Below are positions 1 through 64,000 of a stretch of 64,000 nucleotides of DNA, in pieces. The position numbers and the translations under genes are program-made. The number at the start of each line of letters is the position of its first letter. Within the stretch, counting starts at the first letter, position 1. The notes below the pieces were generated by a model. It saw nothing but the letters and a program-made list of their open reading frames with translations. It ran no database searches and had not been told where the DNA came from. The DNA is taken from NCBI GenBank assembly GCA_019973575.1, contig BPUI01000001.1, positions 1,314,342 to 1,378,341 of the forward strand, read 5' to 3'. The stretch is from Gemmatimonadetes bacterium T265. GTDB lineage: Bacteria; Gemmatimonadota; Gemmatimonadetes; Gemmatimonadales; Gemmatimonadaceae.

Positions 1-855
1 CGCCCCACGACGGGTGGTGCACCGTGATGGCCTGCAGTTCGGCGTCGTCGCGGCCGAGGTGGACGATCATCTCGGTGAGGCCCGGCTTCAGATTGCGGAT
101 CGCGTCGAGGTAGAACGCCTTCCACCGCTCGGGCGGCAACTCGGCGTCAGCGGTAACCACCGTGTCGAGCACCACGTCGCGGTCCGGGTGCACGTCGGGG
201 GGCAGACTCCGGGCGACGCCCCGTGCGGTGAGGAAGGGCAGGTGGTAGGCGCGCGCGACGCGGACCAGGGTGGCGAAGAGCGCGGGCGTGGTAAAGAGGG
301 CGCCCATGTGGCTGTCGAGGTGCGTCGGGCGGAGGCCGAGGGCGAGGGCGCGCTCGACCTGGGCGCGCAGCTCGCGCTCGACCTGGTCGGGCGCGGCGTG
401 TTGGGACACGGGCGGCGTGTCGCGCGCGAGGGTGCCGGTCGAGTCGAGCAGGGTGGGTACCGCGGCCGCCGGGGCGAGCGGGCCCCAGCGGTACGACTCC
501 CACTCGCTCGTCAGGGTGAGGTGGAGGCCGAGGTCGTGGTCCGGGTGCGCGCGCGCCCACGCGGCGACCTCGGTCACCCACGGCGTAGGCATCATCACGC
601 TCGCCGACGAGAGGACGCCGCGCTCGAGCGCGTCGAGGCTCGCCGTGTCGACGGCGTGCGCGACGCCGAGATCGTCGCCGTGGAGGATGAGGAGCTTGGC
701 GTCGGCGGGGTAGCCGAGGCGCGCGGCGAGGGTGGGCGCGGGCGGCGGCGTCGCACCCGCCGCGGGGCGTGGGGCCGTCTGGGCGGAGAGCGTGCCTCCG
801 GCCAGGAGGGCGTACAAGGTGGCCGTTGCGAGCGTGGACAGAGCGGGCAACCGCA
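1..855 (-). CDS. YdjC/ChbG-like carbohydrate deacetylase, exported, 3' truncated by window edge
   Basis: The gene reads leftward off the window start, so its C-terminus is missing; 285 codons are visible. The ATG at 853-855 is followed by a signal peptide (MRLPALSTLATATLYALLAG, then a likely cleavage after LSAQ). The body has the YdjC/ChbG deacetylase fold signatures: ILHGDDLG near residues 52-59 (metal-binding Asp pair), DLGLHLTLTSEW near residue 107, and THLDSHMG near residue 178. Family members hydrolyse N-acetyl groups from oligosaccharides with a divalent metal. Here the signal peptide points to the periplasm or outside. The substrate cannot be read from sequence. There is no obvious operon partner; the neighbouring regulator begins more than 1 kb to the right on the same strand. 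Confidence 0.8.
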
Positions 856-996
856 TGCGGGGCTCCAGGGTGGGAGGACGCTCGGGGGCACAGCGGGCCG
901 GGCGGCGGGTGCCCGCGTGTTTCGCCCGTAGTATTCACCCCGTCCACGGCGCGCGCCACGCGAGCACGGCGTCGACCGTTGGCGGGCCGTCGCGGG

Positions 997-2013
997 TCAG
1001 ATCGGCATGCAGAGTAGGTCGTCGACGCTGGTGAGGGAGAGCGAGAACGCGCCCGCGACGACGAGCACCCGCGCTGCGACGTCCGCGACGCCGGCGAGCG
1101 CGCGGCGAGCGGCGCCGGGCCGCGCGGGGCAGGCAGGTTCGCCGGCGTCGACCGGGGCCGGCGGCACCGCGTCGGCGGGTATGACCGACGCGAGCGATGG
1201 CTCGAGCGGCCTGCGGGGCGCGGGTCCGGAGCGCTCCGGGCCGCGGGTGGCACAGGCGGCGGTAAAGCGGGCCAGCACGTACGCGAGGCCGCCGGCGGCG
1301 CGCACGGCGCCCGCGCCATGGCCGGTGTAGCGCTTGAGCGCGTTGCGCAGGCCGGTGGTCGAGTCGAACTCGAGCTGGTGGGCGATGCTCTCGACGGTGC
1401 GGCCGGGTTCCTCAAGTAGCCGACTCGCGACGAAGAGCCGGCACCAGGTGCGGAGGACGCGCGGCGGCGGACAGCCGGCCGCGGCGAGGCGGTTCACGAG
1501 CGTCTTGCGGTGCACGCCGAGCAGTTCGGCGGCCTCGGCGACCGACGGCGGCACGCCGTCGGCGCGGAGGTAGAGCGCGACGAGCGGGGCGACGGCGGGA
1601 GGCAGCTGGTCTCGGATGCGATCGAAGACGAGCGCGGCCGTGCAGCGCTGTTCGGCGCCGCGGAGGGCGGCGCGGAACGCGTGGCGCTCGTCGTCCACGC
1701 CGCGCACGACGAGGGCGTGGGCGCCCGCGCCGACGAGGGCGAGGATGTCGTCCGAGCTCCCCGTGCCGCCGGCGCAGTAGGCGACGACGGTGACGCCCGG
1801 GTGGTCGCGGCGGACGTCGCCGACGAGGGGAGCCGCGGGGCGCGCGCACGCGTCGCGCGGTCCGACGACGAGCACGCGCACGTCGCCGCCCGCGAGCCGG
1901 GCGCGGACGTCGCGGACCTGGGCGATGCACTCGGCAGGGGCGGACCACCCCTTGAGCGCGTCGGCAAGGCGGAGCCGCAGGGCGACGTCGGTCAGCAGCG
2001 CGACGACGGCCAT
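997..2013 (-). CDS. AraC-type HTH transcriptional regulator with receiver-like N-terminus
   Basis: 338 residues, ATG start. The first ~120 residues look like a degenerate response-regulator receiver fold (alternating hydrophobic strands such as VRVLVVGPRDA and VTVVAYCAGG), without a clear phosphoacceptor signature. A helix-turn-helix region follows (AEAAELLGVHRKTLVNRLAA near residues 158-177), with a second AraC-like helix pair around TVESIAHQLEFDSTTGLRNA. After it the C-terminus is a low-complexity tail rich in Ala, Pro and Arg. Its overall plan resembles the regulator at 19206-20171, so the two are probably paralogues. Targets are unknown. The upstream 234 bases, shared with a divergent small lipoprotein gene, hold the likely promoter. 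Confidence 0.7.
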   Translation of the reverse strand: MAVVALLTDVALRLRLADALKGWSAPAECIAQVRDVRARLAGGDVRVLVVGPRDACARPAAPLVGDVRRDHPGVTVVAYCAGGTGSSDDILALVGAGAHALVVRGVDDERHAFRAALRGAEQRCTAALVFDRIRDQLPPAVAPLVALYLRADGVPPSVAEAAELLGVHRKTLVNRLAAAGCPPPRVLRTWCRLFVASRLLEEPGRTVESIAHQLEFDSTTGLRNALKRYTGHGAGAVRAAGGLAYVLARFTAACATRGPERSGPAPRRPLEPSLASVIPADAVPPAPVDAGEPACPARPGAARRALAGVADVAARVLVVAGAFSLSLTSVDDLLCMPI

Positions 2014-2247
2014 CGGCGGCGGGCGAATCTGAGTGACATGAATACGGCTGGCTGCGACGGTAAGATGGACGCAGCGTACTCGGCCGGGGGCCGAAACGGG
2101 AGCCCCCCGGTCGACGCTGCGAAATATTCACATGGCGTAACGAATCTGCCCGTGGCGCACGCCCGCAGGTGTGCCGACGGTCGTAGGGTGTGGGAGTTCG
2201 GGGCCCGTGTGGTCCCGTCTCCCCCTCGCCCCCCTGCCACGCCCGCC
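2014..2247. promoter_or_regulatory. Divergent intergenic region
   Basis: These 234 bases separate the minus-strand regulator from a plus-strand small lipoprotein and must carry both promoters. I see a relatively AT-rich patch (GAAATATTCACATGG near 2121-2135) followed by CATGGCGTAAC at 2131-2141. The reverse complement of that word, GTTACGCCATG, recurs at 4308-4318 upstream of trxC. No promoter can be assigned with certainty. Confidence 0.3.
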
Positions 2248-2544
2248 ATGTCGGTTGCCCCGTGCTGCCCCCGTCTTGCCGTCCGTCGCTTCGCGATTTC
2301 GCGTGCTCGCCCGACCGCGCGCGTCGTACGGCGGGCGCTCACGATCCTCGCCGCGGTGGCGGCCGGTGCAACCGCCGGCGCGTGCGGCCGTGTGAATTCC
2401 CCGACCGAGCCGTCGGACGACACGCCTCGGTTCACCACGGCGCCGAGTGGTGGAGCTTCGGGGGGGCGCGCCGACGCGGCAGTCGTGGACAGCGTCGCGG
2501 GCCGTCGGCAGCCCACGAAGGGGCAGACGCCGATCTGGTGGTGA
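2248..2544 (+). CDS. Small putative lipoprotein, function unknown
   Basis: A 98-residue protein with ATG at 2248. An Arg-rich n-region is followed by a hydrophobic stretch (ALTILAAVAAGATAGACG) in which AGAC looks like a lipobox, giving a lipidated Cys near residue 49. The remaining ~48 residues are polar and low in complexity (Ser, Gly, Asp, Thr, Pro) and end in IWW. There is no recognisable domain. It is divergent from the AraC-type regulator. The long n-region makes an internal start possible. It could be a surface tether or a chance ORF, hence the modest confidence. Confidence 0.4.
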   Translation: MSVAPCCPRLAVRRFAISRARPTARVVRRALTILAAVAAGATAGACGRVNSPTEPSDDTPRFTTAPSGGASGGRADAAVVDSVAGRRQPTKGQTPIWW

Positions 2545-2618
2545 GGTGGAGTGTCCGGGGCGGGTGCGGTCACGGTCCGCTCCCGGACGTTGTGACAGAA
2601 GGCCGTGCCGGCCGTGGA

Positions 2619-2647
2619 CACACCAGTCGTGGGCACACCAGTCGTGG
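2619..2647. repeat. Two tandem copies of a 14-bp word
   Basis: CACACCAGTCGTGG occurs at 2619-2632 and again at 2634-2647, just beyond the stop codon of the minus-strand TPR gene. Each copy contains the imperfect dyad CACCA...TGGTG, so it may act in transcription termination or mRNA 3' stability. That role is inference only. Confidence 0.5.
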
Positions 2648-2652
2648 TGCGC

Positions 2653-3954
2653 CTAAAGGGCGAGCAGTTCGGCGGCACTTGTCGGCAGGTGGGCGAGGGC
2701 CTCGAGCACGGCGGTCGCGCGGTGGTCGAGGGCTGGTGCCGCGTCCCACGTTCGGCGGGGTTCGCCGAGTGTGCGGTTGTGGAGCGACTCGCGGGCTTTC
2801 TCGACGTTGAACGACAGTTGGTGGTAGCCGTAGCGGGTGGCCAGCGTGTCGGCGGCGGCCAGGCATCGATGCGCGGCGGCCGGGTTTCGCCAGGCCGCAT
2901 GGGTCTCGGCGAGGGCCAGCCATCCCGCGGCGTCTTCGTGGAGGTCGCCGCCCGTTCCGATGCACGCGGTGAGTTCGGCGGCGTAGCGTCGCGCGAGGGT
3001 GACGTCGCCGCTCGCCTGCGCGGCCTGGAGGGCGACGCGCAGGAGTGAGATGCGCAGGCGGACGAGCGGGGTGAGTTGGAGTGCGGCGTGTGCGGACCGG
3101 ACGGCCGACTCGTGCCGGCCGATGCGGGTGCAGAGGTCGGCGAGGAGGCTGAGGGCTTCGGCGCGGGCCGTCGCGTCGGCGCGGCGGGTGCGGAAGGATT
3201 CCCAGCCGTGGCGGAGGGCACCGCCGTAATCGCCGGCCGCGGTCGTGCAGAGCACGAGGCCGTGGTGGGCGGCCTTGGCGAGGACGGAGTGCGCGGGCAT
3301 GGTGCGTAGCACGTAGGCGAACGCCGTCCGTGCTGCCGGGTGGTTGCCGCGGAAGGTGTGGACGCCGCCGGCGCCGAGTGCGCTGCGGGCGCGGAGCCAC
3401 GGGTCGTGGTAGGTGCGGCCGATGCGGAGGCCGGCTTCGTAGCGGGCGAGCGCGGCGTCGAGTGCGCCGAGTGTGCGGAGGGGGCGTCCGGATTGGGCGA
3501 GGACGTGGCCGGCGCGTCGGCTGCCGAACGGGACGAGGGCGGCGAGGGCGGCGAGTCCGGCGTAGGCGAGTCGCACGCCGCCGACGGATTCGAGTTGTTC
3601 GAGCGCCCAGAGCAGGTCGCGGACGAGGGTCAGCGACGGGTCGGCCGAGCGCCAGCGGGCGAGTCGGTCGCCGAGTTGGGTGTAGCGGGGTTGGCGCCAG
3701 CGGTCGGTGGCGGCGGTCCAGAGGTGGTGGGCGGTGCGGAAGTAGGCGGCGCGGTATCGGCGGCGCAGGCGGGCGAGCTGATCGAGCGCGCCCACGATCG
3801 GGAGCCACAGCTCCGCGTCGGCACGGAGCTGGCTCGCGGGGGTGAGCGCGTCGAGGTCGGCGCGGAGCGCGGTGGCCGGATCGAGCGTGTAGAGCGGTTC
3901 CGGGATGGTGGCCACGGGCTCGTCGGGGGCGCGGGGCGGGTCGTCGGATGTCAC
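2653..3954 (-). CDS. TPR-like repeat protein, function unknown
   Basis: 433 residues from a GTG at 3952-3954 (MTSDDPPRAPDEP). It is built almost entirely of Ala/Leu/Arg-rich helical pairs like degenerate tetratricopeptide repeats, for example ALDAALARYEAGLRIGRTYH, RTAFAYVLRTMPAHSVLAKA and AVRSAHAALQLTPLVRLRIS. No catalytic motif, signal peptide or membrane segment is visible, so it is probably a cytosolic scaffold or the sensory part of a regulator. The start is uncertain because the frame stays open upstream without a good ribosome binding site. No operon partner is evident. Confidence 0.65.
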   Translation of the reverse strand: MTSDDPPRAPDEPVATIPEPLYTLDPATALRADLDALTPASQLRADAELWLPIVGALDQLARLRRRYRAAYFRTAHHLWTAATDRWRQPRYTQLGDRLARWRSADPSLTLVRDLLWALEQLESVGGVRLAYAGLAALAALVPFGSRRAGHVLAQSGRPLRTLGALDAALARYEAGLRIGRTYHDPWLRARSALGAGGVHTFRGNHPAARTAFAYVLRTMPAHSVLAKAAHHGLVLCTTAAGDYGGALRHGWESFRTRRADATARAEALSLLADLCTRIGRHESAVRSAHAALQLTPLVRLRISLLRVALQAAQASGDVTLARRYAAELTACIGTGGDLHEDAAGWLALAETHAAWRNPAAAHRCLAAADTLATRYGYHQLSFNVEKARESLHNRTLGEPRRTWDAAPALDHRATAVLEALAHLPTSAAELLAL

Positions 3955-4360
3955 GACCGATCCTGGCTCGCGTCCGGTCTGCTGGTGGGCGTGCGGGGGA
4001 CGTAGACGGCCCAGCCGAGTGGGTACGGGGTGCGCCAGCTGCGGCGTGGTGCCGATGTGGCGACCCGGCGTGTGCGGCGCTGCGGGGGGCCGCCGCGTCC
4101 GTCGGCCTCGAGGCTGGCGGCCGGCGAGCGTGTGAACGCGGAGGTGGGGGGGGCCGAGCGGTCGAGGGAAGCGGGGCGCGGCATTGGGCGGGGTCCTCGG
4201 AGGCGCGCGGGGGGGAGGCGGTTGGGCGACGGACGGGCGTCGCTGCTGGGGTACCGCCATGGTACGCGTGCCGTGGGGCCGGGCCGTGCGCCCGAACGGC
4301 CAATGGGGTTACGCCATGGGCAATCGGCCGGCGGGCGGTGCGGTGTGTAACTTGGGCGTC
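3955..4360. other. Non-coding stretch between divergent genes
   Basis: About 400 bases between the TPR gene and trxC with no convincing ORF. I see a G-rich tract near 4141-4220, the dyad GTACCGCCATGGTAC at 4251-4265, and GTTACGCCATG at 4308-4318. The two share the core CGCCATGG, suggesting an operator or a divergent promoter zone. Nothing else stands out. Confidence 0.3.
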
Positions 4361-4825
4361 ATGACCGCTTCCGAATCTGCTGCCCCGAGTGCGGCTTCCC
4401 GTAAGGCGACGGTGCCCTGTCCTGCGTGTCAGACGCTCAACCGGGTCGATCTGGACCGGATCGCGGCGGGGCCGCGCTGTGCGTCGTGCCGGGAGCCGCT
4501 CGCGCTCGACCGGCCGATGGCGCTCACGGACGCGACGTTCGCGCGGGTGGTCGCGGACGCGCCGGTGCCAGTGTTGGTGGATTTTTACGCCGACTGGTGC
4601 GGGCCGTGTCGGGTGATGGCGCCGCAGGTCGAGGCGATCGCGCGGCGGCATGCGGGGCGGGCGCTCGTGGCGAAGCTCGACACGGATCGCAGTCAGGGGA
4701 CGGCGATGCGGTTCGGGATTCGGAGTATTCCGGCGCTCGTGGCGTTTCGGGAGGGGAGGGAGAGTGGGCGGGAGGTGGGAGTGGTGCCGGCGGCGCGGGT
4801 GGAGGCGTTGTTGGGGGTGGGGTAG
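4361..4825 (+). CDS. trxC: Thioredoxin 2 with N-terminal zinc ribbon
   Basis: 154 residues. An N-terminal zinc-ribbon pair (CPAC near residue 20 and CASC near residue 40) precedes a thioredoxin fold with the active site WCGPC near residues 77-81, and the cis-proline loop is present as IRSIPALVAF. This architecture is that of thioredoxin 2, a cytosolic disulfide reductase tied to oxidative stress in proteobacteria. Length is close to that of E. coli TrxC (139 aa). The start is the ATG preceded by GTAACTTGGGCGTC; other in-frame starts upstream would add a low-complexity tail. A remarkable 14-bp repeat array begins 12 bases after the stop codon. Confidence 0.93.
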   Translation: MTASESAAPSAASRKATVPCPACQTLNRVDLDRIAAGPRCASCREPLALDRPMALTDATFARVVADAPVPVLVDFYADWCGPCRVMAPQVEAIARRHAGRALVAKLDTDRSQGTAMRFGIRSIPALVAFREGRESGREVGVVPAARVEALLGVG

Positions 4826-4837
4826 GGCGGGGGGGCT

Positions 4838-4976
4838 GCGCTGTTGGTGAGGCGCTGTTGGAACGGCGCTGTTGGAACGGCGGCCCGAGCCGGCCGGGAT
4901 CAGCGCCCTTCCAACAGCGCAGTATCAACAGCGTTTCACCAACAGCGCAGTACTAACAGCGCCCGACCAACAGCGC
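4838..4976. repeat. 14-bp-period repeat array in two opposed blocks
   Basis: Three copies of GCGCTGTTGG start at 4838, 4852 and 4866. After a 35-bp centre come five copies of the reverse complement CCAACAGCGC or one-to-two-base variants, starting at 4911, 4925, 4939, 4953 and 4967. The spacing is exactly 14 bp in each block. The two blocks can pair into a long hairpin, and one half of each joined to the other forms the palindrome CCAACAGCGCGCGCTGTTGG. The array fills the gap between convergent trxC and the S1/P1 nuclease gene, so a bidirectional terminator or an iterated protein-binding site is plausible. Confidence 0.85.
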
Positions 4977-4989
4977 CGTCCCGCCACCC

Positions 4990-5973
4990 TTACCCGCCGA
5001 ACGCCTGATTGAGCACCCTCGCCAACCGATACCCCGCCACCGCCCCCCGCGGCAGCACGACCGCCCGCGCCCGCGCGACGTACCCATCCGGAATCGGTCC
5101 GCCGTCGACGAGGTCGGGGGCGTACACGGCGGTCTCGTCGAGCGCCTGCCCTTCCCGCGCCCACACGTCGGGGCGCAACTCCGCGGTCTGAGTATCGACG
5201 GCCGCGGCGGGCGTGCTCCGCTCCATCGCGTCCGCGGCGCGCTCCGCCTCCGCCAACCGCGCACTCGGCCCCGGCGTGCCGCGCCCCTCGCCGCCGGTGC
5301 GGCGGCCGGGCGCGTCGTCGAACAGGTCGTCCCACACCGCGTGCAGGTTGGTCGAGCGCCCGTCGCCTAACAGGTGGACAGCGTTGCCGCCGCGGTCGCC
5401 GTCGGGGTACGTCGGGGTGACGCGCGAGGCGGTGTGGACCGGATTGTGGATGTCGCCCACGAGGTGGAGCACCCAGGCGAGGGCGACGGCGCGCGACTCC
5501 GCGGGGCGCGACGCGTCGGCGAGGGTGGGGCGCAGGGCGGCGATGCGCTCGACGACGTTCTCCGAGTCGGTCGGGAGGCCGGTGACGACGACCGGGTGGC
5601 CGGCGGAGTCGGGGCGCCAGTACCAGCTCAGGTAGTGCCAGGTCGCGTGGTGGTACGTCGCGTAGCGCACCGAATCGCGGCGGTCGCGGACGACGTCGGC
5701 CCAGGTGGCCGCGCGGGCAAAGAGGGCGAGGTCGCGCGCTTCGGGTCCACCCTCGTTCGGCCGGAGCTGCGCGAGGCCGGCGCCCGGCGGGGCGGCGCGG
5801 AGGAGCGCCACCGCCCGCGCCCGCGCCGCGGGCGTCATGTGGCGCCAGGCGACGATCGCGATCGCCATGTGGCCGACGTCGTCCCAGGCGCGGGCCGGCG
5901 CGGGGGTGAGGGCGAGCGCCGCGCCGGCGGCCGCCGCGGCGAACGTGATCCGGAGTGGGTGCGTACGCGCCAT
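4990..5973 (-). CDS. Exported S1/P1-type zinc nuclease
   Basis: 327 residues from ATG 5971-5973. The signal peptide is a hydrophobic stretch ending ALTPAPARA, so the mature protein starts WDDVGHMA, the exposed N-terminal Trp and first His that bind zinc in S1/P1 nucleases. Further ligand motifs follow in family order: HHATWHYLSW near residue 122, the HLVGDIHNPVH cluster near 175, and DRGGNAVHLLG then NLHAVWDDLFD near 195-215. Such enzymes cut single-stranded DNA and RNA outside the cytoplasm, using three zinc ions, probably for phosphate or nucleotide scavenging. The CTG-TTA-GGC stretch in the middle carries one copy of the heptamer GTTAGGC. Confidence 0.9.
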   Translation of the reverse strand: MARTHPLRITFAAAAAGAALALTPAPARAWDDVGHMAIAIVAWRHMTPAARARAVALLRAAPPGAGLAQLRPNEGGPEARDLALFARAATWADVVRDRRDSVRYATYHHATWHYLSWYWRPDSAGHPVVVTGLPTDSENVVERIAALRPTLADASRPAESRAVALAWVLHLVGDIHNPVHTASRVTPTYPDGDRGGNAVHLLGDGRSTNLHAVWDDLFDDAPGRRTGGEGRGTPGPSARLAEAERAADAMERSTPAAAVDTQTAELRPDVWAREGQALDETAVYAPDLVDGGPIPDGYVARARAVVLPRGAVAGYRLARVLNQAFGG

Positions 5974-6041
5974 GGCGTGCAACTTACACCTCACCCGCTG
6001 GTACCCCGCTCGCCGGGCGGCCCCGGGCGCGACGAACCGGG

Positions 6042-6569
6042 TTAGAAGCTCCCCTCGTCGGCGGTCGGGCCGTAGACGGACGGGACGGGAACGTCGAGCA
6101 GGCGCAGGTAGACGGTAAGCTGCCCGCGGTGGTGGATGATGTGGCTGAGGATCATGCCGCGCAGCATCGCCACGCGCGGCATCGCCATCATCACCTTCTC
6201 GCCGCGGCGCACCGTGTAGGTGCCGCCGAGCGTCTGGTCGGTGGCCGCGTCGACGTCGGCGGTGACCCGCGCAACGCTCGCGTCGAACGCGGCGAGCGTG
6301 GTCGCGCGGTCGGGGTGCCGCGGCGGGGCGGGCGGTGGGCTCGCGAAGTCGACCTCCGACGCGCTCATCGTGTGCTGGGCCCAGAGCAGCAGGTTGGCCG
6401 TGTGCCCGGCGAGCTGGCCGAGGGTCATCGACTTCGCGTGCGGCTTCCAGTCCCAGTGCTCGTCGGGCACGCGCTCGAGGACGCGGCGGGTGGTGGCGAG
6501 CTCGTGGCGGAGGTCGCCGAGCGAGACCTGGGCGAGGCCGGCGGCGGGGGATGCGGGGGCGGCGGACAT
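6042..6569 (-). CDS. DinB-family protein
   Basis: 175 residues, ATG start. It is a four-helix DinB/YfiT-type protein: LRHELATTRRVLERVPDEHW at the N-terminus, GQLAGHTANLLLWAQ with the first His ligand (near residue 55), and HIIHHRGQLTVYLRLLDVPV near residue 142 with the closing His pair. The three His residues form a metal site in this family. Members include thiol S-transferases for mycothiol or bacillithiol and damage-inducible proteins; the substrate cannot be told from sequence. It lies 50 bases downstream of the iron-permease homologue on the same strand. Confidence 0.88.
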   Translation of the reverse strand: MSAAPASPAAGLAQVSLGDLRHELATTRRVLERVPDEHWDWKPHAKSMTLGQLAGHTANLLLWAQHTMSASEVDFASPPPAPPRHPDRATTLAAFDASVARVTADVDAATDQTLGGTYTVRRGEKVMMAMPRVAMLRGMILSHIIHHRGQLTVYLRLLDVPVPSVYGPTADEGSF

Positions 6570-6619
6570 GAGCGTGGTGAGTGAGGTGGGATCGGGCGTG
6601 GCGAACGTAACGCCCGTGC

Positions 6620-7108
6620 CTACCGAACGCGATCGCTCACGCGGCGCCCCGCCTCACGACGCTCCTCTTCGCCCGCGTCCAAGCGCTCCGCCTCGCGCTC
6701 GGCGTGCGTGCGCAGCTCGACGAACTCCGCGCGGATCCGGTCCAACTCCGCGTCCGATCGGTTCTCGAGCTCGACCATCGACGTGCGCGCCGCCTCGACG
6801 GCGCGCAGCAGCTCGTCGAGCTTGAGGTGGACGGCGCGCGCGTCGCGATTCTGGGTCGCCTGGATCAGGAAGACCATCAGGAACGTGATGATCGTCGTTC
6901 CGGTATTGATGACGAGCTGCCAGGCGTCGGAGTAGTGGAAGAGCGGCCCGGTGACGCCCCAGACGACGATGACGACGACGGCGAGGGCGAACGCGCCTGC
7001 GGAGCCCGTCGCATTGGCGGTGCGCTGGGCGAAGCGGCGAAAGAGCTCCTGCGGCTCGTCGTCGCCCTGGGAGTGCTGCGGGTCCTGCAGGTGCCTGGAA
7101 TCGTGCAT
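6620..7108 (-). CDS. Low-affinity iron permease family membrane protein
   Basis: 162 residues, ATG start. Two hydrophobic segments (GAFALAVVVIVVWGVTGPLF and TIITFLMVFLIQATQNRDAR) fit the low-affinity iron permease family, whose bacterial members are short two-helix proteins. The first follows the typical FRRFAQRTANATGS. The C-terminal 60 residues are charged and helical (ELENRSDAELDRIRAEF), probably a cytoplasmic coiled coil. The bacterial function is not established; the name comes from fungal Fet4. It sits in a minus-strand run with the DinB protein and the glycosyltransferase. Confidence 0.8.
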   Translation of the reverse strand: MHDSRHLQDPQHSQGDDEPQELFRRFAQRTANATGSAGAFALAVVVIVVWGVTGPLFHYSDAWQLVINTGTTIITFLMVFLIQATQNRDARAVHLKLDELLRAVEAARTSMVELENRSDAELDRIRAEFVELRTHAEREAERLDAGEEERREAGRRVSDRVR

Positions 7109-7174
7109 GTGGCGCCGCCTCCGGCGTACTCTGGCGTGTGATACCCCGCCCCGATCGCCGCCGCCCGAGCTCGC

Positions 7175-8305
7175 TTAGTGCGCCATTCGTGCCGCGGCGC
7201 CGGCCGGCGCGCCCGCGGGTACGGCCGCGGTAGCGCGCGCTGCTGCCGCGAGCGCCACGTACCGCGCCAGGTACCGCGCGCCCATCTGCCGCTCGTCGAA
7301 CCGCGCCCGCGCCTCGGCCCAACACGCGCCCCGATCGATGGCGCCCGCACGCGCGATCCCGGCGGCGAGGGCGGCCGCGTCGTCGCACAGGTAGCCGGTA
7401 CGGCCGTCGACAACGATTTCGGGGAGCGCGCCGCGGCGGAAGGCGACGACCGGCGTCCCCGCCGCGGCCGCCTCCATCGCGACGAGCGAACTCGTCTCCT
7501 CCGCCAAGCTCGGCACGACGAGGCAGCGCGCGCCGGCGAGGAGGCGTGCCTTGGCCGCGCCCGCTACCGGGCCGACGAAGCGCGCCCGCCCGCGCCCGAC
7601 GCGCGGCGCGAGTTCCTCCGCCCAGTACTGCTGGTGCGTCTCGTACGGAAAGAGCTGCCCGGCGATGACGAGCGGCACTCCGGCGCGCGCGGCCGCGTCG
7701 ACGGCGAGGTGGTAGCCCTTCTCGGGGCAGATGCGGCCGAGGCAGAGGGCGTAGTCGCGCGGGAGCGCGGCGGGCGGGTGGTCGGGGACGGGAACGCCGT
7801 TCGGGATCGGCGGGAGCAGGGCGGCCCCCGCGGGGCAGCGGCGCTGCTGCGCCTCGGATACGCAGTGGAGGTACGTGTCGGGGCGCCAGCCGTCGCGGCC
7901 GCCCAGCGCCCAGATGTCGGACGGATACCAGTCCGGCGGGAGGTGCAGGGTGGCGAGCACCGGCACCCCCGCGGGTGGGAGGACGTCGTAGAAGTCGAGC
8001 CCGTGCATGTGCACGACGTCGGCGGGCGTGCCCGCGCGCTCGAGCCGGTCGAGCTCCGCGGCGAGGACGACGCGCATGCGGCGGTGCTGCGCGGCGCGCA
8101 CCCAGTTGTCGAGCGTGCCGTACGGCGCGCGCACGGGGACGAGCGTCCCCGCGGTGCACGAGCCTTCGAGCGCGACGACGATCGACCGGTGCCCCGCGTC
8201 GACGAGCGCGCGGTCGAGCGCGGCGAGCACCTGCTCGGCCCCGCCCGCCGTGTCGGGGCGCACCACCGCGAGCGCGTACGCGACCGAGACGACGGTCAGG
8301 GTCAT
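7175..8305 (-). CDS. GT4-family glycosyltransferase
   Basis: 376 residues. The ATG at 8303-8305 overlaps the TGA of the upstream PIG-L gene (ATGA), so the two are translationally coupled. The N-terminal Rossmann domain has TAGGAEQVLAALDRALVDAG near residue 20, typical of GT-B retaining enzymes. The C-terminal domain has LCLGRICPEKGYHLAVDAA near residue 190 and the nucleotide-sugar-binding stretch EETSSLVAMEAAAAGTPVVA near residue 280, ending in PEIVVDGRTGYL. No membrane segment is seen. Products could be a glycolipid, glycan or small-molecule glycoside; the partner deacetylase suggests an N-acetylhexosamine-containing product. Its end is 66 bases before the iron permease homologue. Confidence 0.88.
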   Translation of the reverse strand: MTLTVVSVAYALAVVRPDTAGGAEQVLAALDRALVDAGHRSIVVALEGSCTAGTLVPVRAPYGTLDNWVRAAQHRRMRVVLAAELDRLERAGTPADVVHMHGLDFYDVLPPAGVPVLATLHLPPDWYPSDIWALGGRDGWRPDTYLHCVSEAQQRRCPAGAALLPPIPNGVPVPDHPPAALPRDYALCLGRICPEKGYHLAVDAAARAGVPLVIAGQLFPYETHQQYWAEELAPRVGRGRARFVGPVAGAAKARLLAGARCLVVPSLAEETSSLVAMEAAAAGTPVVAFRRGALPEIVVDGRTGYLCDDAAALAAGIARAGAIDRGACWAEARARFDERQMGARYLARYVALAAAARATAAVPAGAPAGAAARMAH

Positions 8306-9147
8306 GCCAGGCCTAACGTGTGGGACGCGCCGCGCGCCGCGGCGCACAGGTCGGCGGCGGTGACGTGCCAGCCGAGCCGCTCGTACCAGACGGTCGTGGC
8401 GGGGGGGTGCGTGAAGTCATACGCCGGCGCGCGGCGGAAGCGCTCGGCCGCAATCGGGAACTGCGCCAACACCCGCGCCTGCGACGCGTACGCCGCGAAC
8501 ATTTCGGCCTTGCGCGCCCGCTCCGCGTCGTCGAGCGTCACGGTCGCGACCGGACCGGCGCCGGGCACGACGAGGAACGACGCCGTCGCGAGCCGGTCCG
8601 GGGCGTCCGGGTCCGGGTCGGCGTGGTAGGACGTCTGCTCGACTAACACGGGCGGCGCCGCGCCCCGGTCCGCGAGCACCGCGCAGGCGGCGTGGGCCGC
8701 GAACGCGGTCGCGTCGTGGTCGGGGTGGCCGCCCTCGTAGGGGTGCGTGACGAGCAGCGCCGGGCGCAGCCGCTCGATCAGCTCGACGACCTGCCGCGCG
8801 AGCCCGGCGAGGTCGTGCCACGCCTCCTGGTCGACGACGCCGAGCGTCTCCTGCTGCTCGGCGCCTACCCCCACCAGCGCGAGCGCGGCCTCGCATTCCT
8901 CGCGGCGGAGCGCGGCGTACGCCTCACGGGTCGCGCACCCCGCGTGCTCCGCGTCGCCCATCGCGCGCGGCGCGCCGTCGGTCACGTGGACCACGTGCGC
9001 CGCGGGGCCGAGGGCGGCGAGGAGCGTGCTCGCGCCGAGGATTTCGTCGTCGGGGTGGGCAAGGAGCACAAGGGTACGCGGCGGCGGCCCCGTGAGCCCA
9101 GCCGCCGCGTCCCACACCGGCGTCCTTAGTAGCTCTTTAGCAACCAT
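8302..9147 (-). CDS. PIG-L family N-acetylglucosamine deacetylase-like protein
   Basis: 281 residues from ATG 9145-9147. The metal site is seen as AHPDDE near residues 30-35, and the matching motif HPYEGGHPDHDA lies near residues 130-141, both hallmarks of the PIG-L/MshB/BshB zinc deacetylases. The C-terminal half is longer than in MshB and ends with TTVWYERLGW. The stop codon overlaps the start of a GT4 glycosyltransferase. Glycosyltransferase plus PIG-L pairs make mycothiol (MshA/MshB) or bacillithiol (BshA/BshB) in other phyla, but also modify surface glycans. Sequence alone does not separate these options, and no ligase or third enzyme is nearby. Confidence 0.88.
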   Translation of the reverse strand: MVAKELLRTPVWDAAAGLTGPPPRTLVLLAHPDDEILGASTLLAALGPAAHVVHVTDGAPRAMGDAEHAGCATREAYAALRREECEAALALVGVGAEQQETLGVVDQEAWHDLAGLARQVVELIERLRPALLVTHPYEGGHPDHDATAFAAHAACAVLADRGAAPPVLVEQTSYHADPDPDAPDRLATASFLVVPGAGPVATVTLDDAERARKAEMFAAYASQARVLAQFPIAAERFRRAPAYDFTHPPATTVWYERLGWHVTAADLCAAARGASHTLGLA

Positions 9148-9187
9148 GCGCCGCCGCGGAACCTGGTCTGCAGCACCGGTGCTGCGC

Positions 9188-9829
9188 TCACCGCGCGTAG
9201 CGGGCCGTGAAGCTCGCCGTGGCGAGGGCGTTCGCGTGCAGGTTGAAGCCGACGACCGCGGCGGTGCCCGTCGCGGGGAGGTCGAGGCGGTCGACCTTGA
9301 GCGCGTGCACGGTGAAGATGTAGCGGTGCGGGCCGTCGCCCTTCGGCGGGCAGGGGCCGCCGTAGCCCGGCGCGCCGTAGTCGGTGGTGGCCTGCACGGC
9401 GCCCGCGGGCAGCGTGCCGCCCTGGCTGCCGGCACCTGCGGGGAGCGACGTCGTCGTCGCGGGCAGGTTGTAGACGAGCCAGTGCCAGAACCCGCTGCCG
9501 GTGGGCGCGTCGGGGTCGTAGACGGTGACGGCGAAGCTCTTGGTGCCGGCGGGCGCGCCCGTCCACGACAGCGCGGGCGAGACGTTCTGCCCGCTGCAGC
9601 CGAAGGTGTTGGCGACCTCGCGTTCCGTTAGGCGGCCGTTCGCCGGGGCGTCGGCGCTCGTGAGCACGAAACCGGCGCGCGGCATCGCGGGGGAGCGGAC
9701 GTCGTAGTGCGCGGCGGCCGGTGCCGTGCGGGCGGGTGCCGCCTGGGCGGCGGCGGCGGCCGCGAGTAGCGTCGAGGCGGCGGCGACGGTCATGCCCGCG
9801 CTCAGGGCGCGGCGAACGTGGTGGGGCAT
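9188..9829 (-). CDS. YbhB/YbcL-type PEBP (Raf kinase inhibitor-like) protein, exported
   Basis: 213 residues, ATG start, with an Ala-rich signal peptide ending near AAQAAPA (about residue 32). The phosphatidylethanolamine-binding-protein fold is marked by VSPALSWTGAPAGTKSFAV, then the ligand-pocket motif DPDAPTGSGFWHWLVYNLP near residues 105-123, and GGPCPPKGDGPHRYIFTVHAL near 158-178. Bacterial homologues are small periplasmic or cytosolic proteins of unclear role. The reverse-strand heptamer GCCTAAC falls in the coding sequence as CTA-ACG rather than TTA-GGC. Confidence 0.9.
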   Translation of the reverse strand: MPHHVRRALSAGMTVAAASTLLAAAAAAQAAPARTAPAAAHYDVRSPAMPRAGFVLTSADAPANGRLTEREVANTFGCSGQNVSPALSWTGAPAGTKSFAVTVYDPDAPTGSGFWHWLVYNLPATTTSLPAGAGSQGGTLPAGAVQATTDYGAPGYGGPCPPKGDGPHRYIFTVHALKVDRLDLPATGTAAVVGFNLHANALATASFTARYAR

Positions 9830-9877
9830 CGGGAATGGATCGAGGACGGGACGGCGGACTCTGCCGTCAATTGTTGG

Positions 9878-10702
9878 TCAAAGATGTCGCAAGAACCGTT
9901 CAGGCGCGGCGAGAAAGTCCCGCGTCAGGCGGACGTGCTCCAGCTCGTCGAAGTCCGTGGCGCGCGGCGGGTGCTCGTCGAAGCTGTAGAGCCGCGCGCC
10001 GGGATAGGCGAGCAGGATGGGCGCGTGCGTCGCAACGACGAACTGCGCGCCGCGGCCGACGTACTCCTTCATCATCGCCAACAGTCCGAGCTGCCGCTGC
10101 GGCGAGAGGGCGGACTCGGGCTCGTCGAGCAGAAACAGCCCGTCGGGGACGAGGCGCGCGTGAAAAAGGGTGAGGAAGCTCTCGCCGTGGGAGCGCGCGT
10201 CGAGGTCGCGGCCGTAGCGCCGGGTCATCTCGCCTAACGAGCCGCGGAGCGGCCCCTGCGCGAGCCCGAGCGCGTACGGCGACCTGTCCTTCGCCGTGTA
10301 TTCCGCCTCCAGCTCCTTCAGCTCCTGCTCCATCTCGGCCCGCTCCCGGGCGAGGCGCTTGGCGAAGCCGAAGAAGTCCTCCGCGCGCAGAAAGAAGCCG
10401 CGGTCGGCCTTCATGGTCCACGTCAGCTTCAGCCGGCGGGCGAGCGCGCGGGCGGGCGCGAGCGTCGGGTCGCGCGGCAGGTCCTCGCTGCCGACCGCGG
10501 GCAGCCCGGCGGCGACGGCGAGCCCCTCCAGCAGCGTGCTCTTGCCCGAGCCGTTCTCGCCGACGAAGCAGGTGACGGGGCGGTCGAAGGCGAGCCCCGC
10601 GGGCAGCGTGGCGAGCGCGCGCACGGCGGCCACGTCGAACGGGTACTGGTCGGCGTCGCGGCCGTCGGGGAGTGCGACGCGGGCGGCGGTGAGACGGAGC
10701 AC
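9878..10702 (-). CDS. AAA-family ATPase (ABC-type/RecF-like fold)
   Basis: 274 residues, ATG start. Walker A is GENGSGKST near residues 48-56. A charged helical insert (ERAEMEQELKELEAEY) fills the middle. The signature-like SHGESFLTLF and the Walker B FLLDEPESALSPQRQ are near residues 170 and 195, followed by the H-loop ATHAPIL near 228. This is the one-domain ATPase type used by OLD/RecF-like and toxin-antitoxin ATPases. No TOPRIM or partner gene lies next to it, so its role is unknown. It is cytosolic. Confidence 0.85.
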   Translation of the reverse strand: MLRLTAARVALPDGRDADQYPFDVAAVRALATLPAGLAFDRPVTCFVGENGSGKSTLLEGLAVAAGLPAVGSEDLPRDPTLAPARALARRLKLTWTMKADRGFFLRAEDFFGFAKRLARERAEMEQELKELEAEYTAKDRSPYALGLAQGPLRGSLGEMTRRYGRDLDARSHGESFLTLFHARLVPDGLFLLDEPESALSPQRQLGLLAMMKEYVGRGAQFVVATHAPILLAYPGARLYSFDEHPPRATDFDELEHVRLTRDFLAAPERFLRHL

Positions 10703-10755
10703 GGGCGAAGGATACCGCCCGGGCGCCCGCCGCCGACGTGCCGTCTAATTCCCGT

Positions 10756-11391
10756 CTACTTCACGCCGAGCGCGCGCTGGCGGGCCTCGATCGCCGCCAC
10801 GAACCGCTCGCCGTCCGCGGGGGCGAACCGCGTGTGGTCGTTGCCGTGCTTGTCGCCGACGTTGACGGTGCTGTGGTGGAGCACGCCGCCGCTCGTTTCG
10901 ATGCGGAGCTCGCCGTCCTCGTAGCGGGCCGTGCGGATGTCGCGCACGGGCGTCTTCATCACGAAGCTCATCGCGGACCCGACGGCGCCGGCGACGGTGC
11001 GCGCGAGGAACCCGCCGAAGTTGCCGGACGCGGAATCGGCGCCCGCATTCACCTTCTGCCGCACCGCGCGCACGACGCTGTCGCCGAGCTGCATGCGGAC
11101 GGTGTCGCGGACGAGCGTGTAGACGACCGCGCCGTCGGTGCTGACGATGCGTAAGGAGTCGGGAGCCACGCCAGCGATCTGCGGCATGCCGATCCGGTTG
11201 GGGATCGTCGCGCGCCCCACGGGCGAGCTGTCCCGGGTGGCGAGCCGCACGGCCACCTGCGCGAGCGAGTCCACCTGATCGCGCTGCGCCTCCTCCGCAC
11301 GCCGCTCGCGGCGGTTGCCGCACGCGCAGAGCGCGGCGAGCAGGGCGACGGACGCGGTGCGGAGGGGAAGACGGGTGGTCGAGGCGGGCAT
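10756..11391 (-). CDS. Putative lipoprotein, function unknown
   Basis: 211 residues, ATG start. A signal peptide ends in the lipobox LLAALCAC, giving a lipidated Cys at about residue 24. The mature part has no family I recognise: it contains a mixed alpha/beta region ending FVMKTPVRDIRTARYEDGEL and a final GERFVAAIEARQRALGVK. It lies 46 bases downstream of the lytic transglycosylase on the same strand and may share its transcript, hinting at a cell-envelope role. Confidence 0.6.
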   Translation of the reverse strand: MPASTTRLPLRTASVALLAALCACGNRRERRAEEAQRDQVDSLAQVAVRLATRDSSPVGRATIPNRIGMPQIAGVAPDSLRIVSTDGAVVYTLVRDTVRMQLGDSVVRAVRQKVNAGADSASGNFGGFLARTVAGAVGSAMSFVMKTPVRDIRTARYEDGELRIETSGGVLHHSTVNVGDKHGNDHTRFAPADGERFVAAIEARQRALGVK

Positions 11392-11437
11392 GGGCGGCTC
11401 CGGGTGAGAGGGGAGCGGGCGGGCGTCTGCGGATCGG

Positions 11438-13690
11438 CTACAACCGGTAGAGCGCGCGGTAGAGCTCCCGGTTGCGCAATACGATCCGGACGTAGTCGCG
11501 GGTTTCGGCGAACGGGATGCGCTCGACGAAGAGCTCGGCGTCGTCGGCGCCGGGCTGCCGCCGCCAGCGGGCGACGCGCGCCCCGCCGGCGTTGTACGCG
11601 GCGAGCGCGTACGCCGGGTCGGGGTAGCCCCGGAGCCCCGCCGCGAGGTGGCGCATGCCGAGCGCGAGGTTGACGTCGGGGACGAAGAGGAGGTCGGGCG
11701 TCCACGCGGCAGCGCCCTCGCCGCGCCAAAGCGCGCGCCCGACGTCGGGCATGAGTTGCATGAGGCCGCGCGCGCCGACCGGCGACACGGCGTCGGCGGT
11801 GAAGTTGGACTCCTGGCGGATCACGCCGGCGGCGAGCGCGGGGTCGACGCCGACGGCCGCCGCGGAGCGGCAGAGCGCGTCGGCGTAGAGGAGCGGGTCG
11901 AGGAGCTGCCACACGGCCGCGGTGCGCGGGGCGCCGCGCTCCACGGCGCGCGCGGCGAGTCGGATCCCGGGCCCCGGGCGCGGGCCGCGCGCGAGCGCGT
12001 GGGCGACGGCGAGCATGCGCTCGGGCGCGCCGCTGGCGGAGCGGATGAGGTAGTCGCGCTCGTAGCCGGCTTCGGGCGTGAGGCCCAGGCGCTCGAGCAG
12101 GGCGGCGCGGTCGGCCGCGGCCTCGGCGGCCGGGTCGACGGCGGGCGGGGAGGCGTCCGCCGCCGGTTCGGGGAGCCGCCACGGGCGCCCGAGCCGCCGG
12201 GCGGCGAGCCAGGCGTAGTACGACGACGGGTCGCGGGCGAGTACCTGCGCCCAGCGCGCGCGGGCCGCCGCAGCGTCGCCCGCGGCCGCCCACGCCCGCC
12301 CCGCCCAGTAGGTGCCCGCGGTCGTCAGCGCGGCGTTCTCGTCCCGCGCGCTATCGGCGAACCCGCTCGGCCCGCGCGCGCTGTCGCCGGCCACGGGCGC
12401 CGGCGCACCCGGACGCGCGGCGTCGTCGAGGTCGGCCGCGGCGCCGCGGGCGTCGTTTGCGGTGAGCGCGAGCAGACCCGCACGGAAGAGGGCCGGACGC
12501 GCCGAGCGCGTCCCGGGCTGCTCGCGCGCCACGCGCTCGTAGGCCAGGCGGGCAGCCGCATCGTCCCCGTCGTCGGCGGCTAGCTCAGCCAGGAGCAGGC
12601 CCGCGCTCGCGCCGGCGTTCGCGGCGGCCGTATCGCGAAGCGCCCCGTCGCGGGGCGCGGCGTCGGTGAGCGCGCGGAGGGCGGCGCGGGCGGCGGCCAG
12701 GTCGCCGGCGCGGAGGAGGGCGCGCGCGCGTTCGTACGCGGCGGCGGGGCCGGGCGCGCGGGCGTAGGCGGCCGCCGCGTCGCGCCAGCGGCCGAGCCGG
12801 GCCAACACGCCGGCCTCCGCGCGGACATCGTCGGGCGCAGTCGCGCCGAGCGACGCCCGGGCCGATGCGAACCCGGCGGCCGCGCGGCGCAGCGTGCCCG
12901 GGTCGCGGGCGTCGGCCAGCACCCGCGCCGCGCTCAGCCGCTCCGCGGGCGCGAGCGCGACGACGGGGTCGGTCGCGAACGCACTGTCGAGCACCAGCGC
13001 CGCCGTGCGAGCGCGCTCGCGGGAAGATTCGGCCACGCCGAGCCCGGGCCCGTTATCGGGCGGCGTCGCGGGTCCCGCGGTCGAGGCGTGGAGGAGGCCG
13101 AGCAGTGCCGTGCGGACGGCAACGCGCGCGCTGGGGTCGGTCGCGGCCCACAAGCGGAGCGAGAGGGCCTGCGCGGGGCGCCCGAGCGAATCGAGCGCGT
13201 TCGCGGCCCCCGACAGGTCGCCGCCCCGCGCCCGGGCGAGGGCGTCGGTGAGCGGCGCGCGCTCGCGGGCGGCGGGGGTGGTGAGTGTGCGGAGCAGCGC
13301 GGCGCGATCCTCCCGGTCGCGCGTGACGCCTGCGGCGCGCAGTCGCAGCCAGTCGGCGGCCGCGGGAACGAGCGTGGCCGCGGCGAGATACGTGCGGCGC
13401 GCCGAGTCGGCGAGGACGGGGTCGAGCGGGAGCGGCGCGGCGGTGGCGGGCGCCGCGTTCGGTCCGTTCCCGACGGCCGGATTGGGCCCGCGCGTGCCGC
13501 CGGTCGCCGCCGCCCGTTCGGCGTCCCGGGCGCGGCGGACGAGGTCTGCGGCACGCCGCACCGTCGCCGTGTCGGCGGGCGGGGTCGCGGGTGCGACGGC
13601 TCCGCTCGCGCACCGCCCGTCGACGGCGAGGAAGCTGGCGGCGCCGAGCAGGGCGGCGGGGAGGAGGCGAGGGGCGCGGCGGAGGGGCAT
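11438..13690 (-). CDS. Soluble lytic murein transglycosylase (SLT) with TPR-like superhelix
   Basis: 750 residues from ATG 13688-13690, chosen because it starts a good signal peptide (PLRRAPRLLPAALLGAASF). Residues ~50-540 are Ala-rich helical repeats forming the TPR-like superhelix seen in Slt70. The C-terminal SLT lysozyme-like domain holds the catalytic Glu in GVIRQESNFTADAVSPVGAR near residue 620, then GLMQLMPDVG, and the substrate-groove motif AYNAGGARVARW near residue 690. It cleaves peptidoglycan between MurNAc and GlcNAc without water, forming 1,6-anhydro ends, in the periplasm. A lipoprotein gene follows on the same strand. Confidence 0.9.
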   Translation of the reverse strand: MPLRRAPRLLPAALLGAASFLAVDGRCASGAVAPATPPADTATVRRAADLVRRARDAERAAATGGTRGPNPAVGNGPNAAPATAAPLPLDPVLADSARRTYLAAATLVPAAADWLRLRAAGVTRDREDRAALLRTLTTPAARERAPLTDALARARGGDLSGAANALDSLGRPAQALSLRLWAATDPSARVAVRTALLGLLHASTAGPATPPDNGPGLGVAESSRERARTAALVLDSAFATDPVVALAPAERLSAARVLADARDPGTLRRAAAGFASARASLGATAPDDVRAEAGVLARLGRWRDAAAAYARAPGPAAAYERARALLRAGDLAAARAALRALTDAAPRDGALRDTAAANAGASAGLLLAELAADDGDDAAARLAYERVAREQPGTRSARPALFRAGLLALTANDARGAAADLDDAARPGAPAPVAGDSARGPSGFADSARDENAALTTAGTYWAGRAWAAAGDAAAARARWAQVLARDPSSYYAWLAARRLGRPWRLPEPAADASPPAVDPAAEAAADRAALLERLGLTPEAGYERDYLIRSASGAPERMLAVAHALARGPRPGPGIRLAARAVERGAPRTAAVWQLLDPLLYADALCRSAAAVGVDPALAAGVIRQESNFTADAVSPVGARGLMQLMPDVGRALWRGEGAAAWTPDLLFVPDVNLALGMRHLAAGLRGYPDPAYALAAYNAGGARVARWRRQPGADDAELFVERIPFAETRDYVRIVLRNRELYRALYRL

Positions 13691-13762
13691 CTCTCGCCCG
13701 GTACTCTCAGCGGCGGGACCGGGGTCCCGCGTCACGCAGCGGCGCCTGATGCAGGTACCGCC

Positions 13763-13948
13763 TTATGCGGGCGGCGCGTCGGCGCCGAGTTCGCGCTCGA
13801 AGACGACCGTGAGGCGTTGGGCGTCCTGCGACATCATCGTCGGGGCCCAGCCGCCGCGGCTGCGCTCGTTGAGCAGATCGGTGAGCGCGTCCTCGTCGTC
13901 GCGCAGGTGGCGCGTCAGACGGACGACGACCGCCTGGTATTCTTTCAT
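13763..13948 (-). CDS. Small DUF4177-like protein
   Basis: 61 residues, ATG 13946-13948. The pattern [12 protein letters not shown], then [18 protein letters not shown], then LTVVFERE is that of small DUF4177-type beta-alpha-beta proteins, which have a Leu-rich helix followed by GW. Their function is unknown. It sits 72 bases before the lytic transglycosylase start on the same strand, so it could be the first gene of that operon. Confidence 0.6.
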
Positions 13949-14183
13949 GGCCGGGGGCAGAGGGCGGCGCCGTCGGTAAGGCGTTGCGAGGCGCAAGGTT
14001 AGGCAGGGCGGGTGCCGCCCGCAAGGTGCGTAACGCCGGCCTGCCCCTCGCCGTCGCCCCCTCCGCCGGTTACCGTGTCGACGGCGGAGCGCCACACCGG
14101 GCCGTCCCGCACCGGGTCGTCCTCCGGCCGTGTTCGCGCGGCCGCGTCCGCGGGCCGCCGTCGGTCCAAGCCCCAACGATTTC

Positions 14184-14900
14184 ATGGCCGTCGTCCTCGC
14201 CCTCAAAGTGCGCGTCGTGCGCGCCCTCGCATCGCTCGGCTACGACGTCCGGCGGATCACGCCGGAGCCGTCGGGACCGACCGGGCTGCCGCTTCCACTC
14301 TGGGAAACCGACGAGGCGTTTCAGGCGCTGCGGCGGGAGATGGAGGGGCACACCGTGGTCACCGACGTCGATTCGTACCTGTCGTACGGCCTCGCGCGCC
14401 ACGCGCGCAGCCTGCCCGGCGCGGTCGCCGAGGTCGGCGTGTACCGGGGCGGGACGGCGAAGATGTTTGCCAAAGTCTTCGCCCCCTCGGGGAAGACGGT
14501 CCACCTCTTCGACACGTTCGCCGGCATGCCGGCGGTGGACCCGACGAAGGATTTTCATCACGCCGGGGACTTCGCCGACGTCAGCGTCGACGGCGTGCGC
14601 GAGTACCTGCAGGACTGTCCCAACGTGCGTCTGTATCCGGGCTTTTTCCCGGCGACGGCGGGGCCGATCGAGGACGAGACCTTCTGCTTCGTGCACGTGG
14701 ACGTGGACATCTACACGTCGGTGCGGGATTGCTGCCGCTTCTTCTACCCGCGGCTGGTCACGGGCGGGACGATCGTCTTCGACGACTACGGCCGCGGCAC
14801 GTGCCCGGGGGCGAAGCGCGCGGTGGACGAGTTCTTTGCCGGCACGCCGGAGCAGCCGGTGTATCTACCGACGGGGCAGGCGTTCGTCGTCAAGTGCTGA
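14184..14900 (+). CDS. TylF/MycF-like SAM-dependent O-methyltransferase
   Basis: 238 residues from ATG 14184. The SAM-binding motif is [14 protein letters not shown] near residues 85-98, followed by [11 protein letters not shown] (acidic loop, near 108-118) and the metal-binding-like [12 protein letters not shown] near 172-183; [10 protein letters not shown] near 195 fits the TylF family, in which Mg2+ binds Asp residues. Known members methylate deoxysugars of macrolides (macrocin), but related genes occur widely in glycan and lipid clusters. No polyketide genes are here, so the sugar target is unknown. It is followed after 34 bases by upp. Confidence 0.85.
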
Positions 14901-14934
14901 GTCGCGCCGCTCTTTCGTCCGCGCCGACCGGGTG

Positions 14935-15606
14935 ATGAACACGACCGCCGCCGAGGCCGCCGCGGGCGCGGCCGAGTTCCCGTCGCTCGTGCTCGTGCGG
15001 CACCCGCTCGTGCGGCACAAGCTGACGCTCCTGCGCGACCGCCGCACGTCGACCAAGATCTTCAAGGAGCTCGTCGACGAGATCGCGACGTTGATGGCGT
15101 ACGAGGCGACGCGCGACCTGCCGCTCGAGCCGGCGCCGGTCGAGACGCCGCTGGAGTTGATGACCGGCGAGGCGGTGAGCGGGAAGAAGCTGACGCTCGT
15201 GCCGATCCTGCGCGCCGGGCTCGGCATGGTCGAGGGGGTGCTGCGGCTCGTGCCCGCGGCCCGCGTGGGGCACGTCGGGCTGTACCGCGACCACCGCACG
15301 CTCGAGCCGGTGGACTACTACTTCAAGGTGCCGGGCGACGCGTCGGAGCGGGAGTTCTTCGTGCTCGACCCGATGCTCGCCACGGGCGGGAGTGCGGCGA
15401 GCGCGGTCACGTCGCTCAAGCGGGCGGGGGCGAGGCGGATCAAGTTCCTCTGCCTGGTGGCGGCGCCCGAGGGGGTGCGGCGGCTCGCGGCCGCGCACCC
15501 GGACGTGACGGTCTACGCGGCGGCGTTAGACCGGGAGCTGAACGAGCAGGGGTACATCCTGCCCGGGCTCGGGGACGCGGGGGACCGGCTGTTCGGGACG
15601 CGGTAG
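14935..15606 (+). CDS. upp: Uracil phosphoribosyltransferase
   Basis: 223 residues, ATG 14935. It converts uracil and PRPP to UMP in pyrimidine salvage. The family motifs are in place: [18 protein letters not shown] at the N-terminus, [16 protein letters not shown] near residue 88, the PRPP loop [14 protein letters not shown] near residue 146, and the uracil-binding tail [17 protein letters not shown] at the end. Length matches other UPRTs (~208 aa) plus a short N-terminal extension of Ala/Glu. It is the second gene of a short plus-strand run. Confidence 0.95.
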
Positions 15607-15623
15607 GCGGGCGCGTCGGGAAC

Positions 15624-16307
15624 TCAGCCGAACCACTCGCGCGGGCACTCACGCTGCTGGCGGGCGGCGTCGATCACCCACTGCTGGGTCGACGCGTCGA
15701 CGACCTCGCCCGCGACGCGGTCGAACCACTCCCACGCCTGCGCGCGGTCGCCCACGCGGCGCCACAGCTCGCCGACGAGGTAGGTGAGCACGGCGCGCTC
15801 CTCGCGCGCCACGCCGTCGAAGCCGTCGAGCGCACTCGCGAACGCCCACGCGGCCTTGCGGCGGAAGAAGCGCTCGGCCTCGATGTCGCCCTCGTCCACG
15901 CAGCACCACGCCGCCCGCAGGAGCAGGTCCGCCACGTGCCGCGGCTCGAGATTTTGCCACTCGGCGACCTTCGCCGCCGCCTCGTATTTCGCAGAGCCGG
16001 TCACCGGGAGCCGCGCCGACGAGCCCACGGTCACGGGGACCCGGGCGAGCTGCGGGGCGAGTTCCGTCCACACGTGCTCCCGCACGAGCGGCGTCACGTC
16101 CGCCTCGTCGGTGAAGTCGCGCTCCGCGCCCGTGTAGCCGCAGTTCTGGCACATGTGCACCAGGTAAGGCAGCGGCTGCGTGCCGGCGGCGCGCTCGTGG
16201 AAGTCGGTGCGCTTGCCGCCGAACGAGTTGGTCGAGACCACGGCCTGCGAGCGGAACCGGGTCTCGCACACGGGACACTGAAGTTCGATCTGTTGCAGCG
16301 TGGTCAT
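15624..16307 (-). CDS. DUF2225 family protein
   Basis: 227 residues, ATG 16305-16307. Two zinc-binding Cys pairs are visible: CPVC near residue 11 and CQNCGY near residue 54, the pattern of the DUF2225 domain. The C-terminal part is helical and TPR-like (HVADLLLRAAWCCVDEGDI, RKAAWAFASALDGF, RVGDRAQAWEWF). Function is unknown. It ends 17 bases from upp and converges with it. The Cys pairs indicate a cytosolic zinc-ribbon protein. Confidence 0.8.
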   Translation of the reverse strand: MTTLQQIELQCPVCETRFRSQAVVSTNSFGGKRTDFHERAAGTQPLPYLVHMCQNCGYTGAERDFTDEADVTPLVREHVWTELAPQLARVPVTVGSSARLPVTGSAKYEAAAKVAEWQNLEPRHVADLLLRAAWCCVDEGDIEAERFFRRKAAWAFASALDGFDGVAREERAVLTYLVGELWRRVGDRAQAWEWFDRVAGEVVDASTQQWVIDAARQQRECPREWFG

Positions 16308-16539
16308 CGGACTGCTCCTGCCTGGTGCTGGTCGCCTGCCGCGTCGCGCGTTGCTGAGGGCCCCCGCCCGAGCCGAGCGCTCGCTGGTGATTGCGCGAGG
16401 GTGCGGAATGACACACCGCGGTTTCTGAGGGCACCGGAGGCCATTTCTGTGCCATGACCGCGCGGCTTGTCCCGCGCGCCGAGCGGCCGCTATCTTCGCC
16501 CTCCGCCTCGCTCCCAGGCAGTTCCGGTCGTCGATTCCG

Positions 16540-17499
16540 TTGCTGATCAACCTGCTGCCCGATTTCCTGGGCGTCCTCGCCAGCGAGGACCGCCCCGCGG
16601 CCTACCGCCGGTATTTCGAGGCGCACCGCCCGGTCCTCGCCGCGTACTGGGACAACTACGTCGTCGACCCCGACGGGCCGTTCTTCGACGAGGTCGCCCG
16701 CGCCGTCGTGCACGCGGAACGCGACGATCTGCACGCCCTGCTCGCCGACGTCGACGTGGCCGCGCTCGCGGCCGACGCCCACGCCCGTGCCGCGGCGCTG
16801 CTCGAGGCCGACGTCGAGACCGACGTCGTCGTGATGGTCGGCGTCGGCGCGGCCAACGCGGGCGAACTCGTCGTCGACGGGCGCGGCGTCGCGTTCGTCT
16901 GCGTCGAACACTTCACCGCCGTCGCCAACCCCACCACGCAGGGGCTCGGCCTCGACCCCGAGCTCGTCCCGCTCTGGGTCGCCCACGAGACGGCGCACGC
17001 CGTCCGCTACACCTCGCCGACGAGCCGGTCGGTGCTGCGCGACCTCGTGCAGGGCGCCGACGGCTACTACTCGTACTGGGAGACGGGGCGCCGCGCGCCG
17101 CTCCGCGAGCACCTCGTCAACGAGGGCCTCGCTGTCGAGGTCGCCCGTCGCGTCGCGCCCGACCACTCGGCCTGGGAGTACCTCGGCTACGGCCGCCGCC
17201 AGTACGCCCGCGTCCGCGAGCTCGAGCCGCAGCTCGCCCGCGCGGCGATGTCGGAACTCGACGTCGCGGCACTCGGCCTGCGCCTCCGCTGGCTCTCGGG
17301 CGGGATGAGCGAGGACGCGCGCGCGGTCGACGGGCGCTGGGTGCTGCCGGAGCGTGCGGGCTACTACGTGGGCGCCCGGCTCGTCGACCCGGTGCTCGAC
17401 GCGATGGGCGCGGCCTGGGCCGTGCGCGCCTCCGCCGACGAGATCGTCGACGCGGCCCACGAGCTCACGCGCAGCGCGCGGCGGCTGACGATCGCCTAA
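16540..17499 (+). CDS. DUF2268-like predicted zinc protease
   Basis: 319 residues from a TTG start at 16540 (no ATG or GTG fits better). The zinc-binding helix is HETAH near residues 150-154, followed about 40 residues on by LVNEGLAVEVAR, whose Glu is the expected third ligand; this is the gluzincin arrangement of the DUF2268 family. No signal peptide is seen, so it is likely cytosolic. Substrates are unknown. The final codons are GCC-TAA-C, one of three stop codons here that lie inside the heptamer GCCTAAC. It converges with the lipoprotein-like gene at 17521. Confidence 0.7.
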   Translation: MLINLLPDFLGVLASEDRPAAYRRYFEAHRPVLAAYWDNYVVDPDGPFFDEVARAVVHAERDDLHALLADVDVAALAADAHARAAALLEADVETDVVVMVGVGAANAGELVVDGRGVAFVCVEHFTAVANPTTQGLGLDPELVPLWVAHETAHAVRYTSPTSRSVLRDLVQGADGYYSYWETGRRAPLREHLVNEGLAVEVARRVAPDHSAWEYLGYGRRQYARVRELEPQLARAAMSELDVAALGLRLRWLSGGMSEDARAVDGRWVLPERAGYYVGARLVDPVLDAMGAAWAVRASADEIVDAAHELTRSARRLTIA

Positions 17500-17520
17500 C
17501 GCACTCCCGCACGGCGAGGG

Positions 17521-18525
17521 TCAGCGCACGACGAGCTGCGTGCGGGTCTGCTGGGTGAAGCGCTGCACGACGCCGCCGAGCGTGACGGTGACGGTCGTGC
17601 GCCCCTCGCCCGTGCCGTCGACGAGCTGGCCGCGTGCGGGGTCGAGCGCGTAGACGCCACGCGCGGTGCCGGTCGCGACGACGCTCATCGGGCGCACGCC
17701 GGCCGCGCCCTGGCCGCGCGCCGTAGTCGTGCTCTGCCGCGTCACACGCAGGCGGCCGGGGACGGCGGGGTCCGCGGCGCTCTCGTAGCGCGCGACGGTC
17801 TGGGCGACGAGGAGCACGGGCCCGGCGCAGCTCGCGCTCACGGTGGTGTCGCGCCAGCGGACACCGGCGGCGAGGCCGGCCGGGATGCGCGGGAGCGCCT
17901 CGCGCACCGCGGCAATCGCGCCGAGCGAGGCGGCGGCGGCCGGGGCGGTGCAGTGGAGGTCGGTGGCGGGGTCGGCGGGCTCGACGCGCACGCCGCGCGC
18001 GTCGCTCGCGGCGCGGTAGCGGAAGCCGGTCAGGAGGGTGCTCGTCGCGGCGGGGGTCGCGACCGGCGTCGTGCTCGGCGTCGTGTTCGGCGCCGCGGCG
18101 TCGCCACGCACGCGCGCAGACGCGTTGACGACGAGCGAGTCGACGGTGCCCTGCACGCTCGTCGCCCCCGGCGCATCGGACGGGGCCAGGACGGCGGTGA
18201 GGTACGCCGTCGAGATCACGTGTTCGGCGTCGGGCGCCGCGGCGGGCGCGCCGGCGAGGGTCGATGCGTCGCGCGTGACGAGGGCGTCGGTGTGGACCTC
18301 GACGCGGCGCTCCCCGGCGCTCCACGTGAAGCGCGTCGCGCCGCCGGCTGTGGCGGCCACGGGGCGCTCCGCGGCCGGGGCGGCGACCGGGGCCGGAGTC
18401 GCGTCGGGGGCGGGGGTGCGCCCGGCGCACGCGGCCGCGCCGACGAGCGTGGCGATGGCGGACCGGGCGGCGCGGCGCGGAATCGACGTGAGGTGGTGGA
18501 CCGGGGCGGAGTGTTCGACCGACAC
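17521..18525 (-). CDS. Exported protein of unknown function, downstream of rnpB
   Basis: 334 residues from the GTG at 18523-18525. That start is chosen because a longer reading would run into the RNase P RNA gene. A signal-like hydrophobic stretch with a Cys (SAIATLVGAAACAGRTPAP) suggests a lipoprotein with its lipidated Cys near residue 34. The mature protein is rich in Ala, Thr, Val and Pro and looks like a beta-sheet protein; no conserved family is apparent. The C-terminus (VTVTLGGVVQRFTQQTRTQL) resembles other exported proteins of this window only in composition. It starts about 15 bases after the rnpB 3' end and may share its transcript. Confidence 0.6.
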   Translation of the reverse strand: MSVEHSAPVHHLTSIPRRAARSAIATLVGAAACAGRTPAPDATPAPVAAPAAERPVAATAGGATRFTWSAGERRVEVHTDALVTRDASTLAGAPAAAPDAEHVISTAYLTAVLAPSDAPGATSVQGTVDSLVVNASARVRGDAAAPNTTPSTTPVATPAATSTLLTGFRYRAASDARGVRVEPADPATDLHCTAPAAAASLGAIAAVREALPRIPAGLAAGVRWRDTTVSASCAGPVLLVAQTVARYESAADPAVPGRLRVTRQSTTTARGQGAAGVRPMSVVATGTARGVYALDPARGQLVDGTGEGRTTVTVTLGGVVQRFTQQTRTQLVVR

Positions 18526-18539
18526 AGCGAAGGGGTGGA

Positions 18540-19059
18540 GCGTGGCGACCGGTCTGTAAGCCGGGTTCTGTCGAGGAGGAGCGTACCGAAGCACGCCCCA
18601 CTCGGACGGTCATTTCTCTCGGAGCGCGGTCGCCCGCGCCCTCTAGCAGCCTACCCGCGGCTGGCTCCGGCTGCGGGTCAGGGACCCCCGCGCGCGCGGG
18701 CTGTGCGAGACGGGCCGTCTCTCGCCGCCTATTTGGCCTTGCTCCGACCGGGGTTTACCGGCCGTCCTCGTTGCCGAGGACGCGGTGGGCTCTTACCCGC
18801 CGGCGACGCGTGCCTGGTGGCGCGCGTGCCGGCCGCGGTCCGCGGCCGCGCACCCTTTCACCCTTGCCTGTGCCGCCCTCGCGGGCGGCCATCGGCGGTC
18901 TGCTCTCTGTTGCACTGTCCGTCACCCCCGCGCGGGACGGGGGTGCCCAGGGGTTACCTGGCGGTCTGCCCTGTGGAGCCCGGACTTTCCTCGAGCGGAC
19001 GCGGCGCGCCGGTCGACTGGCGGCCACCCGTCTCGCGACCGTCCGACCGGCCGCCACGC
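18540..19059 (-). ncRNA. rnpB: RNase P RNA (M1-like)
   Basis: The RNA component of RNase P, which matures the 5' ends of tRNAs. On the minus strand the 5' part carries the invariant P4 stretch GAGGAAAGTCCGGGCTCC, the middle has GGTAAACCCC followed by GGAGCAAGGCCAAATAGG, and the 3' end has ACAGAACCCGGCTTACAGAC. The termini pair: GCGTGGCGGCCGGTC at the 5' end can form P1 with GACCGGTCGCCACGC at the 3' end. The estimated 520 nt is longer than the usual 350-420 nt of bacterial type A RNA, so there are extra helices or the ends are slightly off. A TATATT word lies just upstream (about 19064-19069). Confidence 0.95.
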
Positions 19060-19205
19060 GGCCAATATACCACGGGCATCACCGGTGCCCGCGCGGGGCC
19101 GCCCCGGCGGGCTCGACGGCGTGTGACGCTGATGTGACGCCGCCTCGTACGATGGACGCCTCTCCAGTTGGTCCTCCTCTGTCGTACCTCCTGCCCGCCC
19201 GCCGC

Positions 19206-20171
19206 ATGTCGAGCACCCCGACCCTCCCGGCCGACGCTCCGCGTTGGCAGGTCGCGCCCGCGCGCGACCGCATCACGTACCAGCCGCGGCCGGACCAGGC
19301 GCGCGGGAATCCGACGGCGAGTAATCGTGATCCGGGTGCGATCGCGGACGTGGCCCTGCCGCGGGTGGTGGCGCTCGTCGCGGCCGGCGAGCGTGCGCCG
19401 TTCGACGCCGCGGTCCGTGGCGTCTGTGCGCCCACGCACCTGCCCGGCGTGGAGGCGCTCGTCGCCGCGTTGCAGGAGCGTCCGGCCGACGGCGTCGTCG
19501 TGTCGGCGAGCGTGCTCGCGGGCGGCGGGGCGCGGGCGCTGGCGACCGTGGCCGGGCTCGGGCGCACGTTCGCGGCGACGCCGCTCGTCGTGCTCGTCTC
19601 GGCCGAGGTCGCGCCGGCGGTGCTCATCGCACTCGGCCGGAGCGGAGCGCGGGCGGTGGTCGACGTGCGCGGGGCGCACGGGTGGGCTGCACTGCAGGGG
19701 CTCTGGCCGTCGTCGGAGCTGCGGACGTTGGCGCAGCGGGCGGCGGCGCGGCTGGCGGGGCCGTTGGCCGAGGTGTCGCCGGGGATGCGCCGCTTCGTGC
19801 TGACGCTGTTCGAGGTGCCGTCGCGGGTGCGGACGGTGCGCAGCTACGCGCCGCGGTTCGGCGTCCTGCCGACGACGATGATGAGTCGGTTCTTTCGCGC
19901 CGGGCTACCGGCGCCGCGGCAGTACCTCGCATTCGCGCGCCTGGCGCGGGCGGCGCAGCTGTTCGAGTCGCCGCGGTGGACGGTCGGGGCGGTGGCGGCA
20001 GAGCTGGAGCACTCGAGCGCGCAGGCGTTCAGTCGCCACCTGTACCTGCAGTTAGGCGTCCGGCCGCGCGAGTTCCGGCGGCGGTACGACGCGGGGCGGA
20101 TGCTCGAGCGGTTTGCCGAAGAGTTGCTCGTGCCGTACGGGGAAGTGCTGACGACGTTTGAGCCGTTTTGA
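19206..20171 (+). CDS. AraC-type HTH regulator, paralogue of the 997-2013 protein
   Basis: 321 residues from ATG 19206; an alternative ATG at 19152 would add 18 residues. Residues ~50-180 form a receiver-like fold without a clear phosphorylation site (FAATPLVVLVSAEVAPAVLI, then GARAVVDVRG). The C-terminal third is an AraC-like double helix-turn-helix: RRFVLTLFEVPSRVRTVRSY, then ARAAQLFESPRWTVGAVAAE with SAQAFSRHLYLQLGVRPREF. Both AraC-type proteins therefore share a receiver-like plus AraC plan. Its heptamer GTTAGGC encodes the Leu-Gly of QLGVRP. It converges with the MBL-fold gene at a long hairpin. Confidence 0.75.
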   Translation: MSSTPTLPADAPRWQVAPARDRITYQPRPDQARGNPTASNRDPGAIADVALPRVVALVAAGERAPFDAAVRGVCAPTHLPGVEALVAALQERPADGVVVSASVLAGGGARALATVAGLGRTFAATPLVVLVSAEVAPAVLIALGRSGARAVVDVRGAHGWAALQGLWPSSELRTLAQRAAARLAGPLAEVSPGMRRFVLTLFEVPSRVRTVRSYAPRFGVLPTTMMSRFFRAGLPAPRQYLAFARLARAAQLFESPRWTVGAVAAELEHSSAQAFSRHLYLQLGVRPREFRRRYDAGRMLERFAEELLVPYGEVLTTFEPF

Positions 20172-20264
20172 GGGCGGGGCGGCAGTACCGTCGGCGGTGG
20201 GGCGGCTGACGGTGCCGCCCCACCGTCAGCCGCCCCACCGCGAACGATCCTACCGCCCCGCCCT
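20171..20264. terminator. Large inverted repeat at convergent gene ends; carries the 41-bp dispersed repeat
   Basis: A 20-bp perfect inverted repeat, CGGTGGGGCGGCTGACGGTG at 20195-20214 and its complement at 20221-20240, has a 6-base loop. Outer arms AGGGCGGGGCGG (20171-20182) and its complement (20253-20264) extend the stem. It overlaps the stop codons of both converging genes and is a good candidate for a bidirectional, poly-U-free terminator. The right half, 20222-20262, matches 31188-31228 at about 38 of 41 positions. Confidence 0.75.
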
Positions 20265-21131
20265 CGGCACTTCAAATCGCTCCCCAATCCCCACTACCCG
20301 CACCCGCCCCCCCAACGGATGCTCGGCCACCAGCCCCCGCAGCTCGTCGATCGCGCCGTACGCGTCCGACGTCACGTGGTTGAACGTCCCCCAGTGGTGC
20401 GGCACCATCCACCGCGCGCCGAGTCGCGTGAACAGTTCGAGCGCGTCGCCCGCGGTGAGGTGGCCCGCGCGGAAGCGCGCCCGCTTCCACGCCGGCGCGC
20501 GGCCGATCGGGAGGAGCGCGACGTCGAGCGGGCGCGCGCCGAGCGTCTCGTGCGTGAGGCGGTGGGTGCCGGGCGCGAGGCCGGTGTCGCTCGCGAAGAA
20601 CGCCGTCCCTCCCGCGCCGGCGTCGAGCAGGTAGTGCTGCGCCGCCGTCCGCCCGCGCACCCGGTCCACCGCGCCCCACCGCGCGCCCACGTGCGCCGCC
20701 GCGGCGGTGTGCACCGCGAGCGGACCCGCGAGCGGGCCCACGTGGACGCCCGGACCCGCGCCGTCCGGCGCACCGACGTGCCACACCTCGCCCGGCGCGA
20801 GCGCCTCGACCGTCGCGAAGCCCTCCGTGCGCAGCCAGCGCGCGACCGTCGGCGGCGCGAGCACCGGCGGCCGCGGCGCCCCGCGCGCGTCCGCCCCCGC
20901 GTCGATCCCGCGCAGCGAGTCGAGCGAGAGGTGGTCGACGTGCGCGTGCGTGACGAGCACCGCGTCGAGCGGCGGCAGCGCGTCGAGCGCGACCCCCGGC
21001 GGGGCGACGCGGCGCAGCCGCGCGCCGAGCGCGACGGGGCCTAACGCCGCGTCGAAGTTGGGGTCGGTGAGGACCGTCGCGCCGCCGAACTCGAGGAGCA
21101 GCGTCGCGTGGCCGACGTAGGTGACGTGCAC
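20250..21131 (-). CDS. MBL-fold metal-dependent hydrolase (UlaG/NAPE-PLD-like)
   Basis: 293 residues, ATG start. The N-terminal MHVTYVGHATLLLEFGGATVLTD is typical of the UlaG/L-ascorbate-6-phosphate lactonase and NAPE-PLD branch of the metallo-beta-lactamase superfamily. The metal motif is THAHVDHLSLDSL near residue 62, and later ligands are seen as VHTAAAAHVGARWG, AFFASDTGLAPG and PHHWGTFNH. There is no signal peptide. The substrate cannot be assigned. Its stop codon lies inside the long inverted repeat described above. Confidence 0.85.
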   Translation of the reverse strand: MHVTYVGHATLLLEFGGATVLTDPNFDAALGPVALGARLRRVAPPGVALDALPPLDAVLVTHAHVDHLSLDSLRGIDAGADARGAPRPPVLAPPTVARWLRTEGFATVEALAPGEVWHVGAPDGAGPGVHVGPLAGPLAVHTAAAAHVGARWGAVDRVRGRTAAQHYLLDAGAGGTAFFASDTGLAPGTHRLTHETLGARPLDVALLPIGRAPAWKRARFRAGHLTAGDALELFTRLGARWMVPHHWGTFNHVTSDAYGAIDELRGLVAEHPLGGRVRVVGIGERFEVPRAGR

Positions 21132-21212
21132 GGCGGCCTCAGGTGCACGCGCCGCGCCACGGGCCGCGCGCCGCGGGCGCGCGCACCCGCGGCCCCGCCG
21201 TCCCCGGACGGC

Positions 21213-23063
21213 TCAGGCCGTCCGCGGCTTCCGGACCGGCGACCCCTGCACGACCGGCTTCGCCGCGACCGCCGTGCCCCCGCCCGCCCCGCCGATTCCG
21301 GCCTTCGCCCGCTCCTTCGCCAGCAGCCACTGCTGCGGCAGCATGACGAGGTTCTGCGTCAGGTAATACAGGTTGAGCCCCGCGGCCATGTTCAGGAAGA
21401 AAAACAGGAACATCGCCGGCGCGACGTAGCCCATCATCTGCGTCTGCGGGTTCGCCGGCGCGCCCCGCATCCCGACCCACGAGATCAGGAACTGCGTCGC
21501 CGCCACCAGCACCGGCAGCGCGTAGAACGGGTCCTTCAGGGAGATGTCGCCCAACCACAGGAACGGCACGCCGCGGAACTCGATCGTGTTCTGGAAGACG
21601 TAGAACAGCGCGAAGAAGATCGGCAGCGGGACGAGCATCGGCAGGCACCCCGTGATCGGCGCGAACGGCGTCATCCCGTGCGCCGCGTACACCTGCACCA
21701 TCTCCTGCTGCAGCCGCTGCGGGTCGTTCTTGTACTTCTGCTGGACGAGCTGAATCTCCGGCTGCACGCGCTGCATCTTGATCTGGTTGCGCAGCATGTT
21801 CTGCTGCAGCGGCCAGAGCACGAGCCGGACGGTGATCCCGAGCACGACGAGTACCCAGCCGTACGAGAGCTTGAGCGTGTCGTGCATCCAGAGGATCGCG
21901 CGGATGGCGAGCGTCGCGAACGGCTGCACGATCCCCTGCAGCCAGCCGCCGTACGGGTTCGACTCCTCGAACGCGCGCCCCTGCGCCACGAGCCGCCGCC
22001 ACTCCTGCGGCCCCGCGTAGACGTCGAACTGGGCCGACGCCCCGCCCCCGGCCGCGGTCCCCGGCGCCGCCATCGGCACCACGAGCGTCGCCTGCGCTCG
22101 CTCGGCCACCTTCGTCGTCCGCGCGCCGCCCGTGAGCGAGAGCTCGCTGAAGGGGCGCGCGACCGCGTCCCCGCCCGTGCCGCGCGGCGCGAGCACGCCC
22201 AACAGGAAGTACTTGCTCTTCGCCACCGCCCAGTCGAGCGGCCCGGGCACGAGCTGCCGCTCGCCCGGGTCGAGCTTCGCGAACGCCTCCCCCTTCGCCG
22301 ACCCGCGGCTCGGCTTCCACGAGTAGGCGAGGTGGCTGAAGTGGTCGAGCGTGTCGCGCTCGCTCACCGCGATCGTCGGCGGCAGGTCGACGAGCAGGAA
22401 CGCCGGCGCGACCGCCGTCTGCACGTCGGCGCGCACCCGCACCGAGTAGCTGTCGGGCGCGAACGTGTAGGTGATCGCGACCGGGAGCGCCGCCCCCGCG
22501 CGCGTCGTCGCCGTCCCGTCGAAGCGGACCTCCTGCACGGAGGCGCCGTTGGCTGGCATGACTCCGGTCGGCGCGCGGCGGAACACCGTGCCCGCGAGCG
22601 GCACCGTGTCCCCCCCGACCACGAGCCGGTAGGCGAGCAGCGGGTCGCCCGGGCGCGCCAGCTGCACCCGCGGCGCCTCGGCCGGGGACGCGTCGCCCTT
22701 CTGCGCGCCGCGCAGCTTCGGCACCTCGCGCAGGTTCGCGAACCGGCGCATCTCCGCCCCGACGAGCTGGGCGCCCTGCGAGCTGACCGCGTACGCCGCC
22801 CGCGTCCCGGCCACGACCGTCGTCTCGACCGGCGCGGCCGCCTGGGCAAGCCCAGGCGCGGCGAGCCCGGTCGCCGCGGTCGCCGCCGTGCCGGGCGGCA
22901 GCGCGGGCGCGCTCGGCGACCCGGGCGTCACCGGAGCGACCGCCGGGGTAGCGGACGCCGCCGGCGCCGGCCGCTGCGGCGGCGCCGGAAAGAGGTACTG
23001 CACGCCGAGAAAGACGAGGATCGAGAGCGCGATCGCGGTCAGGAGGCGGCGATTCGTGTCCAT
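21213..23063 (-). CDS. yidC: Membrane protein insertase YidC
   Basis: 616 residues. The inner-membrane insertase that folds and inserts proteins with or without Sec. An N-terminal transmembrane helix (RRLLTAIALSILVFLGVQYL) precedes an Ala/Pro-rich linker and a large periplasmic beta domain (about residues 80-370), as in Gram-negative YidC. The five-helix core starts at IRAILWMHDTLKLSYGWVLV and continues with GITVRLVLWPLQQNML, whose Arg lines the hydrophilic groove, then the C1 coiled-coil loop PEIQLVQQKYKNDPQRLQQE, ITGCLPMLVPLPIFFALFYV, and LPVLVAATQFLISW. It ends in a basic tail. Length is near that of other Gram-negative YidC (550-620 aa). The gene is the last of the rpmH-rnpA-yidD-yidC set. 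Confidence 0.97.
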   Translation of the reverse strand: MDTNRRLLTAIALSILVFLGVQYLFPAPPQRPAPAASATPAVAPVTPGSPSAPALPPGTAATAATGLAAPGLAQAAAPVETTVVAGTRAAYAVSSQGAQLVGAEMRRFANLREVPKLRGAQKGDASPAEAPRVQLARPGDPLLAYRLVVGGDTVPLAGTVFRRAPTGVMPANGASVQEVRFDGTATTRAGAALPVAITYTFAPDSYSVRVRADVQTAVAPAFLLVDLPPTIAVSERDTLDHFSHLAYSWKPSRGSAKGEAFAKLDPGERQLVPGPLDWAVAKSKYFLLGVLAPRGTGGDAVARPFSELSLTGGARTTKVAERAQATLVVPMAAPGTAAGGGASAQFDVYAGPQEWRRLVAQGRAFEESNPYGGWLQGIVQPFATLAIRAILWMHDTLKLSYGWVLVVLGITVRLVLWPLQQNMLRNQIKMQRVQPEIQLVQQKYKNDPQRLQQEMVQVYAAHGMTPFAPITGCLPMLVPLPIFFALFYVFQNTIEFRGVPFLWLGDISLKDPFYALPVLVAATQFLISWVGMRGAPANPQTQMMGYVAPAMFLFFFLNMAAGLNLYYLTQNLVMLPQQWLLAKERAKAGIGGAGGGTAVAAKPVVQGSPVRKPRTA

Positions 23064-23180
23064 GCGAGAAAAGAGTGAAGAGCAGCGGACGTCCGCCGCG
23101 AACGACGGACCGAGTCCGTCGGGAGTGTCAGAACAGTGTCAGAACAAGGAGATCAGGAGCCTGCGAGTGCGCCCCCGTGT

Positions 23181-23298
23181 GTCATCCTGAGCCGGAGCGC
23201 AGCGCAGGCGAAGGACCGGTCGCCTGGCTGACGAGCCCTCGATTTGATCGCCTCGGACAGCGATCCTTCGCCTGCGCTGCGCTCCGGCTCAGGATGAC
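23181..23298. repeat. REP-like inverted repeat, copy A
   Basis: Two 35-bp perfect inverted arms, 23181-23215 and 23264-23298, begin with GTCATCCTGAGCCGGAGCGC and end with GCGAAGGA. It lies between yidD and yidC. The arms enclose 48 unrelated bases. The core word GTCATCCTGAGC...GCGAAGGATC recurs at 48233 and 51431. Comparable REP/MITE-like repeats are common in high-GC genomes; none encodes protein. Confidence 0.9.
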
Positions 23299-23336
23299 AG
23301 CTCGGCTGCTGGCGCACCGGACATGGTGTCCCCAGC

Positions 23337-23603
23337 TCACGGCACCGGATCGAACCCACCCGGCCGGAACGGATGACACCGCCCGATGCGCCGCACGGTC
23401 AGCCACAGCCCGCGCAGCGCGCCGTGCCGCTCCAGCGCCTCGATCCCGTAGGCCGAACAGGTGGGATAATACCGGCACTGGCCGCCGAGCAGCGGCGAGA
23501 GCGCGACCTGGTAGCCGCGCACGCCGAGCACGAGCAGGCGTGCGACGAGCCCGATCGGGCCGTTCGGGGCCGCGTGATCCGTCGTGCAGGGTGCGTCAGG
23601 CAT
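23337..23603 (-). CDS. yidD: Membrane protein insertion efficiency factor YidD
   Basis: 88 residues, ATG start. The family core is [20 protein letters not shown] followed by [20 protein letters not shown] and [18 protein letters not shown], with the three conserved Cys. YidD is a small peripheral membrane protein that assists the YidC/Sec route. It lies 6 bases after rnpA, as in most bacteria, and separated from yidC by the REP-like repeat. Confidence 0.95.
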
Positions 23604-23609
23604 GGTGCG

Positions 23610-24149
23610 TCATGCGGGGGTGATACCCGGCGGCGGCGCGTTCGGCGGATCGGCGGGGGACGGCGGCGTACGCGGCGGCGGACCCGCTGGCGCGCCCACC
23701 GACCGCAGCCACCGCGCCGCATCCCGCGCCGCCCGCTCCACGTCGCGCGCGAGCGCCGCGAACGCCGCCCCGTACGCCTCCGGCCGCGCCCGTAGCAGGA
23801 CCACCCCGCCGGCGAGCCCGGGGCCCGACAGCGCCGGCAACAGGCGCAGCCGCGCGAGCTCCTTTAGCCGCCGCTTGAGCTGGTTGCGCTCGACTCCCGA
23901 CCGCTTGTGCTTCGGCACGATGATCCCCACCCGCGACGTCGCCCCTTCCGGCGACTCGGCCCCGGCCGAACTCCCCGGAGCCGAGCCCCCCGGAAACGCG
24001 GGAAGGGAAGCGAGGACCCGGACGTCGAGATGCTCGGTCCGGACCCGCTTCCCTTCGCGTCGGAGGACGTCCAACTCGCGTCCCCGTGTGACTCGCTGCC
24101 GGCGGGGCAGGCCGTACCGCGCCGGCTCGCCGGCCTGCCCGTCGGTCAG
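23610..24149 (-). CDS. rnpA: Ribonuclease P protein component, CTG start proposed
   Basis: 179 residues if it starts at the CTG at 24147-24149, which overlaps the rpmH TGA as CTGA. No ATG or GTG exists near the expected start; the nearest TTG is 20 codons further in and would remove the conserved [12 protein letters not shown]. Motifs: the basic N-terminal strand region, [10 protein letters not shown] near residue 89, and the RNA-binding [14 protein letters not shown] near residue 103. A ~20-residue Gly/Ser/Pro/Glu insert ([20 protein letters not shown]) separates the first strands, and a Pro-rich tail of ~25 residues follows. Usual length is ~120 aa. It binds the RNase P RNA and helps bind pre-tRNA. 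Confidence 0.85.
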
Positions 24150-24313
24150 GCGCCCGCCGTGTACTTGGTCGGGATCTGAACGGTGAGACGCTTGCGCCCC
24201 TTCTTGCGGCGGCGGCTCAGCACTTCGCGCCCCCACTTGTCCGCCATGCGCGCGCGGAAGCCGTGCGTGCGCGCGCGGCGCTTGTTGCGGGGGCGATAGG
24301 TGGGCTTGCCCAT
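24146..24313 (-). CDS. rpmH: Ribosomal protein L34
   Basis: 55 residues, ATG 24311-24313. The signature is [20 protein letters not shown] followed by [20 protein letters not shown]. The last ten residues ([10 protein letters not shown]) are a short extension over the usual 44-47 residues of L34. It is a small basic protein of the 50S subunit. Its stop overlaps rnpA, giving strong translational coupling, and the neighbours are the canonical origin-region genes. Confidence 0.97.
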
Positions 24314-24455
24314 GACGAACTCCAACAGGTGAAACTGCCGTGAACGAACGTCGCTCGGCACGAACACGGCACGAACGACGTACGCCGGCGGCGGTGCGCC
24401 ATCCGCACCTACCCACCGGCGTAGCCCGCAATGCTAGTCCGACCGGCCGCCGAGG

Positions 24456-25775
24456 TCAAGCAGATGACGCCACCGCCGCCGCGCGTGTCCGAAGCAGCGT
24501 CTGCTCGCGGGCGTTGCGGGTGAGCGCCGCCGCGCGCATGAACTCCGCCCCCGCCTCCTCCAACCGGCCGAGCCGTTCGAGCAGGTCGCCGCGCACGCTC
24601 GGCAGCAGGTGATAGCCCCGGAGCGGCCCGCCCGCGGCCGCCTCCGCCGCGAGCGCGTCGACCAGCACGAGCCCCGCGGCCGGCCCGTACGCCGTCGCGA
24701 CCGCGACCGCGCGGTTGAGCGCCACCACCGGCGACGGGACCGACTCTGCCAGTGCGTCGTAGAGCGCCGCGATGCGCTCCCAGTCGGTCTCGGCCGCCGT
24801 GCGCGCCCGCGCGTGGCACGCGGCGATGGCGGCCTGCAGCGCGTACGCGCCGAGCAGGTCGCCCGCTGCCCGCGCGAGCGCCTCCGCCCGCGCGAGCGCC
24901 GCGAGTCCCCGGCCGATGAGCAGGTGGTCCCACCGTCCGCGGTTCTGGTCCAGCAGGAGCACCGGCTCCCCCGCCGGCCCGACCCGCGCCCGGAGCCGCG
25001 ACGCCTGCAGCTCCATGAGTGCCACGAGGCCGTGCGCCTCCGCGTCGTCAGGCGCGAGCCCTGCCACCACGCGCCCGAGCCGCAGCGCTTCCTCGCAGAG
25101 TTGGGGGCGCGCCCAGCTGTCGCCGGCCGTCGCGGTGTAGCCCTCGTTGAACACGAGGTAGAGCACCTCGAGCACCGAGGCGAGCCGCTCCCTGAGCTCG
25201 GCCCCGCGCGGCACCTCGAACCGGACCCCGGCCGCAACGAGCGTGCGCTTGGCGCGCACGATCCGCTGCGCGACGGTCGGCTCCGCCGTGAGAGAGGCGC
25301 GTGCGATCTCGTCGGTCGTGAGCCCGCCCACGAGCCGGAGCGTGAGCGCCACCCGCGACTCGCGCGCGAGCACCGGGTGGCAGGTCATCAGCATGAGCCC
25401 GAGCCGCTCGTCGCCGCCCGGGTCGTCGAGCGCGGCGTCGAGCGCGGCCGCCGCCTCATCGGCTCGCGCGTCCTGTTCGGTGCCGAGTTGCGCGTGCGTG
25501 CGGTCGAGCATGGGGCGTCGGCGCAGGTGGTCGATTGCCCGGCGCCTGGCGGCGGCCATGAGCCACGCGCCCGCGTTATCCGGGACGCCGGCTTCGGGCC
25601 ACCGCTCCAGGGCGAGCACCAGGGCGTCCTGCGCCAGGTCCTCGGCGAGCGCGACGTCGCCCGTGAGCCGGGCGAGCCTGGCGATGAGCCGCGCCGCCTC
25701 CACGCGCCACACCGCCTCGACGGCGCGGTGCGTGGCGCCCGCCAGCACGTCGGACGTCGGCGCGGGTGTCGCCAC
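24456..25775 (-). CDS. ECF42-group RNA polymerase sigma factor with C-terminal TPR-like domain
   Basis: 439 residues, ATG start. The N-terminal sigma2 region has LIARLARLTGDVALAEDLAQ followed by ALERWPEAGVPDNAGAWLMA. The sigma4 region (RLVGGLTTDEIARASLTAEP, then TVAQRIVRAKRTLV) follows near residue 160. Beyond it lies the ~220-residue C-terminal extension of this group, with the hallmark LYLVFNEGYTAT near residue 210 and GRWDHLLIGRGLAAL near 285. The conserved genetic partner of the ECF42 group is a DGPF/YCII protein, which is found 6 bases upstream. No anti-sigma factor is present; the extension is thought to regulate activity. It lies between rpmH and dnaA, an unusual place. Confidence 0.92.
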   Translation of the reverse strand: MATPAPTSDVLAGATHRAVEAVWRVEAARLIARLARLTGDVALAEDLAQDALVLALERWPEAGVPDNAGAWLMAAARRRAIDHLRRRPMLDRTHAQLGTEQDARADEAAAALDAALDDPGGDERLGLMLMTCHPVLARESRVALTLRLVGGLTTDEIARASLTAEPTVAQRIVRAKRTLVAAGVRFEVPRGAELRERLASVLEVLYLVFNEGYTATAGDSWARPQLCEEALRLGRVVAGLAPDDAEAHGLVALMELQASRLRARVGPAGEPVLLLDQNRGRWDHLLIGRGLAALARAEALARAAGDLLGAYALQAAIAACHARARTAAETDWERIAALYDALAESVPSPVVALNRAVAVATAYGPAAGLVLVDALAAEAAAGGPLRGYHLLPSVRGDLLERLGRLEEAGAEFMRAAALTRNAREQTLLRTRAAAVASSA

Positions 25776-25781
25776 GGGCGG

Positions 25782-26204
25782 TCAGCGGTCCGCCGCCTGC
25801 GCGCGGAGCCGCTCCTCCTGCGCGCGGAGCTCGGGCGTGAGCTCGGGCCCGAAGTCGTCGGCCTCGAACACGGGGCGGAGCTCGAGTTCGGACTCGCCTG
25901 GCATCGGGTTCGGGCAGCGTCGCGCCCACTCGACCGCCTCGTCCATCGACCGCACCTGCCACAGCCAGAAGCCCGCAATCAGCTCCTTGGTCTCGGTGAA
26001 CGGGCCGTCGACCACCGTGCGCTGGCTGCCGGAAAAGCGCACGCGCTTTCCCTTCGTGCTCGGGTGTAACCCCTCGCCCGCGAGCATGACGCCCGCCCGT
26101 ACGAGCTCCTCGTTGTACCGGCCCATGGCCTCCAACATTTCCGTGCTCGCCGGGGCGCCCGCTTCGGACTCCGGACTGGCCTTCACGATCACCATGACAC
26201 GCAT
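25782..26204 (-). CDS. DGPF/YCII-domain protein partner of the ECF42 sigma factor
   Basis: 140 residues, ATG start. The family motif is TVVDGPFTETKELIAGFWLW near residues 64-83, with the preceding LAGEGLHPSTKGKRVRFSGS and the following VRSMDEAVEWARRCPNP. The YCII fold is ferredoxin-like with a conserved His-Asp pair in other members. The gene overlaps the regulon of ECF42: sigma factor and DGPF protein are next to each other in most genomes that have them. Its biochemical activity is unknown. It is translated before the sigma factor (6-base gap). Confidence 0.9.
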   Translation of the reverse strand: MRVMVIVKASPESEAGAPASTEMLEAMGRYNEELVRAGVMLAGEGLHPSTKGKRVRFSGSQRTVVDGPFTETKELIAGFWLWQVRSMDEAVEWARRCPNPMPGESELELRPVFEADDFGPELTPELRAQEERLRAQAADR

Positions 26205-26282
26205 TGTCTTGCCTCCATCATTCGTCGTTAGGGGAACGTGGTTGAGGGCGGAGTCGGGGCCGACCGGGCCCTCGCCCCGGGC

Positions 26283-26396
26283 CTAAATGGTACGAGCCGA
26301 ACGGTACGCGAACGGTCCGTAGGCAACGAGCGCCGCGATCAGGCCGACCACCGCCGGAACGAGCGCCGCGGACGGGAGAGAGGTCGAGCGGTGCAT
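26283..26396 (-). CDS. Possible small single-pass membrane protein
   Basis: A 37-residue ORF, ATG 26394-26396 to TAG. The sequence begins MHRSTSLPSAALVPAVVGLI and continues AALVAYGPFAYRSARTI. One hydrophobic segment of about 17 residues is flanked by basic or aromatic residues, as in a single-pass small protein. The ORF lies on the same strand as, and upstream of, the DGPF gene. There is no homologue that I know. Low confidence: the region is short and the hydrophobic pattern can arise by chance. Confidence 0.3.
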   Translation of the reverse strand: MHRSTSLPSAALVPAVVGLIAALVAYGPFAYRSARTI

Positions 26397-26564
26397 GAGC
26401 GCAACTCCGGCGTTCGGGTCGGAGCCGCGACCCGCGCCTCGTTGGCCCGGGAATCACGCGGCTCTCTCGACACGTCGAACGAGCGGCTCGAAAATCGACA
26501 CGTCCGAGCGGCGGCGTGGAAAGCGGCGTATCACGTGAGTGCGAGCAAGCCCGATGTGGAAGAA

Positions 26565-26594
26565 TTGACTTTATCCACATCGTGCCCGTACCTT
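26565..26594 (+). promoter_or_regulatory. Putative dnaA promoter with overlapping DnaA box
   Basis: TTGACT at 26565-26570 matches the -35 consensus at 5 of 6 positions; a weak -10 (TACCTT at 26589-26594) follows after 18 bases. The perfect DnaA box TTATCCACA at 26571-26579 abuts the -35. The arrangement would let DnaA repress its own gene, as known in E. coli. The dnaA start codon is 66 bases downstream. Confidence 0.5.
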
Positions 26595-26659
26595 CGCGCC
26601 CCGCTGGCTGAACAGCGGTGGGGGTCCACCGTTCCCTGGCGACCATACAGCCCGCCACG

Positions 26660-28192
26660 ATGTCGCTTTCGGCCGCCGAAGTCTGGGACCGCCTCCTCGC
26701 CCGAGCCCGCCAGGAACTCCCGGAACAAACCTTTCGCACCTGGCTCGAACCCACGGCCCCGCTCGCCGTCGACGGCCGTCGGCTGCTGGTCGGCACGCCG
26801 GACCGGTTTTCGGCCGAGTGGAATGAGTCGAAGCACGCGCCCCTGCTGGCGAGCTACGCGCCCATCGCGCTCGGCCACCCGCTCGACGTCGCCTTTCAGG
26901 TCGACGACGCGCTGAAGAACCGGCCGCAGATCGATTTCTTCGTCGAGGCGCCCGTCGCCGTCCCGATGGCGGCCCCGGCGCCCGCCGCCGTCGCGTCCGC
27001 GCCCGCCTTCGCCCCGGAGGCGGCCGGCCGCGCGGCGCCGCCACGCACCGCGACCTACGCGCCGGTGAGCGCGCCCGACACGCCCTCTGCGCCACTCAAC
27101 CTCCGCTACACCTTCGCCAACTTCGTCGTCGGCAAGTCGAACGACGTCGCCGCGGCCGCCGCGATGGGCGCCGCCGAAGCCCCGGGCCGCGTCTACAACC
27201 CGCTCTTCATCTACGGCGACACCGGGCTCGGCAAGACGCACCTCATGCAGGCCGTCGCGCACGCCATGCTCGAGCGCAACCCGGCCACGCGCATCACCTA
27301 CATCGGCACCGAGCAGTTCACGAACGAGTTCATCGCCGCCCTGCAGAGCCGGACGACGGCCGACTTCCGGCGCCGCTACCGCGCCACCGATCTACTCCTC
27401 GTCGACGACATCCAGTTCCTGAAGGGCAAGGAGACGACGCAGGAAGAGTTCTTCCACACCTTCAACGCGATCTACGAGGCCGGCCGCCAGATCTGCCTCA
27501 CGAGCGACCGGCCGCCGAAGGAGATCCCCGGCCTCGAGGCCCGCCTCGTGAGTCGCTTCGAGTGGGGCATGGTCGCGCACGTGGACCTCCCCGCCTACGA
27601 AGACCGCCTCGCGATCCTGCAGCAGAAGGCCGGGCAGGACCACCTGCAGACCACGATCCCCGGCCGCGTCCTCGAGTTCATCGCTCAGCACGTGAAGTCG
27701 AGCGTGCGCGAGCTCGAAGGCGCGATCGTCAAGCTGCTCGCCTTCGCCTCGCTCAAGCGCCGCGACGTCACGCTCGACCTCGCCCACGAGGCGCTGCGCG
27801 ACAAGCTGCGCTCCGAGGAGGCCGTCCAGCAGCTCGCCGAATCGGCGCGCACCGGCGTCCCCGTGCGCGCCGCGCACGGCATCGTCCCCGGCTCCCCGCT
27901 CACGCCCTTCGTCATCCAGCAGGCCGTGGCCGCCGAGTGGCGCGTGACGCCCGACGGGCTGCAGAGCAAGGTGCGGACGAAGACGCTCACCGTGCCGCGC
28001 CAGGTCGGGATGTATCTCTGCCGCGAGCTCCTCGCGCTCCAGCTCGTCGAGATCGGCAACGCGTTCGGCGGCCGCGACCACTCGACCGTGATCCATTCGC
28101 TCGAGCGCGCCGCCGCGATGATGAGCGAGGACGACGCGTTCCGCGCCCGTGTGGAAAAGGTGCGCGGAATGTTGGAAAGTCTGCGCAGTTAG
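26660..28192 (+). CDS. dnaA: Chromosomal replication initiator DnaA
   Basis: 510 residues from ATG 26660, selected because SLSAAEVWDRLLARARQELP then matches the usual DnaA N-terminus. Domain I covers about residues 1-90; a long Ala/Pro-rich linker (domain II, ~90-145) follows; domain III begins at LRYTFANFVVGKSND. Walker A is GDTGLGKTH near residues 186-194, Walker B LLLVDDIQFL near 245, sensor 1 ICLTSDRPP near 280. Domain IV carries the helix-turn-helix signature FGGRDHSTVIHSLERA near residue 469. Its stop codon TAG lies inside the heptamer GTTAGGC. The gene is followed by the likely origin. Confidence 0.98.
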   Translation: MSLSAAEVWDRLLARARQELPEQTFRTWLEPTAPLAVDGRRLLVGTPDRFSAEWNESKHAPLLASYAPIALGHPLDVAFQVDDALKNRPQIDFFVEAPVAVPMAAPAPAAVASAPAFAPEAAGRAAPPRTATYAPVSAPDTPSAPLNLRYTFANFVVGKSNDVAAAAAMGAAEAPGRVYNPLFIYGDTGLGKTHLMQAVAHAMLERNPATRITYIGTEQFTNEFIAALQSRTTADFRRRYRATDLLLVDDIQFLKGKETTQEEFFHTFNAIYEAGRQICLTSDRPPKEIPGLEARLVSRFEWGMVAHVDLPAYEDRLAILQQKAGQDHLQTTIPGRVLEFIAQHVKSSVRELEGAIVKLLAFASLKRRDVTLDLAHEALRDKLRSEEAVQQLAESARTGVPVRAAHGIVPGSPLTPFVIQQAVAAEWRVTPDGLQSKVRTKTLTVPRQVGMYLCRELLALQLVEIGNAFGGRDHSTVIHSLERAAAMMSEDDAFRARVEKVRGMLESLRS

Positions 28193-28459
28193 GCGACTTC
28201 TCCACAGCGCGCGGAGGCGGCCGTCCACAGCCGCTCCACACCTTGTCCACGCCGGTCGCCGCACCGCCCGCGAGTTCTCCCCAACCCGCGCGGGAATGCC
28301 CGGCGCTCCACAGTCGGGGGCGGACGATTCCCACTACCGAACCCCCTGCACGGCCGTAACTTCCGCGCGTTCTCGACGCCCTCCACACCCCCTGCTGTTA
28401 CCTCTGTTCTTTTGATCTAAAAAGACAGACTACTAACAGCAGCCCTCCGGTCCGTACGC
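28193..28459. other. oriC: Candidate chromosomal replication origin (oriC)
   Basis: The dnaA-dnaN gap. DnaA-box-like hexamers TCCACA/TCCACG start at 28201, 28224, 28235, 28246, 28307 and 28382; the first is inside TTCTCCACA (28198-28206), one mismatch from the TTATCCACA consensus. Three of them are exactly 11 bp apart, i.e. on one face of the helix. A reversed box (TTTTCCACA) lies in the dnaA end at 28150-28158. An AT-rich segment (about 28400-28436) is flanked by the perfect inverted repeat CTGCTGTTA (28392-28400)/TAACAGCAG (28434-28442) and could be the unwinding element. The order boxes then AT-rich tract then dnaN fits known bacterial origins. Confidence 0.75.
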
Positions 28460-29581
28460 GTGCGCTTCACGATCTCGCGGGAAAAGCTCCAGGAAGGACT
28501 CGGCGCCGTCGCGGCGAGCATCCCCGCCAAGACGACCCTCCCGGTCCTCGCCAACCTCCTCGTCGAGACCACCGAGCGCGGCATCCGCCTCGCCGGCACC
28601 GACCTCGACATCGCGGTCAGCACCGAAGTCGCCGCCGACGTCGAGACCCCGGGCGCGATCACGATTCCGGCCAAGAAGCTCCAGGAGATCGCTCGCGAAC
28701 TCCCGCCCTCGCCCGTGAAGGTCGCCGCCGCCGGCGAGCAGCGCATCACGCTGGAGTGCGGCCGCGCCCGCTTCAAGCTCCTCGGCCTCCCGCGCGACGA
28801 GTTCCCTGCCTTCCCGGCCGTCAAGTTCGACGAGAGCTGGAAGATCAAGAGCGGCGACCTTCAGAAGCTGATCCAGCACACCGCCTTCGCCGTCTCGACC
28901 GAGGAGAGCCGCCCGATCCTCAACGGCGTCCTCTGGGAGCTGCGCCCCGAGCGCATGCGCATGGTCGCCACCAACGGCCACCGCCTCGCGCGCATGGAGC
29001 TCCCGGCCATCGACGGCGCGGGCGCCGGCACGCAGACGGGCGACCTGATCATCCCGCCCAAGGCGCTCGACCAGATCCGCAAGCTCTTCCCCCCCGACGT
29101 CGAGCTCGAGATCGCCCGCGGCGACAACCACCTCGGCTTCCGCTCGCCCACGACCGCGGTCTACACGCGCCTCATCGAGGGCCCGTACCCGAACTACGAG
29201 CAGGTCATCCCGAAGGACAACGACAAGGTCGCCTTCGCCGACAAGGGCGCCCTCATGTCGGCCCTCCGCCGCATGTCGGTCATCGCCTCCGACCAGACGC
29301 ACCGCATCCGGCTCTCCTTCAACGCGGGCATGCTCAAGTTCGCCGTCCAGACGCCCGACCTCGGCGAGGCCGCCGACGAACTCCCGATCCGCTACGACGG
29401 CGACCCGCTCGACATCGGCTTCAACGCGAGCTACCTGCTCGAGATCCTGCGCTACGTGCCGACGGACGAGGTGAAGCTCACCTTCCGCGCGCCGGAACGC
29501 GCCGCGACGCTGGAGCCGGAAGGGTGGAGCGATCCGTCGAAGTACCTGTGCCTGGTGATGCCGCTGCGGCTGATGGACTGA
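28460..29581 (+). CDS. dnaN: DNA polymerase III beta sliding clamp
   Basis: 373 residues from GTG 28460. The start MRFTISREKLQEGLGAVAAS is the canonical N-terminal strand-helix of the clamp. Features in order: TLPVLANLLVETTERGIRLA near residue 26, LLGLPRDEFPAFPAV near 110, PILNGVLWELRPERMRMVAT near 150, then the hydrophobic-pocket C-terminal segment ending YLCLVMPLRLMD. It forms the ring that tethers DNA polymerase III to DNA. It directly follows the origin region; recF and gyrB, which often follow dnaN, are not next to it here. Confidence 0.98.
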   Translation: MRFTISREKLQEGLGAVAASIPAKTTLPVLANLLVETTERGIRLAGTDLDIAVSTEVAADVETPGAITIPAKKLQEIARELPPSPVKVAAAGEQRITLECGRARFKLLGLPRDEFPAFPAVKFDESWKIKSGDLQKLIQHTAFAVSTEESRPILNGVLWELRPERMRMVATNGHRLARMELPAIDGAGAGTQTGDLIIPPKALDQIRKLFPPDVELEIARGDNHLGFRSPTTAVYTRLIEGPYPNYEQVIPKDNDKVAFADKGALMSALRRMSVIASDQTHRIRLSFNAGMLKFAVQTPDLGEAADELPIRYDGDPLDIGFNASYLLEILRYVPTDEVKLTFRAPERAATLEPEGWSDPSKYLCLVMPLRLMD

Positions 29582-29784
29582 CACTCGTCGCGTAGCGGTC
29601 GCGCCTCGCCTGGATCACGAACTTCTGGGGCATTGCGGACGACGTGCTCGGGGATCGGCTGCGCCACGTAGATTGGCAGTGCTCGCCCGATGGCGGATCG
29701 TCCGAACGGTTCAGGAGTTGCTGCGATGCCCCGTGAGTGCGGTGCCGTGCTGCGCGGCCCCCCTGCCCGTCGGTCCCGCACGCC

Positions 29785-30477
29785 ATGATGCGTGCGACTC
29801 TGCCGAACTGGACGCTGTGGCTGCAGAACGGGGCGAACTTCGCCAAGCTCATCGAGCTCGGCGCGTTCGTCTTCAGCGCGTACCAGTTCTGGGCCGGGCG
29901 CCGTGAGCGGCGGGCGGCCGACGCGGCCTCGGCCGATCGGGCCCGCATCGACGCGACCTACCAGGCGTGGCAGGTCATCAACAGCGCGCAGGGCAAGGGT
30001 GGAAGTGGCGGACGCATCGAGGCCCTCGCCGACCTGCTCCGGCACGACGTGTCGCTCGCCGGCGTCCGCCTGGATGATGCCTGGCTCGAGGACGTCCGCC
30101 TGCCCGGCGCGCGGCTCGTGCGTAGCAGCTTCCGTCGCGCGAACCTCGCGCGCGCGAACTTCGCGGGCGCGGACCTCGAAGGCGCCGACTTCACCGGCGC
30201 CGACCTCGTCTCGGCCGACCTGACGAACACCAACCTGCGCGGAGCCACGCTCGCGGCCGCACGCCTCTCGGCGGCCACGTTGGATGGCGCCGACCTGCGC
30301 GACGTGAAGGGCTGGACGGAGGTCCGCTCGTACGCCTACGCCAGCGTCGCCGCCGTCCGCAACCCGCCGACCGGTTTCACCGAATTCGCGCACCATGCCG
30401 GCGCGGTGGGTCCGGGGCGCGCGGAACACGCCGCAGACGACGAACGCAACTACTCGCGCGTGTTCCGCGCAGTGTAG
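29785..30477 (+). CDS. Pentapeptide-repeat protein
   Basis: 230 residues from ATG 29785. An N-terminal hydrophobic helix (NFAKLIELGAFVFSAYQFWA) is followed by a charged linker. About 20 pentapeptide repeats with the A(D/N)LXX pattern lie between residues 85 and 175, e.g. LARANFAGADLEGADFTGA and LTNTNLRGATL. Such repeats form a right-handed beta helix. Known members include DNA mimics (MfpA, Qnr) and membrane or cytosolic scaffolds; the N-terminal helix here suggests membrane association. The gene lies downstream of dnaN, so an effect on gyrase is conceivable but unproven. Confidence 0.85.
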   Translation: MMRATLPNWTLWLQNGANFAKLIELGAFVFSAYQFWAGRRERRAADAASADRARIDATYQAWQVINSAQGKGGSGGRIEALADLLRHDVSLAGVRLDDAWLEDVRLPGARLVRSSFRRANLARANFAGADLEGADFTGADLVSADLTNTNLRGATLAAARLSAATLDGADLRDVKGWTEVRSYAYASVAAVRNPPTGFTEFAHHAGAVGPGRAEHAADDERNYSRVFRAV

Positions 30478-30484
30478 CGCCGCA

Positions 30485-30510
30485 CCGTCGCGCCGCTCCG
30501 TCGCGCCGCT
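30485..30510. repeat. Two tandem 13-bp copies upstream of DUF4126 gene
   Basis: CCGTCGCGCCGCT occurs twice, 30485-30497 and 30498-30510. A partial third copy (CACCGTCGCGCC) follows near 30527. It sits in the 94-base gap between the pentapeptide and DUF4126 genes. The role is unknown; it may be slippage. Confidence 0.45.
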
Positions 30511-30571
30511 CCGGCACGTGCCCCGCACCGTCGCGCCCCCGCGCCGTTCCGTTCCACATTTGAGCCGAGCC

Positions 30572-31186
30572 ATGCCCACCGCCCTCTTCGCCCAGGCGCT
30601 CGCCCTCGCGACCGCCGCCGGCATCAGCACCTACGGCACGGTCGCCCTCCTCGGCGCCGCGGGCCACTTCGGCCTGATCGGTCCGCTGCCGGACGGCCTC
30701 TCGCTGGTCGAAAACCCGTGGATCTTCGGACTCGCCGCCGTCCTTTACGCGGTCGAGTTCCTCGGCACCCTGGTCCCAGGCGTTGCCTCGCTCTGGGAAA
30801 CCGTCCACACCGCGATCCGTCCAGTCGCCGGCGCCGTCCTCGCCGCGGCCACGGTCGCCCACACCGACCCGCGCCTCACCCTCGCCGCCACCCTCCTCGG
30901 CGGCACCCTCGCGCTCGGCACCCACGTCACCAAACTCGGCACCCGCGTCGCCGTCGACACGAGCCCCGAACCGTTCTCGAACGGCGCCGCCAACGTCGCC
31001 GAACTCGGCTTCTTCGGTGCACTCACGCTCGCGGTGTGGCAGCATCCGTACGTCACCCTCGCGGTCGGCCTCGTCATCGTCGTCACCACCGCGCTCCTGG
31101 TCCGCGCGGCGTACCGCGCGATTCGCGGGACGTTGAGGCGGATGAGGCCGGGAAGAGCAGGGGTCGGGGTGTTAGGCGGACGGTAG
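30572..31186 (+). CDS. DUF4126-family membrane protein
   Basis: 204 residues from ATG 30572. Five to six hydrophobic segments are seen, with the DUF4126 pattern GISTYGTVALLGAAGHFGLI, VENPWIFGLAAVLYAVEFLG and VASLWETVHTAIRPVAGAVL near residues 20, 45 and 70. The function is unknown; homologues are small multi-pass membrane proteins. The last residues, GVLGGR, include GTG-TTA-GGC, one of the in-frame heptamers. Its stop codon meets the 41-bp dispersed repeat. Confidence 0.85.
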   Translation: MPTALFAQALALATAAGISTYGTVALLGAAGHFGLIGPLPDGLSLVENPWIFGLAAVLYAVEFLGTLVPGVASLWETVHTAIRPVAGAVLAAATVAHTDPRLTLAATLLGGTLALGTHVTKLGTRVAVDTSPEPFSNGAANVAELGFFGALTLAVWQHPYVTLAVGLVIVVTTALLVRAAYRAIRGTLRRMRPGRAGVGVLGGR

Positions 31187-31187
31187 G

Positions 31188-31228
31188 ACCGTCAGCGGCC
31201 CCACCGCGAACGGCCCTACCGCCCCGCC
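31188..31228. repeat. 41-bp dispersed repeat, second copy
   Basis: This 41-bp segment matches 20222-20262 at about 38 positions; both include CCCCACCGCGAACG and end CCTACCGCCCCGCC. It fills the gap between the convergent DUF4126 and ABC transporter genes. A small hairpin arises from GGTAGG (31182-31187) and CCTACC (31215-31220). It probably serves as a terminator or is a short dispersed element. Confidence 0.8.
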
Positions 31229-31229
31229 T

Positions 31230-33188
31230 TCACCGATATCCCACCGCCTGCAGGCCGAACAGCTCGGCGTACTCTCCTCCCGCCTCGACCAGCTGGTCGT
31301 GCGACCCCTGCTCCACGACCCGGCCGTCGCCTAACACCACGATCCGGTCGGCCATCCGCACCGTCGAGAAGCGGTGCGAGATGAGCACCGCCGTCCGCCC
31401 CGCGACCAGCTCCGCGAAGCGCTCGAACACCTCGTACTCGGCGCGCGCGTCGAGCGCCGCGGTCGGCTCGTCGAGGACGAGGACCTGGGCGTCGCGGAGG
31501 TAGGCGCGCGCGAGGGCCACCTTCTGCCACTCGCCGCCCGACAGGTCGACCCCGTCCTCGAAGCGGCGGCCTAACATCTGGCGGTAGCCGGCGGGGAGCT
31601 TGGGGAGGAGCGTCGCGGCGAGCGAGCGCTCGGCGGCCGCGACGATCGGGGCCGGGGTGGGGGCGCCGTCGCCCCCGGACTCGAGCACGGCGACCTCGCC
31701 CACGCCGACGTTCTCGTCGAAGGCGAAGTCGTAGCGGACGAAGTCCTGGAAGATCACGCCCACCGCCGCGCGCAGCGAGGCGAGGTCGTAGTCGCGCAGG
31801 TCCACGCCGTCGAGCAGGATGCGCCCCTCGGTCGGCTCGTAGAGGCGGGCGAGCAGCTTCGTCAGCGTCGTCTTCCCCGCCCCGTTCTCGCCGACGAGGG
31901 CGATCCGCTCCCCCGCGCGGATCGCGAGGTCGACGTGGCGCACCGCCCAGCGCTCGCTGCCCGGGTAGCGGAAGCCGACGTCCTCGAAGACGAACCCCTC
32001 GCGGATCGGGGTCGGCACGGGCGGCGCGCCGGGCTTCGAGGCGATCGTCGGCCGCATCGCGAAGAAGTCGAACAGGTCGCCCAGGTAGAGCGCCTGCTCG
32101 GCCGCGTCGCTCGCCGTGCCGAGGACGCGCTGCAGGATGTCGCGCCCGCGCGCGAAGGCGCCGGCGAGGAGGGTGAGCGTGCCTAACGAGATCACCCCCG
32201 CCACGGCGCGCGCGAGGACGAGGACGTAGGCGGCGTAGTAGCCGGCCGTGCCGAGGAGGCCGAGCGCGCCGCCGACCCCGGCGCGGCGCACGGCGAGGCG
32301 CGCGTTCTCCGCGTCGAAGCGGTCGGCGAGCACCCGGTAGCGCCCGACGAGCCACGGCGCGAGGCCGAAGCTCTGCACCTCCTTGGCCGTGCGGTCGCTC
32401 GCGCCCACGTAGCGCAGGTAGTCGAGCTGCCGGCGCTCGGGCGTCCAGCGGAAGAGGAGCGAGTAGCCGAGCCCGGCGAAGTGCGTCTCGCCGAGGAAGG
32501 AGGGGAGGATCGCGGCGACGAGCAGGACCAGGAGGCGCCAGTCGAACGCGGCCATCGTCGCGACGAGCGAGGCGAGGGTGAGCGAGTCCTGCGCCATGCC
32601 TAACAGCTGCGTGAAGAGCCCGATGCGCCCGGCGGTCTGGCGGCGCGCGCGCTCGAGCTGGTCGTAGAAGGTCGGGTCCTCGAACTGCGCGAGGTCGAGC
32701 GTCGCGGCGTGCTCCATGAGGCGCACGCTCGTCCGGTTGCTGAACCGGTCGGCGAGCAGCGACTCGAGCAGCGAGGACGCGCGCGCGAGCAGGTCGCCGG
32801 CGACGACGAGCGCGACCTCGACCGCGACGAGGTGCCAGAGGCGGCCGACCGCCGAGTCTCGCGCCGCCGCGGACCCTCCGGGGCCCGCGGCGCGGGCCCC
32901 GCGGACGACGGCGTCGATGATGAGCTTCCCGACCCAGAGCGTGAGCACCGGGAAGCCGGCGCGCACGACGCGCAGCGCCGCGACGCTGGCCGCGTAACCG
33001 CGGTGCGTGTTCCAGACGAGCCGCAGGAGCGCGGGGACGTGGCGGAGGGCGCGGAAGCGCTCGCGCCACGTGGGGGCGGGCGCGGTGTCGTCGCGCGGCG
33101 GGCGGCCGGGGGTGACCGGGCCGTTTACGGGTCCGTTGACGCGGGTGCTGGGTCGGCCGTTCCGACCGTTCGAGCGCGGGGGAGGCAT
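31230..33188 (-). CDS. ABC exporter, fused permease and ATPase
   Basis: 652 residues from ATG 33186-33188. The first ~360 residues contain the type 1 exporter transmembrane domain, with hydrophobic helices around VALRVVRAGFPVLTLWVG, HLVAVEVALVVAGDLLARAS, WRLLVLLVAAILPSFLGE and GVISLGTLTLLAGAFARG. The nucleotide-binding domain has Walker A GENGAGKTTL near residue 415, signature LSGGEWQKVALARA near 540, Walker B VLVLDEPTAALD near 563 and the switch His in LISHRFSTVRMAD. The substrate is unknown; family members export lipids, peptides or drugs as dimers. Four GTTAGGC heptamers fall in frame as TTA-GGC in this gene. The N-terminal extension is low in complexity. Confidence 0.93.
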   Translation of the reverse strand: MPPPRSNGRNGRPSTRVNGPVNGPVTPGRPPRDDTAPAPTWRERFRALRHVPALLRLVWNTHRGYAASVAALRVVRAGFPVLTLWVGKLIIDAVVRGARAAGPGGSAAARDSAVGRLWHLVAVEVALVVAGDLLARASSLLESLLADRFSNRTSVRLMEHAATLDLAQFEDPTFYDQLERARRQTAGRIGLFTQLLGMAQDSLTLASLVATMAAFDWRLLVLLVAAILPSFLGETHFAGLGYSLLFRWTPERRQLDYLRYVGASDRTAKEVQSFGLAPWLVGRYRVLADRFDAENARLAVRRAGVGGALGLLGTAGYYAAYVLVLARAVAGVISLGTLTLLAGAFARGRDILQRVLGTASDAAEQALYLGDLFDFFAMRPTIASKPGAPPVPTPIREGFVFEDVGFRYPGSERWAVRHVDLAIRAGERIALVGENGAGKTTLTKLLARLYEPTEGRILLDGVDLRDYDLASLRAAVGVIFQDFVRYDFAFDENVGVGEVAVLESGGDGAPTPAPIVAAAERSLAATLLPKLPAGYRQMLGRRFEDGVDLSGGEWQKVALARAYLRDAQVLVLDEPTAALDARAEYEVFERFAELVAGRTAVLISHRFSTVRMADRIVVLGDGRVVEQGSHDQLVEAGGEYAELFGLQAVGYR

Positions 33189-33303
33189 CACCCGCAACGT
33201 ACCGCGCGCGGGCCGGCGCCTTCCATCGGACGTTCAGGTGAGGGACGCGCGGCACGCGTGGCGCACCCCGTGCACCACGCCTCGTCGTCACTCACCCCGC
33301 CCC

Positions 33304-34446
33304 GTGATCGTCCGCCACTCCCTGTCGCTCCGCCAGGCCTTCGCAACGGTCGGGCGTCCGCTCGTCGTCTACACGGCGATCGCAGCCGCCGTCAGCGCCG
33401 CGCACGTCGCCGGCTGGCACCAGGTCGACGTGCCGGCCCTCCCCGTGTCGCTCATCGCCGCGACACTCGGCATCCTGCTCGGCTTCCGCAACAACTCCGG
33501 CTACAACCGGTGGTGGGAGGCGCGGACGCTCTGGGGCGGGGTGGTGAACCAGTCACGCACCTTCGCCCGCCAGGTGCTCACCTTCCTGCCCGCCACGCCG
33601 CCGCCGGTCGGGGGCGAGGACGGGGAGCGCCGGGCGGGGTCGGCGGCGCTCGTCTCGTCCCCGTTGCTCGAGACCGCGCTCGCCGGGGCGGCCCCGGCTG
33701 CGGCGGCCCCGGCAGGCGCCGAACGGTGGAGCGTGGACGGGTTCGACGGCGCGGTACGCGACCGGGACGGGGCGGCGCGCGGCGTCGGGGCGTCCGCGGG
33801 GGCGACGCGGGAGGCCGGCGGCCCGCCCCCCGCGGCAAGCGCGGCGGTAACCGCAGAGGTGCGCGAGCTCGTCTACGCGCAGATCGGGTTCGTGAACGCG
33901 CTGCGTTGCCACCTCCGGCGCGAGGACCCAGTCCCCGAGATCGCGCCCTTCTTTGCGGCCGCCGTGGTCGACGCCATGCGCGGGGAGCAGAACGTGCCCG
34001 CCGCGGTGCTCGCCTGGACCGCCACCCGGCTGCGCCGCGTGCTTGACGGCCGCCGCGCCGACGACGCGTTCCGCCTCGTGGCGCTGGACCGGACGCTGAC
34101 CGAGCTGACGAACCTGCTCGGCGGGTGCGAGCGCATCAAGAACACGCCGATCCCGCGCCCGTACGACTGGCTGCCGAACGTCATGGTGCGCCTCTACCTG
34201 CTCATCCTGCCACTCGGGATGGTGGCGGACCTCGGGCTGCTCACCCCGGTCGTGACCGCGGTGATCGCGCTGCTCTTTCTAGGACTCGACGCGGTCGGGC
34301 GCGCGGTCGAGACGCCGTTCGAGGGCCAGGCGAACGACACGCCGATGACCGCGCTCTGCCGCACGATCGAGATCAACCTCCGCCAGATGCTCGGCGAGCG
34401 GGAGATGCCGGCGCCCGTGCAGCCGGTCGACGGGGTCCTCTACTGA
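33304..34446 (+). CDS. Bestrophin-like membrane channel protein
   Basis: 380 residues from GTG 33304. The bestrophin family region starts VRHSLSLRQAFATVGRPLVV and has the motif LGILLGFRNNSGYNRWWEAR near residue 55, the hallmark of bacterial bestrophins (anion or Na+ channels). After residue ~90 a low-complexity insert of about 80 Gly/Ala/Pro/Glu residues interrupts the domain, then the pattern resumes with ELVYAQIGFVNALRCHLRRE. Hydrophobic segments near the C-terminus (LYLLILPLGMVADLGLL, VTAVIALLFLGLDAVG) complete the fold. The start is uncertain because the frame stays open upstream, where the antisense ABC gene lies. Confidence 0.85.
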   Translation: MIVRHSLSLRQAFATVGRPLVVYTAIAAAVSAAHVAGWHQVDVPALPVSLIAATLGILLGFRNNSGYNRWWEARTLWGGVVNQSRTFARQVLTFLPATPPPVGGEDGERRAGSAALVSSPLLETALAGAAPAAAAPAGAERWSVDGFDGAVRDRDGAARGVGASAGATREAGGPPPAASAAVTAEVRELVYAQIGFVNALRCHLRREDPVPEIAPFFAAAVVDAMRGEQNVPAAVLAWTATRLRRVLDGRRADDAFRLVALDRTLTELTNLLGGCERIKNTPIPRPYDWLPNVMVRLYLLILPLGMVADLGLLTPVVTAVIALLFLGLDAVGRAVETPFEGQANDTPMTALCRTIEINLRQMLGEREMPAPVQPVDGVLY

Positions 34447-34543
34447 CGGTCGTTCGGGATGCGGCCGCCTGGCGCGCGCGGCGGGTGTGGCCTACGCTCA
34501 GGAGCGTCCGCGTGCGGGCGGGCGCCTTCCTCTCCGACTGCTG

Positions 34544-35122
34544 ATGCCAATGTTCTTCGTGCCTCGATCGGGTACGCGTGTGATTCTCCTACGGCGTTCC
34601 GGCGCTGCGCCGGCGGTGCTCGCCGCGGTCGTCGCGTGCGCCGCGGTGGCGTGTACCGCCGTCGCCACCCCGCTCGCGGCGCAGCGCGCGCGCGGGACGC
34701 GTGCGACTGGCACGCGCACGACCGGCACCCGGTCGACCGGGCGCGCCGCGGCGCCCGCCGCCGCGGCGCGCCCGGAGTCGACGTACCTGGCGACGCAGGT
34801 CGACACGCTCGCCGAGCCGAACCCGGCGACGTTCGTCCCGCGCTACCCGCCGGCGCTCCGGGCGCGCGGCGTGCGCGGGACCGTCGTCGTGCAGTTCGTC
34901 GTCGACACGGCCGGGCGGCCCGATATGGGCACGTTCAAGGTGCTGTCGAGCAGCGACACGGCGTTCACGACGGCGGTGCGGACCGCGGTGGCGCGGACGG
35001 ATTTTCTCCCGGCGCTGCTCGACGGGCGCAAGGTGCGGCAGCTGTACGAGCAGCCGTTCACCTTCGCGGTCGACGAGGTGGCGCGCCCGCGCACGCGCGA
35101 CACCTCGGTGGCGCGGCCGTAA
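34544..35122 (+). CDS. TonB C-terminal domain protein, exported
   Basis: 192 residues from ATG 34544. An Arg/Ala-rich n-region and hydrophobic stretch (PAVLAAVVACAAVACTAVAT) give a signal peptide or anchor. A low-complexity Thr/Gly/Arg linker follows. The C-terminal half is TonB-C-like: FVPRYPPALRARGVRGTVVV, then QFVVDTAGRPDMGTFKVLSS, then TDFLPALLDGRKVRQLYEQP. Many Gemmatimonadota and Bacteroidota encode such free TonB-C domains; whether they energise a receptor is unknown. It stands alone between a bestrophin and an M30-like protease. Confidence 0.8.
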   Translation: MPMFFVPRSGTRVILLRRSGAAPAVLAAVVACAAVACTAVATPLAAQRARGTRATGTRTTGTRSTGRAAAPAAAARPESTYLATQVDTLAEPNPATFVPRYPPALRARGVRGTVVVQFVVDTAGRPDMGTFKVLSSSDTAFTTAVRTAVARTDFLPALLDGRKVRQLYEQPFTFAVDEVARPRTRDTSVARP

Positions 35123-35343
35123 GGCGTTCGGGACCGGCCGTCGCTGCCGGCGCGAGGATTCCTTAGCACCGGTGAGTGGTCGTCCCGCACCGCTGAATCG
35201 CCTGCCGGCACGCGCGAACGGCGTGGGCCGCGGGGGGGCGGTTACCCCCGGCGCGCCCGCGCGTGACACGGCGTAGGCTTCGACTATCCGCTCCTGCGTC
35301 CGCGTCCCGCGTGCGTCGGTGGCGCGTTCTTCCTGGTGTCCGA

Positions 35344-37161
35344 ATGCCGCTCTCCGCTCTCCGGTTCGCGCGCCGCCCCACGACCGCACTCGTCGTCGCC
35401 GCGCTCGCCGCGTGCAGCGACGCGGCGACCTCGCCCGTGACCCCGCCGAAGACGGTGATCGATCCCTCGGCGCTGCAGGTCGGCGACCACGTGTCGCTCA
35501 ACGTCAACACGCAGTCGGCGTGCGACCGGACCGCCTCGGGGATCCGGGTGGGGCGGGTGGCCGCCGTCGGGGCGCACGCGGTCATCGTCGCCGACACGAG
35601 CAACCCCGCGGGCGGCTTCACCGACGCCGACTACCAGAACTTCGCGGCGGCGTTCGACACGCTCGTCTACCCGGTGGACGTGCGACACTTCGGCCCGCCG
35701 GCCGACGCGGTGAGCGGCGGGCGCGCGCTCGTCTTCTACACGAGCGCGGTCAACGCGCTCACCCCGCCGAACGCCGACTACTACATCGGCGGCTTCTTCT
35801 GGGCGCGCGACCTCTTTCCGACCACGGGTACGAACGCCTGCGCGGGGAGCAACGCGAGCGAGATGTTCTACATGCTCGTGCCCGACCCGTCGGGGGCGGT
35901 CAACGGCAACGCGCGCGCGAAGGACTTCGTCGCGCGCAGCAGCATCTCGGTGCTCGGCCACGAGTTCCAGCACCTCATCAACGCGTCGCGGCGGCTCTAC
36001 ACGCTCGACACCGGGAACTACCTCGAGGAGCTGTGGCTCAACGAGGGGCTGAGCCACATCGCCGAGGAGCTCGACTTCTACCGCGCGTCGGGCCTCGCGC
36101 CGTTAGGCGAGCCCGGCCAGTCGCCGCGGGCGCGGCTCACGCCGGCGGCGATCGAGGCGTTGCCTGACGGGCTCGCCGCGCTCAACGGCTACGGGGTGCA
36201 GAACCTCGCGCGGCTCGGGCTCTACCTCAAGGCGACCGAGCAGTACGGGCCCTACGTGCCGGAAACCGCTTCGGGGGCGACGACGACGTACGACTACCTG
36301 GAGATGCGCGGCGCGATCTGGTCGTTCCTCCGCTACGCCGCCGACCGCAGCGGGAAGACGGACAGCGCGTTCTTCCAACCCCTCGTCAACAGCACGCAGA
36401 CCGGGCTCGCCAACCTACAGACGGCGACGGGGCTCGGCGCCGCGCTCGCCGACTGGATGCGTGACTGGGCGATCTCGACCTACGCCGACGGCGTCGTGCC
36501 GGCGGCCGACGGCCGCTACCGGCAGGCGAGCTGGGACTTCCGCTCGGTGCTGACCGGCTTCGCGCTGCAGGGCGGGGGGCGGATCAACGGCGGCGTTTAC
36601 CCGCTCGCCACGCGCGCGCTGAGCGACGCCAAGGCGCAGACGTTCACGCTCCGCGGCGGCACGAGCGCGTACCTGGAGTTCACGGTGCCGGCGGGCGCTC
36701 AGGCGACGCTCCGCACGCAGACGGGGTCCGGCGCGCTGCCGAGCACCTTGCGGGTGAGCGTGGTCGCGCCGGGCGCGGCGACGGCCGACGCGGCGGTCGT
36801 GAACGCCGACGCCGGCGCGGGGGGCGCGACGACCGTGACGAACGCCGAGTCCACGACGGCGCGCTACGCGCTCGTCCTCTTCGACGCCGACCCGGATTAC
36901 AACACGACGCGGAGCGTCACGGTGACCGGCACGGGACTGGCCGCCGCGCCCACGCCGCTCGCCGCGTCGGACGCGGTCGTCGCCGGCCCGACGCAGGCGC
37001 GGCTCGCGGCGGGCGCGGCCGAGCCGCTCGTGACCGACGCGCCGGTGCTCGCGCGGTTGCACGCGATCGCGCGGCGCGAGCTCGCGCCGCGCGTCGAGGC
37101 GGCGCGCGCGGCGCTCCGTGTGCAGCGGCTCCCGGGGCCCGCGGTGCTGCCGCGGCGCTAA
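35344..37161 (+). CDS. M30-like zinc metalloprotease lipoprotein
   Basis: 605 residues from ATG 35344. The lipobox is LAACSDAAT, so the Cys near residue 22 is lipidated. The metalloprotease domain has HEFQHLINASRR near residue 206 and a Glu-containing NEGLSHIAEELD about 25 residues further, the gluzincin layout of the M30 (hyicolysin) family. The C-terminal ~200 residues form beta-rich, Thr/Ala/Gly-rich domains resembling pre-peptidase or adhesion modules. It is probably exposed on the cell surface, digesting external proteins. CCG-TTA-GGC at 36102 is another heptamer. Confidence 0.85.
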   Translation: MPLSALRFARRPTTALVVAALAACSDAATSPVTPPKTVIDPSALQVGDHVSLNVNTQSACDRTASGIRVGRVAAVGAHAVIVADTSNPAGGFTDADYQNFAAAFDTLVYPVDVRHFGPPADAVSGGRALVFYTSAVNALTPPNADYYIGGFFWARDLFPTTGTNACAGSNASEMFYMLVPDPSGAVNGNARAKDFVARSSISVLGHEFQHLINASRRLYTLDTGNYLEELWLNEGLSHIAEELDFYRASGLAPLGEPGQSPRARLTPAAIEALPDGLAALNGYGVQNLARLGLYLKATEQYGPYVPETASGATTTYDYLEMRGAIWSFLRYAADRSGKTDSAFFQPLVNSTQTGLANLQTATGLGAALADWMRDWAISTYADGVVPAADGRYRQASWDFRSVLTGFALQGGGRINGGVYPLATRALSDAKAQTFTLRGGTSAYLEFTVPAGAQATLRTQTGSGALPSTLRVSVVAPGAATADAAVVNADAGAGGATTVTNAESTTARYALVLFDADPDYNTTRSVTVTGTGLAAAPTPLAASDAVVAGPTQARLAAGAAEPLVTDAPVLARLHAIARRELAPRVEAARAALRVQRLPGPAVLPRR

Positions 37162-37237
37162 CGGCGGTGCGCGTGCGGGGCGGCCGGATCCGCCGGCCCC
37201 GCCGGCCCGGCGCGTCACCGCGGCCGGCACACGCCGC

Positions 37238-38698
37238 TCACTCGTGCGCATGGTGCTCGTGTCCGCCGTGGTCCGTGCTGGCCATCCGCTGCCCGATCGG
37301 CCGCACGCGGAGGAACACCAATCCCCCCACCGGCGTGCGCGACCCGTACACGTCGCGGAGCGTCGACGGCACCACGTTGAGCGTGCCCATGCCTCCGAGC
37401 CCGAGCGTGACCCCGCGCAGGCGGGCGACCTCGCGGACGTAGCCGAGCGACACGGCGCCCACGGTGAAGCGGGTGCCGGGGGACAGTGCCGGTAACACAC
37501 TGAGTGCCGCCGGCGTGAGCCCGCCCGCGGCGTCGACCGAGAGGTCGTCGGCGCTCTTCTGCACGACCTCCGCGCGCCCGAACACCGCGTTCGACCGGTC
37601 GAGCACGGCCTCGGCCTCGACGAGGCCGCTGTGTGACAAGCCGGGCTGGGTGCTGTACTTGTTGGCGCCCCACACCAGCGTGGTCGCCCACTGGCCGGCG
37701 GTCCCCAGAGGCGCGCCGTACATCGCCGACGCCGTGGCGCGGCGGATCGACTCCTCCGGGTGCAGCGCTTCGGGACTCGTGAGCGCGCCGTAGCTGCCGC
37801 TCAGGCTCCAGTTCACGGACGGGTTGACCGTGAGGCGGCCGGCGTACGAGTTCAGCCGGATCCGGTCGAACCCGTAACGGTCCTGGTCGGGCTCGCGGCC
37901 GTTGAACGCGGAGACCTCGAGCGTGGCGGCGCGGGTGAAGAGCCCGGCCGTGACCACGCCGAAGGTGGTGTGCGTCGCGTCCTGCCAGTGGTGGCCGATG
38001 GGCGCGGTCGGGACGTCCATCGCCGACGGCCGGTGCATGAACGCCACGGGGCCGAGCGCGGGGTCGCCCGACGGCGCCACGTATAGCGAGATGCCTAACG
38101 TGCGCGTGACCGGCCGCTCGTAGCGCGCGCTCACCTCCATGAAGACGTTGTGCGGGTGCTGCCGGTCGTAGAGCGGCCGGCCGTCGTAGCTCTCGCCGCT
38201 CTGCAGCAGCAGCGGATAGCCGCGCCGCGTGACCGTGGCCGGGTCGAGGCTCAGCATCGTGCGCGCCTGAAAGCGGCCGCCGACGAGTGCGTGCGAGGCC
38301 ATGACCATGCCCCAGTTGAGGGAGCCGACCTGCGATCTGCCGCGCGGGCCGCCCTGGGCGTCGTACTGCCCGAACGCGGCGCCGTGGAGCATGAGGTCCC
38401 ACGAGCCCGCGGCGGTCATGTACATCGGTAGCGAGACCGCGTCGGGCGTCCAGCTCGTGCCCGACCCCGTGCGGGCCATCGGGATGCCAAGCGGGTCGGG
38501 CGCGTGCATCGTCATGCCGGCCGCGGCGGTGTCGGAGGTCGGCACGTCGCGCATGTTCATGCCCGGCATGTCGGCCATGGAGGTGTCCGCCGGCGGGCGT
38601 GGCGGCGGGGGTGGCGGCCGCTGGCCGGCGAGGGCGGCGGGCCGCGCGGTGCAAAGGGCGGCGAGGGCCGCCGTCGTGACGAGGCGAAGCTGGGGCAT
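37238..38698 (-). CDS. Met/His-rich outer-membrane-type protein, probably metal-related
   Basis: 486 residues, ATG start, with a signal peptide ending near PAALAGQ. Residues ~35-75 are a Pro tract followed by a Met-rich stretch (SMADMPGMNMRDV, AAGMTMHAPD), and the C-terminus ends DHGGHEHHAHE, so both ends look like soft-metal (copper/silver) binding sites. The middle ~380 residues alternate hydrophobic and polar residues with many aromatic strand ends, as in outer-membrane beta-barrels. I cannot name the family. The next gene upstream is a small Cys/His/Met protein and the one before that a TonB-dependent receptor, suggesting a metal handling cassette. Confidence 0.65.
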   Translation of the reverse strand: MPQLRLVTTAALAALCTARPAALAGQRPPPPPPRPPADTSMADMPGMNMRDVPTSDTAAAGMTMHAPDPLGIPMARTGSGTSWTPDAVSLPMYMTAAGSWDLMLHGAAFGQYDAQGGPRGRSQVGSLNWGMVMASHALVGGRFQARTMLSLDPATVTRRGYPLLLQSGESYDGRPLYDRQHPHNVFMEVSARYERPVTRTLGISLYVAPSGDPALGPVAFMHRPSAMDVPTAPIGHHWQDATHTTFGVVTAGLFTRAATLEVSAFNGREPDQDRYGFDRIRLNSYAGRLTVNPSVNWSLSGSYGALTSPEALHPEESIRRATASAMYGAPLGTAGQWATTLVWGANKYSTQPGLSHSGLVEAEAVLDRSNAVFGRAEVVQKSADDLSVDAAGGLTPAALSVLPALSPGTRFTVGAVSLGYVREVARLRGVTLGLGGMGTLNVVPSTLRDVYGSRTPVGGLVFLRVRPIGQRMASTDHGGHEHHAHE

Positions 38699-38855
38699 CG
38701 AAGGGCCGAGGGGCGCCAGGGCCGCCCGTGCATGCGGCGGTCCCCGAAGGCGAGGGAGGCGCCCCGGCGCGCGGCGGGCCTCACGGCGCCGCCGGGCGCG
38801 TCCCGGGGCGGCGGGCGCGACCGTGTCTGCGGGCGCGTGGCGCCCGCGGCGTCCC

Positions 38856-39356
38856 TCAGCCCCGTGGCGGGGGCGCGACCGGCTCGACGGCCGCCTCGGA
38901 CTCCCCGAGGAGCGGTCCGTGCGCGGACGCGCGCGTCGCCCGCCCGGCGTCCGGCCCCCGTGGTAGCCCCGACATTGCGGGTGCTGCCGCCACCGCGACG
39001 CAGTGGAGAAGGGCCGGACACGGTGCCCCGCGCTGATCGCGCATCGGGCAGTCGCGGTCGTTGCCCGGCGCGTGCGCGGCCCCGCGGGGCGAGGTGTGCG
39101 CGGCTACCGCGACCTCCATTCCGGCGCCCATCGCCGTGCCCATCCGGTGCCCCGCGGCGGCGTGCGCGGCCGTCGTCATCCCGCACACGGCCCGCGCCGA
39201 CCCCACCCACGACAGGACGAGCGCGCACGCGAGCACCAGGGCCAGCGCGCGCCGGCCCGCGGCGCGCAGGCGTTCCCGCCCGCGCGCGACGAGTCGCGCC
39301 GATCCCCGTCGGTCCGCGACCGCCGTCCGGTCGTTTTGCGGGTAAGCCCTGTACAC
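38856..39356 (-). CDS. Small exported Cys/His/Met-rich protein
   Basis: 166 residues, ATG start. A basic n-region is followed by a hydrophobic segment (ALALVLACALVLSWVGSARA) typical of a signal peptide. The mature part has spaced metal ligands: CGMTTAAHAAAGHRMGTAMG, then GNDRDCPMRDQRGAPCPALL and HCVAV. It resembles small proteins found next to copper-resistance genes (DUF2946-type), but I cannot claim membership. It lies 157 bases upstream of the Met/His-rich protein and 70 bases downstream of the TonB-dependent receptor, on the same strand. Confidence 0.55.
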   Translation of the reverse strand: MYRAYPQNDRTAVADRRGSARLVARGRERLRAAGRRALALVLACALVLSWVGSARAVCGMTTAAHAAAGHRMGTAMGAGMEVAVAAHTSPRGAAHAPGNDRDCPMRDQRGAPCPALLHCVAVAAAPAMSGLPRGPDAGRATRASAHGPLLGESEAAVEPVAPPPRG

Positions 39357-39426
39357 GATATGCGAGTCTACCCGGACGCCCGCCCGCGGTGCCGACGCGT
39401 CGAGTGCCGACGCGTCGGCCGCAGGC

Positions 39427-41847
39427 TCAGATCCCCACGTTCAGCCGCAGCTGGATGCTGCGCGGCCGCCCGACCGACGGACCGCTGAAGAACGCGCCCT
39501 TGAGCAGGTAGAGCTTGTCGAACACGTTCTCGACGTAGAGCTGCGGGCGCAGCACCGTCCCGTTGACGACGAACGTGTAGCCCGCGCTCGCGTTCAGGAT
39601 CGCGCTCGGCTTGACGTGGATGCCGCGGTTGAAGTCGAACAGCCCCGTCCCGTAGTTGCTGATCTCCGCGGGGTCGACGCCGTTGGTCAGCCCGCTGCCG
39701 TAGATGCCCGTCGCGCTCACGAAGCCCCGCCCCGGCGCGTAGGTCACGCTCGCCACCGCCGAGAGGCGCTGGTCGTGGTCGAGGTCGAACTTCCCGGCCG
39801 GGAGGTCGACCGGGAAGAAGCCGCCGGTGACGGCGCCGTAGCCGTAGGCGTGGTTGAGCGCCGCGTTCAGGTAGGCGGAGACCGGGCCGCTCGGGCGGTA
39901 CTCGGCCACCGCCTCGAGCCCGGTGATGCGCACCTGCTCGATGTCCACCGAGGTGACGATCGCCGAGCCCGGGACGGTGTTGTCGTCGATCCCCGGCGAA
40001 GACTGCTTGTGGTACGCCGAGAGCTTGAGCGTGCTGGCGAGCGCGGGGAAGCGCTGGATCAGCCCGGCCTCGTAGAAGTTGTCGCGCTCGGGAAGCGTCG
40101 GCTGCGGCGTGACCGAGTCGCCGAGCGCCGCGCTCGTGATCGCGCGCAGGTCCTCGACGTTGGTCGGGATGAAGAGCCGGCCGTAGTACGCGTAGAGTGT
40201 CGTCGACGGCGAGGGGTAAAAGTTGAGCCGCACGCGCGGGCTGACCTGGTGCTGGTTGCCGGCGAACGGCGCCCGGTGGTTGTCGTAGCGCACGCCCGTG
40301 CGCAGCTCGAACCACTCGACCGGCGTGATCGCGGTCTGCGCGTACACCCCGACGTCGCTGCCGCGCAGGTCCGAGTTGGACGACGGGCCGTCGCCGCCCG
40401 TCTGGGTCGTCGCGTTGAAGTCCTCGTGCCCCCGCGTGACCGACGAGATCGTGCCGACCTTGAACTCGACCCCCGCGCGTGGCCGCACCGAGTAGTCGAG
40501 GCGCAGGCCGTAGGTGTTGAACTGGCGCTGCTCGCTCAGGTTGTACAGCGTCGTGTCGGGCGCGAAGACGAACTGCGCCACGTCCCCCGCGCCCGGAGCG
40601 AAGTCGAGCGTCCCGCGGCGGTAGAAGAGCGCGGCGAACAGGTCCGCGGGCGCGCCGCCGCTCCCCGGCGCGAACTGGTGGCGGTAGCTCAGGTTGGCGA
40701 AGCCGTTGAAGTCGGTCTGCCGGTCGTTGAGGAACGCGCCGCCCGTCGAGTCGTAGGGCACGGCGAAGCGTGTGCGCGACCCGTTGAGGTCGAGGTTGAA
40801 GTTGTCCTGCGCGCCGGCCGCGTACTGCAGCTTGAGGAAGCCGAAGTAGTCGTTGCCCTCGTTGTGGAAGTTCGCGACGCGCTTGGCGGCCGGGTCGGCC
40901 ACGAGCGGCTCGAGGCGCATGTCGGTGAACTGCCGCTCGCCCGAGAAGAAGATGCCGAGCTTGCCGTCGTTGCCGCTCGCGCTGAACGTCTGGCCGTTGA
41001 AGTTGCGGCCGCCCTGGACGGTGCTGCTGTACTGCCCGACGTAGCTGCCGACGTCGCCGTGGAAGCCGCCCGTGGGCACCCGGGTCGTCACGTTGACGAC
41101 GGCCGCGTTCTTGTTGCCGTACTCGGCGTCCCAACCGCCGGTCTGGAACTGGATCTGGTTGACGACCTGCGGGTCGAACAGCTCGTTGTAGCTGCCCGAC
41201 ACGCCCGAGGGCACGGGCACGCCGTCGATGTAGTACGTGTACTCGGCGTGCTGCCCGCGGATGTGCACCTCGCCCGTGGGCGCGCGCGCGGCGCCGGCGA
41301 TGCTCTGCTGCAGGATCTGCGACGTGGTGTTGGTCGGCGCGCCGTGGTAGTCGTTCTGCTTGAAGAGCTGGTCGCCGGTCCGGGTGTCGAGCGCGACGGG
41401 CACGGAAGCGGTCACCGCCACCGCGGCGAGACTCGCCGCAACGGTGGCGAGGCGGAAGTCCACGCCGCGGACGTCTCCCGAGGCGCCCACCGTCAGCGGC
41501 TGCGTCACCGCCCGGTAGCCGATGAAGCGCGCCGTGATCGTGTACGCGCCGGGCGCGAGGTTGTGCACGACGTAGCGGCCGAACGGGTCGGTCTGCGTGT
41601 TGTTGACCACGCGGCCGTTCTGCGAGACGCTGACCTCGGCGCTCTGCAGCGTCTGGCCGGAGGCGGAATCCTTGACGGTGCCGGACACGTCGCCGCTCGC
41701 CACGGCGCGCCCGGCCACGGCGCGCCCGGCGGTGGGACCCGCGCGCAGTGCGGCGGGCGCGAGGAGCACGGCGCCGGCGAGCGCGGTGCGGCGGACGGCG
41801 CGGCCGGCGGCGGGCCGGCGAACGGGACGCGGGGAACGGACGGGCAT
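39427..41847 (-). CDS. TonB-dependent outer-membrane receptor with carboxypeptidase-regulatory N-domain
   Basis: 806 residues, ATG start. A signal peptide (AGAVLLAPAALRA) precedes a carboxypeptidase-regulatory-like domain (VSGTVKDSASGQTLQSAEVS, residues ~52-130), then a plug domain with VHIRGQHAEYTYYIDGVPVP near 215 and GGWDAEYGNKNAAVVNVTTR near 265. A long beta-barrel follows, ending in LRPQLYVENVFDKLYLLKGA and the aromatic-free terminus RSIQLRLNVGI. Such receptors import siderophores, metals, vitamins or glycans. Next to the Met/His-rich proteins a metal-chelate cargo is plausible. A heptamer GCCTAAC lies 34 bases upstream of the start. Confidence 0.93.
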   Translation of the reverse strand: MPVRSPRPVRRPAAGRAVRRTALAGAVLLAPAALRAGPTAGRAVAGRAVASGDVSGTVKDSASGQTLQSAEVSVSQNGRVVNNTQTDPFGRYVVHNLAPGAYTITARFIGYRAVTQPLTVGASGDVRGVDFRLATVAASLAAVAVTASVPVALDTRTGDQLFKQNDYHGAPTNTTSQILQQSIAGAARAPTGEVHIRGQHAEYTYYIDGVPVPSGVSGSYNELFDPQVVNQIQFQTGGWDAEYGNKNAAVVNVTTRVPTGGFHGDVGSYVGQYSSTVQGGRNFNGQTFSASGNDGKLGIFFSGERQFTDMRLEPLVADPAAKRVANFHNEGNDYFGFLKLQYAAGAQDNFNLDLNGSRTRFAVPYDSTGGAFLNDRQTDFNGFANLSYRHQFAPGSGGAPADLFAALFYRRGTLDFAPGAGDVAQFVFAPDTTLYNLSEQRQFNTYGLRLDYSVRPRAGVEFKVGTISSVTRGHEDFNATTQTGGDGPSSNSDLRGSDVGVYAQTAITPVEWFELRTGVRYDNHRAPFAGNQHQVSPRVRLNFYPSPSTTLYAYYGRLFIPTNVEDLRAITSAALGDSVTPQPTLPERDNFYEAGLIQRFPALASTLKLSAYHKQSSPGIDDNTVPGSAIVTSVDIEQVRITGLEAVAEYRPSGPVSAYLNAALNHAYGYGAVTGGFFPVDLPAGKFDLDHDQRLSAVASVTYAPGRGFVSATGIYGSGLTNGVDPAEISNYGTGLFDFNRGIHVKPSAILNASAGYTFVVNGTVLRPQLYVENVFDKLYLLKGAFFSGPSVGRPRSIQLRLNVGI

Positions 41848-42016
41848 GCTGGCACTCCGGGGTGGGGCGGAACGCCCCGCGCCTAACAGTCCGGCGGGGG
41901 CGGTCGGGGCAGTGCCCGCAGCTTACGCGCGCCGGTCCCGGCCGCCGCACGCCCTCCGGTGAGCGGTCGCCCGCGCCCCACGAACGGTTGGCGGCGCCCG
42001 GTCCGCGGCGCGCCGG

Positions 42017-42922
42017 TCAGAGCCGCAGGAGCCGCTCGCGCACGTAGCGCGACCGGAGCCGGCTCACCGGCAGCTGCATGCCGTCCGCGAGCGTGACGAC
42101 GTAGGTGCCCCCCGGCATCGGGCTCACGACCCGGATCGCGTCGAGGCGCGCGAGCGCGCCGCGCGAGAGCCGCACGAACCGCCCCGGCGGCAGCCGCGCC
42201 TCGAGGTCCTTGAGCCGGTAAGTGATCGTGTGCCGCTCGCCGGCGCTCGTGTGCAGGTGCAGCAGCTCGCCGTCGGCGACGACCGCGAGCACCTGCGCCA
42301 CCGGCACCAGGAGCACGTCGTCGCGCCGACGGACCGGGATGCGCTCGAGCGGTGTGAGGTCCCCCGCGACGGCAGTCGCCGGCCGCGGGGCGGGCGGCGC
42401 GGCGCCCGCCGGTCGCGCCGATAGATCGGCGCCGAGCGGCCCCGCGGCGATCGCGTCGACCGCGGCGAGCAAGCGCGCCCCCTCGCTCGCCCGGTAGTCG
42501 GCGCGGTCCAGCCGCTCGTGCGCCCGCGTGAGCGTGCGCCGCAGCCGCGGGCCGTCGACGGGCTTGAGCAGGTAGTCGACCGCGTGCACCTCGAACGCGC
42601 GCACGGCGTAGCTGTCGTACGCGGTGACGAAGGCGACGAGCGGCATCGCGTCGCGCTTCAGCGCGCGCTCGAGCGCGCGCACCACGCCGATCCCGTCGAG
42701 CTCCGGCATCTGCAGGTCGAGCAGGGCGAGGTCGGGGCGCACCCGCTCGATGAGCGCGACGGCGGCGGCCCCGTCCGCCGCCTCGCCCACGACCTCGACG
42801 TCGGGCGACCCGTGGAGCAGCGAGAGCAGGAACGCGCGCGCCGGCCGCTCGTCGTCGGCGACGACCACGCGCAGCGTCGCGCCCGGCTCGCGGCGCGGCG
42901 GCGCGGCGGGTTCGTTCGGCAT
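42017..42922 (-). CDS. LytTR-family response regulator
   Basis: 301 residues from ATG 42920-42922. The receiver domain has VVADDERPARAFLL (acidic pair near residue 23), the phosphoacceptor Asp in LALLDLQMPELDG near residue 67, and the Lys in VDYLLKPVD near residue 117. A ~60-residue linker leads to the LytTR DNA-binding domain: ERIPVRRRDDVLLVPVAQVL, then RFVRLSRGALARLDAIRVVS and LPVSRLRSRYVRERLLRL. LytTR regulators bind direct repeats upstream of target genes. The partner histidine kinase is 43 bases upstream in the same operon. Confidence 0.93.
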   Translation of the reverse strand: MPNEPAAPPRREPGATLRVVVADDERPARAFLLSLLHGSPDVEVVGEAADGAAAVALIERVRPDLALLDLQMPELDGIGVVRALERALKRDAMPLVAFVTAYDSYAVRAFEVHAVDYLLKPVDGPRLRRTLTRAHERLDRADYRASEGARLLAAVDAIAAGPLGADLSARPAGAAPPAPRPATAVAGDLTPLERIPVRRRDDVLLVPVAQVLAVVADGELLHLHTSAGERHTITYRLKDLEARLPPGRFVRLSRGALARLDAIRVVSPMPGGTYVVTLADGMQLPVSRLRSRYVRERLLRL

Positions 42923-42965
42923 GCGGCTCACGGGCGGATTGCCGGAGGGCTCGTACGCGGCCCAG

Positions 42966-45050
42966 TCACGCGGGGACCGCCCGCGGGGCGGCCGCGCGTG
43001 TCGGCACCGCGCGCGCGGCCGCCCCGCGGGCGCGGTCGGTCGCGCCTGACGCGCCGCTCGGCACGACCGCCGGCGGTCCGTCCTCCGCCGGCGGACCGTC
43101 CTCCGGCGGCGCCGGCAGGGCGTGCACCGGGAACGAGAGCTCGACCGTCGTGCCCGCGCCGCGTTCCGACGTGAAGCGGAACGTCGCCGCGTCGCCGTAC
43201 AGGCGCTCCAACCGCCGCTCCACACTCGCCAGCCCGAAGCCCGCCGCGCGCCCCCGCGCCAGCGCGGCCGCGTCCACCCCCGCGCCGGTGTCGCACACGC
43301 GCACGCGGAGCCGCGCCGCGCCGGTCGCGTCGGCGACCTCGACGCGCGCCCAGACGCGCACCTCCCCGCCCTGCCGGAGTGGCGCGATCCCGTGCTTCAC
43401 CGCATTCTCGACGAGCGGCTGGACGAGCAGCGGCGGCACGCGCACCGCCCGCGCGGCGGCGGCGACGTCGACCACGGCGCGCAGCCGCTCCTCGAAGCGC
43501 GCCCGCTCGATGGCGAGGTACGCGCCGACAACGTCGAGTTCTTCACCGAACGCGACCAATCCGCCGGCCGCGGGGCGGAGCACGGCGCGCAGGAGCCCGG
43601 TCAGCTCGTAGAGCGTGGCGAGGGCGCGCTCGGGCGCGGTCTGCACGAGGTAGCCGATCGTCGTGAGCGCGTTGAACAGGAAGTGCGGGTTGAGCTGCGC
43701 CCGCAGCGCCCGCAGCTCCGCCTCGGCGGCCAGGCGGTCGGACTCCTGCTGGCGCGCCTCGCGCTCGTAACGCTCGTGGGCCACGCGCACGAGGTCGACC
43801 CGGCGCGCCGCGAGCAGCGCGGCCCACTCCAGCAGGGCGAAGTCGTCGGAGAGGAGCCGGCGCCCCGCGCGGAGCCCTTCCACGTGCAGCACGAACCCCG
43901 GCGCCTCGGCCACGGGCACATCGATCGCCGCCTCGCGTCCGCGCGCGTCGGCGCGCACGGCCACGTGTTCGGCGGGGACGTCGCGCGTCGTCCAGCGCGC
44001 CGTCTCCGCGAGCAGCGCGGGGCGGAGCGCGGCCGCCACGCCGTCGAGCACCGCCTCGACGTTGTTCATCCCCGTCACCCGCGCGGCGAGCGTGCGCCGC
44101 AGCGCGGCGTAGTCGACGCGGCGCAGGATCACGCGGTCGACGAGCGCGCCGACGCCCCGCCGCACTGGCGCGGCGAGCGCGAGCACCGCGCCCAACCCGC
44201 CCGCGAGCACCGCGGTGCCGAGCGGGTCGGCGGGGTTGCGGGCGAGCCGCGGGATGGCGAACGGGACGACGACGACTCCGTAGGCCGCGACGCCCGCCGC
44301 GACGAGGACGAGTGCGGCGAGCGCGCGCTTGAGAAAGAGGTCCGCGAAGGCGACGCGGTAGTCCTGGTACAGCACGACGAGCGCGAGCGGCAGCGACGCG
44401 TTGTCGCCCAGGAGGTGCGCGGCGAGCGACTCGCCCGCGGCGTGGTGGCCGAGGTGCACGGCCGTGACGGCGAACGCCGCGAGCGCGGCCGTCACGAACG
44501 GGGCGCGTCCGCCGGGCTGGCGGCGCAGGCGGAGCGCGAGCGCCGGGAGCAGCGCCGTGTAGCCGACCGTGAGGAGGAGGAGCGCGTCGCGCGACGGGAC
44601 GGCGTCGGGCCGTCCGCGGGTGGCGGCCGCGCTCCACGCGTGCAGGGCCGCCGCCGCCCCGCTCAGCGCGAACGCGAGCCCGGTGAGCACGCGCCGGGCG
44701 TGTCGCGCGACGCGCTGCGCGGCGGCCTGCACGGCCACGGCGGGCAGGAAGCCGAGCGCCGCGAACGCGGCCACGCCGAGAACGGCGAGCCCGACGCCGC
44801 GTGTGCCGTTAGGCGCGAGGCCGAGGTCGCGCGACCCGTAGAGCGCGAGCGCGCCGGCGTTCCAGAGCACGCCGAGCGCGGCCGTGAGGACCGGGATGCG
44901 GTCGGCGCGCGGCGCGCCGACGGGCAGCGTCGCCGGCGCGGTGCGCACCGCCATGACGCCGAGCATGGCGTAGAGCGCGGCGCCCGTGCCGAACCCGGCG
45001 AGGTGGACCAGCGCGACGAGGGCGGCGGGCGCCGGGGCGGAGGTCGGCAC
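42966..45050 (-). CDS. LytS-type sensor histidine kinase with membrane N-terminus
   Basis: 694 residues, ATG start. About eight hydrophobic helices occupy residues 1-270 (LVALVHLAGFGTGAALYAML, GLAVLGVAAFAALGFLPAVA, ALVLVAAGVAAYGVVVVPFA), then a GAF-like segment. The His_kinase region has RALRAQLNPHFLFNALTTI with the phosphoacceptor His near residue 465, and the ATP-binding domain has VQPLVENAVKHGIAPL near 560 and VCDTGAGVD, GFGLASVERRLERL. This is the LytS/YpdA-type layout that pairs with LytTR regulators. The 57-residue C-terminus is Ala/Pro-rich. CCT-AAC encodes Pro-Asn at 44808, a heptamer in the antisense reading. Confidence 0.92.
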   Translation of the reverse strand: MPTSAPAPAALVALVHLAGFGTGAALYAMLGVMAVRTAPATLPVGAPRADRIPVLTAALGVLWNAGALALYGSRDLGLAPNGTRGVGLAVLGVAAFAALGFLPAVAVQAAAQRVARHARRVLTGLAFALSGAAAALHAWSAAATRGRPDAVPSRDALLLLTVGYTALLPALALRLRRQPGGRAPFVTAALAAFAVTAVHLGHHAAGESLAAHLLGDNASLPLALVVLYQDYRVAFADLFLKRALAALVLVAAGVAAYGVVVVPFAIPRLARNPADPLGTAVLAGGLGAVLALAAPVRRGVGALVDRVILRRVDYAALRRTLAARVTGMNNVEAVLDGVAAALRPALLAETARWTTRDVPAEHVAVRADARGREAAIDVPVAEAPGFVLHVEGLRAGRRLLSDDFALLEWAALLAARRVDLVRVAHERYEREARQQESDRLAAEAELRALRAQLNPHFLFNALTTIGYLVQTAPERALATLYELTGLLRAVLRPAAGGLVAFGEELDVVGAYLAIERARFEERLRAVVDVAAAARAVRVPPLLVQPLVENAVKHGIAPLRQGGEVRVWARVEVADATGAARLRVRVCDTGAGVDAAALARGRAAGFGLASVERRLERLYGDAATFRFTSERGAGTTVELSFPVHALPAPPEDGPPAEDGPPAVVPSGASGATDRARGAAARAVPTRAAAPRAVPA

Positions 45051-45273
45051 ACGTCAACACTACCGCGGCCCGTCGGGCTCGGCCATGCAGCGGCAGTCGA
45101 CGGGCGCAGGCGGGCGATGAACGGGCGTGCTGGACGGATGAGTGGGAGGGCGTTCGCCGCGTGTATCCGGGCTCCAAGCCGAGGCTGGCGGGATGGCGAG
45201 CGCGGGCGTAAGGTGATCGGCGTCACGCGGGTTCATTCGACGCCACGTTCGGGATCAGGACCGGAGGGTCTTC

Positions 45274-46014
45274 ATGCGGCGTTTCGTTCTGGCGGCATGC
45301 GCTCGTCCCTTCCCGCGCGCGTGTGCGGCCGCACTCGTGATGACAACGCCGGCGGTAGTGACCGGGCAGATGGTCACGGGCCGCGTCGTCGACAGCGCCA
45401 CGCACCGGCCGCTGGCACGTCTCACGGTGCGCCTCATCCCCGGCGCCGACTCGGCGCGCGACACGGTATACGCGACCGCGACGACCGCCGTCGACGGCGT
45501 GTTCGCGCTCGCGGCGCCGACGCCGGGCACGTACCGCGTCCGGCTCGGCGAATCGCACGTCGGCCCGCCGCTCACCCTGGTCACGGCCGACGCCGAAGAC
45601 CAGCACGAGTACGTGGTCGGCCCCGAGCCGATAGCATCGCCCCCCGCCGCCGCGCCGCCGGCCGGAGCGCCGGATGATGTCGACCGCGTCTACGAAGAAA
45701 AGGACGTTACAACGCGCGCCCGAATAATTCCCGGCGGGCGCGGGCCCGAAATGGACGCGAGCATGGCGCGCCGCATGATGGGCGTGGGGAACAGCGCCAC
45801 ATTCCGCGCGACGGTCGAGTGTATCGTCGGCGGCGGCGGTCGCTGCGAGCCCGGCACGGTGCGCGTGGTGAGTGCGAACGACGTGGAATACGGCGACCGC
45901 GTGCGCGACTTCCTGGCGGAGGCGTGGTTCACCCCTGCTCGCGTCGGTGCTCTGGTCGTGCGGCAGCGCGTCCATCTCGACATCAGGGCCGGGATTCGGG
46001 TCGAACGGCGGTAG
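45274..46014 (+). CDS. Exported protein: CarboxypepD_reg-like domain plus TonB-C-like tail
   Basis: 246 residues, ATG start. A signal peptide (FVLAACARPFPRACAAALVM, cleavage near TGQ) precedes a carboxypeptidase-regulatory-like beta sandwich (MVTGRVVDSATHRPLARLTV, residues ~32-105) and a Pro/Ala linker. The last ~80 residues resemble a TonB C-terminal domain (NSATFRATVECIVGGGGRCE, then VRDFLAEAWFTPARVG). Gene family of unknown function, common as single exported proteins in this lineage. It is divergent from the sensor kinase. Confidence 0.7.
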   Translation: MRRFVLAACARPFPRACAAALVMTTPAVVTGQMVTGRVVDSATHRPLARLTVRLIPGADSARDTVYATATTAVDGVFALAAPTPGTYRVRLGESHVGPPLTLVTADAEDQHEYVVGPEPIASPPAAAPPAGAPDDVDRVYEEKDVTTRARIIPGGRGPEMDASMARRMMGVGNSATFRATVECIVGGGGRCEPGTVRVVSANDVEYGDRVRDFLAEAWFTPARVGALVVRQRVHLDIRAGIRVERR

Positions 46015-46170
46015 GTGCCGTGAGCGCACGCGCCGCCGTCGCGCCACCGTCGCACCGGCGTGCCGGTCCGGCGGAGGTTCACGTTCCCTACGGAGGCGTT
46101 TGATCCCCGACCGCGTGTTCGGGCGCCAGGCGTAGATTCCGCACGCCCCTTCGTTCCCCGGACTCCCGCC

Positions 46171-46647
46171 ATGTCGAGTAGCACCGTTGCCCGCAGCACC
46201 GTGCATCCCCGTTCCGCGGTCGTCGCGTTAGGCGTCCCCCGGCCCACGACGCGGGCGGGGTGGCACGCGACGCCCTGGACGACGGCGCTCGTCGTCGGTG
46301 CGGTCGTGGCGTGTGTGGGCGCCGCGGCGCTCACCGCGCCGGGCGTTGCGGGGCGGGTGGGCGCGGACCCTGACCTCGCGCGCCTGCTGCGCGCGATGGC
46401 GCTGGTCAAGGGCGTGCTGGTCGCGCTCGGCGCGGGCGCCGTGGGCTGGCGGCTCCGGCGCCCGATGCCGTGGCCGTTCGCGGCCGCGTACCTTACGCTG
46501 GTGTGGGTCGCGGGCGGGGCGACCGGCGTGCTCTGGCAGCTCGCCGGCGTGGGACGCGCGGCCGTCGCGCTGCACGCGGCGGGCGCGCTCCTCGTCGTGC
46601 TGGCGTGGCGGGACCGCGCGTTCGTCCCGCGCCCGGCGGGTCGGTAG
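46171..46647 (+). CDS. Multi-pass membrane protein, unknown function
   Basis: 158 residues from ATG 46171. Four hydrophobic segments are seen: TTALVVGAVVACVGAAALTA, MALVKGVLVALGAGAVGWRL, WPFAAAYLTLVWVAGGATGV and AVALHAAGALLVVLAWRDRA. The helices are well separated by Arg-rich loops. No family is recognised. GCG-TTA-GGC near the N-terminus is an in-frame heptamer. A pseudogene of a PIN-domain toxin follows on the same strand. Confidence 0.7.
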   Translation: MSSSTVARSTVHPRSAVVALGVPRPTTRAGWHATPWTTALVVGAVVACVGAAALTAPGVAGRVGADPDLARLLRAMALVKGVLVALGAGAVGWRLRRPMPWPFAAAYLTLVWVAGGATGVLWQLAGVGRAAVALHAAGALLVVLAWRDRAFVPRPAGR

Positions 46648-46748
46648 CGCGGTCGGCGGTCGCGCACTGCTGCCCGTGACGGACGACGTGCTCGCGGCGG
46701 CCCGCGCCGCGGGGCGCCCGTGACCGGTCGGCGCCGGCGGCGCGGCCG

Positions 46749-47198
46749 GTGATCGTCGTCGACACCAACGTCGTCGCCTACTTGCTCCTTCCGGGCGACC
46801 AGACGGAGGCGGCGCGCCGCACCTTCGCACGGGACCCCGCGTGGGCGGCGCCCGCACTCTGGCGCAGCGAACTGCGCAACGTGCTCGCGCTCTAGCTGCG
46901 GCAGCGGTACGTGGCCCTGCCGGACGCGGCCGCCGTGCAGGCCGAGGCGCTGCTGGCCGGGCGCGAGTACGCGGTCGCGTCGGCCGAGGTGCTCGCGCTC
47001 GCGGACCAGTCGGGCCGTTCGGCGTGCGACTGCGAGTTCGTGGTCGTGGCGCGGGCCCTCGGCGTCCCGCTCGTCACGAGCGACCGGCAGCTGCTCGGGA
47101 GCTTTCCGGCGGTCGCGGTCGCCCTGCGCGAGTACGGCGCCGGCGCACCCGCACGGCCCGGCGGCTTGACCGCGGCGTTAGGCACCCAGCCCCGCTAG
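46749..47198 (+). pseudogene. VapC-type PIN-domain toxin interrupted by in-frame amber codon
   Basis: Read from GTG 46749 the sequence gives [20 protein letters not shown], the start of a PIN domain with its first catalytic Asp, then [11 protein letters not shown], the conserved second acidic helix. The next codon is TAG (46893-46895), where relatives typically have Tyr. Translation resumes in the same frame for 101 residues (ALADQSGRSACDCEFVVVAR, LVTSDRQLLG), containing the third and fourth acidic sites. One substitution thus breaks an otherwise intact VapC-like RNase. No complete antitoxin gene precedes it; a short fragment [15 protein letters not shown] (46676-46723) may be a relic. Its end overlaps murB by 4 bases. 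Confidence 0.8.
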
Positions 47199-48157
47199 AA
47201 CTCCCCCACCATCCCGATCTCCGGCTCCAGCCGGTGCCCCGTCTCGCGCTCCACCGCCGCCTGCGCGAGCGCGATCAGCTCCCGCACGTCCCTCGCCGTC
47301 GCGCGCCCGCGGTTGACGATGATGTTCGCGTGCAGCGGCGAGATCTGGGCCCCACCGTGGCGGTGCCCCTTGAGTCCCGCCTGGTCGACGAGCCGCCCCG
47401 CGCCGACGCCGTCGAGCTTCTTGAAGATCGAGCCCGCGCTCGGGTGGATCTGTAGCCACGGGTGCCGCGCGCCGCGCCAGCTCAGGTTCTCGTGCAGGAC
47501 GCGGTGCATGCGGTCCACGTCGCCGCGCGCGAGGCGGAAGGCGGCCGAAAGGACGACGTCGCGGCGGTGGTGGAAGACCGTGTCGTCGTAGCCGAACTGC
47601 ACGTAGGCCGCGTCGACCGTCTTGCGCTCGTTCTCCTCGCTCAGGATGTCGGCCGACGCGAACACGTCGGCGATGAACATCGTGCGCTCGCGTTCGGGGG
47701 CCGGCGAGAGGAAGTGCAGGTTCTGCCAGACTGCGCCGCCGACCGTGCTCGGGATGCCGATGAAGTGTTCGAGCCCGCTCCAGCCGCGCTCGACGGCGTC
47801 GAGAATGAGGTCCTGCATCACGGCGCCGCTCTCCGCGACGAGGCGGCAGCTGTCACCCTCGGCGAAGAAGCGGCAATGGTCGGCACGGTTGCGGATCACG
47901 AGGCCGCGGTAGCCCCGGTCCCCGACGAGGATGTTGGCGCCGAGCCCGAGGAGGAAGTACGGGATCCCGATCTCGCGGGCGGCGAGCACGGCGGCGGCGA
48001 GCTCGTCGGCCGTGCGGGCGGTGTAGAGGGCGTCCGCGGGACCCCCGATCCGGAACGACGTGTATTGGGCGAGTGCGACGCGGCGGCGCACGCGGCCGGC
48101 GCCGAGCCGGGCGTCGAGCGCGGCAAGGGCGTCGGGGGGAAGTGGCGCGGAGGGCAT
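47195..48157 (-). CDS. murB: UDP-N-acetylmuramate dehydrogenase
   Basis: 320 residues from ATG 48155-48157. Enzyme of peptidoglycan precursor synthesis: reduces UDP-GlcNAc-enolpyruvate to UDP-MurNAc with NADPH and FAD. FAD-binding motifs are YTSFRIGGPADALY near residue 31 and FLLGLGANILVGDRGYRGLV near 70; SGLEHFIGIPSTVGGAVWQN near 128 is the catalytic-site segment, and HPSAGSIFKKLDGVGAGRLV near 250 holds the catalytic Ser region. ISPLHANIIVNRGRATARDV is the C-terminal domain motif. It is cytosolic and stands apart from other mur genes. Confidence 0.95.
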   Translation of the reverse strand: MPSAPLPPDALAALDARLGAGRVRRRVALAQYTSFRIGGPADALYTARTADELAAAVLAAREIGIPYFLLGLGANILVGDRGYRGLVIRNRADHCRFFAEGDSCRLVAESGAVMQDLILDAVERGWSGLEHFIGIPSTVGGAVWQNLHFLSPAPERERTMFIADVFASADILSEENERKTVDAAYVQFGYDDTVFHHRRDVVLSAAFRLARGDVDRMHRVLHENLSWRGARHPWLQIHPSAGSIFKKLDGVGAGRLVDQAGLKGHRHGGAQISPLHANIIVNRGRATARDVRELIALAQAAVERETGHRLEPEIGMVGEF

Positions 48158-48232
48158 GTACGTAAGGAAGCGGCGGCCCGGGCGACGGGCCAGCAACGGT
48201 GCCGGGCGTGTGCGATGCGAGCCGTACGCCGT

Positions 48233-48348
48233 GTCATCCTGAGCCGGAGCGCAGCGCAGGCGAAGGATCGCTGTCCGGGGCGACCATGCCACCCGTTGTC
48301 GAACGCGTCGTCCCACGGACAGCGATCCTTCGCTGCGCTCAGGATGAC
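48233..48348. repeat. REP-like inverted repeat, copy B
   Basis: Left arm 48233-48276 starts GTCATCCTGAGCCGGAGCGC and ends GGATCGCTGTCC; the right arm 48317-48348 is a shorter version lacking the CGGAGC...CAGG insert (GGACAGCGATCCTTCGCTGC, then GCTCAGGATGAC). It lies in the gap between divergent murB and the M16 peptidase genes. The same word families occur at 23181 and 51431. Confidence 0.85.
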
Positions 48349-48448
48349 ACGCCGCGCTCCTTGCCGACACCTTTCGTTCTCCCGCGCGTTCCCCGCGCGT
48401 GGCCGCACGTCACCGCCCGCTCGCACCTTCGCCCTGTCTCGACCCACC

Positions 48449-49942
48449 GTGCGTTCCCTGCGCTCCCTCACCGCCGCGCTCCTCGCCGGCGCCGCCTGCC
48501 TCGCCACGGCCGCCGCGCCCGCCGCCGCGCGCGCCCAGTCCCGCGCCGAACTCGCGCGCGTGATCCGCCGCCTCGTGCTCGGCAACGGGCTCGAGGTCGT
48601 CGTCGTCGAGAACCACGGCGTCCCGCTCGCCACCGTGCAGATCGACGTCAAGAACGGCTCGTACACACAGACCCCGGAGTACGCCGGGCTCGCACACATG
48701 TACGAGCACATGTTCTTCAAGGCGAGCCGCGACTACCCCGCCCCCGACGAGTTCACCCAACGCCTCGGCGAACTCGGCGCCGTCTTCAACGCGACCACGC
48801 AGGAAGAGGACGTCAGCTACTACATGACGCTCCCTTCCGACTCGGCCCGCGTCGCGATGGAGGCGATGGCGAGCGCGGTCCGCTCGCCCCTCTTCCGCGA
48901 CGACGAGCTCGCGCGCGAAAAGGAGGTCGTGCTCGGCGAGTACGACCGCAACCAGTCCGGCCCCGGCTTCGACTTTCAGCAGGAGATGACCCGGCGGCTC
49001 TACCCCGGGAGCTTCAGCCGCAAGAACGTCATCGGCGACCGCGAAGTCCTACGCACCGTGACGCCGGCCAAGATGCGCGAGATCGAGACGCGCTACTACG
49101 TGCCGAACAACGCGGCGCTCGTCGTCACCGGCGACGTGCGCCCGGACTCGGTGTTCGCCTGGGCGGCGCGCTACTACGGCGGCTGGGCGCGCGCGGCCAA
49201 CCCGTTCCAGGCCAACCCGATTCCCCCCATCCCGCCGCTCTCGGCCGACCAGGGCGTGATCGCGGCCGCCCCGGTGAGCGCGACCACGGTGATCGTGCAG
49301 TGGCAGGGACCGAGCGTGCGGCGCGACCGGGCGAGCACGTACGCGGCCGACGTGCTGAGCGACGCGCTCAACACCGACGGCTCGCGCTTCCAGCACCGGC
49401 TCGTCGACAGCGGGCTCTGGCAGAGCGTGCTCGTCAACTACTACACGCTCGACCAGACCGGCCCGATCACGATCTCCGGCCAGCCCGCGCCGGGCCGCGC
49501 CCGCGAGGCGCTCGAAGCCCTCTTCGACGAGGTCGAACACATCGCCGACCCGGGCTACTTCTCGGCCGACGAGCTCCAGGCCGTCAAGGCGCACCGCACG
49601 ATGGACGCCGCACTCGGCGTCGAACGCACGAGCGCGCTCACGCACACGGTCGGCTTCTGGTGGGCGGTGGCCGACATCGAGTACTTCATGGGCTACGGCG
49701 ACACGATGGCGCGGCAGACGCCCGACGACCTGCGGCGCTACGCCACGACCTACATCGTCGGCCGCCCGCGCGTCACGGGCGTGCTGCTGCCCACGAGCGA
49801 GCGCTCCGCATTCAGCTTCACCGAGCCGGAGCTGGCGGTGTTGTGGCGCAAGGTGGTCGCGAGCCGGCCGGCGCCGAAGCCGGCGACGCCGGCCACCCCG
49901 GTGCGCACGACGACGGCCGGCCGCCGCGCGGGGACCCGCTGA
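48449..49942 (+). CDS. M16-family zinc metalloprotease, catalytic subunit
   Basis: 497 residues from GTG 48449, which starts a signal peptide (RSLRSLTAALLAGAACLATA). The inverted zinc motif HxxEH is seen as HMYEHMFF near residues 80-87, and the distal ligand Glu lies in REKEVVLGEYDRNQ near residue 155. The second M16 lobe is marked by RYYVPNNAALVVTGDVRPDS and later VSATTVIVQWQGPSV. It is periplasmic or surface-exposed, and processes peptides. The following gene overlaps it (TGATG) and encodes the non-catalytic partner, as in other two-subunit M16 enzymes. The pair is flanked by REP-like repeats. Confidence 0.92.
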   Translation: MRSLRSLTAALLAGAACLATAAAPAAARAQSRAELARVIRRLVLGNGLEVVVVENHGVPLATVQIDVKNGSYTQTPEYAGLAHMYEHMFFKASRDYPAPDEFTQRLGELGAVFNATTQEEDVSYYMTLPSDSARVAMEAMASAVRSPLFRDDELAREKEVVLGEYDRNQSGPGFDFQQEMTRRLYPGSFSRKNVIGDREVLRTVTPAKMREIETRYYVPNNAALVVTGDVRPDSVFAWAARYYGGWARAANPFQANPIPPIPPLSADQGVIAAAPVSATTVIVQWQGPSVRRDRASTYAADVLSDALNTDGSRFQHRLVDSGLWQSVLVNYYTLDQTGPITISGQPAPGRAREALEALFDEVEHIADPGYFSADELQAVKAHRTMDAALGVERTSALTHTVGFWWAVADIEYFMGYGDTMARQTPDDLRRYATTYIVGRPRVTGVLLPTSERSAFSFTEPELAVLWRKVVASRPAPKPATPATPVRTTTAGRRAGTR

Positions 49943-51399
49943 TGCGCCGCCTCCTCACGGGCCTCGCGCTTGCCGCGACCGCGGTCGGCGCCACGGTCAC
50001 CCCGGCGCGCCCGGCGGGTGCACAGACGACGCCCCCGCAGCCCGCGCCCGCCCCAACGCCGGCGCCCACGCCGGCCCCCACTACGCCGCCCCCCGCGGCG
50101 CCGATCTCGTCGCAGCCGACGGCGGCGCCCGCCGCGGCCGCCGCCCCGCGCACGACCGCCCGCGACTCGAACACGTCCAGCTTCGAGATCGGCGGCATGC
50201 AGGTGATCCTCCGCCGCGTCACCGCCAACCAGGTCGTCGCCGCCAACCTCTACCTACTCGGCGGCACCAGACAGACATCATCACGACAGGCAGGGCTGGA
50301 GCCGTTGCTGCTGGAGGCGAGCGAACAGGGCACCCTCCACTACCCGCGCGAGCAGCTCCGCATCCAAATGGCTCGGCTCGGCACGAGCATCGGCGTCGGT
50401 GCGGACCACGACTGGACGACGTTCGCCCTGCGCAGCACCCCCGCGACCCTCGACTCGACCTGGGCGATCTTCGCCGACCGCCTGCTCCACCCGACCCTCG
50501 ACTCCGCCGGCGTCGAACTCGTCCGCGCCCAACTCCTCGGCGCCGTCCGCCAACGCCGCGACGACCCCGACGCCTCGCTCGACTACCTCGCCGACAGCGT
50601 CGCGTTCACCGGGACGCCCTACGGGGGCTCGCCACTCGGCACGACGGCCTCGCTCGCCCGGCTGACCCCCGCCGACCTGCGGCGCTACGAGCGCGAGCAG
50701 ATGGTCACCTCGCGCATGCTCCTCGTCGTCGTCGGCGACGTCACGCGCGAGCACCTCATCCAACTCATCACGACGACCATCGGCACCCTGCCGCGCGGCG
50801 ACTACCGCTGGACGCCGCCGGCCCTTCCCGCCACCTGGAACGGCGCCCTTGCCGTCGAGCGGCGTACGCTGCCGACGAACTACGTGCTCGGCTACTTCCC
50901 CGGCGCGGCCGCCGCGGGCCCCGACTACGTCCCCCTCCGCATCGCAGCCGCGGTGCTCTCCGGCCGGTTCTTTTCCGAGATCCGCTCGAAGCGCAACCTG
51001 AGCTACGCCGTCGACGCCCGCTTCCTCGAACGCGCGAGCGGCGCCGCCGGTCTGTACGTGACCACGGTCGACCCGCGCACCACGCTGCGCATCATGCGCG
51101 AGGAACTCTCGAACCTGCAGGAAGGGTGGATCACGTCGCGCGGGCTCGAACAGCTCACGCAGCACTTCATCACCGAGTACTTCCTCGAAAACGAGACGAA
51201 CGGCGACCAGGCCAACTTCCTCGCCCGCGCCCAGCTCTACCGCGGCGACTGGCACCGCGCCGCCCACTTCGCCGACGAACTGCGCGCCGTGACCCCGGCC
51301 GACGTGCGGCGCGTGTCGCGCCAGTACCTGCACGGGCTGCGACTGGCGTACATCGGCGACCCGAGCAAGCTGGATCCGGCGGTCGTGGGGACGTTCTAG
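49942..51399 (+). CDS. M16-family protein without HxxEH, regulatory subunit
   Basis: 485 residues from ATG 49942, overlapping the previous stop by one base. A signal peptide (RRLLTGLALAATAVGATVTP) and a Pro/Ala/Thr-rich linker precede two M16 lobes. The zinc motif is absent: the corresponding stretch is GLEPLLLEASEQGT. Conserved partner-type features remain, including SEIRSKRNLSYAVDARFLER (the R/Y pair of M16B) near residue 350. It therefore resembles the alpha subunit of two-component M16B enzymes. It acts with the upstream gene product. Confidence 0.9.
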   Translation: MRRLLTGLALAATAVGATVTPARPAGAQTTPPQPAPAPTPAPTPAPTTPPPAAPISSQPTAAPAAAAAPRTTARDSNTSSFEIGGMQVILRRVTANQVVAANLYLLGGTRQTSSRQAGLEPLLLEASEQGTLHYPREQLRIQMARLGTSIGVGADHDWTTFALRSTPATLDSTWAIFADRLLHPTLDSAGVELVRAQLLGAVRQRRDDPDASLDYLADSVAFTGTPYGGSPLGTTASLARLTPADLRRYEREQMVTSRMLLVVVGDVTREHLIQLITTTIGTLPRGDYRWTPPALPATWNGALAVERRTLPTNYVLGYFPGAAAAGPDYVPLRIAAAVLSGRFFSEIRSKRNLSYAVDARFLERASGAAGLYVTTVDPRTTLRIMREELSNLQEGWITSRGLEQLTQHFITEYFLENETNGDQANFLARAQLYRGDWHRAAHFADELRAVTPADVRRVSRQYLHGLRLAYIGDPSKLDPAVVGTF

Positions 51400-51430
51400 G
51401 ACATTTGCCAGAGAACCGGTCAGCCGATCA

Positions 51431-51556
51431 GTCATCCTGAGCGCAGCGAAGGATCTTGTATGCGGACGGGGGAGCGTACCCCGCCGGGAGAGTCCATCCC
51501 CAAACGGCGGTCCCCTTTGTATCGCACGCAAGATCCTTCGCTGCGCTCAGGATGAC
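51431..51556. repeat. REP-like inverted repeat, copy C
   Basis: Perfect 28-bp arms: 51431-51458 (GTCATCCTGAGCGCAGCGAA then GGATCTTG) and 51529-51556. The 70 bases between them are unrelated to the other copies. It lies just downstream of the M16 pair. Confidence 0.9.
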
Positions 51557-51673
51557 ACACACGAGGCGTGGACCGCACGGACACGCGACGGCGTCGGCAA
51601 GCGTTCGACGGCACACCCTTCCCTCGGCCCACCCCTTGCCCCGACGCGAGCTCTTCTCATCCAGGACCCGTCC

Positions 51674-52381
51674 ATGCCGCCGCGCCTTCAAGAGATCCAT
51701 CCGTCCATCGTCCACTTCCCGATCGCCGTCCTCCCGGTCGCGATCGGCGCCGACCTGCTCGGGCGGCTGACCGGGAGTCGCGCGCTCTCCGAAGTCGGCC
51801 GCGTCCTCATGCCCGTCGCCGCAGTGGGCGCCGCCGTGTCCGCCGCGACCGGGTTGATCGCGCAGCAGGAGGTGAACGCCGAGGGCACCGCGGCCGACCT
51901 GCTCGTCACCCACCGCAACCTTAACATCTCGCTCACCGCGATCACGGCCCTCATGGCTGCCCGCCGCTGGAGCGAGGACGAGGCCGGTACCGCTTATCTC
52001 GCTCTCGGACTCGCCGGGCTCGGCGCCCTCAGCTACAGCGCCTACCTCGGCGGCAAGATGGTCTACGAGCACGGCGTCGGCGTGAAGCCCGCCGACGGGC
52101 TGCGCACCGGCGACAGCCCCGCACTGTCGTCGAGTGAGGCGCCGAGTGCGGCGCGCCGGGCGTGGGAAGATTTGAAGCAAGGGGCGGCGGTCGCCGCCGC
52201 CGACGTGCGGGCCGGCCGGCTCGCGCCCGCGATCGGCGAATCGCTCGAGAATCCAGCGGGGGCGCCGCCGACCGGCAACGGTCAGCACGCCGCCGTCGCG
52301 TACTCGGCACCTTCTGCCGCTACCGGGGGTACGGACCGTCTCGCCGATCACGGCGCAGGGTCGCCCGAAACGCTGCCCTGA
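51674..52381 (+). CDS. DUF2231-domain membrane protein
   Basis: 235 residues, ATG start. The family motif is RLQEIHPSIVHFPIAVLPVA at the N-terminus (His pair), followed by transmembrane helices around VLMPVAAVGAAVSAATGLIA, LNISLTAITALMAARRW and YLALGLAGLGALSYSAYLGG. The C-terminal ~100 residues are Ala/Ser/Gly-rich and polar. DUF2231 proteins are thought to handle heme or other cofactors in some contexts, but this is unproven. It stands downstream of a REP-like repeat. Confidence 0.85.
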   Translation: MPPRLQEIHPSIVHFPIAVLPVAIGADLLGRLTGSRALSEVGRVLMPVAAVGAAVSAATGLIAQQEVNAEGTAADLLVTHRNLNISLTAITALMAARRWSEDEAGTAYLALGLAGLGALSYSAYLGGKMVYEHGVGVKPADGLRTGDSPALSSSEAPSAARRAWEDLKQGAAVAAADVRAGRLAPAIGESLENPAGAPPTGNGQHAAVAYSAPSAATGGTDRLADHGAGSPETLP

Positions 52382-52533
52382 CGTAGCATACCCGCGCCCA
52401 ACTGGCGCGTATTGTCAGCGCCCCGCGCGGGCGCGTCCCACGTTCCGCGGTGTCGCGCGCGGAGGGGGACGCGCCCGCGCGATGCGCTCATTTCTCCGCC
52501 GTCCTCCTCACGTCCTTCACGCCGGAGCGCGTC

Positions 52534-53391
52534 ATGCCGACCCGTCCCAAGCCGTCCCCCAAATCCGCACCCGCCACGAAGGGGAGCGCCAAGACGACCG
52601 CGAAGCGCGCGAACTCGTCGGCCAAGGCGTCCTCGACCAAGGCAGCGTCGCGTTCGACGGCGAAGACGACCGGCAAAGCCTCCTCCACAAAAGCTGGCGC
52701 GAAGGCGGGGCCCAAGAGTGCGTTGACTGTGAAGAAGTCCGGCACGAAGGCCGTCGGCGGCAAGAAGGCGCCAGCGACGACGACTCGCGCCAAGGCGTCT
52801 GCCGCGCCTGCCGCCCCCAAGCGCGCCGCGACCAAGACGACGCCCGCCCTTCGGAGTGCGCCCAAGCCGACGACCGCTCGGCGGCCCGCACCAGCCGCCG
52901 TCGTCGAGCCGCCGGTCGAAGCGCCGCGTACAGTCGCGGTTCCGGAGCCGCGCGAGGTCGCCCCAGCGGTCGAGCCGGCCACCGTTCCCGCCACGGTAGC
53001 ACCGGTCGCCGACATGGCGGTCGTCGAACCCACGGCCGAAGCGGCCGAACCCAATGCAGAGCCCGCGCCCGTCCGCCAGGTCACCATTACCGTCATCCCG
53101 AGCGAGCCGCCGACGCCGTCCCGGCCACCGCGCGAGGCGTCGGACGAGCCGCACCCTGAGCTCGGCGCCGAGGAGTGGTACAAGCGCGAGAAGGCCCGCC
53201 GGACCAAGCCGCTGACCAACGATCTGATGGCCGAAGCGCGTGAGCTGCTGCTGCAGGCGGTCGCCGAAGCCGGCCCGCGCCGCGGCCGGCCGGTGCGGGT
53301 GGGGGCAGCGGCCAAGCCCAAGCCCAAGGCGCGCGCCGCCGACGACTTCGACCTCGACGAGTACCGCCCCGGCGAGAAGAAAGCGACCTGA
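52534..53391 (+). CDS. Histone-H1-like, Lys/Ala/Pro-rich protein
   Basis: 285 residues from ATG 52534. Residues 1-130 are Lys/Ala/Ser/Thr repeats (TAKRANSSAKASSTKAASRS, KSALTVKKSGTKAVGGKKAP), like the C-terminal tail of eukaryotic H1 and of bacterial histone-like proteins. The middle is Pro/Val/Glu-rich. The C-terminal ~80 residues are better conserved in appearance: LGAEEWYKREKARRTKPLTN, DLMAEARELLLQAVAEAG, then a basic and acidic end. It is likely a nucleoid-binding protein. The strongly biased composition means function is inferred from charge alone. Confidence 0.75.
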   Translation: MPTRPKPSPKSAPATKGSAKTTAKRANSSAKASSTKAASRSTAKTTGKASSTKAGAKAGPKSALTVKKSGTKAVGGKKAPATTTRAKASAAPAAPKRAATKTTPALRSAPKPTTARRPAPAAVVEPPVEAPRTVAVPEPREVAPAVEPATVPATVAPVADMAVVEPTAEAAEPNAEPAPVRQVTITVIPSEPPTPSRPPREASDEPHPELGAEEWYKREKARRTKPLTNDLMAEARELLLQAVAEAGPRRGRPVRVGAAAKPKPKARAADDFDLDEYRPGEKKAT

Positions 53392-53419
53392 TCGGGTCGG
53401 GGCGCGCCGACCCCGCCGT

Positions 53420-54040
53420 TTACCCCGCGCGCCCTGCCAGCGCCCGCCGCACGTCGTCGAGCGAGCCGCCGACGGCGCGCAGGGCGACGAGCGCGTGGTA
53501 GACGAGGTCCGCGCCCTCTTCCACCGCCCGCTCGCGGTCGCCGTCCGCGCACGCGGCCACCAACTCAGCCGCCTCCTCCCCGATCTTCTTGAGCCGGAGG
53601 TTCCGGTCGCCGAAGAGCCGCTGCGTGTAGCTCGGTCGATCCACTGCGGTCGCACCGGCCGCATCTGCGGCCCGGAGCGCGATCGTCGCGTCCAGCGTGG
53701 AGAGCGCGTCCGCGGCCGGCGGCGGTCCACCCTGCGCGAAGCAACTCGCCGCGCCCGTGTGGCACGCCGGCCCGGCTGGGGTTACGCGCGCCAGCACCGC
53801 GTCGCGGTCGCAGTCCGCGGCGAGCGCGACGACCCGCTGCACGTTCCCGCTCGTCGCGCCCTTGTGCCACAGGCCGCGCGTGCGCGAGTGGTAGTGCATC
53901 TCGCCCGTGGAGAGGGTGAGTTGGAGCGCCTCGCGGTCCGCGTGCGCCACCATCAGCACCGCTCCGGTCGTCGCGTCCTGGGCGACCACGGTGACGAGGC
54001 CGTTCCCCTTCGTGAAGTCGAGCGTGTCCAGATCGAGCAT
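53420..54040 (-). CDS. hisI: Bifunctional phosphoribosyl-AMP cyclohydrolase / phosphoribosyl-ATP pyrophosphatase
   Basis: 206 residues, ATG start. Second and third steps of histidine synthesis. The N-terminal HisI domain has [20 protein letters not shown] then [20 protein letters not shown] near residues 30-68, and the zinc ligands in [20 protein letters not shown] near 77-96. The C-terminal HisE domain shows [20 protein letters not shown] near 147 and [20 protein letters not shown] near 175. Both domains are of usual length, so it is the fused HisIE form. No other his gene is in the window. Confidence 0.95.
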
Positions 54041-54581
54041 GGGGGCAAGCTAGAGCGAGTCGCGGTCGGCTGTCGCGAGCTCGGCACGATGTCAGGGCAG
54101 CGCCGGGCCGAGTTCCAGCCCTACCGTGCGGCCATCTCAGTCGCGGTCCGGAGGCAGCGGGGAGGGACGCGGATGGTGCGCCCGGCGTTCGAGACGTCGT
54201 GTGCCTCGGATGCGGTATGGAGTAGCGAGTGCCGGAGAGGCGACTACTTCGAGACGTTCACGCCGACGTGGCCGGGCGTCGGCCACGTGCGCGGCCTGGG
54301 CTTCCTCGACTTGCAGGTGGCCCAGGCCGACAGCCGACGGGTGGGGCGTCGAAGACCGGCGCCGCAAGTGACGCACTCACGCCGCCCTAAGCGCCGCATA
54401 AGCGCCCAGCGCGCGCGCTACGCACGGCGCAAAGCGGCCGGCCGCATTGTGGCCACGTCAGACCGCCGCGGCCTCCGGGTCGGATGACCCGTGTAGCGCG
54501 GCCAGCGCGGCTCCATCGTCGGGCCACACGATCCGCCTGACGTACCACCCCACCCCACGCACCCCTCTCGAGGACCCCGCC
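54041..54581. other. Low-coding interval upstream of 54582
   Basis: About 540 bases with no clear gene between hisI and the next exported protein. A 104-residue ORF on the plus strand (54173-54487) is preceded by GGAGGG six bases before its ATG, but its composition (Arg, Ser) is atypical. The rest shows no feature that I recognise. Confidence 0.4.
54173..54487 (+). CDS. Doubtful small ORF
   Basis: Frame of 104 residues from ATG 54173, with GGAGGG spaced six bases upstream. It begins MVRPAFETSCASDAVWSSEC and continues with GDYFETFTPTWPGVGHVRGL; the last half is Arg-rich. No domain, signal or homologue is recognised. It could be a decayed gene or a chance ORF in the gap. Confidence 0.25.
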   Translation: MVRPAFETSCASDAVWSSECRRGDYFETFTPTWPGVGHVRGLGFLDLQVAQADSRRVGRRRPAPQVTHSRRPKRRISAQRARYARRKAAGRIVATSDRRGLRVG

Positions 54582-55238
54582 ATGCGCACCGCCCAGACCA
54601 CCGCCTGCCTCACCGCCGCCGCGCTCGCCCTCGGGCTCACCGCCGCGCTCCCCGCGGCCGCCCACGCCCAGGGCCGCGCCCACCCCGCGCGGGCCGTCAC
54701 CGTGACCGCCGCACCCGCGGCCGCACCGGCCCCTGCGCCCGCCGCCGCGCCGGCCACGCCCGTAACCCGCGGCATCGCCGTCCCCGAGGGGACCGAGTTC
54801 TACGTGGTGACCACGGAGGACCTGTCGAGCAAGAACGCGGCGTCGGGCCAGCGCGTGGGCATGAAGGTCGACGAGAACGTGCTCGTCGGGGGCCAGCTCG
54901 TCATCACCAAGGGCACGCCCGTGCGGGCCGAGGTCAACGAGGCCAAGGGCTCGGGCATGTTCGGCAGGGCCGGCAAGCTCACGCTTCGGGTGCTCTCGAC
55001 CACGGCCGTCGACGGCCAGAAGGTGGCGCTCACCGGCAGCCCGCAGGCCGCCGGAAAGGGGCGCGGGGCGACCGTGGCCGCGGTCAGCCTGCTCGTCTCG
55101 CCGGTCGGCGTGTTCATCCACGGCAAGAACGCCGAGATCGCGTCGGGCACGCGGCTGACGGTGTACACCGACGAGGCGATCACCATCGCGGCCGCCCCCG
55201 TCGCGGGGGTCGCGCCGGCCGCGGGCGCCCCGCAGTAG
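54582..55238 (+). CDS. Exported protein of unknown function
   Basis: 218 residues from ATG 54582. A signal peptide (ALALGLTAALPAAAHAQ) is followed by an Ala/Pro linker and a beta-rich domain: VPEGTEFYVVTTEDLSSKNA, then MKVDENVLVGGQLVITKGTP, then KLTLRVLSTTAVDGQKVALT. The end has a hydrophobic stretch (GATVAAVSLLVSPVGVFIHG) before VYTDEAI. It resembles outer-surface proteins that modulate conductivity or adhesion only loosely. It precedes a second exported protein on the same strand by 60 bases, with the heptamer GCCTAAC in the gap. Confidence 0.65.
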   Translation: MRTAQTTACLTAAALALGLTAALPAAAHAQGRAHPARAVTVTAAPAAAPAPAPAAAPATPVTRGIAVPEGTEFYVVTTEDLSSKNAASGQRVGMKVDENVLVGGQLVITKGTPVRAEVNEAKGSGMFGRAGKLTLRVLSTTAVDGQKVALTGSPQAAGKGRGATVAAVSLLVSPVGVFIHGKNAEIASGTRLTVYTDEAITIAAAPVAGVAPAAGAPQ

Positions 55239-55298
55239 GGCGGGCGCCTAACGCTCGCCCCCCCACGAGACCCGACCACACCCGCGACGAACACCACC

Positions 55299-56273
55299 AT
55301 GCGAATGCACTGGAGTGCGGCGCTCGCCGTGGCGGCGGCCGCGCAGACGGCGGCCCCGCACGCGGCGGCCGCGCAGGACGAGGGCGCGCTGCGGCGCGCC
55401 TTCGAAGGGCGCTCGGTCACGCTGCGCATCGACATGCCGGCCACGAGCCAGGGCGTCGACGTGCGCCCGCAGGAGGACATGCCGGTCGACTTCCGCCAGG
55501 TCGCCGACCGCCTCAAGGACAACGGCACGGCCGTCAAGACGGGCCAGTCGGTGATGGTCACAAAGGTGGTCGTGAAAAAGTCGCACATCGAGTTCCAACT
55601 CGGCGGCGGCGGCTACGGCACCTTCGGCGACTGGATGACCAGTGGCTCGAGCGTCTCGACGACGAACGCGGGCGAGAGCAAGGAGGAGCGCGACCTGCGC
55701 GACGCCGCCAAGCACGCCTCGGACGACGAGAAGAAGCGCCTCGAGCGCCAGGCCGACGCCCTGCGTTCGACCCGCGAGCGCGAGAACGGCCGCGCGCAGG
55801 CCGAGGCGCAGCAGGCGAACCTGGCGCGCGAGGCGGGGATCCGGAGCAAGCGCCTGGAGGCGGGGAGCCGCTTCAACATCCGTTACAAGGACGGCATCCC
55901 GGCCGACGGACTCACGCCCGCGGGCGTGGCGCGCGCGCTCTCGCAATACGCGGACTTCTCCAACGTCCCCGGCGCGGGCGCGGTGACCGTGGCGTCGGCG
56001 GCGCCGGGCGCGTCGGTGGCGGCCTTCGCGGCGACCGGTGCCGCGGCCGGGGCCGCGCGGAGCGCCGCGGCCCCGGCCGGCGGGATCGGTGGCCTGCGGA
56101 AGGGTCTCTCGCTCGCCGAGGTCGAGGCGCTGCTCGGCCCCGCGGCGACTGCGGCCGAGTCGAAGGACGGTTCGATGACGGTCACCAAGCGCACCTACCG
56201 TCCGGAGGGCGCGCAGGTCGCGGCCAGCTTCGTCGGCGGCGTGTTGGTCGACTACGCGATCACCCCGCGCTGA
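55299..56273 (+). CDS. Exported protein of unknown function with charged helical middle
   Basis: 324 residues from ATG 55299. A signal peptide (SAALAVAAAAQTAAPHAAAA) leads to a domain beginning RRAFEGRSVTLRIDMPATSQ and QVADRLKDNGTAVKTGQSVM. Residues ~130-190 are a charged helix (KEERDLRDAAKHASDDEKKR, then LERQADALRSTRERENGRAQ), probably a coiled coil. The C-terminal region (LRKGLSLAEVEALLGPA and YRPEGAQVAASFVGGVLVDY) resembles a SmpA/OmlA-like fold. It is in line with the preceding exported protein and may share its operon. Confidence 0.65.
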   Translation: MRMHWSAALAVAAAAQTAAPHAAAAQDEGALRRAFEGRSVTLRIDMPATSQGVDVRPQEDMPVDFRQVADRLKDNGTAVKTGQSVMVTKVVVKKSHIEFQLGGGGYGTFGDWMTSGSSVSTTNAGESKEERDLRDAAKHASDDEKKRLERQADALRSTRERENGRAQAEAQQANLAREAGIRSKRLEAGSRFNIRYKDGIPADGLTPAGVARALSQYADFSNVPGAGAVTVASAAPGASVAAFAATGAAAGAARSAAAPAGGIGGLRKGLSLAEVEALLGPAATAAESKDGSMTVTKRTYRPEGAQVAASFVGGVLVDYAITPR

Positions 56274-56391
56274 ACGCGGCCGCTGCCCGCGTGCCGCGTT
56301 CGGCTCCATACCCGTCCCCCGCCGGCGCCGGGCCCGGTCCGCCGGTCCCTCGTCCGGCGTCAGGCAGCCTTACTCATCCGGAGGACTGGCC

Positions 56392-57909
56392 ATGCGACCC
56401 CTTCCCACGTGCGTCACCACGCGCCGAACTGCGGCCCGGCTTGCCTCTCCGCTGGCCGTCGTGCTGGCGGCCGCACACACCGCCGCGCCTGTGGGCCCTG
56501 CCCGCGCGCAGGCGCCCGCACGCCTCGCGGACGCGTCCGCGCCGACGACGGCGCGGGAGCGCGTCGGCGCGGCGCTCGACTCGGTCGCCGCGGGTTCGGT
56601 CGGGCGCGGCAGGGCCGCCGGATTCGTGGTGCTCGCGGTGCGCGGGCGCGACACGCTCGCGGCGCGCGCCTACGGGCTGGCCGACGTGGAGAACGGCGCG
56701 CCGTTAGGCGTCGAGCACGTCTTCCAGTTCGCCTCGATCACCAAGCAGTTCACCGCGGCCGCCGTGCTCACGCTCGTCGACGCCGGCCGCGTGGCGCTCG
56801 ACACCCCCGTCGCGCGCTACCTGCCCGAGGACGCGGCGGCGCGCGCGGTGCTCCGCGGACGGCCCGTCACGGTGCGCCAGCTCCTCGGCCACACGTCCGG
56901 CGTGCCCGATTACGCCGAGTCGCCACGACTCGGCGCGGTCAGCCGGCTGGACCTGCCGAGCGACTCGCTGCTCGCGGCCGCGCGCGACATGCCGTTCTAC
57001 TTCGCGCCCGGCGACCAGATGCGCTACAGCAACACCAACTACGCCCTCCTCGGCCGCCTGATCGAGGGCGTGAGTGGCGAGCCGTACGCGGCCTACGTCG
57101 AGGCGCACGTGCTCCGCCCCGCGGGCGCGACGCACGCGCACTTCTGCAACCCCGAGGCACTCGTCCCGCATCTCGCCCGCGGCTACGCGATGGGAGACTC
57201 GGGGCTTCGGCCCGCGGCGTACATCAGCCCGCGCCTGCCGTGGGCGGCCGGGGGGTTCTGCGGGACCGCGGGCGACCTCACGGCGTGGAATGTGGCCGTG
57301 CACGCGGCGCGCGGCGGACGCGTGCTGTCGCCCGCCGCGTACGCCGAGCTGACGCGCCCCGGCGTGGTGCGCGGCGGACGCCCGACGCGCTACGGACTCG
57401 GCGTGATGTTGAGCGACCTCGCGGGGCGGCGCGCGGTGGCGCACGGCGGCGACATCAACGGGTTCACGACGTACACCGCGTACCTGCCCGACGACTCGGT
57501 GAGCGTGACGGTCCTCGTCAACACGCAGGGGCCGACGCGCACCGTCCCGATCGCGGCGGCCGTGGTGGAGGCCGCCCTCGGCCCGCCCGCCGCGCCGCGC
57601 ACCCCCGGGGCGACGCCGCCCGCGGCGGTCTTCGACGCTGCGGCCGGCCGGTACGGCGACGACGTGGTCGTGGCCGCGGCGGCGGATAGCGCCGGCCGCC
57701 GCGTGCTCCGGCTCACGCGAGGGCCGCTACCGCCGGTGCTGCTGCGCCCGGCCGCGCGCGGGCCCGACGGGTGGACGTTCACCGACGGGGTAGCGCGATA
57801 CACGTTCGAGCCGTCTCCGGCGTCCGCGCCGGCCGGGGCACGCGCGGGGAGTCCCGCGGTGTGGGCCGATTGGGGCGTCGCGCTCCAGCACTGGCGGCGC
57901 GTGCCGTAG
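56392..57909 (+). CDS. Class-C beta-lactamase-type serine hydrolase, exported
   Basis: 505 residues, ATG start, with a signal peptide. The catalytic SxxK is SITK in FQFASITKQFTAAAVLTLVD near residues 117-120, and the second motif YxN is YSNTNYALLGRLIEG near 207. The third box (HxG-like) is AHGGDINGFTTYTAY near residue 350. The family covers D-Ala peptidases, esterases and beta-lactamase-like enzymes; substrate unknown. The C-terminal ~100 residues form an extra lipocalin-like domain. A second serine hydrolase follows about 150 bases later. Confidence 0.88.
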   Translation: MRPLPTCVTTRRTAARLASPLAVVLAAAHTAAPVGPARAQAPARLADASAPTTARERVGAALDSVAAGSVGRGRAAGFVVLAVRGRDTLAARAYGLADVENGAPLGVEHVFQFASITKQFTAAAVLTLVDAGRVALDTPVARYLPEDAAARAVLRGRPVTVRQLLGHTSGVPDYAESPRLGAVSRLDLPSDSLLAAARDMPFYFAPGDQMRYSNTNYALLGRLIEGVSGEPYAAYVEAHVLRPAGATHAHFCNPEALVPHLARGYAMGDSGLRPAAYISPRLPWAAGGFCGTAGDLTAWNVAVHAARGGRVLSPAAYAELTRPGVVRGGRPTRYGLGVMLSDLAGRRAVAHGGDINGFTTYTAYLPDDSVSVTVLVNTQGPTRTVPIAAAVVEAALGPPAAPRTPGATPPAAVFDAAAGRYGDDVVVAAAADSAGRRVLRLTRGPLPPVLLRPAARGPDGWTFTDGVARYTFEPSPASAPAGARAGSPAVWADWGVALQHWRRVP

Positions 57910-58054
57910 CGCGGCGCGTCAGTCCGGCGCGCTCCGGGCGGCCTCGCCGCTCCGGGCCAAGCGGCCGAAAGCGGCCGCACAAGCGTCCCACCGCACCTTC
58001 GCGGTTCGTACCGCGCCCCTGGCGCGACGACGCTTCCCTTCACCGGTGTGGCCC

Positions 58055-59653
58055 ATGTCCTCACGCCGCAACGCGGCCCGCGCACTCCGCCGTTTCACCG
58101 TCGCCGCCGCGTGCGCGATCTGCGCCGTCGGTGGCGGTACGCGCCTCGCGTGCGCCCAAGGGGCGCCGCCGGGCGGCGCCCTCGCGCAGGAAGCGCCCCC
58201 GCAAAACGTGTGGCCTGAGACGCCGCTCGGGCGCCTCGCGCGGGAGCTGATCGCGGCCGTCAACGGCGGCGACAGCGCCGCGATCGCGCGCTTCGCCGCC
58301 CGCATCGCGCCTAACGCCCTGCCGGGCGGCGACGCGGCCACCCGCACGCGCACGCTGGTCGCGCTCGCCCGGCAGAGCGGCGGGCTCACGGTCGAGCACG
58401 CGCAGATGGCCGGCTCCGCGCTCCGCGTGTTCACCCGCGCACGGAACGTCCCGCGCGTCCTCGGGCTGGAGTTCGAGCCCGCGCCGGGCGACAGTACGCG
58501 GCTCGCCGACGTCGGCCTCCACCCGCTGGACCCCGCGATGATGAGCGGGCCACCCGCGCCGTGGGCCGCGGGGCCGCTCACGGACGACTCGCTCGCGGCG
58601 GTCGTGCGCCGGCGCGTGCGGCAGGCGGGCGACTCCGACCGATTCTCGGGCGTGGTGCTCGTGGCGCACGGCGACCGGGTGCTAGTGCACGAGGCGGTGG
58701 GCTGGGCCGACCGGGCGCGCCGGGTGCCGAACACAGCGGCCACGCTGTTCCAGACCACCTCGGTCGGGAAGATGTTCACCGGCGTCGCGGTCGCGCAGCT
58801 CGTGGCGGCGGGCCGGCTCGCGTTCGACGACACGCTCGCGCGGCTGCTCCCCGACTACCCGAACGCCGACGCCGCGCGGCGCACCACCGTGCGCCAGCTG
58901 CTGACCCACACGGCGGGCGCGCCCGAGCCCTTCCTCTCGGGCCGCTTCGGGGCCACCCCCGACAGCGCGTCGCACGCCACGCTCCTGGCCACGTTCGCCG
59001 ACGCGCCGCCCGCCTTCGCGCCCGGCGCGCGGCACGAGTACAGCAACGGCAACTACGCCGCGCTCGGCGCCGTGATCGAGCGCGCGAGCGGCGAGCGGTA
59101 CGAGGACTACCTGCGCCGGCACGTGTGGGGCCCGGCGGGGATGACGGCGGTCGCGCACCCTGCCTGGTCCGACGCGGCCGGCGTTGCGACCGCGTACGCG
59201 CGCTGGAGCGACCGCGACCCGCTAGGCATCGAGCCGCGGACGGCGGCCGAGCGACCGGCGCGGCCGCGCCGCGGCGCGCTCCGCGCGTTCGGCGGCGGGG
59301 CGTACACGGCGGAGGACCTGTTCCGGTTCGCGCGCGCGCTGCGCACGGGGCGGTTGTTAGGCCGCGCCCTCACGGACAGCGTGACCGCGGGCCGCGTCGA
59401 GACCGGCAACGGGCCGCCCGGCGCCGTGCGCTACGGCTTCGGCGTCTACAACCAGCAGCGCGACGGCGTCCGCGTGGTGGGGCACCCGGGCTCCAACCCC
59501 AACACGGGCTGGGACGCCGACGTTGATCTGGTGTGGGACCGGGACTGGACCGTCGTGGTGCTCGCGAACTACGACGCCCCGGCCGCCCTCCGGCTCTCCG
59601 GCCGCATCATCAACCTCGTCGCTCGCCAGCCGCCCATCGCCGCGGCTCACTGA
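58055..59653 (+). CDS. Second class-C beta-lactamase-type serine hydrolase, exported
   Basis: 532 residues from ATG 58055; GTG 58046 is an alternative. A signal peptide is followed by a ~130-residue N-terminal domain of DUF3887-like type (PLGRLARELIAAVNGGDSAA). The serine hydrolase domain has SVGK in LFQTTSVGKMFTGVAVAQLV near residue 233, YxN in HEYSNGNYAALGAVIERASG near 325, and the third motif in GHPGSNPNTGWDADVDLVWD near 475. It shares the general plan, but little more, with the preceding enzyme, so the two are likely separate acquisitions. Role: peptide or ester hydrolysis at the cell surface. Confidence 0.88.
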   Translation: MSSRRNAARALRRFTVAAACAICAVGGGTRLACAQGAPPGGALAQEAPPQNVWPETPLGRLARELIAAVNGGDSAAIARFAARIAPNALPGGDAATRTRTLVALARQSGGLTVEHAQMAGSALRVFTRARNVPRVLGLEFEPAPGDSTRLADVGLHPLDPAMMSGPPAPWAAGPLTDDSLAAVVRRRVRQAGDSDRFSGVVLVAHGDRVLVHEAVGWADRARRVPNTAATLFQTTSVGKMFTGVAVAQLVAAGRLAFDDTLARLLPDYPNADAARRTTVRQLLTHTAGAPEPFLSGRFGATPDSASHATLLATFADAPPAFAPGARHEYSNGNYAALGAVIERASGERYEDYLRRHVWGPAGMTAVAHPAWSDAAGVATAYARWSDRDPLGIEPRTAAERPARPRRGALRAFGGGAYTAEDLFRFARALRTGRLLGRALTDSVTAGRVETGNGPPGAVRYGFGVYNQQRDGVRVVGHPGSNPNTGWDADVDLVWDRDWTVVVLANYDAPAALRLSGRIINLVARQPPIAAAH

Positions 59654-59823
59654 CGTGCGCGGGCTCGGAAGCCCGCCCGCCTCTCCCCGCAATCACTGCA
59701 GTTCCAAGCGGGGCGGCGTACCCTCACGCCCGTCGGCCGACCGGCCGGCACCGCACGCCGGCCTTCGTTAGGCCACACGGCGCCCGACCCGGCGCCGCCC
59801 ACCCTGCCCCTCGGTTCCCGCCC

Positions 59824-60390
59824 ATGCCCCGCCTCGCCCGCACCACCCGCCTCGCCGCCCGCGCCGCGGCGTCCGCCGCCGCCCTCGCCGCCCTGTTCGC
59901 CGCCGCCTGCGCCGACGCCACCGGCCCCAAGGCCGCCGACGGCGGCTCCGGCTCGGCGGACGCCTCCGTCCCGGCCGCGATCGTCGGCAGCTGGCGCTAC
60001 GGCTCGGTCTCGCCGTCGAACTTCTGGGACGACCACACCGACGTGTACTCCGGCAACGCGTACGGCATCTCCGACCAGTACGTGTTCAACCGCGACGGGA
60101 CCTACAAGGAGTATCTGTACGTCTACACGCAGACCTACGGCTGCCGGACCCAGGCGTGGGTGGAGATGAGCGGCCCCGTGCACTTCACCGACGGCAGCTT
60201 CACCACGCAGGTCGCGGACGGGCACTTCAAGACCATCGACCCCTGCGCCCCCTCCCACAACAAGGACCGCCCGATGACCGACGACGAGCGCAACGAGCGG
60301 GGGAAGACGCAGACCTACGCACTGCGCACCGACGACGCCGGCAAGACGTACCTCGCCATCCTCGACGGGCGCTACGACCCCGCAAACTGA
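59824..60390 (+). CDS. Putative lipoprotein, function unknown
   Basis: 188 residues from ATG 59824. A signal peptide ends in LFAAACADA, giving a lipidated Cys near residue 29. The mature part begins with a Gly/Ser/Ala linker and then a lipocalin-like beta domain: IVGSWRYGSVSPSNFWDDHT, ISDQYVFNRDGTYKEYLYVY, then GCRTQAWVEMSGPVHFTDGS and a YALRTDDAGKTYLAIL end. It is typical of small exported lipoproteins of this lineage. A heptamer (GTTAGGC) lies 50 bases upstream. Confidence 0.65.
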   Translation: MPRLARTTRLAARAAASAAALAALFAAACADATGPKAADGGSGSADASVPAAIVGSWRYGSVSPSNFWDDHTDVYSGNAYGISDQYVFNRDGTYKEYLYVYTQTYGCRTQAWVEMSGPVHFTDGSFTTQVADGHFKTIDPCAPSHNKDRPMTDDERNERGKTQTYALRTDDAGKTYLAILDGRYDPAN

Positions 60391-60542
60391 CGCGGACGCC
60401 CGCGCGCGGGCCGCTGGCGCGGGGCGCCCCGCGTGCACGCCCGCCGCCCCCGCGGCGCGAGGGGGTCTATCGCGCGGGACGGCCCGGCCGCAGACTGGTG
60501 GCGCTCGTCCGCTGCACGTCCCGCCGTGCCCTGGGTGTGATC

Positions 60543-63500
60543 ATGACAGCCTCCGTCCCTGCCGACCTCGAGACGACGCCGGACGCACGCACCGCGACCG
60601 CGCGGGCCGCTCCGGCGGCGCCGACCAACATCCCGGCCGCCCTGTCCTCGTTCGTGGGGCGCGCGCGCGAGGTGGCGAGCGTCCGCGCGGCGCTCGAGGG
60701 TGCGCGGCTGCTGACGCTCACCGGGCCGGGCGGCGCGGGGAAGACGCGGCTCGCCCGCGAAGTCGCGGCCGCGCTGGCCGCGGCCGCCTCGTACGCCGAC
60801 GGCGTGTGGTGGGTGGAGCTCGCGCCGGTGGCCGCGGGAGACGACGTGGCACCTGCCGTCGCGAGCGTGCTCGGCGTGCGCCTCGAGTCGGCCGGCGGCG
60901 CGGCCGCGGTGCTCGCGGCGGCGGTCGGCCCGCGCCACCTCCTCCTCGTCCTCGACAACTGCGAGCACGTGGTCGCCGCAGCGGCCGCGCTCGCCGACGC
61001 ACTCCTGCGCACCTGCCCGCAGCTAACGGTCCTGGCCACGAGCCGGGAGGCGCTCGCCGTGGAGGGGGAGGCGGCGTGGGTGGTGCCGCCGCTCGCCCAC
61101 CCGCCGCGGGCGCGCCAGGCCGACCCGTTCGACGCCGACCCGCGCGGGGCCCCGTCGGGCCGCACGGCGGCCGACGTCGGGGGGTACGACGCCGTGCAGC
61201 TCTTCGTCGAGCGCGCCCGCGGCGTGCAGGCCGCCTTCGCGCTCGCCGACCGCAACGCCGACGCCGTCGCCGCTGTCTGCGCGCGGCTCGACGGCGTCCC
61301 GCTCGCCCTCGAGCTGGCCGCGGCGCACGTCGGCGCTCTCGGCGTCGAGCAGCTGGCCGAGCGGCTCGACGACGTGCTCGGGCTGCTCACGCGCGGCCGG
61401 CGCACGGCGGCGCCCCGGCACCAGACGCTGCGCGCGGTGCTCGACTGGAGCTACGCGCTGCTCGCGCCCGCGGAGCAGGCGCTGCTCTGCCGGATGAGCG
61501 TGTTCCGCGACGCGGCCACGCTCGACGCCGTCGCGGCCGTGTGCGGGGCGGGCGGCGGGGGGAACGACGCGGCCACCGTGGCCGCGTTAGGCCGGCTGGT
61601 CGAGCAGTCGCTCGTGCAGGTGCGCGACGTCGCGGACGCGTCCGGGGGCGAGGTGCGCTACGCGCTCCTCGAGACGGTGCGGCAGTACGGCGCCGAGCGG
61701 CTGGCCGGCACGGCGGAGGAGGTCGCGCTGCGGGACCGGCACCTCGCGTGGGCGGCGGATTACCTGACGCGCGCCGAGGAGCGGTTCTGGAGCGCGCGAT
61801 GGGTGGACGAGTCGGCCCGCCTCACGCCCGTGCTCGACGACCTGCGCGCCGCGGTGCAGTGGGCGGCCGCCGCGGTCGCCTCGCGCGCGGGCGGCACGCC
61901 GTCGCCGGACGACGCGGGCCGGGCGGAGGCGGCGCTGCGCGTCGCGGGCGGGCTGCTCTGGCACTGGATGGCGGCCGGCAACTTCGGCGTGGCCATCCCG
62001 CTGACGGAAACCGCGTTGCGGACGGCGGTCGTGGCGGGGCTGGCCGCGGGCGCTCCCCCGATCTGGGCCCCTGCGCCGGGCGCCTCGCCCGGGGCCCGTC
62101 GCGCGCTCGCCGGGGCGGTCACGGCCGTGGCGGGGCTGTACGTCATCGGGAACCGCGTCTCGGACGGGGTGGCGGCCGCGGAGCGCTCGGTGGCGTTGTG
62201 GGAAGCCGAGGCGCGGCGCGCCGAGGCCGAGGGCGGCGACCACAGCGCTTGGCGGTGGCTCGTCTATGCGCGCATCCCGCTGGCGGAGGGGCATTCCGCG
62301 GCCGGCGACATGCGCGTTCCGCTCGCGCTCAGCGCGGCGAACGTCCTCGAAGGGCGGGCGTTAGGGAGCCGCGAGGTCTGGTTCGCGCTCGCCCGCCACG
62401 GGCGCCTGCTCTACGCGGCTGGTGACCACGCCGCCGCGCGCCTGGCGCTCGACGAGGCGATCGCCTCGCTGGCGGCCGGGGGCGAGTTTACGATGCTCGC
62501 CAACACGGAGCAGACGCGCGCCGAGGTGGGGCTTGCGACCGGGGACCTTGCGGACGCAGCGGCGCACCTGCGGGCGGCGATCGCCGCGCAGCGCGACGAG
62601 CTCACGTCGTGGGTGTTCGTGCGCAGCCTCGACCTCGCGGCGCAGCTCGCGCTGGCCGGCGCGCTGCCGGGGGCGCCCGTCGACGCGGCGGTCCGGCTGC
62701 TCGGCGCCGCGGCCGGCATCCGCCGGCGCGCGGGCATCGACGTGATCTACTACGACCGGCCGGCGTACGACCGCACCACCTCGCGCGCGCGGGAGCGGTG
62801 CGCCGAGCCCGCGTTCCGCGCCGCGTGGGACGCGGGGGAATGCCTTGCCGTTCGCGCAGCCTACGAGTACGCGGTCGCGCTGCCGTGGCCGACGGCGCCC
62901 GCCGGCGCGGCGCCGCCCGGGGATGGCGCGCGAGCGGCCGACGCGCTGGTCGGCGCGGCACGCGGCACGTCGGCCGGCCCCTCCACGCTCGGCCTGCGGG
63001 TGCTCGGCCCGCTCGCCCTCGCCGCCAACGGGGTGCCGACGACCGAGCCGCTCCCGTTAGGCAAGGTCGCCGAGCTGCTGCTCTGGCTCGTGCTCCACCC
63101 GGCCGGCACCAAGGAGCAGATCGGGCTCGACCTGTGGCCGGACGCCTCGGCCGCGCAGCTCCGCTCCAACTTCCACTTCACGCTCCACCACCTGCGCCGC
63201 ACGCTCGGCGACCGCCGATGGGTCGCGCACGAGCAGGGGCACTACCGCCTGGCGCGCGCGCTCGAGGCCGGAGGCGGCGGGTCCGCGGCGCGCCTCGCCT
63301 GCGACGCCGACGCGCTGTTCGCCACGGCGGACCTGCTCCGGGCGGCCGCCCGCACCCGCGCGCCGCTGGACGCCGCCGGGCTCGACGGCGCGGCGCTCGG
63401 GGAGGCGCGGCGCGTCCTCGCCGCGTCCGCCGGCGAGCTCGGCGCCGGGCTCGCGTTAGGCGACTGGGTGGTGCCGCACCAGGACCGGGCGCGCGCGGCG

Positions 63501-63767
63501 TGGGAGGACGGCATGGCCGTCGTCGCACACGCGCTCGCCGCGGCCGGCCGCCACGCCGAGGCGCTCGCGGCGTACGAGGCCGTCCTCGCGCGCGACCCGC
63601 TGCGCGAGGCCGCGCACCGCGCGGTGATGGCGGTCCACGCGGCGGCGGGCGAGCCGGCGCGCGCCCTCGCCCACTACGACGCGCTCGCCGCGCTGCTCGC
63701 GCGCGAGGTGGGCGCGCGCCCGTCGCGCGAGACGCAGGCCCTCGCCGAGCGGCTGCGGGCGGCGTAG
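60543..63767 (+). CDS. Large NB-ARC/TPR transcriptional regulator with C-terminal SARP/BTAD domain
   Basis: 1074 residues from ATG 60543. N-terminal NTPase: LSSFVGRAREVASVRAALEG, Walker A TGPGGAGKTRLAREVA near residues 60-75, Walker B LLVLDNCEHV near 136, and GLPL-like GVPLALELAA near 252. A TPR-rich middle covers residues ~400-800. The C-terminal ~260 residues form the SARP-type winged-helix (LRVLGPLALAANGVPTTEPL, then EQIGLDLWPDASAAQLRSNF) and the bacterial transcriptional activator domain (AYEAVLARDPLREAAHRAVM). In AfsR-like proteins the SARP part is N-terminal, so the order is reversed here. The domain order predicts ATP-gated activation; targets unknown. Several TTA-GGC codon pairs are present. 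Confidence 0.88.
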   Translation: MTASVPADLETTPDARTATARAAPAAPTNIPAALSSFVGRAREVASVRAALEGARLLTLTGPGGAGKTRLAREVAAALAAAASYADGVWWVELAPVAAGDDVAPAVASVLGVRLESAGGAAAVLAAAVGPRHLLLVLDNCEHVVAAAAALADALLRTCPQLTVLATSREALAVEGEAAWVVPPLAHPPRARQADPFDADPRGAPSGRTAADVGGYDAVQLFVERARGVQAAFALADRNADAVAAVCARLDGVPLALELAAAHVGALGVEQLAERLDDVLGLLTRGRRTAAPRHQTLRAVLDWSYALLAPAEQALLCRMSVFRDAATLDAVAAVCGAGGGGNDAATVAALGRLVEQSLVQVRDVADASGGEVRYALLETVRQYGAERLAGTAEEVALRDRHLAWAADYLTRAEERFWSARWVDESARLTPVLDDLRAAVQWAAAAVASRAGGTPSPDDAGRAEAALRVAGGLLWHWMAAGNFGVAIPLTETALRTAVVAGLAAGAPPIWAPAPGASPGARRALAGAVTAVAGLYVIGNRVSDGVAAAERSVALWEAEARRAEAEGGDHSAWRWLVYARIPLAEGHSAAGDMRVPLALSAANVLEGRALGSREVWFALARHGRLLYAAGDHAAARLALDEAIASLAAGGEFTMLANTEQTRAEVGLATGDLADAAAHLRAAIAAQRDELTSWVFVRSLDLAAQLALAGALPGAPVDAAVRLLGAAAGIRRRAGIDVIYYDRPAYDRTTSRARERCAEPAFRAAWDAGECLAVRAAYEYAVALPWPTAPAGAAPPGDGARAADALVGAARGTSAGPSTLGLRVLGPLALAANGVPTTEPLPLGKVAELLLWLVLHPAGTKEQIGLDLWPDASAAQLRSNFHFTLHHLRRTLGDRRWVAHEQGHYRLARALEAGGGGSAARLACDADALFATADLLRAAARTRAPLDAAGLDGAALGEARRVLAASAGELGAGLALGDWVVPHQDRARAAWEDGMAVVAHALAAAGRHAEALAAYEAVLARDPLREAAHRAVMAVHAAAGEPARALAHYDALAALLAREVGARPSRETQALAERLRAA

Positions 63768-63784
63768 GGCGCGGCCGCGCGGCG

Positions 63785-64000
63785 TTAGGCGCGCGCGCCC
63801 CGCCGGCGGGCCCCGGCGCACGCCGCGGCGGCGCCGAGGCCGGCGGCGAGGAGCGCCACCGTCCCCGGCTCCGGCACCGCCGCGATGCTCGCGGCGTACG
63901 CCGGGGTGCCCGGCGCGTCGTCGCTGTAGTTGCCGAACGTGAGCGCGAACGACTGGCCGTCCCACGTGAGCGGGATCGGCGTCACCGCCAACGTCTGGCA
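63785..64000 (-). CDS. PEP-CTERM exported protein, 5' truncated by window edge
   Basis: The last 71 residues of a minus-strand gene running in from the right edge. The C-terminus ends AAVPEPGTVALLAAGLGAAA followed by a short hydrophobic stretch and a basic RRRGARA: the PEP-CTERM sorting signal (Pro-Glu-Pro, transmembrane helix, Arg cluster) recognised by exosortase. The upstream WDGQSFALTFGNYSDD is part of a beta-rich ectodomain. The stop codon TAA lies inside GCCTAAC. Exosortase genes are not in the window. Confidence 0.85.
   Translation of the reverse strand, partial: CQTLAVTPIPLTWDGQSFALTFGNYSDDAPGTPAYAASIAAVPEPGTVALLAAGLGAAAACAGARRRGARA

Follow-up and report, generated by a model that had tools for sequence, protein, structure and literature searches.

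The 267-bp region between dnaA, which ends at 28192, and dnaN, which starts at 28460, is very probably the chromosomal oriC of this Gemmatimonadaceae bacterium and appears to contain a basal unwinding system (BUS). The initial annotation had proposed an oriC candidate at this place, and that proposal is supported by densely clustered DnaA boxes on the same strand, a module of DnaA boxes, spacer and DnaA-trios found in about 100 relatives, a minimum in GC content and a switch in octamer polarity near dnaA, along with a DnaA protein that retains the relevant residues and the presence of rnpA and yidC upstream. Judged by these features the origin is mostly ordinary, with one variant feature, i.e., mirrored trio-like repeats on the other strand.

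Gene Context of the dnaA-dnaN Region

The window, i.e., the whole stretch of 64,000 nucleotides that was analysed, corresponds to positions 1314342–1378341 of contig 1 in a 5.63 Mb genome assembled in 6 contigs from a soil-dwelling member of the phylum Gemmatimonadota. Its closest named relative is Roseisolibacter sp. H3M3-2 (89% DnaN identity), of the family Gemmatimonadaceae. The dnaA gene (26660–28192, + strand) encodes the Pfam domains Bac_DnaA, Bac_DnaA_C and DnaA_N, and its start is likely the ATG at 26660 rather than the GTG at 26618 with which the longest open reading frame begins. It is followed by dnaN (28460–29581, + strand; assigned by Pfam), encoding the DNA polymerase III beta clamp. 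Upstream of dnaA, on the opposite strand, are rnpA and yidC, a frequent neighbourhood of bacterial origins. A sigma factor gene of the DUF6596 (ECF) kind (24456–25775, – strand) lies between rnpA and dnaA, within this usual neighbourhood. The 16S rRNA genes are on another contig and give no help in orienting contig 1. Two side observations were made among the genomes compared. Two genomes of one genus (G074 and G075) each encode, as a second copy, a divergent homologue of dnaN that shares 44% identity with the DnaN of the window, and two sequences with a Gemmatimonadaceae-like dnaA-dnaN region are deposited under the titles Candidatus Kuenenia and Nitrospiraceae (L019 and L026), titles that are probably wrong.

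Aligned to Bacillus subtilis DnaA (8btg), the DnaA protein encoded in the window conserves the single-strand DNA-binding Ile190, the arginine finger Arg264 and the box-binding motif GGRDHSTVIH. Both Ile190 and Arg264 are required by the BUS (PMC8287927).

DnaA Boxes

The dnaA-dnaN region contains six TCCACR words, all on the + strand: TCCACA at 28201, 28224, 28235, 28307 and 28382, and TCCACG at 28246. All six had been noted in the initial annotation, and their number is far above chance, as 0.15 would be expected in 267 bp at the rate of the window and dinucleotide shuffles of the region contained 0.28 on average and reached six in 0 of 5000 cases. The region is the densest TCCACR cluster within the 64 kb and adjoins dnaA, as is demanded of an oriC of the dnaA-dnaN type. 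A similar enrichment is seen in the relatives, with 2.9 + strand boxes per intergenic region against 0.25 expected. The first word belongs to the near-perfect DnaA box TTCTCCACA (28198–28206, + strand), which was described earlier and deviates at one position from the consensus TTATCCACA. Three weak boxes (TCCACA, TCCACA and TCCACG; 28224–28251) and a further weak box core (TCCACA; 28307–28312) follow on the same strand. The first three weak boxes are indeed 11 bp apart, as had been pointed out, but this spacing is not kept in relatives, where it is 20/21/17, 10/20/63 and others, and a special meaning of the 11-bp phasing was therefore rejected.

Two further boxes were absent from the initial annotation: TTTTCCACA on the – strand within the 3' end of dnaA (28150–28158), and a perfect copy of TTATCCACA upstream of dnaA (26571–26579, + strand), which is one of only three in the 5.6 Mb genome. 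Of 71 relatives, 67 have a box in the 300 bp upstream of dnaA that deviates from the consensus at no more than one position. The upstream box may serve autoregulation of dnaA or may be a second origin lobe. Box-like words at 26515 (–), 26555 (–) and 26571 (+) suggest a small second cluster in the segment 26515–26579. High-affinity boxes upstream of dnaA combined with a downstream cluster are also characteristic of the bipartite origins of B. subtilis (oriC1/oriC) and Helicobacter pylori; here, unlike in those origins, each genome has no more than about one good box upstream of dnaA, with a putative role in initiation.

The Predicted BUS

The BUS consists of a pair of DnaA boxes, a short GC-rich spacer and DnaA-trios, which read 3'-GAT-5' on the bottom strand and CTA on the top strand (PMC8287927). 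A corresponding arrangement is found at the dnaN-proximal end of the box cluster. The upstream weak box TTCTCGACG (28370–28378, + strand), for which a recognisable box is found at the same place in many relatives, abuts the trio-proximal box CCCTCCACA (28379–28387, + strand), and the spacer CCCC, 4 nt in length, separates the latter from the predicted bottom-strand trios at 28392–28400 (top strand CTG CTG TTA, bottom strand 3'-GAC GAC AAT-5'). Only these three trios are uninterrupted in the window; they resume in frame after one interrupted triplet with CTG TTC TTT (28404–28412). The criterion of at least three in-frame NAN trios no more than 16 bp from a box thus finds CTG CTG TTA, 4 nt past TCCACA. 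The published rule also asks for an adjacent box with at most two mismatches to TTATCCACA, or for a species-specific box (PMC8287927). Both boxes of the window have three mismatches to the Escherichia coli consensus, one more than the strict form of the rule tolerates for one box; their core TCCACA is the consensus of the lineage, and species-specific boxes are permitted.

The assignment of boxes and trios is supported by their conservation. The intergenic region was compared in 98 unique relatives, later 102, and the order of box, spacer and trios, seen across the 98 sequences, is kept in the Gemmatimonadaceae and two sister families. When 26 non-redundant relatives were aligned on the last box, TCCACA was nearly invariant and followed by a 4-nt spacer, five CT[AG] triplets with a strict period of 3, and then T-rich DNA, while a weaker box was located 8–9 bp ahead of the last box. 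A trio score of at least 8 after a box was obtained for 40% of the 102 regions and for 2% of shuffled sequences (p = 0.01 for the window), and TCCACA with three such triplets within 9 nt is found twice in the 5.6 Mb genome, one of these being the site described here. Anchoring of the BUS by pattern missed 29 of the 102 regions; several of these have trios at another spacing and a few are without recognisable trios.

The resemblance to the BUS of B. subtilis oriC (incC; DnaA boxes 6/7 and trios) extends to the position between dnaA and dnaN, the tandem boxes, the short GC-rich spacer, the bottom-strand trios and the AT-rich segment beyond them. The window differs from it in that the boxes are weaker (three mismatches each), the trios are rich in CTG, a mirrored trio-like arm is found on the other strand, and no DnaD/DnaB-type protein was found in the genome (PF07261 absent) while DciA is present. 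From its sequence, the core layout is that of the published BUS and not new, the window being a further example (PMC8287927). The earlier statement that no origin of such layout has been experimentally described for this lineage is thus too strong as regards the core, although no experimentally described Gemmatimonadota origin was found in the open literature searched.

The AT-rich Segment and the Inverted Repeat

Within the 64 kb, GC content is at its lowest (38%) in the 50-bp windows that start at 28392–28393, exactly where the trios begin, and an AT-rich unwinding element, as expected of an oriC of the dnaA-dnaN type, is thus present. The predicted unwinding segment spans 28392–28442, and is bounded by the perfect 9-bp inverted repeat reported in the initial annotation (CTGCTGTTA, 28392–28400; TAACAGCAG, 28434–28442), within which an inner repeat (28403–28413/28419–28429) is nested. 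What had gone unrecognised is that the left arm of this repeat is the DnaA-trio array. On its own the 9-bp repeat is marginal (p = 0.05 against shuffles). The hairpin that it closes has a z-score of –7.8 in the window and a negative mean z-score in relatives.

Upstream of the box pair a promoter-like element directed toward dnaN is conserved, consisting of AA (28340–28341) and TAACTT (28357–28362) on the + strand (conserved columns –47, –26 and –25). AA or AC followed after 14–17 bp by TANNTT was found in 18 of 39 non-redundant relatives with 1.3 expected, a count that is descriptive as the pattern was written after inspection of the column conservation. Judged by its sequence, the pair at 28340–28362 may be the dnaN promoter. 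It is conceivable that the inverted repeat, instead of serving replication, folds into a 5' leader hairpin of a dnaN mRNA transcribed from this promoter-like element, and that the boxes regulate dnaN. Besides the conserved promoter-like pair and the strength of the hairpin, this would agree with the arms in one family of relatives, f1, which match their own partner better than those of other genomes (p = 0.0004). On the other hand the left arm coincides with a period-3 trio array at the position of the BUS, and in a second family, f2, the arms are mirrored without such co-variation (p = 0.87), so that the pairing of the arms is not claimed to be under selection in the order as a whole. Likewise, stem mismatches in the relatives are more often A-C (37) than G-T (10), which is not the excess of G-U expected of an RNA stem with the sense of dnaN, though base composition can cause such a bias. 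The stem is not followed by a run of T (U in the transcript), and an intrinsic terminator was rejected for this reason. A leader hairpin is therefore considered an unlikely explanation of the repeat.

Chromosome Polarity

The initial annotation had suggested a GC-skew minimum as a check of the origin. Over the 1.9 Mb of contig 1 sampled, the skew beside dnaA is flat (+0.0006 to the left and +0.0017 to the right, with errors of about 0.005) and hence uninformative as to the position of the origin in this genome. Similarly, no split point stood out in a leave-out test of 5- and 6-mer strand bias, and a search of the genome for canonical parS sites, with up to 2 mismatches allowed, found none. 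A polarity switch was found with the G-rich octamer GGGNAGGG, the FtsK-orienting octamer of E. coli, whose use as an FtsK signal is assumed for this lineage. Its two orientations occur 89:146 to the left of dnaA and 121:88 to the right (p = 3e-5). In an earlier, sparser sample, a single-step changepoint fell at 0.86 Mb, which is some 0.49 Mb away from dnaA. With more data a smooth trend no longer placed the switch there, and a logistic trend over 1.9 Mb crossed zero at dnaA +0.11 Mb (95% block bootstrap –0.24 to +0.37), a model that was picked after the single-step result had been seen. When the data are binned, the surroundings of dnaA are neutral and both arms polarised, a profile that a step model fits poorly. 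Weaker polarisation is seen for the reversed octamer GGGANGGG as well, and the signal may thus stem from the composition of the strands in general and not from FtsK sites. The genome of one relative, G022, is a single contig of 4,636,964 bp in which dnaN is located at 1753. Stretches sampled from its first half have a mean GC skew of +0.009 and those from its second half one of –0.016, which is what an origin near dnaA would predict.

These data bear on the view that the region is only a DnaA-regulated promoter or a DnaA titration site and that the true origin is located elsewhere on the chromosome. A GC skew that does not switch at dnaA, and the first octamer changepoint, would be in line with this view. 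It is nevertheless highly improbable, as the BUS grammar, the minimum in GC content and the position between dnaA and dnaN are kept across the order, the octamer zero crossing is at dnaA within error, and the skew halves of G022 have the signs expected for an origin near dnaA.

Mirrored Trio-like Sequences

The right arm of the inverted repeat reads TAA CAG CAG on the + strand (28434–28442), i.e., it is a trio-like array that mirrors the left arm. Mirrored NAN runs exceeded shuffled sequences both in the 29 non-redundant sequences of f1 (score 4.66 vs. 3.61, p = 2e-5) and in the 13 of f2, an independent set examined later (5.23 vs. 3.94, p = 0.013); the scoring scheme was devised for the present analysis, and as the sequences are related these p-values are rough. 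Runs in the same direction and two control triplets did not exceed shuffled sequences in either family. As the arms are mirrored in both families while co-variation is seen in f1 only, the order as a whole gives more support to trios on both strands than to a hairpin as such.

In the window the right arm is flanked by no DnaA box, and an inverted one, as a second BUS would have, was not found within 16 bp of the right-arm trios. To the right of the mirrored arm, GTGGA is found in only 3 of 40 f1 relatives and TCCAC in direct orientation in 17 of 40. In three sequences (L060, L078 and L085) the inverted DnaA box TGTGGA is present to the right of the mirrored arm, and the core there resembles two facing BUS modules. 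Inverted elements are also known from the oriC of Thermotoga maritima, which likewise has a trio-bearing unwinding element (DUE modules with a trio) by a box cluster, but there they are DnaA boxes and not trios (PMC10316083). B. subtilis has a DnaD recognition element (DRE), a strand-specific element on the strand other than that of the trios, which is proposed to act for the second helicase (PMC10201434). The DRE is located opposite the trios and is read by DnaD, whereas in the window a second trio-like array is found past the AT-rich centre and DnaD is absent.

Proposed Initiation from the Predicted Origin

What was observed concerns sequence, conservation, gene context and octamer polarity; DnaA binding, filament growth, unwinding and helicase loading are inferred by analogy with B. 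subtilis and other species. DnaA would collect on the same-strand boxes at 28198–28312 and on the tandem pair at 28370–28387. From the last box it would cross the 4-nt spacer onto the bottom-strand trios at 28392–28400 and onward, stretch this strand and melt the AT-rich segment to about 28442, after which the helicase would load. The trio-like runs of the right arm might, judging from their sequence, serve the second helicase. It is tempting to speculate that the core of Gemmatimonadales origins is two-sided. Trio arrays on both strands would face one another with the AT-rich centre between them, which would let DnaA coat both single strands and guide one helicase each way, with no need of DnaD and with DciA as the loader; this model is considered unlikely at present.

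An origin is hereby located and dissected in a phylum for which no experimental origin was found in the literature searched, and the BUS is extended to this phylum at the level of individual bases. The mirrored trios are the sole part of the origin that could be new. How the second helicase is loaded for bidirectional replication is not yet settled (PMC10201434); the mirrored trios, if functional, would suggest a route in bacteria that have DciA and are without DnaD.
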